Assembly: GCA_943788505.1 (NCBI GenBank)
Contig: CALSQR010000002.1
Location: 943,213-1,007,212, forward strand
Source: an uncultured bacterium
GTDB taxonomy: Bacteria; Bacteroidota; Rhodothermia; Rhodothermales; UBA10348
Direction: 5' to 3'
DNA length: 64,000 nt
Part shown: in pieces, positions 1 to 64,000 of the stretch
Layout: every line of letters starts with the position of its first letter
Position numbering within the stretch: the first letter of the stretch is position 1
The notes under the pieces: model-generated
The model's database searches: none
What the model saw: the letters and a program-made list of their open reading frames with translations, nothing else
What the model was told of the DNA's origin: nothing
Program-made: the position numbers and the translations under genes

Positions 1-1
1 C

Positions 2-1444
2 CTGATCGCCTCGAATATCTCTGCTGAGCAGTTCATCGGGATGTCTGGATCCGGATTCCGAGTCGGGTTGGCCATTGCCACGTATGAGTGGATGGCAGCC
101 ATCACATTATTAGTGATCGCATGGTTTTTCCTACCCATTTATCTCGAAAAGGGCATTTTTACGATGCCGCAGTTTCTCGAGAAACGATTTGATGGCCGTG
201 TGCGAACACTGCTAGCCGTCTTCTGGCTCTTGGTGTACGTTTTCGTCAACCTCACTTCGGTCCTCTATCTCGGCGCGTTAGCTCTTAACGGCATCATGGG
301 GGTTCCACTTGCCGCCGGGATGGCGGGGCTGGCTATTTTTGCCACCGTCTACAGTGTGTATGGTGGGCTTCAAGCGGTAGCCTGGACCGATGTGGTACAA
401 GTCATAGTACTAATCGCTGGAGGTCTGCTCACTACGTTCTTAGCCTTGGATGCCTACGGAGGAGGTGAGGGATTCATCGCTGGTTTTTCGGCACTACTGA
501 CAGACGCATCGGACCGTTTCAACATGATCCTCTTCGAAGGAGAGCTCATGTATACCGATGATGCTGGGGTCACACAAGACGCCTACGACCTGCTACCCGG
601 ACTGGGTGTCCTACTTGGCGGGATGTGGGTTGCAAACCTCTTCTATTGGGGCTGTAACCAGTACATCATCCAGCGCGCTCTGGCCGCAAAGAACCTCCAA
701 GAAGCCCGTCGTGGCCTCGCCTTCGCTGGCTTTCTAAAGCTCATTCTTCCATTGATCGTCGTTATCCCCGGAATCGTGGCGTACGCTCTCGATGCACCCA
801 TCGACAAAGCTGACCAAGCGTACCCATGGCTGTTAGGAACGTATATCGGTCCTGGCCTTCGCGGACTAGCTGTCGCCGCGTTGGCTGCAGCCATTGTGTC
901 TTCGCTAGCTTCCATGATGAACTCTACATCGACCATCTTCACGATGGATCTCTATAAGACCATCATCAACAAGGATGCCTCCGAGCATTCACTTGTCAAT
1001 GTTGGGCGAACGGTCAGCGTAATCGCAATCGTCATCGCAGCTTTAGCCGCCTATCCGCTGCTTGGTGCGATTGATCAGGCCTTCCAGTACATCCAGGAAT
1101 ACACCGGATTTATCAGCCCAGGCGTCCTAGCCGTGTTCATGATGGGTCTGTTCTATAAGAAAGCTACTGCTAACGCCGCGCTTGTTACCGCCATTTTGTC
1201 GATTCCAATGTCGGCTGCCATGAAGTTCATGACGCCGGAAGTGCCGTTTTTGACCCGAATGGGCTATGTTTTCTTAATTTCGGTCCTCCTGATCGTTGTG
1301 ATCTCATGGTTCGAAGGAAAAGGAGAAGACAATCCAAAAGCAGTTTCCCTTAGCGGAACGAACTTCAAGGGCGAGCCGATTTTTGCGATGGCTTCTTTCG
1401 GCATCCTCGGAATCACTGCTGCTTTGTATGCCATCTTCTGGTAG
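2..1444 (+). CDS. Sodium/sugar symporter (SSS family, vSGLT-like), 5'-truncated by window edge
   Basis: Inner-membrane Na+-coupled solute symporter of the SSS family, probably importing a sugar. The reading frame is open to the window edge: codons before the first ATG (position 41) read LIASNISAEQFIG, which continues the family signature, so the ATG at 41 is internal and the true start lies outside. The protein resembles Vibrio SGLT throughout. Landmarks are ISAEQF (the sugar-contacting Gln), WGCNQYIIQR (unwound-helix Asn and gating Tyr), GFLKLI (Lys) and FQYIQEYTG (Gln). These sugar-site residues of vSGLT all appear kept, which argues for a hexose-like substrate, although the exact sugar cannot be told. 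About a dozen hydrophobic segments are visible. The GH16 lipoprotein follows 36 bases after the stop on the same strand, so the two may be co-transcribed for glucan use. Confidence 0.9.
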   Translation: MIASNISAEQFIGMSGSGFRVGLAIATYEWMAAITLLVIAWFFLPIYLEKGIFTMPQFLEKRFDGRVRTLLAVFWLLVYVFVNLTSVLYLGALALNGIMGVPLAAGMAGLAIFATVYSVYGGLQAVAWTDVVQVIVLIAGGLLTTFLALDAYGGGEGFIAGFSALLTDASDRFNMILFEGELMYTDDAGVTQDAYDLLPGLGVLLGGMWVANLFYWGCNQYIIQRALAAKNLQEARRGLAFAGFLKLILPLIVVIPGIVAYALDAPIDKADQAYPWLLGTYIGPGLRGLAVAALAAAIVSSLASMMNSTSTIFTMDLYKTIINKDASEHSLVNVGRTVSVIAIVIAALAAYPLLGAIDQAFQYIQEYTGFISPGVLAVFMMGLFYKKATANAALVTAILSIPMSAAMKFMTPEVPFLTRMGYVFLISVLLIVVISWFEGKGEDNPKAVSLSGTNFKGEPIFAMASFGILGITAALYAIFW

Positions 1445-1480
1445 ACCCAATGATTGGGATATGATTACACGGCTTGAGAC

Positions 1481-2368
1481 ATGATAAAACGACCTCATTT
1501 TTTCTTGCTGGCATTCGGTCTGATTCTGGCCGGATGCGGAGCCCCCCCGACCCAAGACGCGTCGATGACGCCCGCAACGCCTTCCCCTGCTGGCGAGGTT
1601 CTGTTGTTCGATGATTTCTCGGACGGCCAATTGGACCGATCCGTATGGAACGTCGAGGGACCCGACTTCTGGGTAAACTTTGAGCAGCAGATCTATGTCG
1701 ACTCTTCGGCAACTATCCAATTCCTGGACGGAGTCGAAGGCGCAGAGAACGGTGTTCTGGCCTTAAAAGGAGACTATTCTCCAGGGCATGAGGCTCCCGG
1801 AGGCCGCATCGCAGACTTCATCTCAGGTCGTATCGACTCGCAGAACAAGTTCGACTTCACGTACGGCCGAGCAGAGGCCCGCATCAAGCTGCCCGATGCC
1901 GAAGGCATGTGGCCAGCGTTTTGGCTGCTCGGCAATGGCCGATGGCCTGACACGGGAGAGATCGACATCATGGAGTACGTTGGAGAAACAGACTGGACGG
2001 GGGTCGCTTTGCATGGTCCTGGTTATTCAGGCGAAACCCCGCTCGTCGATAAATTCTTCTTCCCCGAAGGCGAAGACGTGACCGACTGGCACACCTACGC
2101 GGTTGAATGGACAGACCAGGCCATTCTGTTCTTTGTGGATGATCGCCTGACGTACCGGGCAACCCGCCCGATGGTGGAGCATTACGGCGAATGGCGCTTC
2201 GATAACCCAAAGTATCTCATTCTAAATACCGCGTTGGGCGGCGCCTATCCGTTCAAGACCAGCCGCATCGAATCCCCTTACGCCGGATTACCAGGCTCGA
2301 CGGTGGACATGATCCGCAACGGCGATGTCGCCATGCTAGTTGACTGGGTGCGAGTCACAGCGCCTTGA
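1481..2368 (+). CDS. Glycoside hydrolase family 16 lipoprotein (beta-glucanase/laminarinase type)
   Basis: Predicted surface or periplasmic lipoprotein of 295 residues. A hydrophobic leader ends in the lipobox LAGC with the acylated Cys at residue 19, followed by a Thr/Pro-rich linker. Residues about 40-293 form a GH16 jelly roll: the active-site strand GEIDIMEYVG places the nucleophile Glu at 160 and the acid/base Glu at 165, in the E-[ILV]-D-[IFV]-x-E pattern. WPAFWLLG before it and the W-H-T-Y-A-V-E-W strand later are also typical. GH16 enzymes cleave beta-1,3 or mixed beta-1,3/1,4 glucans, agar or carrageenan. The short MEYVG form fits laminarinase/lichenase types, but the substrate is inferred. 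Its position behind a sugar/Na+ symporter suggests degradation coupled to uptake. Confidence 0.9.
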   Translation: MIKRPHFFLLAFGLILAGCGAPPTQDASMTPATPSPAGEVLLFDDFSDGQLDRSVWNVEGPDFWVNFEQQIYVDSSATIQFLDGVEGAENGVLALKGDYSPGHEAPGGRIADFISGRIDSQNKFDFTYGRAEARIKLPDAEGMWPAFWLLGNGRWPDTGEIDIMEYVGETDWTGVALHGPGYSGETPLVDKFFFPEGEDVTDWHTYAVEWTDQAILFFVDDRLTYRATRPMVEHYGEWRFDNPKYLILNTALGGAYPFKTSRIESPYAGLPGSTVDMIRNGDVAMLVDWVRVTAP

Positions 2369-2395
2369 CGCCCACCAAGCTCGAAGCCAGTAAGG

Positions 2396-3270
2396 TCATT
2401 CGTACCGCAACGATTTGATCGGATCAGCGCTTGCGGCCCGCATTGCTTGCCACCCAACGGTTAACAGCGCAATTGCGAGCGTAATGGCACCTGAGAGAAG
2501 GAAAACCCACCATTCGATCTCTATCCGGTAGGAGAACGGTTCCAGCCAAAGGTTTAGGCCCCAGAGAGTGACTGGAACGGCAATTAAGAGGCCGACTAGC
2601 ACCAGAATAGCAAATTCGCGACTAAGCAAACCAACGAGTGACCCTACAGATGCACCCATCACTTTGCGGATCCCGATTTCCTTTGTGCGCTGTTGAGCCG
2701 TGAAGGCAGCTAGGCCGAATAAACCCAGGCAGGCGATAAGCACCGCTAGGACTGAAAACAGAGTAAATATGCGTTGGAGACGTTCTTCAGCCTGATACTG
2801 ACGGTTGAAGTCATCGTCTAGGAAAAAAGAATTAAAGGCTATTTCTGGAAAAAAAGTCATCCAGATGGCGCCGACCAAATCTGCATCCCGTTCTGGGTCG
2901 AAAGCGCGACCGGCCACTATCTCGACACCATAGGTAGTGAACCAATCCCTACCAATGTTCACTACGGCAGCGCTTCGAATATCATCTTCTGGTAGATTCT
3001 TCGTCCTGAAAAGCACGCGACCTGACCCACGACCAGGAATTGACTGCGATAGGCTAGCTTCTTGAACAACAGATAGCTGCTCAAATTGGTTGAGAATGTC
3101 GTTCGCTCGCCCATCGACATCTTGACGTCCAACCGCTTGGGCATCTACAACCAACAACTGCTCCTTGTCGAAGCCGAGATCCTGATTTTGCATCCAAGAA
3201 AGCTGCTGATTCACGATAATGGTACCAGCAATCAAGCCGATTGAAATAGCAAACTGCGTGGCAACTAGCG
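2396..3270 (-). pseudogene. ABC transporter permease remnant (FtsX/MacB-like), N-terminal half missing
   Basis: C-terminal part of an FtsX-type ABC permease. The open frame from a TTG at 3235 gives 279 residues, but the family-like sequence continues in frame upstream to about 3270 (NRKALVATQFAISIG before the TTG), so the TTG is not a real start. Full members of this family are roughly 800 residues with two FtsX modules; the whole first module is absent. The last module is intact: FGLAAFTAQQRTKEIGIRKV, then two further membrane segments and the usual ending PIKSLRYE. There is also an internal loss: residues about 110-122 jump from GRAFDPERDAD straight to a part normally some 90 residues later, removing most of the MacB periplasmic domain. 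No ATPase gene is adjacent. Probably non-functional. Confidence 0.75.
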
Positions 3271-3280
3271 CTTTACGGTT

Positions 3281-3400
3281 GGTCCCGGCACATTGCTCCT
3301 TGCGCTTGGCTCTCTCTTACTGCTTGCCTTCACGGCCATTGGATCCCAGACATGGCGTGCCACCCGAACGAATCTAATCGATAGCCTCCACGATAATTGA
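3281..3400 (+). pseudogene. Second FtsX-type permease remnant (C-terminal tail only)
   Basis: The frame 3281-3400 reads GPGTLLLALGS, then a hydrophobic stretch, then QTWRATRTNLIDSLHDN and TGA. This is the standard last membrane helix and tail of FtsX-like permeases. Nothing upstream on this strand continues the gene, because the sequence there belongs to the oppositely oriented remnant. It is too short to be an independent gene and has no start. Confidence 0.65.
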
Positions 3401-3455
3401 GGCTGCAGCAGGGATCTTTCGGTGCCCTAAAAGCGCTGGGTACGTCCCGTCCCGA

Positions 3456-4586
3456 TTAAACGTCCCCAATACCAGCATACGCTACTCCGGAAAGAGCAGC
3501 CATATCCCGATCCCATGTGGTCAGGTCATGGTGATTGAATCCGGTGAGGGCATCGTGCCCACAGGCACGGGCTAGAACCTTCATCAGATCTGTCCTGGAC
3601 GTAAACCAGTTACGTAATCGTGCGGCAGATGCCTGGACGATCAATCGAGCCCGCAGGTCTTGCTTTTGGGTTGCGATTCCGACGGGGCAGTTGTTGGTGT
3701 GGCATGCCCGCATTCCTAGACATCCGATAGCCTGAAGAGCCGAATTGGATATGGCGATGGCATCAGCGCCGAGTGCTAATGCTTTTACGAAGTCAGACTC
3801 CGTGCGCAGGCCACCCGTTATCACAAGTGTGACGTCGGATGCGTCTCGTGCGTTCAGATGGCGGCGCGCCCTTGCAAGAGCTGGAATGGTGGGTACCGAG
3901 ATGTTGTTCTTGAAGATATCAGGCGCAGCACCGGTACCTCCTCCTCGCCCATCAAGAATGATGTAATCAGCACCAGCTTCAAGGGCAAAATCTATGTCCG
4001 CTTCGATGTGCTGCGCGCTAAGTTTGAATCCAATGAGAATGCCCCCGCTGGCGTCCCGAACCTCATCGGCAATAGCACGATAATCGTCCGGTGTGGCTAA
4101 ATCGACGAAGGTGGAAGGGGAAATTGCAGGCGTACCCGGTTCGAGACCTCGAACTTCGGCGATCTTTCCGACTACTTTTTCGCCCGGTAAATGGCCACCG
4201 GTTCCAGTTTTCGCACCCTGTCCCCCTTTGAAGTGAAATGCCTGACAGGAGGCGGCCTTTTCGATGCTCCACCCAAATCGGGCTGAAGCAAGCTCGTAGA
4301 AGTAGCGGGAGTTAGCCTCCTTTTCCTCCGGTAGCATGCCTCCTTCTCCCGAGCAAATACCAGTTCCGGCCATCTCGGCACCAACGGATAAAGCCACTTT
4401 TGCCTCTTCACTGAGCGCTCCGAAACTCATGTCCGATACAAAGATGGGGATATCGAGGTGTAGCGGTTTTTTGGCGCGTGGACCAATCACGACTGAGGTA
4501 GCGACCTCATCATGATCACCCTCGTCCCAGCGCGGAAGCTCGGTCAGGGCAATACCCATCGCTGACACCGGACCATGATGACCCAC
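3456..4586 (-). CDS. FMN-binding glutamate-synthase-like domain (GltB central domain), likely 3' half of a split Rieske-GltS gene
   Basis: Glu_synthase (FMN/[3Fe-4S]) TIM-barrel protein, 376 residues from a GTG start. Visible landmarks are DMSFGALSEEAK, GICSGEGGMLPEE, KGGQGAKTGTGGHLPG, LDGRGGGTGAAP and the iron-sulfur motif C289-x5-C295-x4-C300. No glutaminase or GOGAT C-terminal domain is present, as in the COG0069-like 'glutamate synthase-related' family, whose physiological reaction is unsettled. The frame is open upstream of the GTG (EPFNRHIQQLARDGLDK) back to a TAA at 4638-4640, which is the stop of the Rieske ORF in the same frame. Relatives I recall carry the Rieske and this domain in one chain, so the GTG may be a chance restart. 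About 15 residues expected after PRWD also appear missing. Barrel identity is certain; function is doubtful. Confidence 0.8.
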   Translation of the reverse strand: MGHHGPVSAMGIALTELPRWDEGDHDEVATSVVIGPRAKKPLHLDIPIFVSDMSFGALSEEAKVALSVGAEMAGTGICSGEGGMLPEEKEANSRYFYELASARFGWSIEKAASCQAFHFKGGQGAKTGTGGHLPGEKVVGKIAEVRGLEPGTPAISPSTFVDLATPDDYRAIADEVRDASGGILIGFKLSAQHIEADIDFALEAGADYIILDGRGGGTGAAPDIFKNNISVPTIPALARARRHLNARDASDVTLVITGGLRTESDFVKALALGADAIAISNSALQAIGCLGMRACHTNNCPVGIATQKQDLRARLIVQASAARLRNWFTSRTDLMKVLARACGHDALTGFNHHDLTTWDRDMAALSGVAYAGIGDV

Positions 4587-4637
4587 TTTGTCTAATCCAT
4601 CCCGTGCAAGTTGCTGGATGTGTCGATTAAAAGGCTC

Positions 4638-5039
4638 TTAAGGCGTGCCATGGTGGTCTTGGTACAATCCCAAGTACCCTTCTCGATCGTACGGCTGTGG
4701 GTATTTGACGGCCCATGCAGCAATTTCCTCAGCATCTACAAGAACCTGATCGCTTTCGGCATCCACGCTAGCACTGAATTTCTCCAGTACCTCGTCGTTG
4801 GCGTATTCACTGACCCCCGTATCGACCCGATAATCCCAGTTGTGCAAACCGCAAATCAGATTGTCGCCAGCGACGTGACCATCGGCCAGTAGCGCTCCCC
4901 GGTGCAAGCATCGGCCGTAGAGGACTGATACCTCGTCATCGTAACGAATGACTACGAGATCAACATTTTCAACGAGTGCGTACGCAGGCACGCGGTCCTT
5001 TAGCGAGGACCAAGACAGAACTGGATGGGAAATGGGCAT
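4638..5039 (-). CDS. Rieske [2Fe-2S] domain protein, likely 5' half of a split Rieske-GltS gene
   Basis: Small Rieske domain of 133 residues. The cluster ligands are in YGRCLHRG and ICGLHNW, i.e. C-x-H ... C-x2-H, and the NWDYRVDTG strand after them is typical. Residues 100-133 (EEIAAWAVKYPQPYDREGYL and onward) are not part of a Rieske fold but match, from family memory, the linker to an FMN glutamate-synthase domain. The ORF ends GLYQDHHGTP-TAA and the next codons in the same frame read EPFNRHIQQ; a GAA to TAA change would explain the stop. The start is the ATG at 5039, beginning MPISHP. If translated alone it would give a free ferredoxin-like electron-transfer domain. Confidence 0.75.
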   Translation of the reverse strand: MPISHPVLSWSSLKDRVPAYALVENVDLVVIRYDDEVSVLYGRCLHRGALLADGHVAGDNLICGLHNWDYRVDTGVSEYANDEVLEKFSASVDAESDQVLVDAEEIAAWAVKYPQPYDREGYLGLYQDHHGTP

Positions 5040-5189
5040 TGGGTCCGGATTCAGGATGCATAAAGCACCAAATGGAAAAGACGTGCATCGCGAAGTTCAA
5101 CACACGTAAGAGGATACGAAAGGCGGAAGTCTCCTGTGGAGTCAGCAGATCGTGATCCTGACTCTCGACGTCTCCGACGTTTCGAAGGG

Positions 5190-5576
5190 TTAATCTTTCT
5201 TCGTACGAACCCAACGAGAGAGAAATATCGCTGCGACGCCTGCAAGAGCACCGTACAGCGCCAAAAGGCCCCAAAGATTGCCTGGACCATCTTTACGAAA
5301 TACAAATCCTAATAGCAGTAAGCCGATGGCCAATATGGCTGCAAAAACCAAGGCCCCCAGTCGTGCTTGACTACTCGTTACTGGCTGCCACCCCAAATAC
5401 AGACCTTGGAGGACTGCTAGGACCATAAAAGTCCAGAAGCCGCCCACCACGGGCAGATACATGAAGGCAGCTACAAAAACTGCAGCCAGACCTGAGGTCA
5501 CCATCCATTGACGATCATCCATGGCGAAATAGGCTAAAAAGTGAGAATGTGCTTGCTGTAAAGACACATGAGGCAT
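5190..5576 (-). CDS. Small four-helix membrane protein of unknown function
   Basis: 128 residues with four hydrophobic segments (about 27-45, 48-63, 70-92 and 98-117) and a positively charged end, RWVRTKKD. I do not recognise a named family. The start is uncertain: ATG at 5576 gives a soluble 18-residue prefix, while the ATG at 5522 (MDDRQWMV) leaves a compact membrane protein; neither has a clear Shine-Dalgarno. It lies about 150 bases upstream of the Rieske ORF on the same strand, so co-expression is possible. Confidence 0.6.
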   Translation of the reverse strand: MPHVSLQQAHSHFLAYFAMDDRQWMVTSGLAAVFVAAFMYLPVVGGFWTFMVLAVLQGLYLGWQPVTSSQARLGALVFAAILAIGLLLLGFVFRKDGPGNLWGLLALYGALAGVAAIFLSRWVRTKKD

Positions 5577-5634
5577 CGAAATGATGCTCTAGTCTCCATA
5601 ACACAAAGGCAAGTGCTCTTGTCACCTTGTTTAC

Positions 5635-6633
5635 TCACTCTGAAAATGCCGCATCAAATGCTGTATTCGATGGAGGAAAGTCGACGCTTCGCACGAAGTC
5701 ACATGCTTCTTCGGCTCCATGCTCTCTATCCATTCCAGCATCTTCCCATTCCACTGACAACGGCCCATCATATCCGGCTCGGTTCAACGCCCGTACGATT
5801 TCTTCAAAATCAATGTTGCCCCGACCAAGAGAGCGGAAGTCCCAATGACGGCGCACGTCTCCAAATTCTGTGTGGCCCCCAAAAATACCCGCCTCCGTTG
5901 CAGATCCAGCCCACCAGACATCTTTCATGTGTACGTGGTAAATCCGGTCCGCGAAGCGATTAATAAAGCCTACGTAATCGACTCCCTGATATCCAAAATG
6001 ACTTGGGTCATAGTTAAATCCGAAAGATGGCCGATCGCCCAATGCTGCAAGTGTTCGCTCTGCAGAAGCGATATCAAAAGCAATCTCAGCTGGATGTACT
6101 TCGAGCGCAAAGCGTACACCCACCTCCTCAAACACGTCAAGAATGGGATTCCATCGAGCGGCTACATCATCAAACCCTGCCTCAATCATCCCGGGAGGGA
6201 TGGGCGGAAAACCGTAAAGGAGATGCCAAATAGATGATCCCGTGAAACCATTGACCACACTGACACCCAAACGAGCGGCAGCACGGGCTGTGTCTTTCAT
6301 TTCATTGGCAGCACGCTGGCGCACGCCTTCTGGGTCACCATCTCCCCATACATGAGGTGGCAATATTGCCTTGTGGCGCTCGTCGATCAGATCGCATACG
6401 GCCTGACCTACAAGATGGGTACTGATGGCATATACCTTTAGCCCATACTTGGCTAAGAGGTCATGTCGACCTTGGCAGTACTCGGGATCCGCGAGTGCTT
6501 GCTGCACATCGAAATGATCTCCCCAACAGGCCAATTCAAGGCCATCATAGCCCCAAAATGCCGCTTTTTGTGCTAGGGTTTCGAGCGTCATATCGGCCCA
6601 TTGGCCGGTGAAAAGAGTTACTGGTCTGGACAT
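5635..6633 (-). CDS. Sugar phosphate isomerase/epimerase family TIM barrel
   Basis: 332-residue AP_endonuc_2/xylose-isomerase-like TIM barrel. Landmarks are [14 protein letters not shown] near the N-terminus, [35 protein letters not shown] and [11 protein letters not shown]. These supply the Glu, Asp/His, His and Glu that usually bind the divalent metal at the barrel mouth. Members interconvert keto-sugars, epimerise sugars or act on inositol derivatives; the substrate here cannot be assigned. The gene follows the Gfo/Idh/MocA oxidoreductase by 62 bases on the same strand. Such pairs usually act together in cytoplasmic sugar or polyol catabolism. Confidence 0.85.
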
Positions 6634-6695
6634 GGCTTTACGTACGTACGGAATTGGGAGGATGATGGGGTATGATTAGTAGCAGGCGCAACGAC

Positions 6696-7853
6696 CTACT
6701 CGGGAGGCGAGTAAGACGCATCGACCCAGCTTCGCTTGTTGCTACTCTCTAGGGCAGTATGGATGAAATGGATACCTCGCGCTCCATCCTGGGCCGTGGG
6801 GTGATCGGCATCTGAGATGGGTTGCCCAGCATCGACTGCGCGCATGGCGCGGCCGGCTTCGAGATAGATATTAGCAAATGCTTCCACGAATCCCTCCGGG
6901 TGGCCAGATGGAATACGGGTTGCGCCCTGAGCAGATGAATGGAGGTATCCATTTCCCCGTTTGTAGACTTTTTCTGGCTCATCGGATGATTTGACGCGCA
7001 CATAGTTTGGGTTTTCCTGTTTCCACTCAAGTCCAGCCTTGGATCCATAGACACGAATCGTGAGATCGTTTTCCTCACCGGCACTGATCTGAGAGCAATA
7101 CAAGATGCCTCTGGCTCCGCCTTTATAATGAATCAAGATCGAGGCATCATCTTCGAGAGCACGGCCTTCGACGACAGTCCCAAGGTCAGCGAACATCTCC
7201 TCCATTTCAAGACCCGTGACGTAGTGCACTAGATTCTCACAGTGGGTACCGATATCTCCTAGTGCTGACGAGACGCCTGCACGCGCGGGATCGCTGCGCC
7301 ATGCCGCCTGTTTTTGGCCAGTAGCTTCCAAAAGGGTTGATAACCACCCCTGCGGATATTCAACCACAATTTTGCGCACTTCCCCAATCGCTCCTGATTG
7401 AACGAGATGCTTGGCCTGCTTGACCATGGGATAGCCCGTGTAATTGTGCGTTAGGGCGAACACTCGTCCGGTTGATGCCACGGTCCGGCATAATTCCTCG
7501 GATTCCTCTACGGTCATAGTCATAGGTTTGTCACAAACCACATGAAATCCTGCTTCCAATGCCGCCATCGCGACAGGGTGGTGTAGAAAATTGGGTGTGA
7601 CGATGCTGACGAAGTCAATGCGATCTTCGGTTCGGACTGCTTCCTTTTCAATCATCTCCTTCCATGACGCATAGACTCGGTCTGGATCCAAGAATAGGTC
7701 GCGGCCCGCCTCAGCGGACTTTTCAGCTGACGAAGAAAAGGCACCAGCAACGAGCTGCATGGAGCCGTCTAGCGCTGCTGCCATCCGATGGACGGCACCT
7801 ATGAATGCGCCGGGGCCTCCCCCGACCATGGCGTATCTGAGCGGTCTGTTCAT
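6696..7853 (-). CDS. Gfo/Idh/MocA family NAD(P)-dependent oxidoreductase
   Basis: 385-residue cytoplasmic oxidoreductase. The N-terminal Rossmann fold begins RYAMVGGGPGAFIGAVHR, SIVTPNFLHHPVAMAALEAG follows, and the catalytic CDKPMTMT (EKP-type Lys) sits at about residue 114. The C-terminal alpha/beta domain carries GDIGTHCENLVHYVTG, the usual DxGxH substrate-site motif. Family members oxidise or reduce a hydroxyl of sugars or inositols. It is first in a two-gene unit with the isomerase; the 5' end faces the response-regulator gene across about 120 bases, so the gap must hold divergent promoters. Substrate unknown. Confidence 0.88.
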   Translation of the reverse strand: MNRPLRYAMVGGGPGAFIGAVHRMAAALDGSMQLVAGAFSSSAEKSAEAGRDLFLDPDRVYASWKEMIEKEAVRTEDRIDFVSIVTPNFLHHPVAMAALEAGFHVVCDKPMTMTVEESEELCRTVASTGRVFALTHNYTGYPMVKQAKHLVQSGAIGEVRKIVVEYPQGWLSTLLEATGQKQAAWRSDPARAGVSSALGDIGTHCENLVHYVTGLEMEEMFADLGTVVEGRALEDDASILIHYKGGARGILYCSQISAGEENDLTIRVYGSKAGLEWKQENPNYVRVKSSDEPEKVYKRGNGYLHSSAQGATRIPSGHPEGFVEAFANIYLEAGRAMRAVDAGQPISDADHPTAQDGARGIHFIHTALESSNKRSWVDASYSPPE

Positions 7854-7972
7854 GGGCTGATAATTTCTGATCGAAGATTCTGTGAGCGCATTTTGATAAT
7901 GTTAGCGTAAAATAAGGGATGGAGATCGTCAGTATGTTGGTATTATCCCGTTTACCGTCTCCATTTCGATTC

Positions 7973-8686
7973 ATGACCAGCTCTCACAAAGGACGCAAGA
8001 CCCCGTTAGTTCTCGTTGCTGATGACGAGGACGACATCCTAGACCTTATAAAGTATAACCTCAAGAAAGCCGGGTTCGATGTGCTCTGCGCGAGAAATGG
8101 GATCGTGGCCATTGAAATGGCAACGGCAGAGTTACCCGATGTGATCGTCATGGACATCATGATGCCTGAGATGGACGGTATCGAAGCTAGCCAGCGGTTG
8201 CGTGAACATTCAACTCTACGGGCTATTCCGATCCTCATGTTGACCGCTCGAAGTGAAGAATCGGATCAGGTTGGGGGCCTAGATGCAGGGGCTGACATCT
8301 ACCTGACGAAGCCGGTCTCTATCCCAGTCTTGGTAAGTCAGATCAAGGCACTACTTCGCAGCGCACAACGTTACGATATGCCGGTAGACATACTTCGTAT
8401 CGCCGATCTAGAAATCGACCGGGATCGATTCGAAGTTAGAAAAAGTGACGTATTCGACCCAATTCATCTGGCTCGAAAGGAGTTCGAATTACTTTACTTT
8501 TTTGCCTCCCGCCCAGGACGCGTTTTTTCTAGGCAAGATCTGCTGGACCGGGTATGGGGACACGATGTCTACGTAGTAGACCGAACGGTGGATGTGCATG
8601 TCCGAAAGATCCGCGAGAAGATCGGAGAGCACTATATTGAAACCATCAAAGGCGTTGGATACCGTTTTGCGGACCAAAACGTCTGA
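7973..8686 (+). CDS. Response regulator, OmpR/PhoB family
   Basis: 237 residues from the ATG at 7973 (MTSSHKGRK). A longer frame starts at 7919, but its 18 extra residues precede the receiver fold without homology. Receiver domain: acidic pocket ADDEDD at 16-21, phospho-acceptor Asp61 in VIVMDIMMPEMDG, and the conserved Lys in YLTKPVS. The C-terminal winged helix (about 135-235) contains LARKEFELL, DRVWG, RTVDVHVRKIREKIG and IKGVGYRF, typical of PhoB-like DNA binding. The cognate histidine kinase starts 34 bases after the stop. The domain pairing and sequence are closest to PhoB, so phosphate sensing is plausible but no pho gene or pho box is nearby. Confidence 0.92.
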   Translation: MTSSHKGRKTPLVLVADDEDDILDLIKYNLKKAGFDVLCARNGIVAIEMATAELPDVIVMDIMMPEMDGIEASQRLREHSTLRAIPILMLTARSEESDQVGGLDAGADIYLTKPVSIPVLVSQIKALLRSAQRYDMPVDILRIADLEIDRDRFEVRKSDVFDPIHLARKEFELLYFFASRPGRVFSRQDLLDRVWGHDVYVVDRTVDVHVRKIREKIGEHYIETIKGVGYRFADQNV

Positions 8687-8720
8687 CTTTTTCTATTCAG
8701 CTCTCAGCGCCCAGGACTCT

Positions 8721-9779
8721 ATGTCAATGTCCCCTTTCGGACATCGCCTCGGAATAAAAATTGGACTCTCTGCGGCCGGCGCCATGCTGATTGCGGGGGC
8801 TGTCGCCACGTTTGTTTGGTCTTCTTGGACCTGGATGATGACGGGCACCCTCACTGTGATGACGGGCGCTGTTTCGTACGCATCGACACTCTTTCATGCC
8901 TCTAGCCGGCTCCAATTGGCTCGAACCATCCTGCGCAACATCCGAAAGCATGACTTTGAAACGTTGGACTTAGCACAAGTGGACCGTGGTGACGAGCTAA
9001 ATGATATCATCAGACAAGTCTATCGCACTGGTAAAGTCCTCGAACGGGAAATCTCGGAGCTGAAAAAGATTGAAAACTACCGCCGAGAATTCCTTGGTAA
9101 CCTCTCTCATGAACTCAAGACGCCCATTTTTTCTATCCGGGGCTTTGCAGAAACCCTAAACGAGGGCGCGATCGAAGACCCAGAGGTGAATCGTTCTTTT
9201 GTCGAGAAAATCATTCGAAATGCTGATCGGTTGAACAATCTCGCCAAGGACTTGTCTGAAATCGCTCGGCTGGAAACGGGCCAATTAGAACTGAATCTAT
9301 CAGCTTTCAGCCTTCGCCGCCTAGTTACAGACGTAGTAGAGTCCGTCGAGCCACATGCACGCGAACGGTCCATAACGATTACGACCGAAGTTGAATCAGA
9401 CGTGCCTCCAGTGTTCGGTGATGCCTCTCAGCTGCGGCAAGTCGTTGTCAATCTGGTCGAAAACGCCATTAAGTATTCAAACGATAACGGGAGCGTTCAC
9501 ATCCGACTTCGTCATCAGCCTTCCCGAAACCTAGTTGAATTCCGGGTCAAAGACAAAGGGGTAGGAATTGGAAAAGAGGATATTGGACGAGTGACCGAGC
9601 GCTTCTTTAGAGTGGACAAAAGCCGCTCTCGGTCAGCCGGAGGAACCGGTCTGGGTCTTTCCATCGTGAAGCATATCCTAGCCGCCCATGACGAGGAACT
9701 CGAGATCAAGAGTCGGCCAGGAAAGGGTTCAGCATTCACGTTCAATATGCCAGTAGCAAAAATAGACGACTCAATCTGA
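8721..9779 (+). CDS. Sensor histidine kinase (PhoR-like, minimal sensor)
   Basis: 352 residues from the ATG at 8721, preceded by an AGGA at 8712-8715. Two membrane helices (about 13-34 and 39-57) are separated by only a few residues, so there is almost no external sensor loop. A charged linker (60-120) leads to HisKA with His130 in FLGNLSHELKTP. The ATPase domain has the N box NLVENAIKYS, G1 DKGVGIG, F box RFFRVDKSRS and G2 GGTGLGLSIVKH. It autophosphorylates and passes phosphate to the regulator encoded immediately upstream. The missing external domain suggests sensing within the membrane or through a partner. Confidence 0.92.
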   Translation: MSMSPFGHRLGIKIGLSAAGAMLIAGAVATFVWSSWTWMMTGTLTVMTGAVSYASTLFHASSRLQLARTILRNIRKHDFETLDLAQVDRGDELNDIIRQVYRTGKVLEREISELKKIENYRREFLGNLSHELKTPIFSIRGFAETLNEGAIEDPEVNRSFVEKIIRNADRLNNLAKDLSEIARLETGQLELNLSAFSLRRLVTDVVESVEPHARERSITITTEVESDVPPVFGDASQLRQVVVNLVENAIKYSNDNGSVHIRLRHQPSRNLVEFRVKDKGVGIGKEDIGRVTERFFRVDKSRSRSAGGTGLGLSIVKHILAAHDEELEIKSRPGKGSAFTFNMPVAKIDDSI

Positions 9780-9874
9780 CACCGTGATGTACATTTAGTC
9801 GTCGCGGCGTCACTGGCTTCGCATTGCGTGTGCAGCCGCCCATCACCCACACCCGGAACTCTGATACGAAATCA

Positions 9875-10621
9875 ATGAAGTTTGCCCATTCGCTGACCAG
9901 GCCTCAAAAACTTTTTGTGGTCTGCACCGCCATCTTCCTCACAGCGCTCGTGGTTGCGGAGGCCACTGCTTCAAAGTTCTTTACGGCTTTCACTCTGCCT
10001 TTTTCGATCTCGATTCTCGGAGTGGAGTTTAATGAGGTGATCATGACGGCCGGGGTGCTGGCCTTTCCGATTACGTTTATCATTACGGACCTTATTAACG
10101 AGTACTTCGGCAAACCGGGAATCCGGTTCGTGACCTATATCGGGATGGGGATGATCATTTTCGAGTTCGGCTTGCTGCAGCTTGCGATGGCAGTCCCGAC
10201 ATCTGATATCTCCCCAGTGCCAGGTGAAGCATTCAATGCCGTATTCGGTGCAACCGGGCGCATCATTATTGGTAGTCTCACGGCCTACGTCATTGGGCAG
10301 CTAGTAGATATTTATCTATTCCACTGGTTAAGGAATCGTACCGGTGGTAAACACCTCTGGCTAAGAGCGACAGGCTCCACGTTTGGATCTCAGTTCATCG
10401 ACACATTCGTCGTGCTTACGGTCGCATTTTTTGGTCAGCTCAGTTTTGCCGAAATCATCGCCATCACCCTGTTTAATTACGGATATAAGTTTGTCATCGC
10501 CATATTGATCACACCCGTGATCTATGGAGCGCACTGGGTAATGGACAGATATTTGGGTCAAGAGACAGCGAACGAACTGATTCACGCAGCCGAAACGGGT
10601 CACTCCGAATCACCTATTTGA
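9875..10621 (+). CDS. yhhQ: Queuosine precursor transporter (YhhQ/VUT family)
   Basis: 248-residue integral membrane protein of the vitamin uptake transporter (VUT, DUF165) family. Its E. coli member YhhQ imports the queuosine precursors preQ0/preQ1. Six hydrophobic segments are visible; landmarks are VVAEATASKFF, AFPITFIITDLINEYFGK, GSTFGSQFIDTFVV and LFNYGYKFVIAILITP. The ATG at 9875 (MKFAH) is preferred over an upstream in-frame start at 9824, whose extra residues are polar and unlike the family. It sits about 95 bases after the kinase gene. I looked for a preQ1 riboswitch in that gap and could not defend one. Confidence 0.85.
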   Translation: MKFAHSLTRPQKLFVVCTAIFLTALVVAEATASKFFTAFTLPFSISILGVEFNEVIMTAGVLAFPITFIITDLINEYFGKPGIRFVTYIGMGMIIFEFGLLQLAMAVPTSDISPVPGEAFNAVFGATGRIIIGSLTAYVIGQLVDIYLFHWLRNRTGGKHLWLRATGSTFGSQFIDTFVVLTVAFFGQLSFAEIIAITLFNYGYKFVIAILITPVIYGAHWVMDRYLGQETANELIHAAETGHSESPI

Positions 10622-10854
10622 GACAGTATCGGAAGACTGCAGTTTTTTACCTTGCAGACCAGGAGGTATCACTGTTCTATTCCCCTATCAATTGGAATTA
10701 AGCGCCCATCAAGCGCGTCCAACCGGTTAGAGCTGGTTGTTCGAAATAGATAGGTCTACCTAGAAACGTCTTGAATGACTCTCGATTAATACAGCGTGCA
10801 CTCTCTACAAGCACCATCCCGAACCACTCTGACGATTTCCATCCAATCGCTTCT

Positions 10855-12744
10855 ATGAGCACCTCATTTTCATCACGACTGACCCAGCGGCTGATACGAC
10901 CATTCCTTAGTGCGCTGATCACTTGTACGGCCATAGTTGCGTCGGTCCAAGCCCAAACGGTGACTCAGCCCTTCACCTTCAATCTTGTAGCGCAGGACCT
11001 GCCAATTGTCCGTCAGGGATCTGTTTCTTGGGGCGATATAGATGGAGATGGTGATCTGGATGCGTTCATAAGCGGGCGAGCGGATCAAACCATTGTTACC
11101 GGCCTCTATTTGAATGACGGTCATGGTGAGGATGGTACGAGACGGTTTTCCCTATCTCCATCATCGTTAACCGATGTTGTGTATTCATTTTCTTCGTTTG
11201 CTGACGTGGATGGCGACGGAGATCTGGATCTATTGGTCGGAGGCAGCACATCATTAGAGTGGCCGTATGTATCAGCCACTCGGCTCTACCGCAATGATAA
11301 CGGGGTATTCTCAGCAATTTCCGAGTCGGGTCTGCCTGATCTACACTCCGGTGCCATTGCATGGGGAGACCTCGACGCAGATGGTGATTTGGATCTCGTC
11401 TTTTCGGGTGTTTCTTCGTCGAACGAACTCTTAACCGTTGTGGCAAAGAACAGCGGTGATGGAACATTCGAGACGGATGAAGACATGATTACTGGAATCG
11501 GATATGGAGATGCTGATCTTGCCGACATCGACGGTGACTTGGATCTGGATCTCGTGATTTCAGGCGCGTCAGATAACGGCTTTGTTACATTGGTAATGCG
11601 CAACGACTCTGGCTCATTTACTGATACGGGAGCTAATTTGCCCGGGTATACATTTTCCTCTGTCGATCTGGGAGATTTTGACGGGGACGGGGATCCTGAT
11701 CTCGTATTATCTGGCGGTCTTGTTTCAGAGCTGATTTTTGAGGGCAACCTGCAGATCTACAGAAATGATGGCGGCGCGTTCGATACAACAGATTTTGAGT
11801 TTGATGGTATTCTCGCTGGAGATGTAACATGGGGTGATTACGATCATGACGGCGACGCTGACTTGCTTTTAATCGGAGCTGAAGCGGCCCTCGGTCGCCG
11901 CAGTGCAAGTATTATTAGAAATGATGATGCAGAAGGTTTTAAGATTGCCACACTACTGGTAGGTGCGATCTTTAGCGATGCCGATTGGGGTGATTTCGAC
12001 GGGGATGGCGATCTAGATCTGCTGACCATTGGCTCGACGACCTATGGACCGAATGTCACTAATCTGTATGAAAATCAACGTCAGGTCATCCCGACGCTTC
12101 CATCAGCTCCCCTTTCGTTGCAATCAGACGTAACGAGCAAACGTGTTGCGCTGTCTTGGCTTCCAGCGGTGGATGCAGACCAAACAAACCTGCGCGTGTC
12201 CTACAACGTCCGGGTCGGAACGATACCCGGGGGCTCTGATGTTGTCTCGGCCATGGCCGATGTAACCACTGGTCGGTTACTTAAGAATGTGACTGGCAAC
12301 GCTTCGGTTGATGGCTTTCTGTTAGAAAATCTCCCAGACGCTACGTACTACTGGAGCGTCCAGGCCGTCAATAGTGCCTTTTTAGCATCTCCGTTCGCAA
12401 CGGAAGGCTCGTTCACAGTGGCAAACTCATCCTCTGTGGCGTCTGAAGATGACACCGTAGTCCCCCGTGAGTTCGCTGTCTATCCTAATTATCCCAACCC
12501 GTTTTCGGAAAGGACAACCATCCGATTCGATTTACCAGAAGCCGCCGACGTACGCGTACGGATCTTTACGATCTTAGGTCAGGAAATAAACACCGAAGCC
12601 CGGGGTGTCTTACCAGCCGGACAACACCAAATGGTTTGGGACGGTACAGCAAGATCAGGCTCAAGAATGGGATCAGGAATCTATTTTTACGAAGTCCGGG
12701 CCAGTCAAGAGGCATTTACGGGCACGATGACACTGGTACGATAA
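10855..12744 (+). CDS. Secreted FG-GAP/VCBS beta-propeller protein with T9SS C-terminal sorting domain
   Basis: About 629 residues from the ATG at 10855 (MSTSFSSRL); an upstream in-frame ATG at 10771 adds 28 residues before the signal peptide. The leader ends ASVQAQ. Seven FG-GAP-like repeats follow with calcium-loop motifs of the form GDIDGDGDLD, ADVDGDGDLD, GDLDADGDLD and so on, consistent with a seven-bladed propeller. A fibronectin-III-like segment (around VALSWLPAVDADQTNLRVSY) precedes the final 85 residues, which have YPNYPNPF, VRVRIFTILGQEI, GIYFYEV and TMTLVR. That is a type A T9SS sorting domain, so export to the cell surface or medium is expected. Three bases separate it from the next propeller gene. 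Confidence 0.88.
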   Translation: MSTSFSSRLTQRLIRPFLSALITCTAIVASVQAQTVTQPFTFNLVAQDLPIVRQGSVSWGDIDGDGDLDAFISGRADQTIVTGLYLNDGHGEDGTRRFSLSPSSLTDVVYSFSSFADVDGDGDLDLLVGGSTSLEWPYVSATRLYRNDNGVFSAISESGLPDLHSGAIAWGDLDADGDLDLVFSGVSSSNELLTVVAKNSGDGTFETDEDMITGIGYGDADLADIDGDLDLDLVISGASDNGFVTLVMRNDSGSFTDTGANLPGYTFSSVDLGDFDGDGDPDLVLSGGLVSELIFEGNLQIYRNDGGAFDTTDFEFDGILAGDVTWGDYDHDGDADLLLIGAEAALGRRSASIIRNDDAEGFKIATLLVGAIFSDADWGDFDGDGDLDLLTIGSTTYGPNVTNLYENQRQVIPTLPSAPLSLQSDVTSKRVALSWLPAVDADQTNLRVSYNVRVGTIPGGSDVVSAMADVTTGRLLKNVTGNASVDGFLLENLPDATYYWSVQAVNSAFLASPFATEGSFTVANSSSVASEDDTVVPREFAVYPNYPNPFSERTTIRFDLPEAADVRVRIFTILGQEINTEARGVLPAGQHQMVWDGTARSGSRMGSGIYFYEVRASQEAFTGTMTLVR

Positions 12745-12747
12745 AAC

Positions 12748-13983
12748 ATGATGTTGAGCCCTTTTACGAGTCTAAAACGACTCCTTGTTTCTCTTACCCT
12801 CTGTTTGATTGTACTGCCTAGCTCAGCTCAACGACAGATCGTAAGTGTGCAAGGTATGCCGGCCGTCCGCTTCGGTGCTCTTGCCGGTGGGGACTTCGAT
12901 GGGGATGGTGATGAGGATGTGTTCTTGACGGGTGAATTTCTCGATGGTACGATTCACTCAGGTTTGTATCAGTTTGTCGAGCGCCTAGTAACACCAATTC
13001 CAAACGCTAGCCCAAAAATTACTGCTGTCTATGAGCGCTTGAGTTTCCCAAAGCGGGATGTCAAAGGCGGTTCGGTTGTCTGGCGAGACATTAATGGAGA
13101 TGGCAGACTAGATATCCTGGTCACGGGTTTGGCTCTGGAAGAAGAGACTACGTCGTCGAAAATACTTCGTCCAGCTACCGATATTTATTTCAATAATGGC
13201 GGCACGTTCATCTTCAACGCCAACCCGGGCTTGCCAGGTGTGCATCGCAGTAAGGCTGATGCTGCAGACTTTAATAATGATGGGATAATGGACGTCATCC
13301 TGGGTGGCGAGTCCTCTACCGGACCCGTGTTTGGCATTTGGTACGGCAATGGGGATGGGACCTTCCAGCCATCAAGCCAATCATTTGAGGGACTCATCCT
13401 GACCTCGCTCGATGTTGCCGACATGGATGCCAATGGAACCAACGATTTCATTGTTGGTGGATTCACAGCCTCAGGGCGGCCTGTTGTTCGAGTATTTAGA
13501 AATATGGGAGCAGACATGTTCGTTCGGGAGGAGATTGATTTCCCGGAACTCTATTTCGCAGGAGTAGCTTTTGGCGACATAGATTTTGACAGTGATCCCG
13601 ATATCCTATTGAGCGGTGGTGAATTGTCTCCAACTATTCTACGCGGACGTACAGAACTCTTCCGCAATGATGGATTAGGCAATTTTACAGGTTCACCATC
13701 CAGCCTCACTGGCCTTTTTGGTGGCGGCGTCATGTTCAGAGATATGGACGGCGACGAGGATCTAGACTTTGTAACTTGGGGCCAGGGAGACCTCAGCGAT
13801 TCAGAAGATCAGAAGCTTCAGGTCTTCGAGAACATCGATTTGAGTTTCCTTCAGATTTCTGATTTGCGCGGTGTATTGTACGGCGCTATTTCATGGTTCG
13901 ACTCTGATGGAAATGGCCGATTAGACATCCTGATCACAGGTCAGCAAGAGGGCGCGCTAGTCATCACATTGTACGAATTCTGA
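12748..13983 (+). CDS. Secreted FG-GAP/VCBS beta-propeller protein without sorting domain
   Basis: 411 residues. Signal peptide LKRLLVSLTLCLIVLPSSAQ, then seven FG-GAP-like repeats, including GDFDGDGDED, RDINGDGRLD, ADFNNDGIMD, GDIDFDSDPD, RDMDGDEDLD and FDSDGNGRLD. The protein ends directly after the seventh repeat (ITLYEF), with no FN3-like or T9SS domain. It begins three bases after the stop of the related propeller gene, so the two are an operon and probably arose by duplication. With a Sec leader but no sorting signal it may stay periplasmic or bind its partner. Ligand unknown. Confidence 0.82.
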   Translation: MMLSPFTSLKRLLVSLTLCLIVLPSSAQRQIVSVQGMPAVRFGALAGGDFDGDGDEDVFLTGEFLDGTIHSGLYQFVERLVTPIPNASPKITAVYERLSFPKRDVKGGSVVWRDINGDGRLDILVTGLALEEETTSSKILRPATDIYFNNGGTFIFNANPGLPGVHRSKADAADFNNDGIMDVILGGESSTGPVFGIWYGNGDGTFQPSSQSFEGLILTSLDVADMDANGTNDFIVGGFTASGRPVVRVFRNMGADMFVREEIDFPELYFAGVAFGDIDFDSDPDILLSGGELSPTILRGRTELFRNDGLGNFTGSPSSLTGLFGGGVMFRDMDGDEDLDFVTWGQGDLSDSEDQKLQVFENIDLSFLQISDLRGVLYGAISWFDSDGNGRLDILITGQQEGALVITLYEF

Positions 13984-14048
13984 TCCAGTGCCAACCCTGC
14001 TTGAGGAGTAGCGCAGCGTGAAGGCAGGCCTTAGAGCCGCCTGACGAA

Positions 14049-14981
14049 TCAGCCAGTACTAGCTTCGCCTACTGGAATGTGGGTTAGCCAACCGTACGGG
14101 TCGTTGCCGTGATGCACGATATCAAAATACGCTGCCTGCATCCGGCCCGTAATCTCGCCGCGACGTCCTTCTCCGATCACATGATGATCAATGGAGCGAA
14201 CTGGCGTTACTTCTGCTGCTGTACCTGTGAAGAATACCTCATCGGCTACGTACAGTGCTTCCCGTGGAATAAGTCCTTCCTGAACTGAAAGACCCATGTC
14301 CCGAGCTAGCGTCATTATGCTGTCGCGAGTGATGCCCGGTAAAATTGACAGAGAAACTGGGGCTGTGTACATCGTTCCGTTCTTAACCAAGAACAGGTTT
14401 TCACCTGACCCCTCTGCCACATGGCCATTCGTGCTCAACATGATTCCTTCTGAGAAACCGTTTAGGACGGCATCCATTTTAACCAGTCCAGCATTCAGAT
14501 AATTACCCCCTGCTTTGGCCATGGACGGGAATGTGTTTGGCGCCATACGGCTCCAAGAGGCAACATGCACATCGACACCGTACTCCAGTGCTTCAGGACC
14601 TAGGTAAGCTCCCCACTCCCATACTGCCACGATGGTCTCGACGGGGTTGTTGTACGGGTTTACACCCATCGGTCCGGAACCACGAAACGAAAGCGGACGG
14701 ATATAACATGCTTCCATGCCCGACCGTACAATTGTATCTATTACCGCCTGCTCCAGCTCCTCACGGGTGTATCCAAGATCCATGCGGTAAATGCGTCCCG
14801 AATCGATGAGCCGCTGCATGTGTTCTGGGTGACGAAAGATGGCTGATCCTTTGTCCGTCTTATAGCACCGAATACCCTCAAATACGGATGTGCCGTAGTG
14901 CAAGGCGTGTGTTAGGACGTGAACGTTGGCTTCTTCGTGCGGGACGAATTGGCCATTGAACCAGATATCTGCCTTGGTCAT
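14049..14981 (-). CDS. ilvE: Branched-chain amino acid aminotransferase
   Basis: 310-residue PLP-dependent class IV aminotransferase that converts leucine, isoleucine and valine to and from their 2-oxo acids with 2-oxoglutarate/glutamate. Landmarks are HALHYGTSVFEGIRCY, YIRPLSFRG, the PLP Lys156 in SMAKAGGNY, EGSGENLF and FFTGTAAEVTPVRSID. Length and motifs match IlvE rather than D-amino-acid or aminodeoxychorismate lyase relatives. It stands alone between a convergent propeller gene and the upstream TonB operon; about 175 bases separate it from the DUF4249 stop, with no clear terminator seen. Confidence 0.93.
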   Translation of the reverse strand: MTKADIWFNGQFVPHEEANVHVLTHALHYGTSVFEGIRCYKTDKGSAIFRHPEHMQRLIDSGRIYRMDLGYTREELEQAVIDTIVRSGMEACYIRPLSFRGSGPMGVNPYNNPVETIVAVWEWGAYLGPEALEYGVDVHVASWSRMAPNTFPSMAKAGGNYLNAGLVKMDAVLNGFSEGIMLSTNGHVAEGSGENLFLVKNGTMYTAPVSLSILPGITRDSIMTLARDMGLSVQEGLIPREALYVADEVFFTGTAAEVTPVRSIDHHVIGEGRRGEITGRMQAAYFDIVHHGNDPYGWLTHIPVGEASTG

Positions 14982-15156
14982 GCTGCTGGGGGTCCAGTGG
15001 TGGAACGGATGTCAGAAGAAACGCACGAACGAAAATCAGCAGACAAGCAGCCGATAGTATATGCGCTGCGGTAGCGACTCAAACAGGTGGGCCTATACCG
15101 GCTCAATCTTACTGATCCCAAGACGGAAAAGTTCTACCCCGTAGGACTGAACCTTG

Positions 15157-16092
15157 TCAGTTCTTGCCAGGATAGGTATACCCAATCAGTGAGGTGATAT
15201 TCGGATCCAGCGTCCACTCATACGTGTACTGATTGACGGATCCAAAAAAGCCGAATCCATTCTCTACGTTCGAGAAAGTCCCTGGCTGTACGAGAATTTC
15301 CGGATCGAACACACCATCTGGAGGACGCCATGAATCATCTGTCATCGTCAAGCGCATTCCAACACCCATAAGAAAGGGCGCTGCGTTCGGCGAAAGACCT
15401 AATTCCCTGGTTACATCTTCTTTATCTCCCGTGAGACGGATCAGAACCTCCCATTTATTCCCTTCCACAATCTGACCGTATTGATCTGACACATTCCCAT
15501 AGGGGAGAATGGCCTCCAAGAAAGGCTGACCAGGGGAGGCGTTAAGGAATCGATACCATACCTCGACGCGAAACGGAGGAGCATCAATGTCGGTCCAGCG
15601 GATTTTTTGGAAGACTGAGGCAACTGAAATAGTCGGATCGTCTAGCTCAATATCAGTTATTACTGGAATTGTTGTGCTTGCGCGGGATTGGATACCATCT
15701 GAACGTGTCACGCGCAATTCGTACGTCCAACCCGGAACTGGTTGAAAAGAACTGTGGAATACATGCCCAAATGATCCATCACTATAGGCGATTAAACTGT
15801 CTTCCCAAACGGTCACATTTCCGGATTCGATTTCGAGACTCGTTACGGTGGCGTCAATACTGAAATCTCCCTCCGCTGCGAAATCCGTCCTTAGATCAAT
15901 AACCCGAACAAATTGCTCGTTTACTGCTGTATCCAGATATCCGAAGACGGTGAAATAACGATCCTCTTCAACAAACGGATTGACTTGATCCTCGCAGCCT
16001 ACGAGTACGACCATCATTCCGGCGAGGACCAGAGCGAGGGACCGAGTACTTAGGCAGGGAAGCCAGTTTTTCATGTATGTCAACAGTTTCAT
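15157..16092 (-). CDS. DUF4249 outer-membrane lipoprotein (partner of TonB receptor), copy 1
   Basis: 311 residues. The leader ends VVLVGCEDQ, a lipobox with the acylated Cys near residue 33. The start of the mature chain, YFTVFGYLDTAVNEQFVRVIDLR, is the DUF4249 signature, and the C-terminus (NQYTYEWTLD before the last residues) also matches. DUF4249 proteins accompany TonB-dependent receptors in Bacteroidota and are thought to act as substrate-capturing surface lipoproteins, but the ligand is unknown. The ATG shares one base with the TAA of the receptor gene (TAATG), so translation is coupled. An internal ATG at 16074 (MKNWLP) is an alternative start that keeps the leader. Confidence 0.82.
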   Translation of the reverse strand: MKLLTYMKNWLPCLSTRSLALVLAGMMVVLVGCEDQVNPFVEEDRYFTVFGYLDTAVNEQFVRVIDLRTDFAAEGDFSIDATVTSLEIESGNVTVWEDSLIAYSDGSFGHVFHSSFQPVPGWTYELRVTRSDGIQSRASTTIPVITDIELDDPTISVASVFQKIRWTDIDAPPFRVEVWYRFLNASPGQPFLEAILPYGNVSDQYGQIVEGNKWEVLIRLTGDKEDVTRELGLSPNAAPFLMGVGMRLTMTDDSWRPPDGVFDPEILVQPGTFSNVENGFGFFGSVNQYTYEWTLDPNITSLIGYTYPGKN

Positions 16093-18458
16093 TACTTGTA
16101 TTCCAGTTTCAATCCTAGCGTTGGAATCATCGGTAGCTGATCCACACGGCGCAAGGTAAATAGGTCGAGATAAAACAAGTTGCGACGATCATACGCATTG
16201 AGCAATCCGGTCTGGACCGTAAGAAAGGCAGTGGGGCCGATTCTGAATTCGCGGTCCATTGAAAGGTCAAGGCGATGATAGGAGGGGAGTCGACCTGTGT
16301 ATGGTCGGCCATAGAGAACACGCTCCTCGCCCGGTACTTCAGTCACGGAGACGAGGCTGTCAAGCAAAACGAAACGATCGAATCCTAGTGATTCGTTGAA
16401 TGGCAATCCTGACCCGAATTGCCAGCGCGCACTAAAATTAAATCCTTTAATTGTGACATTCGTCATCACATTTAGTTGATCCTTCCTGTCATGAGGTGGC
16501 GCGTAGGCTACGTTTTCATCGCCTGTAAGCAGTTGTAGAGCACGAGCCGTTGATGTGTATTCGACAGCTGCACGCCCCCAGCTAACTGTTGTCTGGAATT
16601 TTTCGGTACTCCCCAATTCCATCCTAAGATCGATGCCCTTGGCCGTCCCATCTGCTTCCTGAACACTTGTCGTGAAACGAGGGAATGCCGTCCATTCAGG
16701 TACATGGAGATTCGTCAAGTCCTTGTAGAACCCTTCAGCCGATATACGAAGCCATCTGGAGGGCTCAATGCGATAACCAGCAATTACATGCTTGGCCTCT
16801 GGAATGATGCCGAAAGGTGAAGCGGTCCATGCCGTAAAGATATCTCCAGCATCCCGACGATCATTCAATCCCGTGATCTCCTGATGGTAGATACCTGCAG
16901 CTGCAGATAGGCGATGGATTCCGGTGTTGAATACAATACGCAGCCGAGGCTCGATGAACGATTCACTTTTCGATGGAAACGTCTGTAAACGGATGCCTGG
17001 TTGGATATTCAGTCCAGAAATTGGTTTGAATTCGGGCTCCAAATACGCGCCGACTTCCGTGATATACTCTTTCTGGAATTGCACATTCTGAAAGAGTCCA
17101 CCCAGTTGGGCATCCAGCTCAGAGGAGCTCAGGAAGATTCCCCAATTGAAATTGTTGTTTCCGACGTAATGCGTGACGTTCGTCTGAAAGGAGAAAACGC
17201 TCGCACTCGTGGAGCGCTCAGCATCGCCGGGAGGTCCAAAATCGTTTTCCAGCGAGGAATAGCTAATTAGAATTTCCGCAAAGACGGGCAATGTGGCTGG
17301 AAGAAAGATGAATCGGGACCCTATGGCCATGTTTTGCCAGTTGACCTCATCTTGTGTAATACCATCTGCATCCTCGTTAATGGGATTGATGCCGAGCCTC
17401 CCAGAGTCTGTAGTCCGGATTCCTGAGATCGAAAACTGGGCACTCTTACCAAGATTGGCGTGAATCTTTGCGAATGCATCATCGAATGAAAACGGAAGCG
17501 GTTGATCAATCAGCTTGGCAGCTCCCTGCTCGATAACCGATTTCCTGTAGGACGCCAAGAAGGAAACTTTACCTGGAACGATAGGGCCTTCCAAACGAAT
17601 CGTGCTCACGAAAGGGGCTATTGTGACCGCACCGACTGGGCGTTGCTTGTTGCCCGTACGGGCAGTAATGTCGATAACTGACGAGAGCCTACCTCCAAAT
17701 CGACTACCGTACCCACCTGCATACACATCAGCTGTGTTGATGATATCGGATGGAAAGGCAGAGAAAAAGCCAACGATATGGAACGGCTGAAAAATTTGCA
17801 TTCCATCCAAAAGAACTAAGTTCTGGGTTGGCTCACCACCTCGAATGAACAGCTGTCCACCCCGGTCTCCTTGGGATACGACACCTGGAAGGGCAGTCAG
17901 ATAATTGACTAAATCAGCTGAGATGTCGGGAGCCGGCACCAGTGAAATATCTGCAGGCCTGACCGTTTGCAGACCAGCTGTCACATTTGCAGCACCCACC
18001 GTCTCTCGAGCACCTTCAACAACGACCTCCCCGAGTTCGGTGTCTGCAACCTTCATCTCAATGGTCACAGTCTGGATGTCATTGCTTGTCACGACGATAG
18101 TCTGCTCGAAATCATCGAACCCGATATATGTGGCCCGCAAGAGATACGAACCAACTGGAACCCTTGAAATGGCATAAAAGCCGTCCGTATCTGAGGCAGC
18201 ACCGTACAGATCTCCTGCGGCATTGGTCAGAATGACATTCACTCCTGGCAGTGGCTGACCATCAGCTGCATCTGTAACGAAGCCGCGGATAGTTCCTGAT
18301 TGCGCCATGGCAGATGCGCTGAAGAGAACCGCAAGTAAGAAGGACGTGGCTGTCCGGAGGAAGCTAGGGGAAGATGGCAACGGAATCGGGCTTCTGGTTG
18401 AAACGTATGCGGGTAGTTTACGGATTGAAGACGATCTGAGAAAACCGATGTGGGGCAA
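16092..18458 (-). CDS. TonB-dependent receptor with carboxypeptidase-like regulatory domain, copy 1
   Basis: 788-residue outer-membrane receptor. A hydrophobic leader at about 36-52 ends SASAMAQ. A CarboxypepD_reg-like domain (TIRGFVTDAADGQPLPGVNV) is followed by the plug (LVNYLTALPGVVSQGDRGGQ, LFIRGG, LVLLDGMQIFQPFHIVGF) and the beta-barrel to the end. It imports a ligand using TonB energy; the substrate is unknown. The start is a TTG at 18458 supported by a GAAGG nine bases upstream; there is no ATG before the leader. It is third in a receptor-lipoprotein-receptor-lipoprotein operon and is clearly paralogous to the receptor at 19346-21634. Confidence 0.9.
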   Translation of the reverse strand: MPHIGFLRSSSIRKLPAYVSTRSPIPLPSSPSFLRTATSFLLAVLFSASAMAQSGTIRGFVTDAADGQPLPGVNVILTNAAGDLYGAASDTDGFYAISRVPVGSYLLRATYIGFDDFEQTIVVTSNDIQTVTIEMKVADTELGEVVVEGARETVGAANVTAGLQTVRPADISLVPAPDISADLVNYLTALPGVVSQGDRGGQLFIRGGEPTQNLVLLDGMQIFQPFHIVGFFSAFPSDIINTADVYAGGYGSRFGGRLSSVIDITARTGNKQRPVGAVTIAPFVSTIRLEGPIVPGKVSFLASYRKSVIEQGAAKLIDQPLPFSFDDAFAKIHANLGKSAQFSISGIRTTDSGRLGINPINEDADGITQDEVNWQNMAIGSRFIFLPATLPVFAEILISYSSLENDFGPPGDAERSTSASVFSFQTNVTHYVGNNNFNWGIFLSSSELDAQLGGLFQNVQFQKEYITEVGAYLEPEFKPISGLNIQPGIRLQTFPSKSESFIEPRLRIVFNTGIHRLSAAAGIYHQEITGLNDRRDAGDIFTAWTASPFGIIPEAKHVIAGYRIEPSRWLRISAEGFYKDLTNLHVPEWTAFPRFTTSVQEADGTAKGIDLRMELGSTEKFQTTVSWGRAAVEYTSTARALQLLTGDENVAYAPPHDRKDQLNVMTNVTIKGFNFSARWQFGSGLPFNESLGFDRFVLLDSLVSVTEVPGEERVLYGRPYTGRLPSYHRLDLSMDREFRIGPTAFLTVQTGLLNAYDRRNLFYLDLFTLRRVDQLPMIPTLGLKLEYK

Positions 18459-18500
18459 TTTTCGCAGCCTTCAGGGTTCTTGACGAAAGTAAGTAGTCTT

Positions 18501-19349
18501 TCATTCCAACGGCTGCTCGTCAATCCATCCAAGCAGCTCTACACCTGCTGCGTCGAGTCTCCACTCATACTGATAGCCCGCGACTGAACCAAAAAAACCA
18601 TGCCCGTTTAAAATATTTGATCCAGGCGCCTCCTGCCATTCAATACTGGGAACAGCAAAAGATAGAGCAAGCTTTTTAAACCGGATACCAGGCTCTCCAA
18701 GGTCCCGTCCGAGCTGACGCATTACGACATATTGATCTGAATAGTAGTTCACATTGAATGTCCACCCTTCGTTCAAGGCGAACCCTTGGTTGCCGTACGA
18801 TACGGGGATGGTGACAGGATCTTCTTCACCAACATTAATCATCGTGTATTCGACACGAAGATCTTGGGGTGGGACCGCTATTCCCTGAAGAAATACCGGC
18901 TGAGTCAGGTTTTCTATCGTTCCTCTCAATTCATCACTATAAAAAATAGGGGCAGTCGGAATCGTGGTAGTAGCTTCCAGTGCCGTTCCGCCGGATCCTT
19001 CAACAATCAGTGAGTATTCGTGACCTTCGAGCGGTCTGAAATGCGCTGTAAATAGAGTAATTGGCACCCCACTATTATCAAAAGCACTCGAATCAGTCCA
19101 TTCGAAATGCTGGCCTGTATTGTTATCGTAAGAAGTGACAGATAAGTCACCAAGGTCACCTGATGAGGCCAAAAGAATTGGCCGCAATGCCTCAACTCGT
19201 ATCACTTGTCGTTCTGTCCTCATATCTAGGTAACCGTATACAGCGTAACCGGTTACATCATCGACAATGGGCTCAATAGTATTATCACAACCAATCAAAA
19301 TAAAGACTAGTGCAAACAAGGCGGGGCGATATTGGACCTTTTGCTTCAC
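18501..19349 (-). CDS. DUF4249 outer-membrane lipoprotein, copy 2
   Basis: 282 residues with a lipoprotein leader ending FILIGCDNT (Cys near residue 21). TGYAVYGYLDMRTERQVIRV is the DUF4249 N-terminal strand pattern and GYQYEWRLDAAGVELLGW the matching C-terminus. It is overlapped by four bases (ATGA) with the stop of the upstream receptor gene, indicating coupled translation, and is 42 bases ahead of the second receptor. It is paralogous to the lipoprotein at 15157-16092 but clearly diverged, so the two receptor systems may bind different ligands. Confidence 0.82.
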   Translation of the reverse strand: MKQKVQYRPALFALVFILIGCDNTIEPIVDDVTGYAVYGYLDMRTERQVIRVEALRPILLASSGDLGDLSVTSYDNNTGQHFEWTDSSAFDNSGVPITLFTAHFRPLEGHEYSLIVEGSGGTALEATTTIPTAPIFYSDELRGTIENLTQPVFLQGIAVPPQDLRVEYTMINVGEEDPVTIPVSYGNQGFALNEGWTFNVNYYSDQYVVMRQLGRDLGEPGIRFKKLALSFAVPSIEWQEAPGSNILNGHGFFGSVAGYQYEWRLDAAGVELLGWIDEQPLE

Positions 19350-21634
19350 CTAAAATCTACTCGAATACCAGCTGAGGGAATAATGGGTAACTGGTCTATC
19401 CGACCTCCGGTGAAAATGTTGTACTCGAAGATGTTAGCCCGGTTATAGACATTAATTACGCCGGCCTGCAGAGTCATGTCTGCCAATGAAAGGACAATTT
19501 TCCGTTCGACGGTAATATCGAGACGATGGTAGGTCGGCATGCGTCCTCCGTACGGAGCCGCTCGAGATACGAGCGTCGTACCGGTCTCTGTAAGGAAGTC
19601 GATCGACGTCGGATCGTCGACGGCTAAGCCCGTGTAATATCCGTTGACTTGAGTAAACGGTAGACCCGATCCAAACTGCCATCGAGCTCCGAAGGAGTTC
19701 TGCCCGAACATAAGGCGGGCCATGGCACCAACCTGGTGACGACGGTCATGAGGGGGGTTGAACTCAATACGGGGTAAGAAAATTGACTGACCCGTACCCG
19801 ATAGAAATACGGCGCGGGAGCGTTGGGGAGGACGAACGTAGTCGACTTTCGAATTGCCGTACGTCGCAGACAAGTAGAAATGGCGGGTCGAAACTTCGAC
19901 CTGGGCATCATATCCACGAGCTTGACCATGCACTTGGGAAAATTCAGCCAACACACCAATTTTGTCCGAAAAGACGGGAAATGACAAACTCGAAAGCTCC
20001 TTGTGGAACCCTTCTAAGGTCAGTTCGAGCCAGGAAAATGGCCTGCTCTTCCATCCCGCGATGTAGTGAGTTGCTCGGGGAACGGGCGTGCCGCGCGGCG
20101 ACGCCGACCAGATTGTAAACACATCGGAAACATCCTGTTCATTTCGAAGGCCCACTATCTGCTGATGATATCTACCCCATGCTACACTGAGTTGATTGCG
20201 ACTTCCGGCCCCAGAGGGTAAGAATATCAGTCGCATACGTGGTCCAAAGGAACGCTTCAGGCCGCGCGAAAAGGTTTCTAACCGGACACCAGGTTCAAGC
20301 TGTAAATATTGGTTCACCAGTAGGCGACCTTCTATGAAGGCGCCTCCACTGCTCACGCCGCTACTGACCTGACTTCGACCTTGACCCAGATTGAAATCGA
20401 AAAAATTAGTATTGCCGAAGATGCCGAAGTTGATCTGATTCGGACCTAGCAGGTAGGTAAACGTGATGTTCAATGACAACTCAGACACGTCTGCCTGGCG
20501 CACATCATCTGCCGTCTGCCGATATCGACTCTCCAGAGAGGAGTAGTAGATAGCCAGCTCCGTCATCACCGCAGCATCCGCAGGGATGTACTGGTATCGT
20601 CCTCCGTACGCCTGATTCTTCCATGTCGATGTTCTGAACGAGGCATTCTCGTCCGTACGATCCCCTGACTTGAGGTTACCGGTATCTGACGTCCTGAGGG
20701 CTGTGAAAGTCACACTGCTGGTCTGATTCAGGAACGCATGGAGTTTGGCAAATCGATCTCCAAAGCGGAAAGGAAGCTCTTCTCCCAGAAGAGAAGGGGA
20801 CAGGCGGTCAATCAATGATTCCCTAGCCGATACCATGAGCGAGGCTTCGCCTTTCATGATGGGTACTTCCAATCGAAGGCCACTCAAGAAGGGAGCTACA
20901 GAGGCCGAACCCGCTACGCGATTCTTGTTTCCGTTTCGGGATCGGATGTCCATTACCGAGGAGATGCGGCCACCATATCGGGCATTGAATCCACCAGCGT
21001 AGACATCAGCTGATGAAATAATATCTGCCGGGAATGCACTATAAAATCCTACAATGTGGAAAGGCTGAAATATGCGCATTCCGTCCAGCAGCACCAAATT
21101 TTCTGTAGGTGTCCCCCCGCGCACAAAGAGCTGCCCGCCACGATCGCCAGTTGAGACCACTCCTGGAAGAGTAAGTAGATAGCCGGCGAGATCGTACGTA
21201 ACGTCGGGCATCGGGACACGAGCGAGGTCTCCAGGGCTGATCGTTTCTAAGCCGGCGACGAAACGGTTGGCGTCTGCACGCTGGGTTTCCACGACGAGTT
21301 CTTGCAGCTGGGTTCTCGAGGGCACCAGCAGGATATCAAATGGTGACTCTCTCGGCACCAGCACACTATCAGAGCGGGTCACAAATCCCACAAAAGAGAT
21401 CTCGAGGCCGTACCACCCAGGAGGCAAACGCCGAAAACGATACGTTCCATCTCCATCTGTAATCTGCCCGTCAAGTAGTTGTCCCGTCTGAGAAAGGACA
21501 ACCGTGGCTCCCGGCAATGTCTCGCGCGTCTCTGCATCTACAACTCGCCCTGTAAGGTCCTGCGCGACCAAACCAGTAGGCGTAAATGAGACATACAAAA
21601 TGCCCAATAGTGCTATGAAAAAGCGAACTCTCAA
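19346..21634 (-). CDS. TonB-dependent receptor with carboxypeptidase-like regulatory domain, copy 2
   Basis: 762-residue outer-membrane receptor with signal peptide (RFFIALLGILYVSFTPTGLVAQ), CarboxypepD_reg-like domain (DLTGRVVDAETRETLPGATV), plug (YLLTLPGVVSTGDRGGQ, LVLLDGMRIFQPFHIVGFY) and barrel. The plug segment is nearly identical to that of the second receptor, so the pair arose by duplication. The start is TTG at 21634; an in-frame stop lies a few codons upstream and there is no ATG choice before the leader. This is the first gene of the four-gene unit, and roughly 200 bases upstream hold its promoter. Ligand unknown. Confidence 0.9.
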   Translation of the reverse strand: MRVRFFIALLGILYVSFTPTGLVAQDLTGRVVDAETRETLPGATVVLSQTGQLLDGQITDGDGTYRFRRLPPGWYGLEISFVGFVTRSDSVLVPRESPFDILLVPSRTQLQELVVETQRADANRFVAGLETISPGDLARVPMPDVTYDLAGYLLTLPGVVSTGDRGGQLFVRGGTPTENLVLLDGMRIFQPFHIVGFYSAFPADIISSADVYAGGFNARYGGRISSVMDIRSRNGNKNRVAGSASVAPFLSGLRLEVPIMKGEASLMVSARESLIDRLSPSLLGEELPFRFGDRFAKLHAFLNQTSSVTFTALRTSDTGNLKSGDRTDENASFRTSTWKNQAYGGRYQYIPADAAVMTELAIYYSSLESRYRQTADDVRQADVSELSLNITFTYLLGPNQINFGIFGNTNFFDFNLGQGRSQVSSGVSSGGAFIEGRLLVNQYLQLEPGVRLETFSRGLKRSFGPRMRLIFLPSGAGSRNQLSVAWGRYHQQIVGLRNEQDVSDVFTIWSASPRGTPVPRATHYIAGWKSRPFSWLELTLEGFHKELSSLSFPVFSDKIGVLAEFSQVHGQARGYDAQVEVSTRHFYLSATYGNSKVDYVRPPQRSRAVFLSGTGQSIFLPRIEFNPPHDRRHQVGAMARLMFGQNSFGARWQFGSGLPFTQVNGYYTGLAVDDPTSIDFLTETGTTLVSRAAPYGGRMPTYHRLDITVERKIVLSLADMTLQAGVINVYNRANIFEYNIFTGGRIDQLPIIPSAGIRVDFR

Positions 21635-21833
21635 TGGGTTACGAAACGGTACTCAAACATGGAAGGCGAAGTGAATGCAGCGAGGCTAAACGCCAGGAGG
21701 GAGTGTTGGATCGCTTGTCAGTAAATTTAATGGGTAGGAGAGGGTTCCACGGACCCGAATGGCGTCAGGTCGGTAGCAGTTGAACTTCGATTATCCTTGG
21801 CAAAGCTCGCGACCTGTCCGTAGCGTACCGACC

Positions 21834-22070
21834 ATGAAAAAGCGCGCCCGATTCTACCTACTACTGTTTATCGGCCTATTCCTCGTATTTGTGTTCGTGG
21901 ATTCCCTAGGTGTCTTCGATTCTCGTCCGTATTTCGAGGTCCCGCACGGTAGCCATACCCACTACGTGCCGAAAGACTGCGACACACCACTAGGCGTTAG
22001 CGACTCTCCTACCAGAGAGCCCGGTCCAAACGAAATGATATCCTGCCAAGGGCAGATTGTGGCGCGATAA
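21834..22070 (+). CDS. Small membrane-anchored conserved hypothetical protein with HTHYVP motif
   Basis: 78 residues from the ATG at 21834 (MKKRARFY); an upstream TTG-started frame at 21780 is less likely. One N-terminal hydrophobic helix (6-25) is followed by an outward-facing tail with PYFEVPHGSHTHYVPKDCD and PTREPGPNEMIS. The tail is rich in His, Pro and charged residues and has two Cys. I do not know a named family; the motif seems familiar from small proteins of Rhodothermota, but that is memory and not a search. The His pair (H-T-H) could bind metal. It is divergent from the receptor operon and convergent with the GNAT gene. Confidence 0.6.
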   Translation: MKKRARFYLLLFIGLFLVFVFVDSLGVFDSRPYFEVPHGSHTHYVPKDCDTPLGVSDSPTREPGPNEMISCQGQIVAR

Positions 22071-22094
22071 CGCGAAGAGGAACCAGTGTCTAGC

Positions 22095-22589
22095 TTAATC
22101 CACCAATGCCGCAACTTCTTCAATTCGTTTTCGATCAAGTCGCATCGTAACCCAATCCGACAAGGGCGAAGCACCTAACTTTTTGTAGAACGCTATGGAC
22201 GGCTCGTTCCAGTCCAATACGTTCCAGTCCAGGCGTTGACATCCCCGATCTCGAGCAATAGCTGCCAAACGGCTGAGCAAAGCTAGACCGACGCCACGAC
22301 CCCTGAAATCAGGCTCCACGAACAAATCCTCAAGGAACAGACCGAAGTTTGTTAAGAAGGTCGAATAGTTCGGAAAGAACAAGGCAAAACCAATGCACTT
22401 TCCGCTCTCATCTTCTTGGGCGACAAGGGCTTCCACCCGAGGCGAGGCATCGGCTGCCAAGTGACGCGCAAGCATATCAACATCCGGTTTGGACTCGTAT
22501 AGAAGACGTTCGTAATCAGCCAAGGCATTGATGAGTCGGACGATGTCAGGAGCATCGTCGGGGCCGGCAGAGCGAATAGTGAAAGACAT
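22095..22589 (-). CDS. GNAT family N-acetyltransferase
   Basis: 164-residue acetyl-CoA-dependent acyltransferase. It begins FTIRSAGPDDAPDIVRLI, and the acetyl-CoA pyrophosphate loop is in DLFVEPDFRGRGVGLALLSRLAAIA (R/Q-x-x-G-x-G/A form). The ending LDWNVLDWNEPSIAFYKKLGA and then MRLD is typical of small-molecule (polyamine/diamine-type) acetyltransferases in the SSAT-like group. The acceptor is not determinable. It starts six bases after the peptidase stop on the same strand and is probably co-transcribed with it. Confidence 0.85.
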   Translation of the reverse strand: MSFTIRSAGPDDAPDIVRLINALADYERLLYESKPDVDMLARHLAADASPRVEALVAQEDESGKCIGFALFFPNYSTFLTNFGLFLEDLFVEPDFRGRGVGLALLSRLAAIARDRGCQRLDWNVLDWNEPSIAFYKKLGASPLSDWVTMRLDRKRIEEVAALVD

Positions 22590-22595
22590 TCTGGG

Positions 22596-24749
22596 TCAGG
22601 GTTGGTCGCGTTGGATGATGACCAGCTGTTCAGCCAGTCGATCCGATGACAGTACCCGTAGAAGATAACGTCCGGACGGCACCTCCGGGGCAGAAACCCG
22701 TAGTGGAGCATCAGAAGGATATAGGGTCTGGCGCCACACGCGACGACCTGTTAGATCGAACATTTCAGCTTCTAGAGGCTGAGTTCCAGGATCCAAGACC
22801 CGAAATCGCAGCAGACCCGTCGCCGGGTGCGGCGCTACTTCGAGTGACATCGATGTAGAGAGTACTGTGTGGTCAGGCTCAGAAGCCACATTGGTCAGCG
22901 TCTGTGTATCGCCTCGCAATACCCATCGGCTCGGGTCCAGACGTACATTCGTTGGTTTGGCCGCCAGGGCCAGTAAAAAGGTCTGCGTTCGCTTGTTCTG
23001 GCTAACTACATGAACCTCTTCACCGGCTGTCGTAGTCACAACAAGCTGCAAGGGGGTTTCAAAAATGGGTACGTTGGACGCAGAGGAAGTATGGATTTGA
23101 TCGAGAGATACTCGCGCCACGTGGTTGCCTCCATCGGAAGCATCTTCCCATCCCATTGCCCAAGTGGGGTGCCCCCAACCATCCGTCACCCACTGTGAAA
23201 AGAAGTCAAACCAGGACTCACCTGTCACGTGTTCAACCACTCCGCGGAAGTCGGCCGTGGTAGCATTTGCGTAGGCAAAGGACTCGTTTGCCAGCCACGT
23301 GCGAAGAATAGTTCGAAATGTATCATCACCGACAATACCGCGGATCATCCTGAGCACCATCCAGCCCTTGGCGTACACCCGGCTGTGTCTAAACATATCC
23401 GAAGCATTAGTCGTGTCTTCGAGAACGAGTAAATCCGCTGATTGGCGGGCCCGGCTGTAATAGAGATTACTCAAATAACCATGGACGATGGAGAAAGCCG
23501 GGTCCGTCTCGAAAACAAGCATTTCGCCAAGCGTGGCAAATCCTTCGTTAAGCCAAAGATCGCGCCAATGGGAGGGGGTTATGCTGTCGCCGGTCCACTG
23601 ATGTGTGAGCTCATGGGCAATAAGTTCGATACCGATGTTGCCCATCGTGCTCATCGTTTGATGCTCCATTCCTCCTCGGAACGTGCTGTGCGCGTGCCCA
23701 TATTTCTCCTCTGCGAACGGATAGGGGCCAAACCAATCTTCCAAAGCCGCCATCGCCTGAGGTGTCAAGCGCCAGCCACTCGTTGAACCAATGCCATCGT
23801 AAGCATCCGTTCCTCGATAGTAATAGTGTTCGATAGGAAACGATGCGGGCCCAAACTCATCTGCGAGATTCTGTGGACGGTCATACATCTGCGTCGTTCG
23901 ATCATAATCACCGGCTGTTACAGAAACGAGATAGGTAGATATCGGATACCGGTGCAGCCAATCAAACAGGGTCCGTCCGTTACCCAAGTCAGTTTCTTCA
24001 GTGAGTAAACCATTGCTACCTACGGACATGGGAGCATCAACCGTAACAGTAATGCGGACCGAATCGGCTTTGTCTGCTGGGTGATCTTCCGTTGGCCACC
24101 ATTTTAAGGAGCCGTATGGCTCTGAAAGAGTCCAGATATATGGCTGTCCCGATCGCGTTCCCGAGGTATAGCCCCCGTCGGCTGAACTGTATTGAGGATT
24201 GCCATGATAAAAAACGTGATAGCTAAATGTGTCGCCGGGCTGAAGCGTGGCGGGCGCTTGGATCCATAGCCGATTGGAAGTGCGTTCTAGAGCGAGGACT
24301 TCTCCTTGCTCGGAGCGAACTGAATCGACCACCATGTTGTCTGCAAGATCAAGTGCTAGAGTGTCGATGGGTACAACAGCCTTTCCCTTTACGCGGACAC
24401 TTCCGACTAATTCTGGGCTACGACCGACAGAAAGATCTAGGGAGAGATGGTACCACGAGACGTCGAATGCGCTCTGTAAACGACGAGCATCAGAACGCAG
24501 ACTCGACCCTTGCATCCCAGGTCTACTGGCACGATCAGCCCAACGCGGGGCATGCGGAATACCCGAAACGGTAGCCTCAATCAGGACTGGCTTTGACTCA
24601 GGGCCTTCAGCAGGGAATCGTGCTTCGACTGATTGGACATTCTTAGAAGCACTCGTGGCAGTTTGAGCAATGACCTCGGTAACCGAAGGCATCATTAACA
24701 GACCCTGCAGCAGAAGGACGATAAGATGTGTGCGAGTGAAGGAGTGCAT
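22596..24749 (-). CDS. Secreted M1 family metallopeptidase with T9SS C-terminal domain
   Basis: 717 residues from the ATG at 24749 (MHSFTRTH), which opens a signal peptide ending near VIAQ; an upstream start at 24827 adds 26 non-leader residues. The gluzincin catalytic core is present: FRGGMEHQT (GxMEN-type substrate loop), the zinc motif H379-E-L-T-H383 and the third ligand Glu402 in LWLNEGFA. The N-terminal M1 beta domain occupies about 95-290. The last 80 residues (LEVAPHPATGLLRF, LTGRRVWRQTL, SGRYLLRVL) form a T9SS sorting domain. Members cleave N-terminal residues from peptides, so this is a surface or secreted aminopeptidase feeding peptide uptake. It leads a two-gene unit with the GNAT. 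Confidence 0.9.
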   Translation of the reverse strand: MHSFTRTHLIVLLLQGLLMMPSVTEVIAQTATSASKNVQSVEARFPAEGPESKPVLIEATVSGIPHAPRWADRASRPGMQGSSLRSDARRLQSAFDVSWYHLSLDLSVGRSPELVGSVRVKGKAVVPIDTLALDLADNMVVDSVRSEQGEVLALERTSNRLWIQAPATLQPGDTFSYHVFYHGNPQYSSADGGYTSGTRSGQPYIWTLSEPYGSLKWWPTEDHPADKADSVRITVTVDAPMSVGSNGLLTEETDLGNGRTLFDWLHRYPISTYLVSVTAGDYDRTTQMYDRPQNLADEFGPASFPIEHYYYRGTDAYDGIGSTSGWRLTPQAMAALEDWFGPYPFAEEKYGHAHSTFRGGMEHQTMSTMGNIGIELIAHELTHQWTGDSITPSHWRDLWLNEGFATLGEMLVFETDPAFSIVHGYLSNLYYSRARQSADLLVLEDTTNASDMFRHSRVYAKGWMVLRMIRGIVGDDTFRTILRTWLANESFAYANATTADFRGVVEHVTGESWFDFFSQWVTDGWGHPTWAMGWEDASDGGNHVARVSLDQIHTSSASNVPIFETPLQLVVTTTAGEEVHVVSQNKRTQTFLLALAAKPTNVRLDPSRWVLRGDTQTLTNVASEPDHTVLSTSMSLEVAPHPATGLLRFRVLDPGTQPLEAEMFDLTGRRVWRQTLYPSDAPLRVSAPEVPSGRYLLRVLSSDRLAEQLVIIQRDQP

Positions 24750-24847
24750 GGACCTGTCACGACAGGTTGAGGGTCCGGTTCCTCCAAACAACCTGTGGGC
24801 AATTCCCTCGGTCTGCTCGGGTCTCACGATTATAACCCCATCCGGCT

Positions 24848-25066
24848 TCAGACCTCGTCGTCGGTGATCACATCCGCAAATTCGGTAGTCCCGTCCTTAA
24901 GCATTCGACGGACATATGGATGACAGAGCTTGCAATTGACTCCGAACTCTCGAACTTTCTGTAGCTCTTGCATCGACCTGATGCCATGGTGCTCTGCATC
25001 ATCCTTCAGATCCTGAAATAGGACGCGGCTGCACACACAGCGATTAATCAGGATAGGTCTGGGCAT
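24848..25066 (-). CDS. Small BFD-like [2Fe-2S]-binding protein
   Basis: 72 residues from the ATG at 25066 (MPRPILINR); a longer frame from 25141 adds residues without homology. Four cysteines are arranged as CVC ... CKLC with about 33 residues between the pairs, and the intervening stretch QDLKDDAEHHGIRSMQELQKV is helical. This matches the BFD-like [2Fe-2S] domain (C-x-C-x(31-35)-C-x2-C) of bacterioferritin-associated ferredoxin and NifU/NirB insertions. It likely moves electrons in iron handling; no bacterioferritin gene is nearby. The acidic tail TDDEV is unremarkable. Confidence 0.75.
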   Translation of the reverse strand: MPRPILINRCVCSRVLFQDLKDDAEHHGIRSMQELQKVREFGVNCKLCHPYVRRMLKDGTTEFADVITDDEV

Positions 25067-25267
25067 TGAGAAGAAGGAGAGCGTCACGAGAAAGCACTTC
25101 AACCCGGGGTAGGCTGCGCTGTTCTCGCTGTTTTCATGCATATTGGATGGATGCCAGCGTTACCTCGAGCCGAATGACTGCGCCAAGAACATCGACCGAT
25201 TGTGATACGTTCGAAGTGTTTACAGTGGTTTTCGGCTATGCAGGCCCATTCCTCAGGTTATTTAATC

Positions 25268-26725
25268 ATGTCCAAGGCCTCTCTTTCAGGTTTTTTTTCA
25301 TCGCTAGTCCTGATGGTTGTACTCGTGACAACCTCACCCATCCTTAGTGTTGCGCAGACTAGCACGGAAAATGAAACGTATTCTGGCGCATCCGGCGATA
25401 CCGTAAGGGTCACTCTTGTCAGCGCCATAGAACGCGCGCTTGATATTAGTCCAGAGGTGCGAGCATCTGTCTCGAAGGCGGATTATTCAGCAGCGCGGTT
25501 GAGTTTTGCTCGATCCTCACGCTTCTTGACAGAGTTCACAGCAACCTCTGCTCATGCCTTTGCGCCAGCCATCGACAATCCGAATAACACACCCATAGAC
25601 CGACTCTATCTAGATCCCGACGTACGAAATGATTGGGAGGATTTAAGCGCATTTAACCGTGTTGAATTCGAAGCACTCCAACCATTGTGGACGTGGGGAC
25701 AACTAGGATCATCCATCAAGGCTGCCAAAGCGGGCGTTGAGGTGGATGAAGCAGGGACGCGTATGACGGCCGACGACGTGGCAGCACGAACGGGTGAATT
25801 GTACTACGGTTTGTTGCTCGCCGATGCACTGGGCCGATTGACCCGTGAAGCAGGCGACATCGTAGATCAGGCCAAGGAGGAGATAGACCGTTTATTAGAA
25901 GAAGGAGACCCGGATGTCGACTATGCTGACCTATTCCAGGTCCAGATCACCGAGCAGGAGTTTTTGCAGCGCGTGATTGAAGTTGAGGAAAGCCGAAAAT
26001 TGGCTCGTGCCGGTCTTTCGCGGCAATTGTTTTTACCAGAGGGGCAGTCTATCGACCCTAATGCCGTCGTGCTCGACCCTATTGAGTTGACACTGCTGTC
26101 CTTGGAATCCTACCAACAAATGGCTTTGCAGCTTCGCCCGGAGTTAGACCAGGTTTCTGCTGGCATTTCCGCCCGAGATGCCCTTGTCGATGTGGCCCGT
26201 TCGGACTACTACCCCAAGCTTTTTCTTGGCGTCAATGGCAAATGGTCCTACGCCGATAATCGGGAACGCCAGCGAAATCCGTATGTGAGCGACCCCTTTC
26301 TATCACGGGGTATTCGGGCAGGTTTGGGCATGCGAATAAACCTAAACGTTGCACAGACACGGGCAAAGGTGGAACAGGCTGAAGCACAGCGATCGGAAGT
26401 TCGGTTTCAAGGAGACGCTCTTCGCCAGCTTGTGTTGTTTGAAGTGGAAGAGGCCTATCGAAAGGTTTTGATTGCCTTTGCCGCTGTCTCTTCAAGGGAA
26501 GAAGCGCTGCTAATCAGCAAGAAATGGCTTCGTGACGAGCAGATAAACTTTGATCTCGACCTTGGCGATACAGAAAATCTTGTTAAGGCCGTTCAGGGCA
26601 ACTTAACGTTGCAGGCGCAGCGAGAGGAAGCTGTACACGATTACAATGTGGCTGTCATCCGACTCTTACGGCAGACGGGCCAATTGATGAGCGCCATAAA
26701 AGATGGCACGCTACTTGGACTTTGA
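25268..26725 (+). CDS. TolC family outer-membrane protein
   Basis: 485 residues from the ATG at 25268 (MSKASLSGF), giving a good signal peptide ending LSVAQ; the frame extends to 25202 without a leader. Two OEP repeats are seen: the first begins VTLVSAIERALDISPEVRASV, the second LSLESYQQMALQLRPELDQVSAGI. Long Ala/Glu/Arg-rich helices alternate with YYPKLFLGVNG and the strand-forming MRINLNVAQTRAKVEQAEAQ. It forms the trimeric outer-membrane tunnel for an efflux or secretion system. No inner-membrane pump gene is adjacent; the MlaC-like gene follows by 57 bases, suggesting a lipid-transport or envelope operon. Confidence 0.88.
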   Translation: MSKASLSGFFSSLVLMVVLVTTSPILSVAQTSTENETYSGASGDTVRVTLVSAIERALDISPEVRASVSKADYSAARLSFARSSRFLTEFTATSAHAFAPAIDNPNNTPIDRLYLDPDVRNDWEDLSAFNRVEFEALQPLWTWGQLGSSIKAAKAGVEVDEAGTRMTADDVAARTGELYYGLLLADALGRLTREAGDIVDQAKEEIDRLLEEGDPDVDYADLFQVQITEQEFLQRVIEVEESRKLARAGLSRQLFLPEGQSIDPNAVVLDPIELTLLSLESYQQMALQLRPELDQVSAGISARDALVDVARSDYYPKLFLGVNGKWSYADNRERQRNPYVSDPFLSRGIRAGLGMRINLNVAQTRAKVEQAEAQRSEVRFQGDALRQLVLFEVEEAYRKVLIAFAAVSSREEALLISKKWLRDEQINFDLDLGDTENLVKAVQGNLTLQAQREEAVHDYNVAVIRLLRQTGQLMSAIKDGTLLGL

Positions 26726-26782
26726 CAGGGTAGACTGTCCGAATTCAACCATAGAACAGGCCAGACGGCCCGCACCACGATC

Positions 26783-27415
26783 ATGTTGTACACCAGACTA
26801 TACACCCGCTTCTCTATCCTGATGCTTTTGCTCGTCGGTTTTCTGGCTTTTGCCGGTATGCCTCAAGCTCTAGCCCGCCAGGCTGATCAAGAAGCAGCTA
26901 TCCGTTCAAAGCTTCAGGAACGGGAAACGCAGATCAAGAATATCTTGGGCGATGTTGATACGCTGAGTGAAGATCAACTTTCTCAACTCCGAACTGCTGT
27001 CAACGACATGTTCGATTTCGAAACGATGGGAAGAGAAGCCCTAGGACGCCACTGGGAAGAGCTCTCAGCCGAACAGCAACAGGAATTTGTCGATGCATTT
27101 GCCGGTATCGTCCGCCATCAGAGTCTCGCTGACGTTGATATCTACCGCGCCCGGGTCAGCTATGATACTATTTCTGTTGATGGGGGATCTGCGCGAGTCA
27201 TCACAACGACAACCTACAAGGACGTTCCGACCGAGGTTATCTACAAGATGGTGCGCACGAACGAAGTGTGGTTAGCCACAGACGTGATTCTTGACGAAGT
27301 CAGCACCGTCGAAGGGTATAGCCGCAGTTTCCAGTCCTACATCCGAAAGAAGGGATTCGACGCCCTGATGACCAATCTCAATAAGCGACTGGCATCCACG
27401 CAGAACGAATCTTAG
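26783..27415 (+). CDS. MlaC/Ttg2D-like periplasmic phospholipid-binding protein
   Basis: 210 residues with a signal peptide (ILMLLLVGFLAFAGMPQALA). The mature part has the MlaC fold features FDFETMGREALGRHWEELSAEQQQEFVDAF, followed by strands VSYDTISVDGGSARVITT and VIYKMVRTNEVWLATDVILDEVSTVEGYSRSF. MlaC shuttles phospholipids between outer-membrane MlaA and the inner-membrane MlaFEDB complex. Those partners are not in the window, and here the neighbour is a TolC-like protein. The E. coli protein and Ttg2D are of similar length. The stop is followed by a 22-base tandem repeat. Confidence 0.85.
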   Translation: MLYTRLYTRFSILMLLLVGFLAFAGMPQALARQADQEAAIRSKLQERETQIKNILGDVDTLSEDQLSQLRTAVNDMFDFETMGREALGRHWEELSAEQQQEFVDAFAGIVRHQSLADVDIYRARVSYDTISVDGGSARVITTTTYKDVPTEVIYKMVRTNEVWLATDVILDEVSTVEGYSRSFQSYIRKKGFDALMTNLNKRLASTQNES

Positions 27416-27427
27416 GACGTTCTTACC

Positions 27428-27471
27428 GCCGGTAAAGGCGCCGCATTCTGCCGGTAAAGGCGCCGCATTCT
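27428..27471. repeat. 22-bp tandem direct repeat, two copies
   Basis: Two identical head-to-tail copies of GCCGGTAAAGGCGCCGCATT plus CT (27428-27449 and 27450-27471), with the first three bases repeated again. Each copy contains the small palindrome GGCGCC. It lies 12 bases after the mlaC-like stop and is not within a supported gene. Slippage duplication is the simplest origin. Confidence 0.9.
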
Positions 27472-27644
27472 GCCTGCCCTCGCTCGTCTTTCTTTGCGTA
27501 ATCGGTGGCCGGCCGTTCCGCACGGGGAAAGAGTAACTGGGCTTCCTAAGGCGGCTTCGAATCCTGATTCTCGCTTGAACATTCCCCAAATGCCGGCGTT
27601 CGCACTCGACAAGGGTTTTCAACGCTCCTAGAGTCGCAATCGCC

Positions 27645-28643
27645 GTGGAAGGGTACGTTCTCCACACGTACGGAAAAGAAGATTACCTGCGCCATGCAGT
27701 GGCGTCAGTGCTGACCCTGCGCCGGTACGACACATCTCGTCCAGTGGCTCTTTATGCCGATGAGGAGCAGATCGCACTCCTGAAAAGCCTTCGGTTGGAT
27801 TCTCTCTTTTCTGTTCTTGAGGTGCTTCCCGAATCGCATCGTTCGATTGTCGGCTTTAAGCACCATCTCGAAAAGTTTAAGCCCTTCGAGCGGTCACTAT
27901 TCGTCGACTCAGATATCGTTTGGTGCCGGGATCCAGATCCGCTCTGGACGAAGCTCAAGGCCTACAAATTCACCGCAACGGGATTACACAAAGCCGACTT
28001 CTGGTTTGGCGGACCAAAAGGATTCGCTAACCTATGGGATCGACTTCTAGATCGCAGACGGCGTACTATTCGTCGATTCGGACTCACCTACCTTCCTCGC
28101 GTTCAAGCAGGCATGATCTATGCCGCTGATGACACCCGAACCAGTGATGTAATGACTGCCGCACGCGATTTCTTGAGTCGCAGTGCAGATACTCACTTTC
28201 GCAGTCGTCTCGATGAAGGAAGAAGCGAAGAAAGCTGCGAGTGGAGCCTTGCTATGGGCATGAGCTACCTCGACCTACCCGTCTTTGACTGGTTTCAAGG
28301 GCAGGATAGTCCTCAACTTGACTTCATTGAGGGGTTCGTCGAACACGACGAGGACTTTAAGCAGGTCAGGTGTCGGCATTATGCCGACGAATTCGTTCAT
28401 GGACTGCGCGGCTTGCCTGGGCATAGCGTTAGGGATGCTCTTGTTCGTCTATTTTCTAGCTTTCCGGGGCGAGGAGATTTCATGTGGGTCACACCGCATG
28501 CACTCCACTTCGGTTGGATGCACCACAAACAGCCTTTTTATGACCTTTCCGATCGTTTGTGGGATCTGGCATTGAAGAATGAACTTGCGGGCGGTGATGG
28601 CGAGCAAGAGGATGTGAGCTTGTCTCTGACCTCGGATTCCTGA
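27645..28643 (+). CDS. GT-A fold glycosyltransferase-like protein
   Basis: 332 residues. The N-terminus YVLHTYGKEDYLRHAVASVLTLRRYD and the FVDSDIVW motif (DxD-type nucleotide-sugar/metal site, about residues 88-92) indicate a nucleotide-diphospho-sugar transferase fold of the glycogenin-like or GT8/GT32-like kind. PRVQAGMIYA is the usual following motif. The C-terminal third (HGLRGLPGHSVRDAL, TPHALHFGWMHHKQPFY) is not recognised. The start is GTG at 27645; an in-frame stop at 27576-27578 and no ATG in between leave this the only option. Acceptor and donor unknown; cytoplasmic. It ends 24 bases from the convergent gene. Confidence 0.7.
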   Translation: MEGYVLHTYGKEDYLRHAVASVLTLRRYDTSRPVALYADEEQIALLKSLRLDSLFSVLEVLPESHRSIVGFKHHLEKFKPFERSLFVDSDIVWCRDPDPLWTKLKAYKFTATGLHKADFWFGGPKGFANLWDRLLDRRRRTIRRFGLTYLPRVQAGMIYAADDTRTSDVMTAARDFLSRSADTHFRSRLDEGRSEESCEWSLAMGMSYLDLPVFDWFQGQDSPQLDFIEGFVEHDEDFKQVRCRHYADEFVHGLRGLPGHSVRDALVRLFSSFPGRGDFMWVTPHALHFGWMHHKQPFYDLSDRLWDLALKNELAGGDGEQEDVSLSLTSDS

Positions 28644-28666
28644 GCAAGGCTACCGAGCCGACGCCG

Positions 28667-30403
28667 TTAGGATCGGATCATGAGATGCCAGATGAACACC
28701 ATCCGGTCGAAGTGTAAAACCATCCACCCTAGTACGAAAATTGCGCCTAGCGAAAGTGGGTTTAGCAACCACACGAGAACCGCGGCTGGGGTAGAAATTG
28801 ATGATATCTTGAACAGGTCGAATGCCGTTCTAATGGTTGCCCAATAGGCAGTCGTTATCCAACCAAGACCCAATAGAAGGATCGACCAAAGAGGTACATC
28901 GGGAGTTGCCGCCAGCGTCATCGCTACCGGAAGAAGGAAAAGTACCTGCCATCTGGGCCACGCAGCAAGCATGAGCGCTTGGCTCGGAAGCAGAGGTGAT
29001 CGTCTACCAGATACAATCATCCAGCAGGCCATCCAGACAGATGATGATAGCAGGGCCGCGCTTCCCAGTAAGACCGTCAGAACAAAAGGGGCTTCAACGA
29101 TGGATGTAAGAGAACGATGATTAGCAGGGCTCAACTGGCGTATCAAGTGAACCACAACCTCGGTGTCTTTGATGCCTACAACCACGAGCGATCCTATCAT
29201 ACCGATTGAAAGGCCTGTGACGGTCAGGATGGCCGTACTCGTCAAGGGAAGTACTTCTCTCGCCTCCCGAACTGCATTCCTGAAGAAACCGTGAGCAAAA
29301 AAGTAGCGCGGGATCATGCTTCGAAAACGGGGGCTACCCGCGTACATAATCGACGTTAACGCGAGCAGAACCCAACCAAGAAGCAAGTACCAAGGGAACG
29401 CGCCAGAAGGCGGCGCACCACGGTCAAAAGCAAATGTCGTCTGAATACCCAATAGATGCCCTCTAATCACCTGAAGAGCGGGTCTAGGATCGGACTCTGC
29501 GGTGTAGAGCCCAAAATCCCGATTCCACGGATCTACTGCGCGCCCCCCCTCTTGTTCAATGTCCCTCCATCGATGAAGGAATACATGGGAGGCCGAGGAA
29601 GCGTCAACCTCATTTAGGACTGTCTCCATGAATCTAGCCTGAGCATCGATGCTTCCCTGATTGATCCAACCTGGTGGGGTGGACGGTTCGACTGCATACC
29701 CGACACCTGATAGCCCTGTAATTGGGCCTTTGGATGCCATCAGGAAAGACACAACTTCACTTGGATCATGCTCGCCAAGTACATCCAAGAGAACAAAGTC
29801 TACACTACTGAGACACTGGTCGTCTTGGCTGAAACGGGTCGTGTAATACGCTTGTCGGCCTACTGCATTGATCTTGCGCGTGCTTGCAGAAATTGCCTCA
29901 CAAGCGCGAGAGGAGCTGGTATCAGATAATCGTGCTATACCGATAGGACCAGCAGAAGCATGACCTACCCCAACGGAAAGAATGAGGTCAAGCAAAGAGT
30001 CTGCCACGGCCAAAGAATCCACAAGTTGCCGACCAGAAAGTGACACATAAGGCAGCTCAGTGTAAATCGTCAGGCCGAGCGAATCCGCCAACGTATAAAA
30101 TCCCTGATCATACACAGGCGATGTACGCACTGCGCTAAAACCGACTTCGGCAATTTCAAACAAATCACCTCCAGCTTCTTGAAAATCAGTGGGTGCAGCC
30201 CAGTCAACACCGACGACGGGAGCCAATACTGGCATATCTGTAGGGTCCGCAGAGGAAGCTTGGGTTTGCGCCGTTTTTTGTGTATTCGTTTGCGCATTAG
30301 TTCGTGCCACGGCCTCTTTAGGAAACACGCATGCAACCGCGAGGAAAGCACACACGCATAGCGCGGCACTAAGACTGACGAGATTTCGATAAACCGGAAA
30401 CAT
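28667..30403 (-). CDS. Exported glycosidase-like TIM-barrel fused to a multi-TM domain
   Basis: 578 residues. A signal-like leader (SLSAALCVCAFLAVACVF) is followed by a Thr/Gln linker. Residues about 60-335 resemble a GH2-type TIM barrel: AEVGFSAVRTSPVYDQGFYTLADSLGLTIYTELPY parallels the RTSH...LaDelGi strand-helix, and HRWRDIEQEGG with DFGLYTAESDPRPALQVIR matches the barrel end. The catalytic Glu pair cannot be placed, so it may be inactive. From about residue 340 there are six or seven hydrophobic helices (YLLLGWVLLALTSIMY, ILTVTGLSIGMIGSLVVV, FVLTVLLGSAALLSS and others). The combination, an external barrel tethered to a polytopic domain, is not one I can name. A function in envelope glycan sensing or turnover is only a guess. 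Confidence 0.6.
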   Translation of the reverse strand: MFPVYRNLVSLSAALCVCAFLAVACVFPKEAVARTNAQTNTQKTAQTQASSADPTDMPVLAPVVGVDWAAPTDFQEAGGDLFEIAEVGFSAVRTSPVYDQGFYTLADSLGLTIYTELPYVSLSGRQLVDSLAVADSLLDLILSVGVGHASAGPIGIARLSDTSSSRACEAISASTRKINAVGRQAYYTTRFSQDDQCLSSVDFVLLDVLGEHDPSEVVSFLMASKGPITGLSGVGYAVEPSTPPGWINQGSIDAQARFMETVLNEVDASSASHVFLHRWRDIEQEGGRAVDPWNRDFGLYTAESDPRPALQVIRGHLLGIQTTFAFDRGAPPSGAFPWYLLLGWVLLALTSIMYAGSPRFRSMIPRYFFAHGFFRNAVREAREVLPLTSTAILTVTGLSIGMIGSLVVVGIKDTEVVVHLIRQLSPANHRSLTSIVEAPFVLTVLLGSAALLSSSVWMACWMIVSGRRSPLLPSQALMLAAWPRWQVLFLLPVAMTLAATPDVPLWSILLLGLGWITTAYWATIRTAFDLFKISSISTPAAVLVWLLNPLSLGAIFVLGWMVLHFDRMVFIWHLMIRS

Positions 30404-30446
30404 ACTCCGAAAATAGGGGGTGGCGGATCGAGGTGTCTACCCCGTT

Positions 30447-30483
30447 AAAAAAAGGATGGCGCGACCCCTCGCGGGGTCGCGCC
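30447..30483 (-). terminator. Intrinsic terminator downstream of ftsZ
   Basis: Read on the minus strand: a perfect 11-bp GC-rich stem (GGCGCGACCCC, 30458-30468, pairing with 30473-30483) with a 4-base loop, then four bases and a run of seven T (30447-30453). It sits about 185 bases after the ftsZ stop and so would end the dcw transcript before the next minus-strand gene. Confidence 0.85.
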
Positions 30484-30667
30484 CTCTCCATACCGAACCT
30501 GCCACACCTGATACTCCTACAGCCCGCAAGCATCAGGGCTTGAACCGACCTTGCTCAGGGGTCGGGAGCAAGAATAACTTCCTGCTCGGGGCTGGCTCGA
30601 TTTGAGTTGGAGTGTGCCTTGATGAGTCCCGTTTCGGAGGGATGGGTCCACCAGGGCGTTCTCCGTA

Positions 30668-31936
30668 TTAATCCATCATTTTGCGCAGAAAAGCGGGTAC
30701 ATCTGTACCACTCTTCTCTGTCGACTCCGTCGTCTGGATGTCTTCCGGTTTAAGCAAACGAACGCGTGTTTCACGCTGCTCAGTGCTAGAAGAACCACCA
30801 TCACCGCTGCGCACCTTGATTTGAGATCCACGGCGTTCATAGGCAGGCGGATCCAAGTCCTTAAGCCCTTCCTCCCCTTTGTAAGAGATAGGAGAAGCCG
30901 AGTAGGTCGGCACATTCAGCTTCACCTGACGCGGCTTGGAGGCTGCAGCCAAACGAGCCTTTTCGAATCCAGTCGCAATGACCGTGATGCGCAGATCTTC
31001 CCCCATGTTTTCATCGATGACGGTACCGAAGATGACTTCCACATCATCTCCCGCTTCATTTTGAATGATCGATGTCGCGGCCGTTGCTTCACGAATACCG
31101 AGAGTTGGACCAGCTGTGATGTTGACCAAAACGTTTCGCGCACCATTGATCGTGAGTCCATCCAGCAACGGGCTAGACAAGGCCTCACGGGCAGCACGCT
31201 CCGCACGATTCTCACCGGCGGCAGTGGCCGCACCCATCAAGGCAGTACCACCATTGCGCATAGTCGTCTTGACGTCGGCAAAGTCCAGGTTGATTAGGCC
31301 ATGAACCGTAATCAAGTCTGAGATTCCGCGCGTCGCATTGTACAGAACGTCATCCGCCTTCCCGAAGGCATCGAGCATTGAGGTGTCTTCACCCGCGATA
31401 TCGAGCAAACGCTCGTTCGGGATGATAATGAGCGTATCCACGTTCTGCTTCAGCAGATCGACGCCTGCTTCGGCCGATTGGGACCGGCGAGGCCCCTCGC
31501 ACGTGAACGGCTTGGTGACAATCGCTACCGAAAGGACACCTAAATCCTTGGCGATGGCGGCCACAATTGGCGCCCCACCCGTTCCGGTGCCTCCGCCCAT
31601 TCCAGCCGTGATGAACACCATGTCGAAGCCCCGTAGCGCCTCTTCAAGTTCATTGCGACTTTCTTCGATGGCTTCGGCACCTACACTGGGACGTGCACCT
31701 GCACCCAAACCCTTTGTAAGACCACGCCCTGCCTGAATTTTATACGGTGCCAGGTTGGCGTCTAAAGCCTGGGAATCGGTATTGATGGCGTAGAAGTCCA
31801 CCCCCGTTATCCCCTTCTTGATCATGTTATTGACGGCGTTTCCGCCTCCGCCACCTACGCCGATGACGCAGATTTTGGCTTCTTCATTCTCTGCGTCATC
31901 AAACGCGAAATGAGTGCTAAACAAGTTGCTATCCAT
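30668..31936 (-). CDS. ftsZ: Cell division protein FtsZ
   Basis: Tubulin-like GTPase that forms the cytokinetic Z ring. 422 residues from the ATG at 31936 (MDSNLFSTH), which has a strong GGAGG (31942-31946) five bases upstream; the longer frame to 32029 overlaps ftsA and is not needed. GTP-binding loops: CVIGVGGGGGNAVNNM at the N-terminus and the tubulin signature GGGTGTGGAP. The T7 loop and NLDFADVKTTM region are intact. A variable linker of about 80 residues leads to the conserved C-terminal peptide TDVPAFLRKMMD, which should bind FtsA and other partners. It is the last gene of the dcw operon. Confidence 0.97.
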   Translation of the reverse strand: MDSNLFSTHFAFDDAENEEAKICVIGVGGGGGNAVNNMIKKGITGVDFYAINTDSQALDANLAPYKIQAGRGLTKGLGAGARPSVGAEAIEESRNELEEALRGFDMVFITAGMGGGTGTGGAPIVAAIAKDLGVLSVAIVTKPFTCEGPRRSQSAEAGVDLLKQNVDTLIIIPNERLLDIAGEDTSMLDAFGKADDVLYNATRGISDLITVHGLINLDFADVKTTMRNGGTALMGAATAAGENRAERAAREALSSPLLDGLTINGARNVLVNITAGPTLGIREATAATSIIQNEAGDDVEVIFGTVIDENMGEDLRITVIATGFEKARLAAASKPRQVKLNVPTYSASPISYKGEEGLKDLDPPAYERRGSQIKVRSGDGGSSSTEQRETRVRLLKPEDIQTTESTEKSGTDVPAFLRKMMD

Positions 31937-32010
31937 TGATTCCTCCGAAAAACGTGTTGGCTGTAAATGGATGGTTGCAGGTGAGCTACCCGTTTCCATC
32001 CGTGCTGGGG

Positions 32011-33273
32011 TTAGAGCTCGTGAAACCACTTCATCATCGAATCCTTAATCTTCCGGACGACATTGTCTCCCCCTCCCGAGGGGTCCGTTGCATCTAGATG
32101 ATTGGTCCGAAATGGAGTATTTCCAATCATTTCCGGTCGGAGCCCGTAGAGCACGAGTCCGACAGCGGTGGCATATTTGGGATCAGACACTTCTTGGACC
32201 AGCCCGGCAGTGAGACCCATGGGTCTCCCGATCCTAGCATCCATTCCCAAAATTTCAGCGGCCAGTTCGGCCGTTCCTTTGACGAGCGAGCCGCCCCCGG
32301 TAAGCACCGCTCCTGCGGAAAGGTGCCGGGAGAACCCGCTTCGTTTGATTTCGATAGCAGCGATCTCGAGAATCTCCTCAAGACGCGGCTGAATGATCTG
32401 GGCGAGAGTACTGCGGCCTACGCGTTTTTCTTTACGTCCGCCGACTCCTGGGATGGCGATTTCTTCTTCAGGAGCCATCTCGACCATGGCAGTGCCAAAC
32501 TCACACTTGAGCGCTTCTGCTTGATCGCGCATGACACCCAGTCCTTTACGGATGTCATCAGTTACTTTGTTGCCCGCAACGGCGACCACGGCCGTATGGC
32601 GAATAGTGTTGTCTTCGAACACCGCAATGTCTGTCGTACCGCCGCCGATGTCGATCAACGCCACACCAACTTCCTTTTCGTCTTTATGCAAGACAGCAAA
32701 GGAGGATCCAAGCGGTTCGAGCACGATGTCCGCGACTTCGTACCCTGATTTCTCGACACACCGGTAGATGTTCTTAGCAGCGGAAACGAGGCCCGTAATG
32801 ATGTGAACGTTGGCCTCAAGCCGAACGCCACTCATACCGATCGGATCGGCAACGCCGTCCTGCCCATCTACGATAAACTCTTGTGGAATGACATGCAGAA
32901 TCTCTCGATCCGCCGGCATGGCCACGTGGGTGGTGTCCTCAAGCAGGCGCTGCACGTCATTTTCGGAAATCTCCCCATCCCGACTAGATATCGTGATGAC
33001 ACCTCGGGATTGAAAGCTTTGTACGTGATCGCCAGCAATGCCCACGATGACGTTGCGAACGGTGACACCTGCCATCCGCTCCGCTTCTTCGATGGCTGCG
33101 CGTACGGCTGCCACCGTCTTGTCGATATTCACGACGACACCCCGGTTCAACCCTTCGGATTCGGCTACGCCGACCCCTAGGATCTGGACTCGGTCCAGTT
33201 CGTCGGATGTAGCGACTACAGCACAAACTTTTGTTGTGCCGATATCCAGTCCTACTACAATCTTGTCACTCAT
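32011..33273 (-). CDS. ftsA: Cell division protein FtsA
   Basis: Actin-family protein of 420 residues that anchors FtsZ to the inner membrane. Phosphate-1 loop VGLDIGTTKVCAVVA, the SHS2/1C region, phosphate-2 IDIGGGTTDIAVF and the adenosine motif LTGGGSLVKG are all visible. The C-terminus VVRKIKDSMMKWFHEL is a short amphipathic helix, the membrane-targeting sequence. It begins 12 bases after the ftsQ stop and ends 74 bases before the ftsZ start. Confidence 0.97.
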   Translation of the reverse strand: MSDKIVVGLDIGTTKVCAVVATSDELDRVQILGVGVAESEGLNRGVVVNIDKTVAAVRAAIEEAERMAGVTVRNVIVGIAGDHVQSFQSRGVITISSRDGEISENDVQRLLEDTTHVAMPADREILHVIPQEFIVDGQDGVADPIGMSGVRLEANVHIITGLVSAAKNIYRCVEKSGYEVADIVLEPLGSSFAVLHKDEKEVGVALIDIGGGTTDIAVFEDNTIRHTAVVAVAGNKVTDDIRKGLGVMRDQAEALKCEFGTAMVEMAPEEEIAIPGVGGRKEKRVGRSTLAQIIQPRLEEILEIAAIEIKRSGFSRHLSAGAVLTGGGSLVKGTAELAAEILGMDARIGRPMGLTAGLVQEVSDPKYATAVGLVLYGLRPEMIGNTPFRTNHLDATDPSGGGDNVVRKIKDSMMKWFHEL

Positions 33274-33285
33274 TGCTGTTGTTGT

Positions 33286-34053
33286 TTAACTCGAGGAAGC
33301 ATTCCGCATGTGTTGCTCCCGAACTACGATCTGGCTGTCAAAACGGAGGTCTATCAAGATGAATTCCTTATTCCTGTGTTGCAGGACCTGCTCGTTCCAA
33401 AAGCCCTGTAACATCTGAAACTTGAGGGCGAAATCAGAGGCGCCCAGCAATACCGGAATGGAATGATGCCCGGCCACGGGGGTCGTGCGCAATTCCCATC
33501 CGGAATCGACTCGGATGAACTCAGAAAAGAGGGCATCCATTTCTTCGGATGTCCCTGCCAACGCACGAAGTAACTCGCGGGTTGAAGGGTCCATAATTGG
33601 TTTCATGGGGTGCCATGGTCCAAGATTCATATCCAGAATCGGCACGTCATAGGCTGCACGATCTGTGATCGGCAATCGCCATCCTGCAGCATCCACCCAG
33701 GTATCGGGCCGGTCATTGCTGCCAAGAAGTACCGCAACTGGTTTTCGTTCGTCGATCCGAATGTCCAAAACCCCAGAAGGGAGACGAGCAACGTCTGCCT
33801 GTCGAATCCAGGGATGACGAATCAGACGATCCTCAAGTACGACAGCACTGATGTCGTAGAGAACCATGCTGGTATCCACCCTGATGATGTCTCGAATGTC
33901 TGACTCAGTAGTGTTCACATTTCCCTGAATTGCCACATCAGAAAGTGTGATCTGCTGAATCCAGGAAAACCCTGTCCATCCGGCAAATACCATCCCCGAC
34001 AGTAAGGCGCCTGTCGCGATCCACATTCCTATCAATCGTAACCTAGCAGCCAT
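33286..34053 (-). CDS. ftsQ: Cell division protein FtsQ/DivIB
   Basis: 255-residue bitopic division protein. One membrane helix (about 8-30, GMWIATGALLSGMVFAGWTGF) is followed by a POTRA domain beginning ITLSDVAIQGNVNTTESDIRDII and ending PWIRQADVARLPSGVLDIRIDERKP. The beta domain then contains WVDAAGWRLPI. FtsQ scaffolds the FtsB/FtsL complex. Its start overlaps the end of murC by 11 bases, so translation is coupled. Sequence conservation is low, as usual for this family, and position in the cluster supports the call. Confidence 0.9.
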   Translation of the reverse strand: MAARLRLIGMWIATGALLSGMVFAGWTGFSWIQQITLSDVAIQGNVNTTESDIRDIIRVDTSMVLYDISAVVLEDRLIRHPWIRQADVARLPSGVLDIRIDERKPVAVLLGSNDRPDTWVDAAGWRLPITDRAAYDVPILDMNLGPWHPMKPIMDPSTRELLRALAGTSEEMDALFSEFIRVDSGWELRTTPVAGHHSIPVLLGASDFALKFQMLQGFWNEQVLQHRNKEFILIDLRFDSQIVVREQHMRNASSS

Positions 34054-35503
34054 GAGAAACCTCCATTCGATTGAGGACGTCGGCCATATCGCGATTTAAT
34101 CGCCAGATATCGCCAGCACCCATCGTGAGGATCACATCGCCAGGCTTACTGAGCGTCATTACCGTATCCACGACATTGCTTCTGTCGGGCTGGTAGTGAA
34201 CAGCGGCATGACCTGTTACTCGAGCAGCCTCAGCTACTATTTCGCCCGTCACACCCGCTTTAGCTTCTTCGCGTGCACCGTAGACATCCAAAACTATCAC
34301 TACATCGGCCAATGCCAGTGCCTGCCCGAATTGCGCTGCGAATTGCTGCGTTCTCGAATACAGATGCGGCTGGAACGTAGCGACGATTCGTCGTTCCGGG
34401 AAAGCACCGCGCGCTGCTTCCAGCGTTGCACGGACTTCAGTTGGATGGTGCGCATAGTCATCGATTAGCAGCCGGGAGGCGGCATTCGCGATCTCGTGCA
34501 TTCTACGATCTACGCCAGCAAAGGCGCCGATCCCTCTAGAGATATCCTCGAATGCCATGTCCAATTCGAGTCCGACGGCGATGGCAGCCAGCGCATTAAG
34601 CACGCTGTGCATTCCCGGCGAATGTAGAGTCACCCGGCCACGTCTCGTCGAGCCTTCGACCACGTCGAAGTGCATTTTAAGTCCTTCCTGTCGGATGTTT
34701 TCCGCTCGAACATCCGATTCTTTCCGCGTTCCGTAGGTCACAACCCTTCGATCAATCTCGGGAAGGATGCCCCGCGCGTGCTCATCATCGATACACACTA
34801 TTGCAACGCCGAAAAAGGGCACACTAGACGCATATTGGATAAATGCCTGTCTAATGTCATCCAAATCGGCATAACAGTCTAGGTGATCCGCTTCGATATT
34901 CGTGATGACCGCAATTACCGGGGTCAATCTCAGGAAGGTGCGATCATACTCGTCTGCTTCAATGAGAATAATATCCCCATCGCCGGAGACAGCATTCGAT
35001 CCAAACGCTGCCACCTTGCCTCCGACGATTACCGTCGGATCAAAGGCACCCTCACCAATAACATGACCAGCCATAGTAGTGGTGGTCGTTTTACCATGCG
35101 TCCCGGCAATCCCAACTCCGAATTTCATGCGCATCAGCTCTGCCAGCATTTCGCTGCGAGCAATGACCGGTATTCCGCTGGCTCGCGCCTGTAGCGTCTC
35201 CGGATTTGTTGCCGGGTCTACGGCCGATGAGTGGACTACAACACACGCTTTATCAATATGAGTAGCTTCGTGCCCTTTGTGAATCGTGGCTCCTAAGCTC
35301 TGTAGATGCCGCGTCACCTGGCTTTCAGCCAAATCAGACCCACTGACTCGATAGCCGCGTCGTAGCAACACTTCGGCAATCGAACTCATTCCGATACCGC
35401 CAATTCCCACGAGATGAACGTGGCGAATCCGACCGAATACAGGTTGGCGACGAGTCCGAGGACGCGATGACAATGCAGGACGAGAGTGAATGATCGAATC
35501 CAT
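34043..35503 (-). CDS. murC: UDP-N-acetylmuramate--L-alanine ligase
   Basis: 486-residue cytoplasmic Mur ligase that adds L-Ala to UDP-MurNAc. Rossmann motif HLVGIGGIGMSSIAEVLL near residue 29, ATP loop GIAGTHGKTTTTTM, the central IEADEYDRTFL, and DDYAHHPTEV before the C-terminal domain. An arginine-rich N-terminal extension of about 25 residues precedes the fold. The ATG shares one base with the murG stop (TGATG). Confidence 0.96.
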   Translation of the reverse strand: MDSIIHSRPALSSRPRTRRQPVFGRIRHVHLVGIGGIGMSSIAEVLLRRGYRVSGSDLAESQVTRHLQSLGATIHKGHEATHIDKACVVVHSSAVDPATNPETLQARASGIPVIARSEMLAELMRMKFGVGIAGTHGKTTTTTMAGHVIGEGAFDPTVIVGGKVAAFGSNAVSGDGDIILIEADEYDRTFLRLTPVIAVITNIEADHLDCYADLDDIRQAFIQYASSVPFFGVAIVCIDDEHARGILPEIDRRVVTYGTRKESDVRAENIRQEGLKMHFDVVEGSTRRGRVTLHSPGMHSVLNALAAIAVGLELDMAFEDISRGIGAFAGVDRRMHEIANAASRLLIDDYAHHPTEVRATLEAARGAFPERRIVATFQPHLYSRTQQFAAQFGQALALADVVIVLDVYGAREEAKAGVTGEIVAEAARVTGHAAVHYQPDRSNVVDTVMTLSKPGDVILTMGAGDIWRLNRDMADVLNRMEVSHGC

Positions 35504-36702
35504 CAGTTCAGCCCCTCCATAGCCAAATTCAATACGTCTCGAGCAATGTCGGCCGCTGCATCTGGGCGAGCGAGTCGCTTGGCTTGCGTGCGCATCTCTG
35601 CTAACCGATCGGGTTGATCCAGCAAGCGGCGTACTGTAGAGCGGAAATCGGCACGCATCCTCGATTCTGGCAATATCTCCGCTGCACCGGCCTTTTCCAG
35701 GCTTCGTGCATTCTGCGTCTGGTGGTCTTCAGCTACATTCGGAGATGGAATGAGCAAGGGAGCTGATCCGGTTAGCATCAGTTCCGAGCACGTCGAAGCA
35801 CCTGCCCGACAAACAACCAGATCCGCTGCATTGTAGGCCATGTCCATGCGACTCACATATCGAAGTAAGTGCAGATTTGGATGCTCAGGAATACTTTCTT
35901 TGTAGCGATCGAAGTATCGGTCGCCGGTTTGCCAGATGACCGCTGTGTCGCCGCGAGAAAGGAAGGAGCGCACACTTTCAGCCATCACTTCATTCATCAC
36001 TTGGCTTCCAAGCGATCCTCCTGTCATGAAGATGACTTGTCTGATTCCACTCATGTTGAAGTGGGCATGGGCCTCTTCTCTGGTAGGCCGGGTCAAGGAC
36101 GTCCGGACAGGATTCCCTGTCAAGCGACACCGGTCGCTATCACTATTCGGAATGGCTTCTGGAAAGGCAACGTGTAAGCGGGTAGCAAAGCGCATGCCTA
36201 CCCGATTAGTTAGGCCCATAAAGGCATTCTGCTCCTGAAGTACAATCGGTCGCCTCAACACGCGCGCTGCTAGAATCACCGGCATGGCTACGTAGCCACC
36301 CGTACCCACGATGATATCTGCATCGAAATGCCGAATCAGTGCATGGGCCTCAACCAGCCCACGGGAAACGACAAACGGCATCGCCAAATTGGCCAACGTA
36401 AGCTTTCGCTGAAGCCCGCGCACCGAAACATGATGAATGGCATAGCCCGCTTCAGGGACAATGCGCCATTCGATATTTGTACGTGAACCGGCAAATTCAA
36501 CAACAGCACGAGGGTTTTGAGCTCGGATGGCATCTGCGATGGCGATAGCCGGATAGGCATGACCTCCCGTTCCCCCTCCTACCATGAGAATACGGGGAGC
36601 ACCCTGGCGCGACACCACAGCACTGGAGCGCGTCGTGGACTCAACCACGGGCGCAGATGCCTTGGTTGTCCTCATTTCCGCTATGTCCGTATTCAGGGTC
36701 AT
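35503..36702 (-). CDS. murG: UDP-GlcNAc:lipid I N-acetylglucosaminyltransferase
   Basis: 399-residue peripheral membrane GT28 enzyme that converts lipid I to lipid II. The glycine-rich loop MVGGGTGGHAYPA lies at about 41-53, GTGGYVAMPVILAA and EQNAFMGLTNR are standard, and VVCRAGASTCSELMLTG with PSPNVAEDHQTQNARSLEKAGAA is the UDP-GlcNAc site. It has about 35 extra N-terminal residues rich in Ser/Thr. The start overlaps the ftsW stop by four bases (ATGA). Confidence 0.96.
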   Translation of the reverse strand: MTLNTDIAEMRTTKASAPVVESTTRSSAVVSRQGAPRILMVGGGTGGHAYPAIAIADAIRAQNPRAVVEFAGSRTNIEWRIVPEAGYAIHHVSVRGLQRKLTLANLAMPFVVSRGLVEAHALIRHFDADIIVGTGGYVAMPVILAARVLRRPIVLQEQNAFMGLTNRVGMRFATRLHVAFPEAIPNSDSDRCRLTGNPVRTSLTRPTREEAHAHFNMSGIRQVIFMTGGSLGSQVMNEVMAESVRSFLSRGDTAVIWQTGDRYFDRYKESIPEHPNLHLLRYVSRMDMAYNAADLVVCRAGASTCSELMLTGSAPLLIPSPNVAEDHQTQNARSLEKAGAAEILPESRMRADFRSTVRRLLDQPDRLAEMRTQAKRLARPDAAADIARDVLNLAMEGLN

Positions 36703-37844
36703 GCTGCGATATCCACCTGTCGCGAAATATTGAGCAAAATTCCAGCCATGATGCCGTTCGCTAACAACGACGTTCCTCCGTATGAAACAAAGGGTAAGGG
36801 CAGACCGGTAACGGGCAGAAGATTCGAAGAGACGCCCGCATGAACGAACCCGTACATAGTTAGCATCACTACGATACCTACCGCTAGGAACAGACCTAGT
36901 GGATCAGGCGCCTTTCGCGCAACGCGCAAGAGTCCCCTGAACAAAATCACAAGGAAGAGAGAGAGCAAAAAGAGGGCCCCCACTATTCCATATTCCTCGG
37001 CTATGATCGCGTAAATAAAATCGTTGTAAGGAGCGGGGAGAAAGTCACGTTGCACGCTTTTCCCAGGTCCAACACCCAGTAGTCCGCCTTGCGCAATCGC
37101 CATCTTGGCCTGTTCCGATTGATACAACTCGGCCCGGTTCGAGTAGTCGATGTCATCCGTATTTAGAAACATCTTAACCCCCACGAAGGCCTCAAGCCGA
37201 GCCGCTCTTTGTGGCGAGGTTGACAGCATTCCGTAGGCCAATGTCAGACCCAGCAATCCAACCATCAGAATGTGACCTACGCTTACCCGGGCGATAAAAC
37301 ACATAATCATGACGGCGGTAAGGACCACCGCTGCCGTTGAGAGATCCGAGATCCCGATAGCGCCAATGGTTGCCATAATCCAGATGAAGATCGGAGCGAA
37401 CGCACGGGAGAAGGACTTAACGTAGAGTTGCTTCTGAGCCAGCAAAGAGGCAACAAAAAGCAACAAGGAGACCTTTGCCAGATCCGAAGGCTGAAAAATG
37501 AACCCCATCACATTCAGCCACCTGGCGGCACCGCCAGAAACAACCCCAAGCACCTGCACAGCCAGCAACAAAAGAATGGAGCCGATAAGGAGGAATCGAC
37601 TCACCGCCGCGAGGGCGCGATAGTTGATGACAGAAAAAACACCCATCGCTACTAGTGCCAGACCTACGCGGAACAAGTGTTTAAACAGCAGCGCCTCCGT
37701 ATCTCCGCCACCCTTGGTGGCCGCAAGGAATCCGATCGCGCTGTACACCGCGAAAACTCCTATTGCGCTCAGTGCCAGGATGGACAGAAGGACATACTTG
37801 TCCACTGGTCCGACCTGGTCACTACGTAGCGTGAGGTACTGCAT
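36699..37844 (-). CDS. ftsW: SEDS peptidoglycan glycosyltransferase FtsW
   Basis: 381-residue polytopic SEDS protein that polymerises glycan chains at the septum together with FtsI. Ten hydrophobic segments are visible. Family motifs: GGAARWLNVMGFIFQPSDLAK, SERAELYQSEQA-like loop, GVGPGKSVQRDFLPAPYNDFI (the part containing the catalytic loop) and PVTGLPLPFVSYGGTS. Its placement beside murG and ahead of ftsQAZ marks it as FtsW rather than RodA. It starts 20 bases after the murD stop. Confidence 0.95.
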   Translation of the reverse strand: MQYLTLRSDQVGPVDKYVLLSILALSAIGVFAVYSAIGFLAATKGGGDTEALLFKHLFRVGLALVAMGVFSVINYRALAAVSRFLLIGSILLLLAVQVLGVVSGGAARWLNVMGFIFQPSDLAKVSLLLFVASLLAQKQLYVKSFSRAFAPIFIWIMATIGAIGISDLSTAAVVLTAVMIMCFIARVSVGHILMVGLLGLTLAYGMLSTSPQRAARLEAFVGVKMFLNTDDIDYSNRAELYQSEQAKMAIAQGGLLGVGPGKSVQRDFLPAPYNDFIYAIIAEEYGIVGALFLLSLFLVILFRGLLRVARKAPDPLGLFLAVGIVVMLTMYGFVHAGVSSNLLPVTGLPLPFVSYGGTSLLANGIMAGILLNISRQVDIAA

Positions 37845-37864
37845 GATTGTGAGGTGATCTCTTA

Positions 37865-39289
37865 TCAGAGATTGGAAACAAGTTGGCGGAATTGATCACC
37901 TCGATCCTCGAAAGAATCGAACATGTCAAAGGATGAGCACGCTGGGCTCAGCAATACCACATCTCCTGTTCTAGCCAAGAGCTGTGAGAGTTGGACCGCA
38001 TCGGCCAGCGTGTCTGCGATGACGGCGTCCTGCACATGCTGTCCCAGTTCGTGGTGAATCCGAGGTGCTGCCTCGCCAATAGCGATAACAGCGCGTACTC
38101 GTTGTTGAATGAGTGGAACGAGAGAGGAATAGTCGTTGCCCTTGTCCCGTCCACCAACAATGAGTACCACTGGCTCGCGAAAGCTCTCCAGCGCGTACCA
38201 AACAGCGTTCACGTTGGTGGCTTTCGAGTCATTCACATAGCGGACACCGTCCACATCGCGAACAGATTCAAGCCGGTGCGGAACGCCTTCGAATGATCTA
38301 AGACTTTCGCGAACTACGTCGCTCCTGACCTCCACCACACGTGCGGCCACTGCTGCTGCCAGCGAGTTGTACACGTTGTGACGGCCTTTCAAGGCCAGTT
38401 CGTTTGAATGCATCAATAGGTCCTCCTTGTTGTCGATGCACAGCATCAGATTCCCATTTCGAAGGAATCCGGCTGCTGTCTGATGTCTATTCTCGTCAAT
38501 GTCTGTGGTCAGAGAGTCGGACAAAGTGATCCCCAAGGCTCGTGGCCCGGGAAGTCCCGTCTGCTCCCGCTCCCGGACGGATCGAACAAGTCGTTCATCG
38601 TCCATGGAATAAATGAAATGGTCGGCCTGCGTCTGCTGCTCACTAATGCGAAATTTGCTGGCCGCATAGCGATCGATATCGTTAGCATATCGGTCGAGGT
38701 GATCCGGCGTGATGTTTAGTAGCACCGCTACTTCCGGCCGGAAGGTGTCCACATGGTCAAGCTGGAAGCTGGATACTTCGAGTACAACCATTGCTGTGTC
38801 GGATGCCGTATCAGCACACGTCGAAAAGGGTAGTCCCACGTTTCCGCAGACATACACTTCGTGGCCTGCTTGCCGAAGTATGTGACCCAGCAGATGAGCG
38901 GTCGTGGTCTTGCCATTGGAACCGGTGATAGCAAGCGTTTTTGCCCGACAGAACCAACTCGCTAGTTCGATTTCTGAAATCACTGGCACGCCAGCCTGTT
39001 GCGCCTCACGAATAGGGAGACTCGTATCAGGGACACCAGGACTCGTTACCACTAGATCGGCCTCCCAACTGCGGGGCGAATGGTTGCCCGACTCGAAATC
39101 AATTCCCTCGCCTTGGAAGGATTTTTTTGCCTCTTCAGAAATGGAACCACCATCCGAAACAAACACCTCTGCGCCGTTGCGACGTAGTAACGCTGCAGCA
39201 GCCTGCCCACTCCGGGCAGCACCCAGAACGGCAACACGTTGCCCCGCAACGGTTTTAGGGTCGATATGTGGCATAGCTGCCGTCATCAT
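37865..39289 (-). CDS. murD: UDP-N-acetylmuramoylalanine--D-glutamate ligase
   Basis: Cytoplasmic Mur ligase that adds D-Glu. 474 residues from the ATG at 39289, which overlaps the mraY stop as ATGA; the frame runs back to 39373 inside mraY, but that part is unlike MurD. N-terminal VAVLGAARSGQAAAALL, SPGVP, ATP loop AITGSNGKTTTAHLLG, LNITPDHLDRY and the NDSKATN motif before the C-terminal domain are typical. A second ATG directly after the first and another at 39274 are alternatives. Confidence 0.95.
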   Translation of the reverse strand: MMTAAMPHIDPKTVAGQRVAVLGAARSGQAAAALLRRNGAEVFVSDGGSISEEAKKSFQGEGIDFESGNHSPRSWEADLVVTSPGVPDTSLPIREAQQAGVPVISEIELASWFCRAKTLAITGSNGKTTTAHLLGHILRQAGHEVYVCGNVGLPFSTCADTASDTAMVVLEVSSFQLDHVDTFRPEVAVLLNITPDHLDRYANDIDRYAASKFRISEQQTQADHFIYSMDDERLVRSVREREQTGLPGPRALGITLSDSLTTDIDENRHQTAAGFLRNGNLMLCIDNKEDLLMHSNELALKGRHNVYNSLAAAVAARVVEVRSDVVRESLRSFEGVPHRLESVRDVDGVRYVNDSKATNVNAVWYALESFREPVVLIVGGRDKGNDYSSLVPLIQQRVRAVIAIGEAAPRIHHELGQHVQDAVIADTLADAVQLSQLLARTGDVVLLSPACSSFDMFDSFEDRGDQFRQLVSNL

Positions 39290-40443
39290 CGTATTCGAAG
39301 TACTAGTAAGGTGGCGATCACCGTGATGGCTGTAATGAGCCAGAATCGCAGCACGATTTTGGCTTCGTGCCAACCCTTCGCCTCATAGTGATGATGGATC
39401 GGCGCCATTTTGAATAGTCGTTTCCCGACACCGGTCCGCTTGCGCGTGTATTTGAACCAAGACGTCTGGAGGATGACAGAAAGCGTCTCCCAGAAGAACA
39501 CAGCGCACAGAAGCGGCAGCAGCAGCTCCTTGTGGATCATCAATGTCAATGTTCCGACGGCTGCGCCCAATGAAAGAGCGCCAGTATCACCCATGAATAC
39601 CGTGGCGGGATACCCGTTGTACCAAAGGAAACCAAAACAGGAAGCGGCCAGCGCCGCGGCAAAGACGGTCAGTTCACCAGCACCGGGAAGCAACATCTCG
39701 TTCAAGAAGTCGGAGAAAATCGCGTTACCAGCGATATAGGCTAGCGCGGTCAATCCCACCGCTACGATACCCGTCACACCCGCGGCCAAACCGTCTAACC
39801 CGTCCGTTAGGTTTACTGCATTTGAAAGCGCCGTCAGGATGAAAATGACCACAGGGATATAGATGACCCAGCCCAAATCAACACCATCCACAAAATGCCG
39901 CAGAACATCGTAATTGAGCGTTTCGTCTGCCACGAAAGGCAAATAGGTCAATGTTCTGATATCACTAAACTGCGGATGGAAATACAGGACTGACCCTACC
40001 AGCAGACCAAGCGAAATCTGACCAATTAGTTTGATGCGAGCTGGCAAGCCTGATTTATCTCGCTTAACCACTTTGATGTAGTCATCGGCGAATCCAAACG
40101 CTCCCATCCACGCTGTAGCGAGCATGATCAGCCAAACATAGACTTCTGCCACGGCTCCCCAGAGCAAGGTCGCGCCAAGCACCGAGATCAGAATGATAAG
40201 CCCACCCATGCTAGGCGTACCCTGCTTGTGGGTATGATCCACAACGCCGGCATGAATTCCTTCCCGTACCTGCTCTCCGAGCTGCTTATGGCCCAGCCAG
40301 CGGATAATCGAGCGGCCGGCAAACAGGGCGATCAATAGCGCCGTGATAGCAGCAAGCGCTGCACGCACGGTGATGTAATCGATCACCTGAAATCCGGGCG
40401 GTTCGAAGACCGACTCGAGATATTGTATGAGGTAGTAAAGCAT
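39286..40443 (-). CDS. mraY: Phospho-N-acetylmuramoyl-pentapeptide-transferase
   Basis: 385-residue integral membrane enzyme that links MurNAc-pentapeptide to undecaprenyl phosphate, giving lipid I. About ten helices. Catalytic landmarks are HKQGTPSMGGLII, the aspartates in FGFADDYIKV, NAVNLTDGLDGLAAG and the C-terminal APIHHHYEAKGWHE motif with its His cluster. It is about 25 residues longer than the E. coli enzyme, as usual in this phylum. It starts six bases after the murE stop: murF, which sits between them in proteobacteria, is absent. Confidence 0.96.
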   Translation of the reverse strand: MLYYLIQYLESVFEPPGFQVIDYITVRAALAAITALLIALFAGRSIIRWLGHKQLGEQVREGIHAGVVDHTHKQGTPSMGGLIILISVLGATLLWGAVAEVYVWLIMLATAWMGAFGFADDYIKVVKRDKSGLPARIKLIGQISLGLLVGSVLYFHPQFSDIRTLTYLPFVADETLNYDVLRHFVDGVDLGWVIYIPVVIFILTALSNAVNLTDGLDGLAAGVTGIVAVGLTALAYIAGNAIFSDFLNEMLLPGAGELTVFAAALAASCFGFLWYNGYPATVFMGDTGALSLGAAVGTLTLMIHKELLLPLLCAVFFWETLSVILQTSWFKYTRKRTGVGKRLFKMAPIHHHYEAKGWHEAKIVLRFWLITAITVIATLLVLRIR

Positions 40444-40448
40444 GAGTG

Positions 40449-41975
40449 TCAGTGCACTGCGCCGTGGGTGGCGGAACGGTCTTGAGAGAGCGATGAAGAA
40501 GCTGCTTCTGGCCCGAAAGCGCTACGAGCTTCCTCCCGATCATCGAAATGGAGAACCTCTTCCCCAATAACTTGCGTGGTTTCGTGTCCTTTGCCGGCTA
40601 GAACCAGAACGTCATTTCGACGCATAAGTCGAGCCGCATAGCGAATAGCTTCTCGTCGATCTGTAATTCCGATTGCCCGCCCCGGCTGCCTGAAGCCTGA
40701 TCGGACATCGTCCATAATTGCATCGGGATCTTCTGAGCGTGGATTGTCGCTGGTGATGATGACTCGATCAGCACGCCGCTCAGCCACAGCTCCCATTAAT
40801 GGTCTCTTTCCAGTGTCTCGATCCCCGCCGCAACCAAAAATGCACCACAGCCAGGATCCTTCTTTTTGCGCTTCCCTCGATGCAAGCAACACGTTTTCGA
40901 GCGCATCCGGTGTGTGGGCATAATCCACTATCACAGTCCGTCCATTCTGAAACGTGAGGCGTTCAAACCGACCTGGGACTGGTGGGTGTGCAGCTAGCGT
41001 TTCGAGCAGGAATGCCCGCTCAAGTCCAAGCGCGCGTCCCGCTGCAAATGATGCCGCAAGATTCGAAGCGTTGTAGGTTCCGGCGAGCAGATAGCGACGG
41101 GTGTCGCCGTCGAGAGTCAAGTGCAAACCAGACTCATCATTAGCCTCTATCGTGACGTGCACATCGGGTTGCCCAATTGCACCAAACGTTGTGACCTCTG
41201 CTGCGGTGTCGGCAATCATGGTAAATGCTTTTGCATCATCCGTATTCACGACTGCGTGAGCCGTCGTGGATAGTGCGTCGAAGAGACCTTTCTTGGCTTG
41301 CAAATACGCCTCTTCTGTACCATGATAGTCCAGATGATCGCGCGTGAGATTCGTAAAGACAGCGACATCTATGTCCGATAGACGAAAGCGGTGTTGGTCG
41401 ATGGCATGCGATGATGCCTCCATCACGCAGTGCGTACACCCATTTTCCACCATAGCGGAGAGGACGGCATGCAATACCAGCGGGTCGGGCGTGGTGTGTG
41501 TCGCGGGAAGAGTTTGGACTCCGTCATGGATTCCTGTCGTCCCAATGAAGCCGCATCGTAGGCCTGCGCTTTCCAAAACATCTCTAAGAACCGAGGCGAT
41601 GGTCGTCTTACCATTCGTCCCTGTAATCGCTATAAGTGTGAGCTTCTTGCCTGGATCCTCGTGTGCGAGCGAAGCGAGCTGAGCGAGGGCACGCCGTGAA
41701 TCCTTCACGCGTGCCCAGGCGGGGCCGTCTGCCATTTCTTGAATGCCAGATTCTGGCCCCGCCTCGCACACGATCGAAGTAGCTCCGTTTAAAACAGCCT
41801 TGTCAATGAACAGGTGGCCATCCACACTTCTGCCGCGAAGGGCGACGAAGCATTCCGATGACCCGACCGTCCGACTATCACTAGTCAGACGGTCGATATT
41901 AACCGAATGTGGGGCATGGGCCTCGAGCAGCAAGCCGCTGCTCTCGAGCCGTTCTATGCACGATTTGAATGTCAT
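40449..41975 (-). CDS. murE: UDP-MurNAc-L-Ala-D-Glu--2,6-diaminopimelate ligase
   Basis: 508-residue cytoplasmic Mur ligase. ATP loop AITGTNGKTTIASVL, TTPDPLVLH, MEASSHAIDQHR and VDYAHTPDALENVL are present. The specificity loop is TSDNPRSEDP, the DNPR form that selects meso-diaminopimelate rather than lysine, so the cell wall should be mDAP type. The C-terminus carries AGKGHETTQV. It begins about 38 bases after the ftsI stop. Confidence 0.95.
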   Translation of the reverse strand: MTFKSCIERLESSGLLLEAHAPHSVNIDRLTSDSRTVGSSECFVALRGRSVDGHLFIDKAVLNGATSIVCEAGPESGIQEMADGPAWARVKDSRRALAQLASLAHEDPGKKLTLIAITGTNGKTTIASVLRDVLESAGLRCGFIGTTGIHDGVQTLPATHTTPDPLVLHAVLSAMVENGCTHCVMEASSHAIDQHRFRLSDIDVAVFTNLTRDHLDYHGTEEAYLQAKKGLFDALSTTAHAVVNTDDAKAFTMIADTAAEVTTFGAIGQPDVHVTIEANDESGLHLTLDGDTRRYLLAGTYNASNLAASFAAGRALGLERAFLLETLAAHPPVPGRFERLTFQNGRTVIVDYAHTPDALENVLLASREAQKEGSWLWCIFGCGGDRDTGKRPLMGAVAERRADRVIITSDNPRSEDPDAIMDDVRSGFRQPGRAIGITDRREAIRYAARLMRRNDVLVLAGKGHETTQVIGEEVLHFDDREEARSAFGPEAASSSLSQDRSATHGAVH

Positions 41976-42013
41976 CGTGGGGATGCTCTATGCTCCCGGG
42001 TTTCATGAGGTTG

Positions 42014-44095
42014 TCAATTCAGTGTCAGTCTCGCCGAGTTACCCAAAGCCGCTCCCGGCTCAGGCGACTGTCGCACTACGGTTCCATGGCCACTCATGAC
42101 CACGTCAACATGTAGTGCCTTCAACCAAGCCATAGCCTCCCGGGCAGAAAGTCCTTCGAGGTCAGGCATCGTCTGCACGGTATCTGGTTCAGCCGTCAAT
42201 CGGACCGGCACGCTAAGCAGCGTTTCCGTTCCGGCTGACAGATCCTGTACCAAGACTGCCGTGTGAAAATCATCTTTTGCATTCGTCATTTTGAGGCCAG
42301 AGGCAAGCATGCGTCTGCGTGCAATTGGCACTGGCTGACCAGCCGCATCTGGAACCAGCACCGGTTCATTTACTTCGTCCGGCTCTCCATCCATTTGAAC
42401 GTATTCCGCCAGCTGAGGCATTCGTGCCATCCATCGCTCGGTCACACGCTGGAAGACGGGAGCCGCCACAATGCCGCCATACATGCTTTTTCCTGGTTCG
42501 TCCATCACGATGGCCAGAACGACTTGAGGATTCTCCACAGGCCAAAACCCAACAAACGTGGCGCGGTATTTTCCTGGTAGATATCCTTTTGGTCCCGCCT
42601 TGCGAGCCGTTCCTGTCTTGCCGGCAATCCGCAAACCCTCCACGTGAGCAAGGGGCGCTGTTCCATCTTCAGAGACGACAGATTCAAAGGCAGGCATCAG
42701 TGTCGCAGCGGTTTCGCGCGAGAATACCCTACGCACGGAATCTGGCTGCGCGCGCCACGTTACAAACCCCTCGGCATTTCGTCGCTCACGGACGATATAG
42801 GGTTTCATCAGCAACCCTCCGTTTGCGAGGGCGCCGTAGGCCAGGGCTACTTGCAGGGGAGATGCTTCAATTGCATAGCCACGGCTCATGGCCGATTTCG
42901 TCGTTGCATCCCACATCTTCGTTTGCTTCAGTCGGGTATCGACCTCGCCAGGTAATTCGATTCCGGTCTTCTGGTTAAACCCAAATTGACGAGCATACTG
43001 ATACATCATCGCTTCTGACATGTCTTCCGCTACTATGGCTGTCCCTACGTTGCTGGACAGCATGATGACTTCAGAAAACGATATCGTTCCGTTAGGATGC
43101 ATGTCTCGGATCGTAAATCGTCCCTGCTGCAGCGTTCCGTCTCCTGTATCAATGGAGTCCGACATAGCAATGGCGCCTGACTCAACAGCTGCCACAGCTG
43201 GCACGACTTTAATGACAGAACCGGGCTCAATTTTGTCTTCGACGACATGGTTGCGCCGGGCCGCCATGGGATACGAACCCACGCGGTTGGGGTCGTAGGT
43301 TGGCCAGTTCGCCATGGCGATGATTTCACCCGTATTGGGGTCCAGCGCGACAGCTGCAGCCCAGGAGGCTTTCCCTTCAATCGCTCCACGCTCAAGTTCT
43401 TCTTCTAAAATGGACTGCCGAACCAAATCGATCGTCAGATATAGAGACTCTCCATGAACAGGGGGACGCTCTCCGCTACCAGGAATGAGTTTGAGACGAT
43501 TTTGGCGATCTTTGCGCATGACCCGCTGCCCATCTGTGCCGCGAAGAACCTCGTTGAATTCAAACTCGAGGCCTGATTGGCCTGCATCGATCCCGGCAAC
43601 TCCGAGTACGTGCGCAGCTGCACTACCATGGTTGTAGCGCCTTGTCGTAGATCCTTCGGGAAGAACGCCTGGAACCGAAGAAAACCAACGAAGGTCTTCG
43701 CTCGTCATGGTGACATCACGTGCTAACATGATGTATTGCTTGCTAGCTCGGTTACGGACCCGCGAGCGCAATGTCGATACTGGCGTACCTGATTTTTTTG
43801 ACAATCGCTGGTAAAATTCAGTTTCTCGGTCAGAGAAGCCTTTTTCCATCGGATCAAGGGCGATGTCTACCCGCTCTATGTTGACGACTAGAGGGCGTTC
43901 TGTTGCATCGAAAATCTCGCCACGCAGCGCCGGAATAGTTCTCAACTCAGTTGACTGCACTTGAACGATTTCTCGCAGATCATCGCCGTCAATCGCGGAC
44001 ACGCGCAGCAATTGCAGCCCGACAAGAACGGGCAGCAGTGAGATCAAGGTGATCACTACGTACATGCGTGCCAGTATCTGGTCTTTTAGCTCCAT
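42014..44095 (-). CDS. ftsI: Division transpeptidase FtsI/PBP3 (class B PBP) with PASTA domain
   Basis: 693-residue class B penicillin-binding protein that cross-links septal peptidoglycan with FtsW. One N-terminal membrane helix (about 12-30), the pedestal domain beginning RGEIFDATERPLVV, and the transpeptidase with nucleophile Ser293 in EPGSVIK (SxxK), SSN at 347-349 and KTG at 493-495. The last 60 residues (TMPDLEGLSAREAMAWLKAL to the end) form one PASTA domain, a feature of SpoVD/PBP2x-like FtsI seen in Bacteroidota and Gram-positives. Located between ftsL and murE as expected. Confidence 0.95.
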   Translation of the reverse strand: MELKDQILARMYVVITLISLLPVLVGLQLLRVSAIDGDDLREIVQVQSTELRTIPALRGEIFDATERPLVVNIERVDIALDPMEKGFSDRETEFYQRLSKKSGTPVSTLRSRVRNRASKQYIMLARDVTMTSEDLRWFSSVPGVLPEGSTTRRYNHGSAAAHVLGVAGIDAGQSGLEFEFNEVLRGTDGQRVMRKDRQNRLKLIPGSGERPPVHGESLYLTIDLVRQSILEEELERGAIEGKASWAAAVALDPNTGEIIAMANWPTYDPNRVGSYPMAARRNHVVEDKIEPGSVIKVVPAVAAVESGAIAMSDSIDTGDGTLQQGRFTIRDMHPNGTISFSEVIMLSSNVGTAIVAEDMSEAMMYQYARQFGFNQKTGIELPGEVDTRLKQTKMWDATTKSAMSRGYAIEASPLQVALAYGALANGGLLMKPYIVRERRNAEGFVTWRAQPDSVRRVFSRETAATLMPAFESVVSEDGTAPLAHVEGLRIAGKTGTARKAGPKGYLPGKYRATFVGFWPVENPQVVLAIVMDEPGKSMYGGIVAAPVFQRVTERWMARMPQLAEYVQMDGEPDEVNEPVLVPDAAGQPVPIARRRMLASGLKMTNAKDDFHTAVLVQDLSAGTETLLSVPVRLTAEPDTVQTMPDLEGLSAREAMAWLKALHVDVVMSGHGTVVRQSPEPGAALGNSARLTLN

Positions 44096-44161
44096 GCGGT
44101 GATTTCGCGGCTCAGGTTTTGTTCAGGTGAAAAGTGGATTTCGTTTCTCTTTTGGGATGGA

Positions 44162-44770
44162 TTAAGGCATTAGCACCGGGTCACCCTGGTGAAGTCTGTC
44201 TTTGAGTCCTAGCTCGGAAGCGGCCGAAAAAATCTTTTCGGGTCCCGTCGCATGATGAAATTCGCCTTCTAGCTTGTCATAGGTCATTTGGAGAGCCAAC
44301 CTGTCGTTTCTGAGGCCCTGCACATCCGCCAGTAGGTCCTGTGTAGCGAACACGTGCCCCACGTACAGCGTGAAGAGAGTGGCTACTGCCAAAATGATGA
44401 CCACAAATCGTGCTGTTGAAATGGCACCCAGCCATGTGTCCGCGTCCGGCCGCGATGAAGATTGGGTCGCGTTCGATGTCGAGAGATCCCTCCAAGAAGG
44501 CGAGCCCATCACCTCTAGGTCCCTGTTCTTCGAGGCAATCGAAGTTCGTGCTGGAGCTTTGGCCTTTGTGGTGCGGCTACGCTTATCTGCCGTCCGATTC
44601 GTTGCCTTTTTTGCCTTGGTACCCGCTGTCTTCGTAGTGCGGGTCCTAGTCACTGTCGACGATGTTTTTTTACGTGACTCGTCAGAGGTGCTTTTCATTA
44701 CGAAGCGCACGGCTTTCTTCGACCGGGATCCGGACGGAGACGTTGATTTCCTATTGTTAGAAAGTGCCAT
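44162..44770 (-). CDS. ftsL: FtsL-like division protein with long cationic N-terminus
   Basis: 202 residues from the ATG at 44770 (MALSNNRKS), overlapping the rsmH end by 14 bases. One membrane helix (about 122-141, FVVIILAVATLFTLYVGHVF) is followed by a short coiled coil (DLLADVQGLRNDRLALQMTYDKLEGEF) and a tail. This TM-plus-leucine-zipper layout and the position between rsmH and ftsI identify FtsL. The cytoplasmic N-terminus is unusual: some 110 residues almost entirely Lys, Arg, Ser, Thr and Ala, against about 20-35 in E. coli FtsL. A shorter start at 44698 (MKSTSDESRK) would still leave a long basic tail. It resembles histone-H1-like tails in composition. Confidence 0.75.
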   Translation of the reverse strand: MALSNNRKSTSPSGSRSKKAVRFVMKSTSDESRKKTSSTVTRTRTTKTAGTKAKKATNRTADKRSRTTKAKAPARTSIASKNRDLEVMGSPSWRDLSTSNATQSSSRPDADTWLGAISTARFVVIILAVATLFTLYVGHVFATQDLLADVQGLRNDRLALQMTYDKLEGEFHHATGPEKIFSAASELGLKDRLHQGDPVLMP

Positions 44771-45758
44771 AATCTGGATGAGCATTAGGCGATGGGTCAC
44801 TGTCTTTCAGGCGCTCGGCAACTCGTAGTCGCGCACTACGACTACGGGGATTGGTCTCGATTTCTTGTTCGTCGGCGAGAATGGGTTTGCGGGTAGTTTC
44901 CTTCCACGGGGACAACTTGTTACCGTAGAAATCTTTCTGGATTTCATCGCGAAGATTGCCGCTTCGCATAAAGTGCTTCACACGACGATCCTCCAGTGAG
45001 TGATAGCTGATGACAGCCAACCGGCCGCCTTCCGCTATCAAGTCGGTCGACGCTTCAAGAATGCGGTCGAGCGCATCCAATTCTTCGTTAACCGCGATAC
45101 GGAGTCCCTGAAATACACGCGACAAGGTTTTCGACTCCTGCCCCCATTTTGCAACGGAGCGTACGATGTCGGCCACCTGCGCAGTGGTATGTAGTGGACG
45201 CGCCGCAACCAAAGCACGGGCCACACGCCCAGCTTTAGGCTCCTCCCCATAGCGACCCAACACACGAGCCAGTTCATTCGGCTCTAGGCGATTGATAAGA
45301 TCCGAGGCGTCTTCTCCACCGCTTTGGTCCATACGCATGTCAAGGGGGCCTTCAAAGCGATGACTAAATCCGCGGTCTCCTTCGTCCAATTGATGGGATG
45401 AAACACCGAGATCAAGCAATAATCCACTGACCTTACCCAAACCAAGTCCAGCGAGCAGATCCGGCGCATCACAGAAGTTGCCCTTGACGATTTGCAGACG
45501 CCCATCCCCAATGGCTACGCCCAACCGAACAGTCGCTTCCTCCAGCGCATCATCATCCCGATCAATGGCTACAACGCGGCCAGCCGGACTGAGTGCATCA
45601 AGTAGTGCTGCGCTGTGTCCACCACCGCCCAGAGTACCATCCACATAGAGGCCATCGCGATCTGTCACGAGTTCCTGAATAACAGCATGCCAAAGAACAG
45701 GCGCGTGATAGCCCGAAGCGTATTTCAGAACCTGCCTCGAATCGTCACGCGCATTCAC
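44757..45758 (-). CDS. rsmH: 16S rRNA (cytosine(1402)-N(4))-methyltransferase RsmH (MraW)
   Basis: 333-residue SAM-dependent methyltransferase acting on C1402 of 16S rRNA. N-terminal HAPVLWHAVIQELV, SAM loop YVDGTLGGGGHSAALL, AIDRDDDAL, LLLDLGVSSHQLDEGDRGFS and ISYHSLEDRRVKHFM near the end are the family motifs. The start is a GTG at 45758 with AAGGA at a good spacing upstream; a nearby ATG is out of frame. Second gene of the dcw operon, 59 bases after mraZ. Confidence 0.95.
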   Translation of the reverse strand: MNARDDSRQVLKYASGYHAPVLWHAVIQELVTDRDGLYVDGTLGGGGHSAALLDALSPAGRVVAIDRDDDALEEATVRLGVAIGDGRLQIVKGNFCDAPDLLAGLGLGKVSGLLLDLGVSSHQLDEGDRGFSHRFEGPLDMRMDQSGGEDASDLINRLEPNELARVLGRYGEEPKAGRVARALVAARPLHTTAQVADIVRSVAKWGQESKTLSRVFQGLRIAVNEELDALDRILEASTDLIAEGGRLAVISYHSLEDRRVKHFMRSGNLRDEIQKDFYGNKLSPWKETTRKPILADEQEIETNPRSRSARLRVAERLKDSDPSPNAHPDYGTF

Positions 45759-45817
45759 ATCGTTTTCCTTGTAGTGGGGATTCTCCGAAATAGAAGAGCT
45801 CCCCCTGCTAAATCGTA

Positions 45818-46261
45818 TCAGGAGCCCATGACCTGTTCTGCCAAGGATTCCTGATCGATCGTCTGTTCGTTCAAATAGTCTTCAAACGCCGCCTGGTCCC
45901 ATATCTCTATGCGATCCATGGCGCCAATGATGAGTGCTTTTTCGCCGATACCCGCATAGTCGGAAAGCGACTTTGGTAGAGATATTCTGCCCTGACCGTC
46001 GAGCGAGACTTCCTCGGCCCACATGAGAATCATGCGGACGAGGTGGCGCGCATTTCGGTTGTTCAGATTCAGCGATGAGAACTCATCTTCTTTAATCTTC
46101 CACTGGTCCTGGGGATAAGCATAAATGCACTTTTCAAACCCTTTCGTCAGCGTAAACGTCCCCTGGGCATCCGGATTCAATGCTGATCGCATCTTAGCCG
46201 GAATGGCGACCCGTCCTTTCGCATCGACGGAGTATTCTGCCTGTCCCTTGAAACGTGCCAT
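45818..46261 (-). CDS. mraZ: Transcriptional regulator MraZ
   Basis: 147-residue DNA-binding protein with two AbrB-like SpoVT repeats: FKGQAEYSVDAKGRVAIPAKMR at the N-terminus and EVSLDGQGRISLPKSLSDYAGI in the middle. The ATG at 46261 (MARFKGQ) is chosen; the frame extends to 46309 without homology. MraZ represses the dcw promoter by binding TGGGN repeats, and such repeats lie 130 bases upstream at 46388-46402, so autoregulation is expected. Confidence 0.95.
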   Translation of the reverse strand: MARFKGQAEYSVDAKGRVAIPAKMRSALNPDAQGTFTLTKGFEKCIYAYPQDQWKIKEDEFSSLNLNNRNARHLVRMILMWAEEVSLDGQGRISLPKSLSDYAGIGEKALIIGAMDRIEIWDQAAFEDYLNEQTIDQESLAEQVMGS

Positions 46262-46377
46262 GAATGGGTGGTGAGCCGTACAATCGGTCTTGCTATACCG
46301 TATTCTCAATCAACTTCTGGGTGCGCTAGATGCGAACCTGGTAGCTGATCTGCCAGGATTGGCTGGAAATGGAGATA

Positions 46378-46440
46378 TGGGAATTCTCCCCACTTTTCCC
46401 CACATAACCGGTAATGTACGTTTTTCAGACCGAAAGTCAA
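46378..46440 (-). promoter_or_regulatory. dcw operon promoter with MraZ box
   Basis: Read on the minus strand: a -35 like TTGACT at 46440-46435, a 16-base spacer, a -10 like TACATT at 46418-46413, then TGGGG at 46402-46398 and TGGGG at 46392-46388, exactly ten bases apart with five-base gaps. A third copy, TGGGA, lies in inverted orientation at 46378-46382 in the same register. Direct TGGGN repeats with 10-bp period just after the -10 element are the known MraZ operator arrangement. The promoter is inferred by eye; the box is a clear sequence feature. Confidence 0.75.
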
Positions 46441-46552
46441 GCAAAAACGCTCATTCAAACTGCCCTACAATCTTCGATTAAAGCCACTGAGGGCGTTTTT
46501 GGGGCTAAGAGGGGGAAAGGTGGCAGGAGGTGGGGAGGTTTTGGGGAGCAAA

Positions 46553-46603
46553 TGTGGATCAAAGACAGGGTTATCCACACATATCCACACTATTGGTGGA
46601 TAT
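46553..46603. promoter_or_regulatory. Cluster of DnaA-box-like 9-mers
   Basis: A perfect consensus DnaA box TTATCCACA at 46571-46579 on the plus strand is followed one base later by ATATCCACA (46581-46589, one mismatch). Facing copies on the minus strand are TGATCCACA (46561-46553, one mismatch) and ATATCCACC (46603-46595, two mismatches). The eight bases ATATCCAC and GTGGATAT form a perfect inverted repeat with a seven-base loop. Confidence 0.7.
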
Positions 46604-46640
46604 CAATACCAATTGACAAGAGAGAACCTCCAGCCCCGTC

Positions 46641-48344
46641 CTACTTCAACACCTTGGCTGAGGCCAAGTGTATTTTTTTCTCACGCCGGGGTGGCTTGGG
46701 CTGCGTGATATTGTCCATTTCCTTGGCGTATTCGACCGACGCCCTGACGAAGGAATTAAAGAGAGGATGCGGTTTTCCGACCGTCGAACGATATTCGGGG
46801 TGGAATTGCACGCCAATGAACCAGCGCTTATCGGGCAGCTCAACAATCTCGACCAGGTCCCTTTTGGGGTTTACGCCCGTAAAGTGCATGCCGCTCTCTG
46901 CTAGCTTGTAGCGTAGGACATTATTGAGCTCGTAGCGGTGGCGATGACGCTCCTTGACCTTGGCTCGACCATAGATGGCTGCCGCTTTAGAGTCTTCGGT
47001 CAGCTGGCACGTATAGGCGCCCAGACGCATCGTGCCACCTTTCTCAGAGATTTTCTTCTGCTCTTCCATCAGATCAATGACCGGATGCCTCGTATCCGGG
47101 TCGAACTCGGTGGAATTAGCTGTTTCCCATCCACATACGTTTCGGGCAAACTCGATTACCGAGCATTGCATGCCCAAGCAGATTCCGAAAAACGGAATAT
47201 CATTTTCTCGGGCATATTTGACGGCTTGAATTTTTCCCTCAATGCCGCGATCACCGAATCCAGGCGCCACGAGCACGCCATTCGCATCAGCCAGTTTTTC
47301 TTCGACATTCTCAGCCGTAAGGTCATCCGAGAGGATCTCTGCTAGTTCAACCTGAACGCCGTTCGCAGCGCCTGCCAGAATGAAACTCTCACTGATCGAT
47401 TTATAGGCGTCTTGGTGCTCGACGTATTTACCAACTAACGCAATCCGCACCTTGCCCTGTGGCTCCTTGAGCTGGCGTAGAAATCGTACCCACCCGTCCA
47501 TGTCAGGAGCGTCCAACACTCTACCCTCGAAATCTTCCATCATGTGGAGTCTTTCGACTGCGATTTCGTCCAGCCCTTGCTCCTTCATGAGAAGGGGCAC
47601 TTCATAGATGGATTCTGCATCCTGGGACGCGATAACTGCTCTTTGCTCCACGTTGCAGAAAAGCGCGAGCTTACGTTTGACATCTTCTGTCATGGGCCGG
47701 TCTGTGCGGCAGACCAAGACATCAGGCTGCAGACCGAAAGAAAGCAACGTCTTGACCGAGTGCTGGCTTGGCTTTGACTTAACCTCACCCGCCGCTTCGA
47801 GGTACGGAAGGAGAGTAAGGTGGATGTTCAGCGTATTGCGACTACCAAGCTCATAGCGCAATTGTCGGATGGCTTCGAGATATGGCTGCCCTTCGATATC
47901 CCCTACTGTACCCCCGATCTCAGTAATAACAACGTCATAGTCACCCGTTTCTCCGAGCTGCAGCATCCAGTGCTTGATCTCGTCGATGATATGAGGAACC
48001 ACCTGAACTGTCTTACCGAGGTAGGCGCCCGTGCGCTCCTTCTTGATCACTTCCAGATACACACGACCCGTGGTAACGTTGTTAGCCTGACTAGTGGCTA
48101 CGCCAAGAAAGCGTTCATAGTGGCCAAGATCGAGGTCTGTTTCAGCACCATCGTCTGTGACATAGACTTCCCCGTGCTCGTACGGGTTCATCGTTCCAGG
48201 ATCAACGTTGATGTAGGGGTCGAATTTCTGAATCGTGACGCGAAGTCCACGATTTTCCAAAAGACGGCCTAAGGAGGCACAAATAATGCCTTTTCCGAGT
48301 GACGATGTGACGCCACCGGTCACAAATACGTACTTCGTTTGCAC
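46641..48344 (-). CDS. pyrG: CTP synthase
   Basis: 567-residue cytoplasmic enzyme that makes CTP from UTP, ATP and glutamine. The synthase domain begins [17 protein letters not shown] and includes [21 protein letters not shown] and [20 protein letters not shown]. The class I glutaminase domain has the nucleophile Cys in [15 protein letters not shown], and the His/Glu of the triad in [10 protein letters not shown]. Full length for the family. The start is GTG at 48344. It lies upstream of the dcw promoter, separated by a 379-base gap, so it is likely a separate unit. Confidence 0.97.
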
Positions 48345-48420
48345 AGGTCCGGCGTGTTGGTAGTGGAAGGACGGGGATTCCTACGGGGAATCGGATCGAG
48401 GCCCGTTTGACCGCGATTAA

Positions 48421-48464
48421 GCCGGGCACGTCGTTTGACGTGTTTCTCATCAGAGGTGCCCGGC
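48421..48464. other. Inverted repeat in the pyrG upstream region
   Basis: A perfect 9-bp stem GCCGGGCAC (48421-48429) and GTGCCCGGC (48456-48464) encloses a smaller hairpin CGTC-GTTT-GACG (48429-48440). It lies between the methyltransferase stop and the pyrG start. No T run follows on either strand, so it is not a standard intrinsic terminator; it could be a leader structure. Confidence 0.45.
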
Positions 48465-48477
48465 CAAAATACACCAA

Positions 48478-49290
48478 TCAGGGTCGATGCGCCACCGCGA
48501 TCAGCCCAGTTCCCGTGTCGTTTTTTGATGAAACGTCAATGGCATTGAGTAGCAGAGCCGGTAGCAAAAACACTGCGTAGTAAAACGGAAGCAAGACGAC
48601 GAATGCAAAAGAAGCGCTGAGGAGCTGCATGGGCCATTTGATGGAAAGACGCCACGCGATGCTACCGGCCGGACCGTAGGCGAAGTCAATGGCATCAACA
48701 CTGAGCCCAGCACGCTCCAGCTTTTCACGTAATTCATCTCGGCCATATCCGTCTCGGACATGTTCGCCAATAAAGCTTTGGTCCCCCTCACCGTGTGCAT
48801 CCGAACCACCTTGATCGGACGGCGTGTTGATAATTACATGCCCTCCTGGACGAAGCACCCGGTGGAAGTGCTCGAATACGGTCACATCTTCCAGGATATG
48901 CTCCATCACATCTACCGAGAGGATGAGGTCGAAGGGTCCTTCCGCCTGCAGCGCGGTCAAGTCATCGATGGCAAATATTGCCCGATCGGCAAATCCCTCG
49001 TGCATGAAGAAGGTCGATGCCCTGTCGAGGTATTCCTGTTTGATATCCACCGCATGGATTGTGACATTCGGCCATTTTTTTGCGATCCACCATGCAAACT
49101 GCCCGAAGCCTGTACCGGCATCAAGCATCCGCAGCGAGGAGGTGCGTGATCCGATGACGCGTCGGAGCGTGCGGCGAACATGCCAGGCCCGAAGAAAAAA
49201 CAGGTGCAACAAGCCAAAAAAGACACGGGTTCGTACGTGGCGGCCAGCCACCAAGTCACCAAATCGATCTTTTACTGGATCGTATTCCAT
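48478..49290 (-). CDS. Class I SAM-dependent methyltransferase with C-terminal membrane segment
   Basis: 270 residues. SAM-binding motif I MLDAGTGFGQFAWWIAKKWP, the acidic AVDIKQEYLDRA and motif IV FDLILSVDVMEHI are clear, then HRVLRPGGHVIINTP. A hydrophobic C-terminal stretch (about 228-250, LLSASFAFVVLLPFYYAVFLLPALLL) suggests membrane association. An N-terminal VFFGLLHLFFLRAWHVRR may also dock to the membrane. It is eight bases downstream of a GT4 gene, so a role in modifying a lipid-linked or surface glycan is likely but inferred. Confidence 0.8.
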   Translation of the reverse strand: MEYDPVKDRFGDLVAGRHVRTRVFFGLLHLFFLRAWHVRRTLRRVIGSRTSSLRMLDAGTGFGQFAWWIAKKWPNVTIHAVDIKQEYLDRASTFFMHEGFADRAIFAIDDLTALQAEGPFDLILSVDVMEHILEDVTVFEHFHRVLRPGGHVIINTPSDQGGSDAHGEGDQSFIGEHVRDGYGRDELREKLERAGLSVDAIDFAYGPAGSIAWRLSIKWPMQLLSASFAFVVLLPFYYAVFLLPALLLNAIDVSSKNDTGTGLIAVAHRP

Positions 49291-49298
49291 TCGTTAAA

Positions 49299-50546
49299 TC
49301 AAGAGGAGGAGTTCAAGAAGGGTTCGATAAACGCAGACCAGCTGTGACGTTCCCGCGCGCGCAGAGCGCCTTCTGCCAATTTTACACAGGTATTACCAGT
49401 CAAAAGGTCATCAAGAGCTGCTGCCAGCGCCTGCGAATCTTCAGGCGCAACAATCAACCCATCTTCGCCGTGGCGTACCATTTCTGGTAGGCCGCCGACG
49501 CCCGTCACGACAACGGGCCGGCCAAAGTGGAAGGCTGTCTGGACTACACCACTTTGAGTGGCACTTCGGTAGGGCTGCACGACGGCGTCGGCGGCCGAAA
49601 ACAAGGTGGCCACCTCTTCATCAGGTATGTACGTGTCACGAATCATGACCCGATCCGACAATCCATGCACCTGAATGAATGATTCTGCTTTTTTGCGATC
49701 CTCATACCATTCTCCTGCAACCATCAAGAGTGGTTTTGCCGTCATCCTAGTCATTGCATCTAGCAGCACGTCAAGGCCTTTATACCTGCGAACCATTCCG
49801 AAGAACAAGAGCAATGGCTGCTTGGATGCTTCTGATGGCGCAAGACCAATTTGCCGACGCGCTTCGTCGCGCTCCATTATCGGACCAAACTGGTCATACA
49901 CCGGGTGCGGACGCACATCAACTGCCGTGGTAATTCCCATGGCAATAATGTCGCGCTTTACGGTTTCAGAGAGGGCCACAATGCGGTCACATTGACTAAG
50001 GAACAGACGGGTCGGTGGAACAGCAAATGGTTGGCGTTCATGAGGATTGGCATTGTGCACGATAGCTGTTACACAAACTCCCGATCGACGCAAACGGCGG
50101 GCAATAGATGCGTGGGATAGAGCAAAAAATGGCATCCAGTGCATGATAGAGACGTCCGTCACGTGCGCATCAATCAAGTGATCGGCCGTCTTTCGCCACG
50201 AAAATGGATTAATGGAATCCAATAATCGATTAGGCTGGGACGTCTGAAGCTGACCTGCAACCGTAGACTCGAGTGATGAGTCCACTGACGATCCCGTCGG
50301 AATCTCCTGGCTCTTTCCTGGAAACAAGAAGGTTGGATATTGCCGATAGAACGACACGCGCTCAACGGGAACGCCGGCCTTCAGAAGAGCTCTTGAGAAC
50401 TGCTCGGTGAACTGTGCAATGCCACCACGATATGGTGGGTGGGGACCGATGACGCCAACACGCAGGGGGAGGGTGCTCACGCCGGCTAGGCCCCTTTCAG
50501 AATCAGCTCCATCACGCATCGGAAGCGGCTGGTAAGCTAGAGCCAT
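49299..50546 (-). CDS. Glycosyltransferase family 4 (GT-B fold)
   Basis: 415 residues. N-terminal domain VGVIGPHPPYRGGIAQFTEQF is the acceptor side. The C-terminal nucleotide-sugar domain has LLFFGMVRRYKGLDVLLDAM, GLSDRVMIRDTYIPDEEVATLFSAADAVVQPYRSATQSGVVQTA and FGRPVVVTGVGGLPEMV, including the EX7E-like Ser/Gly loop. The start is ATG at 50546 with AGAGG upstream, overlapping the GT2 stop by 35 bases; ATG at 50519 is an alternative. Co-transcribed with the GT2 and methyltransferase genes. Donor sugar unknown. Confidence 0.87.
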   Translation of the reverse strand: MALAYQPLPMRDGADSERGLAGVSTLPLRVGVIGPHPPYRGGIAQFTEQFSRALLKAGVPVERVSFYRQYPTFLFPGKSQEIPTGSSVDSSLESTVAGQLQTSQPNRLLDSINPFSWRKTADHLIDAHVTDVSIMHWMPFFALSHASIARRLRRSGVCVTAIVHNANPHERQPFAVPPTRLFLSQCDRIVALSETVKRDIIAMGITTAVDVRPHPVYDQFGPIMERDEARRQIGLAPSEASKQPLLLFFGMVRRYKGLDVLLDAMTRMTAKPLLMVAGEWYEDRKKAESFIQVHGLSDRVMIRDTYIPDEEVATLFSAADAVVQPYRSATQSGVVQTAFHFGRPVVVTGVGGLPEMVRHGEDGLIVAPEDSQALAAALDDLLTGNTCVKLAEGALRARERHSWSAFIEPFLNSSS

Positions 50547-51495
50547 TTTCGAGGACCTCTGTGACTTGAAACGTATCCGTACGCTCCATGCGCGGAATGA
50601 CTATCAATTGACCAATCAATCCGGTTGTGAACATCTGCACGCCAACCAGGATCAACATGACTCCCAGCAAAAGTAGAGGGCGATCGCCTATCGGGTGGCC
50701 ATATACCAATTTGTCGATAGAAATCCACATGCTGATTACGAAGCCACCAAGGAAGGCCAGCGTGCCTAGCGAGCCGAAAAAGTACATGGGCCGAGAGGCG
50801 AACCGCGTAAGGAAAATCACACTGAGCAAATCTAGAAAACCCTTGAGATAACGCTCTAGGCCAAACTTGGTCTTACCGTGCACCCTGGGATGATGCTGTA
50901 CTTCCTTTTCCGTGATGCGATCAAATCCCTCCCATGCAGCCAACATTGGGATGTAACGATGCATCTCGCCGTACACCCTGACGGACTTCACAACCTCTCT
51001 GCGATACACTTTTAGTCCGCAATTGAAATCATGCAGAGGAATGCCAGCCATCCGGCGCGTGACCAGATTAAAAAAGCGACTCGGAATGGTTTTGGACAGC
51101 GGATCTTTACGGTGGCGTTTCCAACCACTTACCAAGTCATAGCCAGTCTCCAAGAGAGCGATCAGTCCAGGAATCTCAGAGGGGTCATCCTGAAGATCAC
51201 CGTCCATTGTAATGACGTACCGACCTGTTGCCCGCTCAAATCCCAGGGCTAATGCAGCTGACTTGCCGTAATTACGGCGAAATCGCAGACCGCAGATTCG
51301 ATGGTCCTTCTCGTGCATCGCCCCGATCACGTCCCACGTCTCATCGGTCGAGCCATCGTCGACGAACCAGACCTCATACGAGAAACCAGCTCCGTCACAA
51401 ACGCTGCGGATTCGGGAACACAGTTCCGGAATGGAGGCCTCCTCGTCTAGGACGGGGATGACGATGCTCAGATCCGGTTCCGGGCGCTCCTTCAT
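50512..51495 (-). CDS. Polyprenyl-phosphate glycosyltransferase (GT2, DPM1/GtrB-like)
   Basis: 327 residues from the ATG at 51495 (MKERPEPDLS); the frame extends into gyrB without homology. The GT2 domain has LSIVIPVLDEEASIPELCSRI, WFVDDGSTDETW, RFRRNYGKSAALALGFE and the DxD in MDGDLQDDPSEIPG. Two C-terminal membrane helices (MYFFGSLGTLAFLGGFVISMW and LLLLGVMLILVGVQMFTTG) place it in the GtrB/ArnC/DPM1 group, which charges undecaprenyl phosphate with a sugar for transfer outside. Starts 47 bases after the gyrB stop. Confidence 0.9.
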   Translation of the reverse strand: MKERPEPDLSIVIPVLDEEASIPELCSRIRSVCDGAGFSYEVWFVDDGSTDETWDVIGAMHEKDHRICGLRFRRNYGKSAALALGFERATGRYVITMDGDLQDDPSEIPGLIALLETGYDLVSGWKRHRKDPLSKTIPSRFFNLVTRRMAGIPLHDFNCGLKVYRREVVKSVRVYGEMHRYIPMLAAWEGFDRITEKEVQHHPRVHGKTKFGLERYLKGFLDLLSVIFLTRFASRPMYFFGSLGTLAFLGGFVISMWISIDKLVYGHPIGDRPLLLLGVMLILVGVQMFTTGLIGQLIVIPRMERTDTFQVTEVLENGSSLPAASDA

Positions 51496-51541
51496 AGGGT
51501 CGGGGACGGTTTTCGTTCTGGCCGTTGGGCCGAACGGCACA

Positions 51542-53594
<2,053 letters not shown>

Positions 53595-53663
53595 CATAAG
53601 AGGGGTAGCAAATCCATCAGCCAAGGGCCAGCGTTTCGCACTGCCCGTGTTTAGGCATCGTGG

Positions 53664-54320
53664 TCAAACTTCGAGATATCGCATAAATTCCTGAACTCGA
53701 CCCAAGAGATCCTCTTCGTCCTCATCTTCACCAAATGCCGCAACGACTTGGTAGCCGTTGTGCTCGAGAAGATGACGGATGCGTGTAGCATCTCGCACAT
53801 TCAGTTTGATGGTAACACCAACGACATCGTCATGCGCCTCTGTCGACAGCGAAAGCACTTTCACATCGTTCTGTTCAATCAGATAGATGATCTTGCTTAG
53901 AGATAGGTCCCTCTCGTCTATAGCAAGGGCAACAATAGCTCCCGATTCTTGGGTCGCAAGCATGCGTGCGAAGCGTTCGAACAGGTCGTGCCGGCGAACG
54001 ATGCCGACATACTGACCTTCCTCATCCACGACAGGAATTGTTGTCAGCTCGTGATCCATGATCACTTTTGTGACGTCAAAAACGTGTGTACCGGAAGTGA
54101 CCTTAACAGGCTCGGCCGCGAGCAGCGATTCCACCGTTTGATCTGGCGAATGTGCATCCAATAAGCCATCTTCGGAAAGTACGCCGATGACCGTCATTTC
54201 GGGGTCCACAACAGGCAGATGGCGGACACGTAGTTCCAGCATCAGACCGAGGGCATGTTCCACGGTATCGTCGGCCTTTAGAGGCGGCGTAATATTGCTG
54301 ACGAGGGTTGCTACAGTCAT
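53664..54320 (-). CDS. CBS-domain pair protein with C-terminal ACT-like domain
   Basis: 218 residues from the ATG at 54320 (MTVATLVSN); the longer frame to 54428 starts with low-complexity residues. Two CBS domains: VSNITPPLKADDTVEHALGLMLELRVRHLPVVD with GVLSEDGLL, and PVKVTSGTHVFDVTKVIMDHELTTIPVVD with GIVRRHDL. Residues about 135-205 look like an ACT-type fold (IVALAIDERDLSLSKIIYLIEQNDVKVLS). CBS pairs bind adenosine nucleotides, so it is probably a cytoplasmic regulator. Target unknown. Confidence 0.82.
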   Translation of the reverse strand: MTVATLVSNITPPLKADDTVEHALGLMLELRVRHLPVVDPEMTVIGVLSEDGLLDAHSPDQTVESLLAAEPVKVTSGTHVFDVTKVIMDHELTTIPVVDEEGQYVGIVRRHDLFERFARMLATQESGAIVALAIDERDLSLSKIIYLIEQNDVKVLSLSTEAHDDVVGVTIKLNVRDATRIRHLLEHNGYQVVAAFGEDEDEEDLLGRVQEFMRYLEV

Positions 54321-54487
54321 CTTGATACTGCGTCTTTTTGACGGACGCGGTCTAGTCGTGTTGTTCTCTTTAGACGATGCAATTCCTGTGCCGTTTCTAC
54401 CATATACCCCGAATAGTATACGATTCACCCAAATTCCCCATCGAAAAAGGACGGTTTTGGTGGTCTGCGGCCTTTCCGTAGGACATG

Positions 54488-55858
54488 TTAGGCATCTGGA
54501 TGCGTAAGCTCTTCTGGCAACAGCTTGAGGTCACGATAGCGCATGGTCAGGGAAGAGACATCATCCGAATAGCGCGGTGCCACCCGGATTTTAAGCTGCA
54601 CAACGGCATGTGTCTCATCCTCATAGGGCGCCTTAGCAAAGGCGTACGACTCGTCCAGAACATCTGCAATGCGACGAAGGTGCGCAATCGCCTTCTGGTC
54701 AGTAACCGGGATAAGCACATCGTGAATGTCAAACCCGGAATCGATAAGAGCTGTCAGCTTGTCTGTCAGGTCAGAAAGGCCAATACCTCGAAGCGCCGAA
54801 ACGAATGCCGCATCCGGAAATTCTTGCTTTAGGTCGAAGAGCTCTTCGGCGTCTTCCAGCGCATCGATCTTGTTGAACACAAGCAACGTTGGTTTATCAC
54901 CAACCCGGATCTCTTCCAGCGTTTTGTGTACCACGCTTTTTTGGTCACGAAACCCTCGGTGCGATGCATCTAGGACGTGGAGCAAAATATCCGATTCTCT
55001 GACCTCATCAAGCGTGCTCTTGAAGCTCTCAATCAAACGATGAGGGAGCTTACGAATGAACCCGACTGTATCAGACAGAAGTACCATTCGTCCGGGCGTC
55101 AGTTCGACTTGTCGAGTCGTCGAATCAAGGGTAGCAAAGAGCTTATTCTCCGCCAAGACATCCGAATTTGCCAAGCCATTCATGAGCGTGGACTTTCCAG
55201 CATTGGTATATCCAACGAGGGAAATTCGGGTGAACTGCGAGCGACCTTTTCGCTGCGTCGTACGCTGGCGATCAATCTTTACTAGGCGCTCTTTGAGCAG
55301 GGAAATTCGGGTCCCAATCAAGCGGCGGTCCGTTTCTATCTGAGTTTCCCCAGGTCCACGCATCCCGATTCCCCCTTTTTGCCGGGAGAGGTGCGTCCAG
55401 GCACGGGTCAGACGCGGTAGAATGTATTCAAGCTGAGCCAGTTCAACCTGAGTCATAGCCGTTGCCGTGCGGGCATTACGAGCAAAAATATCTAGGATGA
55501 GCGCTGAACGATCTAGAATCTTACAGGTGATCTCTTTTTCAATGTTGCGCAACTGAACGTTGCTAAGATCTTCGTCGAAGATCAGCAAATCTGCCTCTTC
55601 CTCTTCAACCAGAAGGCGAATTTCCTCCAGCTTTCCCGTCCCAACAAACGTCGAGACCTTAATTTTCTGAACGGACGGTACGACCGTTTCAATAACAGTG
55701 GCGCCCGCTGTTTCTGCGAGTAATGCTAGTTCGCGGATCGAGTCATCTACGTCCTCGCGATTAGTGCCAGACAATACGACGCCAACAAGAATGGCTCTTT
55801 CGCCACCCCGAGTGCTGGTTTCTGTAATAGACGACGTGAAGGAAGAAGAGTTGGAAAT
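54488..55858 (-). CDS. hflX: Ribosome-associated GTPase HflX
   Basis: GTPase that splits stalled ribosomes. The N-terminal HflX domain has VPSVQKIKVSTFVGTGKLEEI, the FDEDLSNVQLRNIE stretch and the GGIGMRGPGETQIETDRR motif before the G domain. G1 is VGYTNAGKSTLMN, G3 DTVGFIRKLP, G4 FNKIDA. The C-terminus extends past the usual fold by about 50 residues. Start uncertain: the first canonical codon in frame is TTG at 55774, but the conserved strand ERAILVGVVL lies upstream of it. There is no ATG, GTG or TTG back to a TAG at 55868-55870, so an ATT at 55858 or 55828 may serve. Coordinates here use the first ATT. Confidence 0.85.
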   Translation of the reverse strand: MSNSSSFTSSITETSTRGGERAILVGVVLSGTNREDVDDSIRELALLAETAGATVIETVVPSVQKIKVSTFVGTGKLEEIRLLVEEEEADLLIFDEDLSNVQLRNIEKEITCKILDRSALILDIFARNARTATAMTQVELAQLEYILPRLTRAWTHLSRQKGGIGMRGPGETQIETDRRLIGTRISLLKERLVKIDRQRTTQRKGRSQFTRISLVGYTNAGKSTLMNGLANSDVLAENKLFATLDSTTRQVELTPGRMVLLSDTVGFIRKLPHRLIESFKSTLDEVRESDILLHVLDASHRGFRDQKSVVHKTLEEIRVGDKPTLLVFNKIDALEDAEELFDLKQEFPDAAFVSALRGIGLSDLTDKLTALIDSGFDIHDVLIPVTDQKAIAHLRRIADVLDESYAFAKAPYEDETHAVVQLKIRVAPRYSDDVSSLTMRYRDLKLLPEELTHPDA

Positions 55859-55871
55859 GGGCGTGCTCTAA

Positions 55872-56432
55872 TTAATTCTCGAGCGCTTTCCGCTGAATCA
55901 CGCGTTCGACCGAACCTTCGATCTGCACGTCCAGCTTGGAGCGGACCAGGCTGCGGAATCGTTCCGTTTCCTGAATGGGTACTAGAAGATCAAGGCGTTT
56001 TCGTTCGCCGAGAAAATCCTGATACATGAAGGCGAAGTGGATACGCTTGCCATCTTCCACTTCGAAATAGTCTGAAATTTGACCCCACCCAACAGCTTCA
56101 TCATTGCGGCCAGCTTCGGGAATGATGCCATATTCAGTAACGACAATCGCCGTCGACAAGGCGACGGATGAAAACCACAACATGCCACCGGCGAAATAGC
56201 CAACGAACACAAGCGGGTCAACTGGAGCGACCGTGTTTCTGGTGTAGATCATGAACACCAATACGATGCCCATGAAGACCGAAGGCCAAACAGGAAGGCT
56301 GCCAATCCGATTCGACTGCCACGTCTGTCGGATTCCTCTGATTCGAAATCGCTGCACCATTGTCATCCCCAGCAACACCGCGGTCACTGCGACGAAGGAG
56401 AACACAAGAATGATGTGAAGCGTATTGATCAC
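55872..56432 (-). CDS. Membrane protein of unknown function with C-terminal PH-like domain
   Basis: 186 residues from a GTG. Three hydrophobic segments (about 3-26, 48-64, 72-100) precede a soluble part reading VVTEYGIIPEAGRNDEAVGWGQISDYFEVEDGKRIHFAF. That fold pattern, a strand-rich stretch with a W-x-x-I/V segment, is like the bacterial PH/YcxB domains often found behind membrane helices. No named family assigned. It ends 13 bases before the hflX reading frame begins; BatA-type gene ends 71 bases away on the other side. Confidence 0.7.
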   Translation of the reverse strand: MINTLHIILVFSFVAVTAVLLGMTMVQRFRIRGIRQTWQSNRIGSLPVWPSVFMGIVLVFMIYTRNTVAPVDPLVFVGYFAGGMLWFSSVALSTAIVVTEYGIIPEAGRNDEAVGWGQISDYFEVEDGKRIHFAFMYQDFLGERKRLDLLVPIQETERFRSLVRSKLDVQIEGSVERVIQRKALEN

Positions 56433-56503
56433 GAAGATTGGCGTAGTGAATCAGACCCAGTGGCCGTTTAACCGAAACGATGGCCATCCAAACAGGGCAG
56501 GCA

Positions 56504-58624
56504 TCAGTTTGCAGCCTCAGGACGGAAATGTTTTGAAACAACCATCTCTAGGACCAGAAACAACAACGCAAGCCCCAAAAAGACGTTCCAAAGTTCTACA
56601 CCCGTTCGGGCTGCCCTCAGCTGTTCTTCCAGTGGAACAGCTCCCGAAAGTGCCACATCCATAATGCCCACTTCGGCATCAGTGAGAGAGGCAAAATGTT
56701 CGCGTACCGCTTCCGGCCTTTCAAGGGCTAGATCGGACTCTGCAGAGGGTGCCTGAACGGCGATTCGCCTGACCATCCGGTCTTGGTCCATCAAGTCATA
56801 CAATCCTGGGAGGAAAAATGACCCTGACAGGTTCAGAACAACGCCCCCGAATACATCGCGCTGATCAGGAATGAACTCTAGCCCGGACTCGTCATGAACA
56901 GTAATCGTCGTCCCGCTGGACACGTCAGGCAGTAAGAGCTGTAACGACCCCCCGGCAATCATTTCTTCGCCCGAGACCGAACCCGTGGCTGAGAGGTAAT
57001 ACAATGAACGATATAGGAGGGGTATAAACAGACCCCGAACTGGCATATCACTCCAACTAGCACCGGCCTCGACGGAGTAGAAGAGCACTGACCCTTGATC
57101 GACCCGCATTTCCTGCAGGAAGGGAGCCCCACTGCTCATCCCGATAATAGTTTGTTCGTTTCCAGCGCCTGGATCGTAGATCGCACTCCGAAATATGACG
57201 GGCTGCTCAAGCTGTGGAATACGACCGTCTACACCCGGTTCAAACATGCCTTCAAACAGAGGATGGTCGACATCCACGCGGCTGACTGTACCTATCACGG
57301 CATCCCCTGGCTCCCCTTCCACACGCTGTAATCGACCGGCTCCAATGGCCTCAAAAAACGCATTGTAGTCCGCGGCCTGCATGTCTTCTCCGGCAAAAAC
57401 AAGAAGACCGCCACCATTGCGAACATATTGTTCGAGCGAGGCCCGTTCACCGGAAGAAAGGGTTTCTACTCCGTTGAGAATGACGGCATCGTAGGAACCC
57501 AGTGACGTGGAGGCTAGCGTCGTCTCCAAGATTTCGTCCGTAACGAATCGTGCACCACTTCGGGCTAGGTCACTAGAAATGCCGAGACTCAGATAGGACG
57601 ATTGCGCCTGCAATCCCGATATCATCAATAATTTTCGCTCTTGAGGTACATGTAGAGCAAACGGTCGGCGATTATCGAACAAGTACTGATTGTCGTCAAT
57701 CTCTACATGTCCAGACAGCCAACCTCGGGACCTTGGTGCCGCTACGAATCGTGCAGAAGCCCTGGCTCCGGCTTGGACGTCAACCGTTGCCTGTCCAATG
57801 CGCTGACCATCGAGGAAAAGTGAGGCAACCACGCCTCGAATGTCGTCCGAACCGTAATTCGTTATCGTGGCTTCGAACTGTACCGGCTGGCCTTCTGAAA
57901 TGATTTGACTTCGTACCTGCACGTCGGAAACGGCAAGATTGCCTCTCCCATCCGTACCAACCGGCACCAATAACACACGAGTCCCTTCTGGAAGGTCAAT
58001 CCTCGCCGAGTCAGAGAGCATGCTTCGTTGGAAGTCAGAAATGACGAAGACATCTCGATTAATTGTGGGTCGATCAGCTAACCGTTCGCCAGCCCGAGAG
58101 ATAGCTGCTGTGAGCTTCTCATTACCCGACACGGTCGCAACATCATCAAGTGCTGCTTGTGCAGACGCCATGTTTTGATGAAAGACCGCTCGCTCCGATG
58201 AGGCTGGGGTTGTTGCCAAAAGAACTTCATCGCCCGATTCAAACTCAGACAGAAACGACCCGACAATGGTCTGTCCTTGCTCCAGATACGCTCCGCTTCC
58301 ATCGCGAAGAGTCATCGACGTGGAATTGTCTAGCACAAGCGCCGTGGTCGTACGTCCCGATCCGCCTAGGCGACCTGCCAACGGGCCCGTCAAAGTCGGA
58401 CGAGCAAAGGCAAGGACCAAGGCTGCGATGGCCAAGGTGCGTAGGGCTAGCAGCAGCCACTGCTTGATTCTCACTCGCTGCATCGTACTCTTCTTGAGTT
58501 CATGCAGAAAGGCTAATGAACTGAAGTTCACCCTGCGCGGCCGCCTGAAATTGAACAGGTGGATAATCAGGGGTATCGCAGCGGCTGCCAGTCCGAGAAG
58601 CAGAAACGGATTAAGAAAAGTCAT
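56504..58624 (-). CDS. BatA-domain membrane protein with von Willebrand factor A fold
   Basis: 706 residues. The N-terminus MTFLNPFLLLGLAAAAIPLIIHLFNFRRPRRVNFSSL is the BatA membrane-anchor domain, followed by a second membrane helix RIKQWLLLALRTLAIAALVLAFARP. A vWA fold follows with the MIDAS-like ALVLDNSTSMTLRDG (DxSxS). A long extracytoplasmic region contains a glutamine-amidotransferase-like stretch (GGGLLVFAGEDMQ around residue 400), and a last helix near the C-terminus ends KHFRPEAAN. Bat proteins are linked to aerotolerance, but the function is unclear. No MoxR or other bat gene is seen here. Confidence 0.82.
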   Translation of the reverse strand: MTFLNPFLLLGLAAAAIPLIIHLFNFRRPRRVNFSSLAFLHELKKSTMQRVRIKQWLLLALRTLAIAALVLAFARPTLTGPLAGRLGGSGRTTTALVLDNSTSMTLRDGSGAYLEQGQTIVGSFLSEFESGDEVLLATTPASSERAVFHQNMASAQAALDDVATVSGNEKLTAAISRAGERLADRPTINRDVFVISDFQRSMLSDSARIDLPEGTRVLLVPVGTDGRGNLAVSDVQVRSQIISEGQPVQFEATITNYGSDDIRGVVASLFLDGQRIGQATVDVQAGARASARFVAAPRSRGWLSGHVEIDDNQYLFDNRRPFALHVPQERKLLMISGLQAQSSYLSLGISSDLARSGARFVTDEILETTLASTSLGSYDAVILNGVETLSSGERASLEQYVRNGGGLLVFAGEDMQAADYNAFFEAIGAGRLQRVEGEPGDAVIGTVSRVDVDHPLFEGMFEPGVDGRIPQLEQPVIFRSAIYDPGAGNEQTIIGMSSGAPFLQEMRVDQGSVLFYSVEAGASWSDMPVRGLFIPLLYRSLYYLSATGSVSGEEMIAGGSLQLLLPDVSSGTTITVHDESGLEFIPDQRDVFGGVVLNLSGSFFLPGLYDLMDQDRMVRRIAVQAPSAESDLALERPEAVREHFASLTDAEVGIMDVALSGAVPLEEQLRAARTGVELWNVFLGLALLFLVLEMVVSKHFRPEAAN

Positions 58625-58831
58625 GGCAGACGGAAAGTGAAAAGCGACAGCTGGATGCGCCGGAGATAGGGACGTCTCGTACCGTAGCAGGGACTTCGCT
58701 GTTCCGTGATAATGCTAGAGGACCCAGCTTGGAATTTTGAAACAGTATTCGGCATCCAAACACTGAATGATGCGTTATTCCAGTTTGACCCGCCGAATTT
58801 CCCCCTCCCCTCTTAGACGCACCCGACACAC

Positions 58832-61732
58832 GTGGCCAAGGCCAAGAGCAAATCAGCCCCTTCAGCCGTCCCGGCAACCTCTGGAGCGACACCCAGCCCA
58901 CAGAAAAAGGCCAAAGCAAAACAGCGCGCCCTTGTAATCCGCGGGGCCCGGCAGCATAATCTCAAGAATGTTGATGTAGACCTGCCTCGTGGAAAGCTGG
59001 TCGTGTTTACAGGCCCCTCGGGCTCTGGCAAGTCGTCCCTCGCCTTTGATACAATTTATGCTGAGGGCCAGCGGCGCTACGTGGAAAGCCTGAGCGCCTA
59101 TGCCCGGCAGTTTCTCGAGCGGATGGACAAGCCCGATGTAGACTTGATTTCGGGGCTCGCACCGGCCATTGCCATCGAACAAAAAACCGGGTCAAAAAAC
59201 CCTCGATCGACGGTTGCCACGCAGACAGAAGTCTACGATCACCTACGGCTGCTTTTTGCCCGAATCGGTCGGACGATTTCCCCGGTCAGCGGCACTGAAG
59301 TCACAAAGGACTCTCCGCGTTCCGTTGCTCGAGAGTTACTTGCAGATTTGTCTGAAGGCACTCGGTTTTATCTTTGTTTCCCGTTCCCGATGCACCGAAA
59401 GGCGCCCATGGAACAGGAGGTCAAAGTCCTCAAGCAACGCGGTTTTTTTCGGCTAGTGGCCCTTCCCACAGAGAATCAGGCGAAAAAGGGTAAGACCGAA
59501 ACCGTCATCGACCTGAATGAAACGGATGGGACAGACATTCGAATCGCGCGTGAGCGTCTACTCGTGCTTGTTGACCGTCTCGTCTCTCGCCCGGGCGATG
59601 AAGCTGTCGAGTCCCGCATAGCGGACTCGGTGGAGCAGGCCTTTGAAGAGGGTGGAGGCTATTGTTACGCCATCCTAGCAGGAGACGGTACCCGTCATCA
59701 GTTTTCTCGCTTCTTCGAACAGGATGGTATCCGCTTTGATGAGCCCACTGCCCACCTTTTTTCGTTCAATTCCCCCCTTGGCGCCTGTGCGACATGCCAG
59801 GGCTTTGGTCGCACGGCAGGTATTGATCCAGAGCTGGTTATTCCAGATCCAGAATTGTCCATCCGGCAGGGTGCCATCGCTCCATTCCGCGGCGAGGCCT
59901 GGAGCAAGAATTTCAGGGATCTGATTCGTGTAGCAGCTGATGAGCGTATCAACATTGACATTCCCCTCAGTCAGTTGGATAAAAAGTCCCTCGAGATTGT
60001 CTGGGACGGCAAGGCGGACTATTCAGGCATTAACGGTCTATTCCGGCACCTGGAAAAGAATAACTACAAGATGCATTACCGCATCTTCCATGCACGTTTT
60101 CGTGGCTATTCACTGTGTCATGAATGTGGCGGGTCCCGACTTCGCAAGGAAGCTGGGTATGTAAAAGTTGCCGGGCATTCCATTGGCCAGGTCGGGGAAA
60201 TGACAACGGCCGATGCAGGGACATTCTTCGAAAACTTATTCCTCTCGGAGCATGAAGCAGCTATTGCAGGCCGCGTTGTTGAAGAACTGCGCAAACGACT
60301 CCGTTATCTCGTGGAAGTCGGTCTGGATTATTTGACCCTTGATCGGCTGAGTCAGACTCTTTCTGGTGGGGAAAGCCAACGTATTCACCTGGCAACCTCC
60401 TTGGGCTCATCCCTCGTAGGCAGCATGTATGTTCTCGATGAGCCTTCGATCGGGCTCCATCCTAGAGACACGGATCGGCTTATCAAAATCCTCGAACACC
60501 TACGCGACATCGGTAACACGGTGATTGTCGTAGAGCATGAGGGTGAGATGATGAAGCGCGCCGATTACATCGTGGATATGGGACCCGGGGCTGGTCGTCA
60601 CGGCGGCGAAATCGTTGCTCGCGGGCCGCTCTCTGAGATCCTGAAAGATCCAGCCTCGCTTACTGGCGCGTATCTGAGTGGACGAAAACAGATTGAGGTT
60701 CCGGCTTCTCGGCGCCCGAGTGAGCCAAAGCTAGCTATTCGCGTAGAGGGTGCTCGTCAGCACAATTTGAAACGACTCGATGTGTCCTTCCCGCTCGGTG
60801 TGTTGGTATGCGTTACTGGGGTTAGCGGATCGGGCAAGTCTACCCTTGTCCATGACACGCTCTACCAGAGCCTTGCCAAACTAAAGGGCTCGCATTCGGG
60901 TGATTCGAAAGTGGGGCGGCATACGTCCATTCGTGGCCATCAGCTCATCGACCAGATCGAAATGGTTGATCAGACGCCCATCGGCCGAAGCCCCCGATCT
61001 AATCCGGCTACCTACCTGAAAGCGTTTGATACGATTCGGTCGTTGTTTGCCGAAACATATCAAGCCCGAATCAGAGGGTATAAGCCAGGCTATTTCTCAT
61101 TCAACGTTCCAGGCGGTCGGTGTGAAACGTGCCAAGGAGAGGGCGTTGTAAAGATTGAGATGCAGTTCTTGGCCGACCTATACCTGGAGTGTGAAGCCTG
61201 CAAGGGCAAACGCTACAAACAGGATGTACTAGAGATTCACTACCAGGGCAAAAGCATCGCTCAGGTATTGGATATGACGGTAGATGATGCCGCTGAATTC
61301 TTTGCAGGAGAAAAATCCCTGCTCCGTAAGCTACAGGTTCTTCGCGATATCGGGCTTGGGTACATAAGCCTAGGACAGCCATCGAACACGCTATCTGGTG
61401 GTGAGGCCCAGCGAATCAAACTGGCATCCCATCTAAGCAAAACGAATCGGGACCGGACACTCTACATATTCGATGAGCCGACGACTGGTCTGCATTTCGA
61501 TGATATTCGAAAGCTACTCGATGCCTTCAATTCGCTCATCGAAGCGGGCCATTCTGTAATCGTGGTCGAGCATAACATCGACGTAATGAAAGCTGCCGAT
61601 CATCTTATCGATCTGGGACCAGAAGGTGGAGTTCGTGGCGGATTCGTCGTAGCGCAGGGCACCCCAGAGGAGGTTGCTGCCGTGGAGGCAAGCCACACGG
61701 GCCAATTCTTACGGCCGCTTCTCGGACTCTGA
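58832..61732 (+). CDS. uvrA: Excinuclease ABC subunit A
   Basis: 966-residue nucleotide-excision-repair ATPase that recognises DNA lesions and loads UvrB. Two ABC ATPase modules: Walker [15 protein letters not shown] and [14 protein letters not shown], signatures [12 protein letters not shown] and [12 protein letters not shown], Walker [15 protein letters not shown] and [14 protein letters not shown]. The C-terminal zinc finger [10 protein letters not shown] ... CEACKGKRY is intact. In the first module the site that is CPVCG in E. coli reads SPVSG, as in other Bacteroidota, so that zinc site is missing. The start is GTG at 58832, with a basic Ala/Lys-rich lead-in of about 35 residues. Confidence 0.96.
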
Positions 61733-61744
61733 AACTGGTCGGCT

Positions 61745-62539
61745 CTAGCGCCCGGTCAATAACATGACATTGTCGAAGTCAGCCCGGGAAATCACTCCCA
61801 TATTATCCGAATCAGACCAGAGACGGATATAGAGAGGCGCAGCAGGAGGTTCATCTCCGAATAATCGTCGATAGTCCTCGACAACATTGCGTTCAATGTG
61901 CTCCCAATCTCCCGCACCATTGCGAGCGCTCGACACAACAACCACCTTGAGTTTGCCATACGTCACGACTGTGCCCACGGGTAATGTGGAGCTGTAGACG
62001 TATTTGATTGCCTTCGGACGCTTGATGAATCGCCCATCAATCGAAAACAAGACGTAGACCCCAGCACCCGAATCGTTTCGGGAGTCATCGTCCTCGCGTG
62101 CGCCGGCTGGGAGGTCGATGGCCCGCCAATCCCAGGATAAGACAGGATGGGTGCGCGTGTCCCAATCAAATCCATCTCCATTTCCCTTGTTGATATGGGC
62201 TGCTTCGCTGCTGGAAAAGGCCCGAACATATCCATTCCCATTCTCGCGACGTGCTTCGAACCACTCACGGTCATTCATGAATTCGGGCGTGAGGGCTACT
62301 AATCGGTCATTGTAAAGTGCGCGCCATTTAGCTGGAATACTTCCACTAGAATAGGATTCAAAATCGTCAATCAAGATTCCGTCAGCTGGCACGGGCCTTT
62401 CAGCGGGTGACGAACTCTGCGCTTGCGCGCGTGCCGGCGGCATCATACTGGTCTGCATAAACACCACGACCAGCAGCCATGAGAGGGTGCCGGTATGACG
62501 AGTTGTTAATCGAATGAATTTGGGGGTGGTGGGAATCAT
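61745..62539 (-). CDS. DUF3047 exported protein
   Basis: 264 residues from the ATG at 62539 (MIPTTPKF); the frame continues to 62617 with unlikely residues. A signal peptide (LSWLLVVVFMQTSMMPPARAQA) precedes the DUF3047 body: IDDFESYSSGSIPAKWRAL, LSWDWRAIDLPAGAREDDDS, GAGVYVLFSIDG, KAIKYVYSSTLPVG and DNMGVISRADFDNV. DUF3047 resembles a carbohydrate-binding jelly roll, but the role is unknown. Convergent with uvrA, with 12 bases between stops. Confidence 0.82.
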   Translation of the reverse strand: MIPTTPKFIRLTTRHTGTLSWLLVVVFMQTSMMPPARAQAQSSSPAERPVPADGILIDDFESYSSGSIPAKWRALYNDRLVALTPEFMNDREWFEARRENGNGYVRAFSSSEAAHINKGNGDGFDWDTRTHPVLSWDWRAIDLPAGAREDDDSRNDSGAGVYVLFSIDGRFIKRPKAIKYVYSSTLPVGTVVTYGKLKVVVVSSARNGAGDWEHIERNVVEDYRRLFGDEPPAAPLYIRLWSDSDNMGVISRADFDNVMLLTGR

Positions 62540-62667
62540 ATAGGGTAAGCCGTTCTCAGAGGCGGTGAAGCAACACGTACCTATGCGATTTACTGCAATC
62601 CACATGCCAAAGGGCAAAAAGCGACCAAGAAGGCACAGATCGCATCATTTTCACTCCCGGCACAAAT

Positions 62668-62690
62668 TTGTTGACTAAGTTAGTAGACAA
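62668..62690. promoter_or_regulatory. 23-bp imperfect palindrome upstream of a glycosyltransferase
   Basis: TTGT-tg-ACTAA-g-TTAGT-ag-ACAA: nine bases on each side pair around a single central base, with one two-base interruption per arm. It ends 29 bases before the ATG at 62720. The size and symmetry fit an operator for a dimeric regulator. Confidence 0.5.
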
Positions 62691-62719
62691 TTCTGCTGAA
62701 ACTGCCACGTTGGCCACCC

Positions 62720-63541
62720 ATGTCGAACCAACCGCTCATAAGCTGTGTGATGGTAACCGCTGACCGACACGTTTTGTGTCGCCGAGCCATCAAATCTTAC
62801 AACGCTCAAACCTGGGCCAACCGTGAGCTCATCGTTCTCGACAACGGGAACGAGCCTATGGAGTCTCTCTTATCCGATCTCCCCTATGGTCAGGTGGTCT
62901 ATCGACACATGCCAAATAACCCGGAAACGACGATCGGAGAGCTTCGCAACCTATCTCTTGAGATGGTCAATGGAGACCTGGTGGTGCCGCAGTGGGATGA
63001 TGATGACTGGTCTGCCCCGGATAGATTAGAACGACAAGCCACCGCATTAGACAGCGAAAGCGCGGATGCTGTCACCCTATATGCAACACTGATGCATGTA
63101 GATGATCCAACATTTTTTGACCATCCGTTTTACGGCCTACTAAAAGGAGGCGTCCCCCCTACGATTCTGCATCGACGAGATGATGAGGTCCGTTTTCCTG
63201 AGCTTCGGCGAACCTCAGATACGACCTACAAAAACGTTTGGAGATCGCGTAACTACCACATTTTGCCTATGAAGGATGCGCATTTACACCTGCGTTATTT
63301 CCACGGCAGCAACCTATGGGAGCAGGACCACTTTCTGCGCCGGATGCGCAACACGCCGAAAGACCTTCTCGCCTACGGATGGCACAAATTTGTTCGTCGC
63401 AACGTGCTCGGACATCCCCGCTTCAATATTTCAGACGAAGCCCGGGCAGCCTTCGAAATCTATCTCGCGCATTCACATGCGTGTGGGATATTCAAGAGCA
63501 CTGACGCAAAAGACATCACTGACGCAGCTACACCGACGTGA
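62720..63541 (+). CDS. Glycosyltransferase family 2-like protein
   Basis: 273 residues. ISCVMVTADRHVLCRRAIKSYNAQTW, RELIVLDNGNEP and the DxD-containing VVPQWDDDDWSAPDRLERQ are a GT-A fold of the GT2 kind. The following half (HPFYGLLKGGVPPTILHRRDD, LHLRYFHGSNLWEQDHF) is less familiar. Cytoplasmic with no membrane helix seen. The start ATG at 62720 fits; a palindrome lies just upstream. Substrates unknown. Confidence 0.8.
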   Translation: MSNQPLISCVMVTADRHVLCRRAIKSYNAQTWANRELIVLDNGNEPMESLLSDLPYGQVVYRHMPNNPETTIGELRNLSLEMVNGDLVVPQWDDDDWSAPDRLERQATALDSESADAVTLYATLMHVDDPTFFDHPFYGLLKGGVPPTILHRRDDEVRFPELRRTSDTTYKNVWRSRNYHILPMKDAHLHLRYFHGSNLWEQDHFLRRMRNTPKDLLAYGWHKFVRRNVLGHPRFNISDEARAAFEIYLAHSHACGIFKSTDAKDITDAATPT

Positions 63542-63549
63542 GGAGTAGA

Positions 63550-64000
63550 TTAGCTCTGCGTTATACCAACAACCTTCTCGGGCCAGAATCGGTCGGTGAA
63601 GGCGCCCCAAGGGAGGGCTAGCAAAAGGAGTTCCATGACTGACAATTGGAACAGGATGTCCATCGTAATCCAGATACCGATGTGTAGACCCAGAATCCCC
63701 CAGACAACGGGAATGCGGGTTTTTTTGAACCATATGAGCCAAGCGAACGCTTCAGTCAGCAGGCCAATGGCCAGAAAGGCCGTCGCTATCCACCAGTTAG
63801 ACAGCGCCAGTTCTTGAAGCACGTTCAGCTCAACAAAACCTGAGCGAGCGATTTCGTCGACCGCCTTCTCATTGATCCACATCCATAGGTTATGTCCATC
63901 AGGCCACGTGATGCCTCGCGCTACTAATTTTGAGATAGCCGCCGACGTGTAGCCTAGCCCGATAAAGAAGTAAGAAAAGCCCAGAGCGAACCTGCCTTTG
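63550..64000 (-). CDS. Polytopic membrane protein (HTTM/DoxX-like), 5' end beyond window
   Basis: The frame ending at 63550 is open to the right window edge, although the first ATG inside is at 63882. Upstream codons read FFIGLGYTSAAISKL and ITWPDGHNLWMWINEKAVDE, clearly part of the same membrane protein, so the 63882 ATG is internal. Helices include WWIATAFLAIGLLTEAFAWLIWF, PVVWGILGLHIGIWITMDI and LSVMELLLLALPW. The G-x-x-x-SK-L then a W-x-x-G stretch is reminiscent of HTTM or DoxX-type quinone proteins, but I cannot place it surely. It ends eight bases from the convergent glycosyltransferase. Confidence 0.6.
   Translation of the reverse strand, partial: KGRFALGFSYFFIGLGYTSAAISKLVARGITWPDGHNLWMWINEKAVDEIARSGFVELNVLQELALSNWWIATAFLAIGLLTEAFAWLIWFKKTRIPVVWGILGLHIGIWITMDILFQLSVMELLLLALPWGAFTDRFWPEKVVGITQS

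Follow-up and report, generated by a model that had tools for sequence, protein, structure and literature searches.

What is the role of a compact cluster of DnaA boxes that lies between pyrG and the promoter of the dcw genes: replication origin, regulatory element, or neither? The cluster was found in an uncultured member of the Rhodothermales, with a genome of two contigs, 2.75 Mb in size. The window is a stretch of 64,000 nucleotides (C2:943213-1007212), and coordinates without contig or locus name refer to it. The boxes sit in a gap of 331 bp, from the stop of pyrG (46641) to the mraZ ORF (46309). The upstream neighbour pyrG (CTP synthase; 46641-48344, - strand) is co-directional with mraZ.

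The anchor of the array is one perfect DnaA box, TTATCCACA (46571-46579, + strand), kept in relatives. A tandem copy with one mismatch, ATATCCACA (46581-46589, + strand), follows after a gap of one base, at a step of 10 bp; the same tandem arrangement is present in genome G002 (L014). Facing these two is TGATCCACA (46553-46561, - strand), with one mismatch, also present in G002. On the - strand, a fourth copy with two mismatches lies at about 46597-46605. The perfect copy, the copy one base later and the facing copies were thus found where the initial annotation had placed them. Absent from that annotation were two degenerate half-sites CTCCCCA (46542-46548 and 46531-46537, - strand), which extend the array towards mraZ at steps of 11 bp from the box at 46553; their + strand, TGGGGAG, resembles MraZ half-sites. 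A C-rich element, CCACCTTTCCCCC (46511-46523, - strand), of the CCCCACCTTTCCCCC type, lies just after pyrG. Genus g6 also has such an element, near -200 in its upstream regions, and a similar one occurs in L035 (g10), from a genome without DnaA box.

Single boxes are at chance level. Genome-wide, TTATCCACA has 14 copies vs 12 for the reversed control, and TTWTNCACA shows no excess (97 vs 122 for the control). The window shows no enrichment of boxes with one mismatch: 28 were counted against 35 expected. Nowhere else in the 324 kb scanned do three near-consensus boxes fall within 300 bp; their span here is 37 bp. The box cluster is real, and the deciding evidence is conservation.

The mraZ loci were gathered from relatives; named records are Rhodothermales, largely metagenome-assembled. 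In a tree of MraZ and RsmH, which includes one very long row (L028) of unsure placement, genera g1, g6 and g3 (17 species) form one clade with support 99/95. Either TTATCCACA or TTATGCACA is present upstream of mraZ or of the MraZ operator in 16/17 of these species: g1 7/7, g6 6/6, g3 3/4, the fourth g3 species having degenerate copies. Absence of the boxes from close relatives had been named in advance, together with absence of DnaA binding, as what would count against the initial interpretation; in this clade the boxes are present. De novo ranking of 9-mers upstream of mraZ gave TGTGGATAA in 15/17 clade species and in 0/8 genomes of other genera of the family. TTATNCACA is present in 16/17 clade species, at a shuffle rate of 0.5% per sequence. 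Apart from the box, the surrounding intergenic sequence has diverged strongly among the genomes compared. The box stays with mraZ although the upstream neighbour varies: g1 and g6 have pyrG there, and g3 has a gene for a LexA-like protein, with scores under the NCBIfam equivalog cut-off.

This exchange of neighbours bears on a possible role of the inverted repeats in RNA, as terminator of pyrG or as an RNA element. The segments ATATCCAC...GTGGATAT and TGTGGAT...ATCCACA can indeed pair in the pyrG direction. However, folding is ordinary (z -1.4), no terminator was detected on the strand of the pyrG direction, the inverted arrangement is missing from most relatives, and the box also occurs beside the divergent LexA-like gene. 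Such a role is very unlikely.

In 40 further genomes of the order, TTATCCACA lies at most 250 bp upstream of the operator in 8, against an expectation of 0.29. The 8 comprise every sampled member of families f4, f9 and f12, with the box at -61 to -72. Two more loci carry it, L034 at -117 and L160 at -91. In a ranking of 1,680 permutations of the 9-mer, TTATCCACA came first in the clade (15/17, mean 0.05) and first again in the other genomes (10/58, mean 0.11), the two sets being without overlap; the counts overstate the number of separate events, since the genomes are related by descent and not independent. Boxes are absent from other genera of the family and from most other sampled families (f2, f3, f8, f13, f14, f15). 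The position ranges from -61 to -176, and the orientation is inverted in the genome studied here and in G002. A chance cluster without function would agree with the chance frequency of single boxes genome-wide; it is contradicted by the conservation and by the permutation controls, and is highly improbable. Palindromes of the type GGTGAAA-N-TTTCACC were seen upstream of the mraZ promoter in L228, L230, L234, L240, L246 and L160; where checked, that of L160 adjoins a divergent LexA-like gene. They are possibly LexA operators, in which case SOS control would stand beside the dcw promoter.

The mraZ (dcw) promoter, TTGACT, 16 nt, TACATT (46412-46440, - strand), is conserved in relatives. Its -35 hexamer starts at 46440, which puts the nearest box some 113 bp further upstream, in agreement with the distance of about 110 bases given initially. 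Behind the promoter is a putative MraZ operator (46378-46403, - strand), composed of GTGGGGAAAAGTGGGGA (46387-46403) and an inverted TTCCCA (46378-46383); this pattern has its sole exact match in the whole genome here. In most relatives seen, the two direct GTGGGG repeats of the mraZ operator likewise have an inverted TTCCCA-like element behind them. The mraZ ORF (45818-46309, - strand; PF02381) begins at TTG, with a likely start at an ATG near 46261. The rest of the dcw cluster (30668-45758, - strand), assigned from the ORF list and family matches, contains rsmH, a small ORF in the ftsL position, ftsI, murE, mraY, murD, an ftsW-like gene, murG, murC, an ORF in the ftsQ position, ftsA and ftsZ. 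Two ORFs of the cluster gave no family match. A plasmid search for similar DNA gave no match.

In g1 and g6, CC(A/C)CA half-sites spaced 9–12 bp apart form an array with the box at its head. There are 38 gaps of 9–12 bp between half-sites, vs a mean of 0.45 and a maximum of 5 in 1,000 shuffles. The register, approximately -142, -132, -121, -111 and -100 from the operator, is common to g1 and g6; the g3 box is about half a turn off. In the genome studied here three array sites have a spacing of 11 bp. Spacing of 9–12 bp suits spreading of DnaA on weak sites beside a strong one, as at oriC. Both the consensus box and the phased weaker half-sites are conserved in sequence, and their position relative to the promoter is nearly constant.

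On the opposite strand several half-sites read GTGGGG, like MraZ half-sites. These reversed sites stand at steps of 9–12 bp in g1 and g6 and do not occur at the array position in g3, f9 and f4. Since some half-sites equal reversed MraZ half-sites in sequence, a composite of DnaA and MraZ sites is possible, and the weaker sites may serve DnaA, MraZ or both. The whole array could also be an auxiliary MraZ operator, in which a ring-shaped MraZ oligomer would bind opposite-strand GTGG(G/A) repeats spaced by about 10 bp; the DnaA consensus would then be a by-product of the similarity of GTGGGGA and TGTGGATAA. It would account for CTCCCCAC (GTGGGGAG reversed) in 11/17 clade upstream regions and for an array spacing near the 10-bp step of the promoter operator; in E. 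coli, an MraZ site overlaps the DnaA box of the mioC promoter (PMC4446571, citing Eraso 2014). It would not account for the invariance of full TTATCCACA, bases beyond the GTGG core included, for the boxes of g3, f9 and f4 without GTGGGG neighbours at the array position, or for a spacing of 9–12 rather than strictly 10 bp, and is on the whole unlikely. A G-quadruplex, as reported at the mraZ promoter of S. aureus (PMC11796246), was considered and set aside: C-rich stretches of g1 and g6 reach up to about 2 absolute by the G4Hunter formula, but the g3 species that keep the consensus box score low.

The cluster had also been proposed as a possible replication origin. DnaA boxes are present and gyrB is 5 kb away. 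However, neither a DnaA-trio nor an AT-rich unwinding stretch is found at the array, and the GC skew points elsewhere. Skew was calculated genome-wide from sampled stretches, and from contiguous sequence for the minimum. The sampled skew crosses from negative to positive values on C2 and back to negative ones near C1:330 kb; the two chromosome arms would be about equal if C1 is placed reversed after C2. The cumulative minimum is at C2:1067-1071 kb, at least 77 kb from the array. A 1.2-kb gap between long ORFs at the minimum (C2:1067.0-1068.3 kb) was rejected as oriC, having no DnaA box; a site adjoining dnaA was also rejected, as no box cluster was found there.

A candidate oriC was found at C2:1078.2-1078.7 kb (L107:11164-11660). 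It contains TTATCCACA, further DnaA boxes, CACATATCCACACCCCCTACTACTATCTACTATTATT (boxes, then a DnaA-trio; compare PMC6669920) and an AT-rich segment, and is flanked by a phosphoglucose-isomerase-like gene and a Usp gene. The same layout precedes the Usp gene in 7/8 relatives in which the Usp gene was found; in the eighth, L205, the locus is truncated, with stops inside the match, and the layout is not in the stretch inspected. The conserved oriC is probably at C2:1078.3-1078.6 kb, 88.5 kb to the right of the array and about 59 kb from dnaA. It uses the same box type as the mraZ array, and ACACATATCCACAC is present at both. The array as origin, with the skew minimum and a conserved trio-bearing oriC lying 77–88 kb away, in this genome and in relatives, has a practically negligible likelihood. 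The gene-direction argument raised against it at the outset was correct, and the dcw genes run leftward, with the fork. A further perfect TTATCCACA was seen at C2:1087391-1087399 (L108:391), 9 kb from oriC, at an ORF matching ribosomal protein L28, near a promoter-like stretch.

The distance to oriC bears on a further explanation, that the array is a DnaA reservoir near the origin, titrating DnaA or modulating its nucleotide state as datA does, its closeness to the dcw genes being incidental. In its favour, the array lies 88.5 kb from oriC, and G005 has the same order of mraZ, oriC and dnaA, with 108 kb from mraZ to oriC; E. coli boxes accumulate near oriC (PMC12371093). However, only a single strong box is present, there is neither a genome-wide box excess nor visible crowding near oriC, and a reservoir would not be expected to stand in near-fixed register to the mraZ promoter, as the array does in g1 and g6. 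A reservoir therefore appears improbable.

The array is probably an element to which DnaA binds to regulate the dcw operon (mraZ to ftsZ) from a position upstream of its promoter. A consensus box near the promoter, conservation beyond chance and a retained box-recognition domain were found, as looked for in DnaA-regulated promoters. The GRDHSTVIHA motif of the DNA-binding domain is kept in both DnaA paralogues. Two full-length dnaA paralogues are present in the genome (G000), at C2:1137030-1137515 (L009) and C1:1146415-1146900 (L010); sampled f1 members and G036 also have two, and several other genomes of the order have one. Against a DnaA element count the better fit of the CTCCCCA half-sites to MraZ than to DnaA, the variable position and orientation of the box and the absence of boxes from many families. 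The initial suggestion that DnaA is coupled here to cell-wall and division genes gains from the finding that many species, with differing upstream neighbours, keep the boxes at the mraZ promoter; the coupling itself is putative. Binding, regulation and its sign are inferred from sequence.

In the proposed mechanism DnaA would bind the strong box first and then, probably as DnaA-ATP, spread along the weaker sites about one helical turn apart. This spreading would raise or lower transcription from the mraZ promoter. MraZ, bound to its operator immediately 3' of the -10 and possibly also to the GTGGGG-like half-sites of the array, would assist or oppose DnaA. Since the locus is replicated early after initiation and DnaA-ATP varies through the cycle, division and cell-wall enzymes would be supplied in step with replication. 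A wider reading, possible but on balance doubtful, is that the whole dcw operon of the Rhodothermales is under standing control by DnaA, and that DnaA and MraZ compete for or share one helically phased array, wiring replication initiation to division-gene supply. How bacteria couple replication and division is an open question. With a DnaA box conserved at the start of the dcw cluster in several families, such a link could be tested directly at a single site, one at which DnaA and MraZ sites may overlap.

The site may be a further case of known DnaA binding at division genes, as at Caulobacter ftsZ and B. subtilis ftsL. In a literature search for a DnaA box together with mraZ, no report of such an arrangement was found among the papers searched. 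In the mioC promoter of E. coli, where the MraZ-binding site overlaps a DnaA box (PMC4446571), the sites adjoin oriC, outside the dcw operon, whereas those of the Rhodothermales are upstream of mraZ itself. Clusters such as datA also consist of DnaA boxes away from oriC, but act on DnaA supply or nucleotide state; the array described here has one strong box and a promoter register. Three DnaA boxes upstream of E. coli ftsZ, within ftsQA, are irrelevant to ftsZ transcription (PMC8203912). They are also in the dcw cluster, but intragenic, whereas the Rhodothermales boxes are intergenic and conserved. That case warns against inferring function from boxes alone; intergenic position together with conservation argue for function more strongly than mere box presence. 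In B. subtilis, ChIP detects DnaA in vivo on the promoter region of the ftsL operon, which ftsL shares with rsmH and pbpB (PMC8203912, PMC11019786). DnaA binding is measured there, whereas the Rhodothermales site is known from sequence and conservation alone; a phased half-site array with MraZ-like sites is present in the Rhodothermales, and none is described for B. subtilis ftsL (PMC8203912, PMC11019786). In Caulobacter crescentus, DnaA boxes are likewise located upstream of a division gene, ftsZ; DnaA binds them in vitro, and expression depends on the DnaA nucleotide state (PMC8203912). That case concerns a single division gene in another phylum, whereas in the Rhodothermales the boxes stand at the head of the whole dcw cluster.
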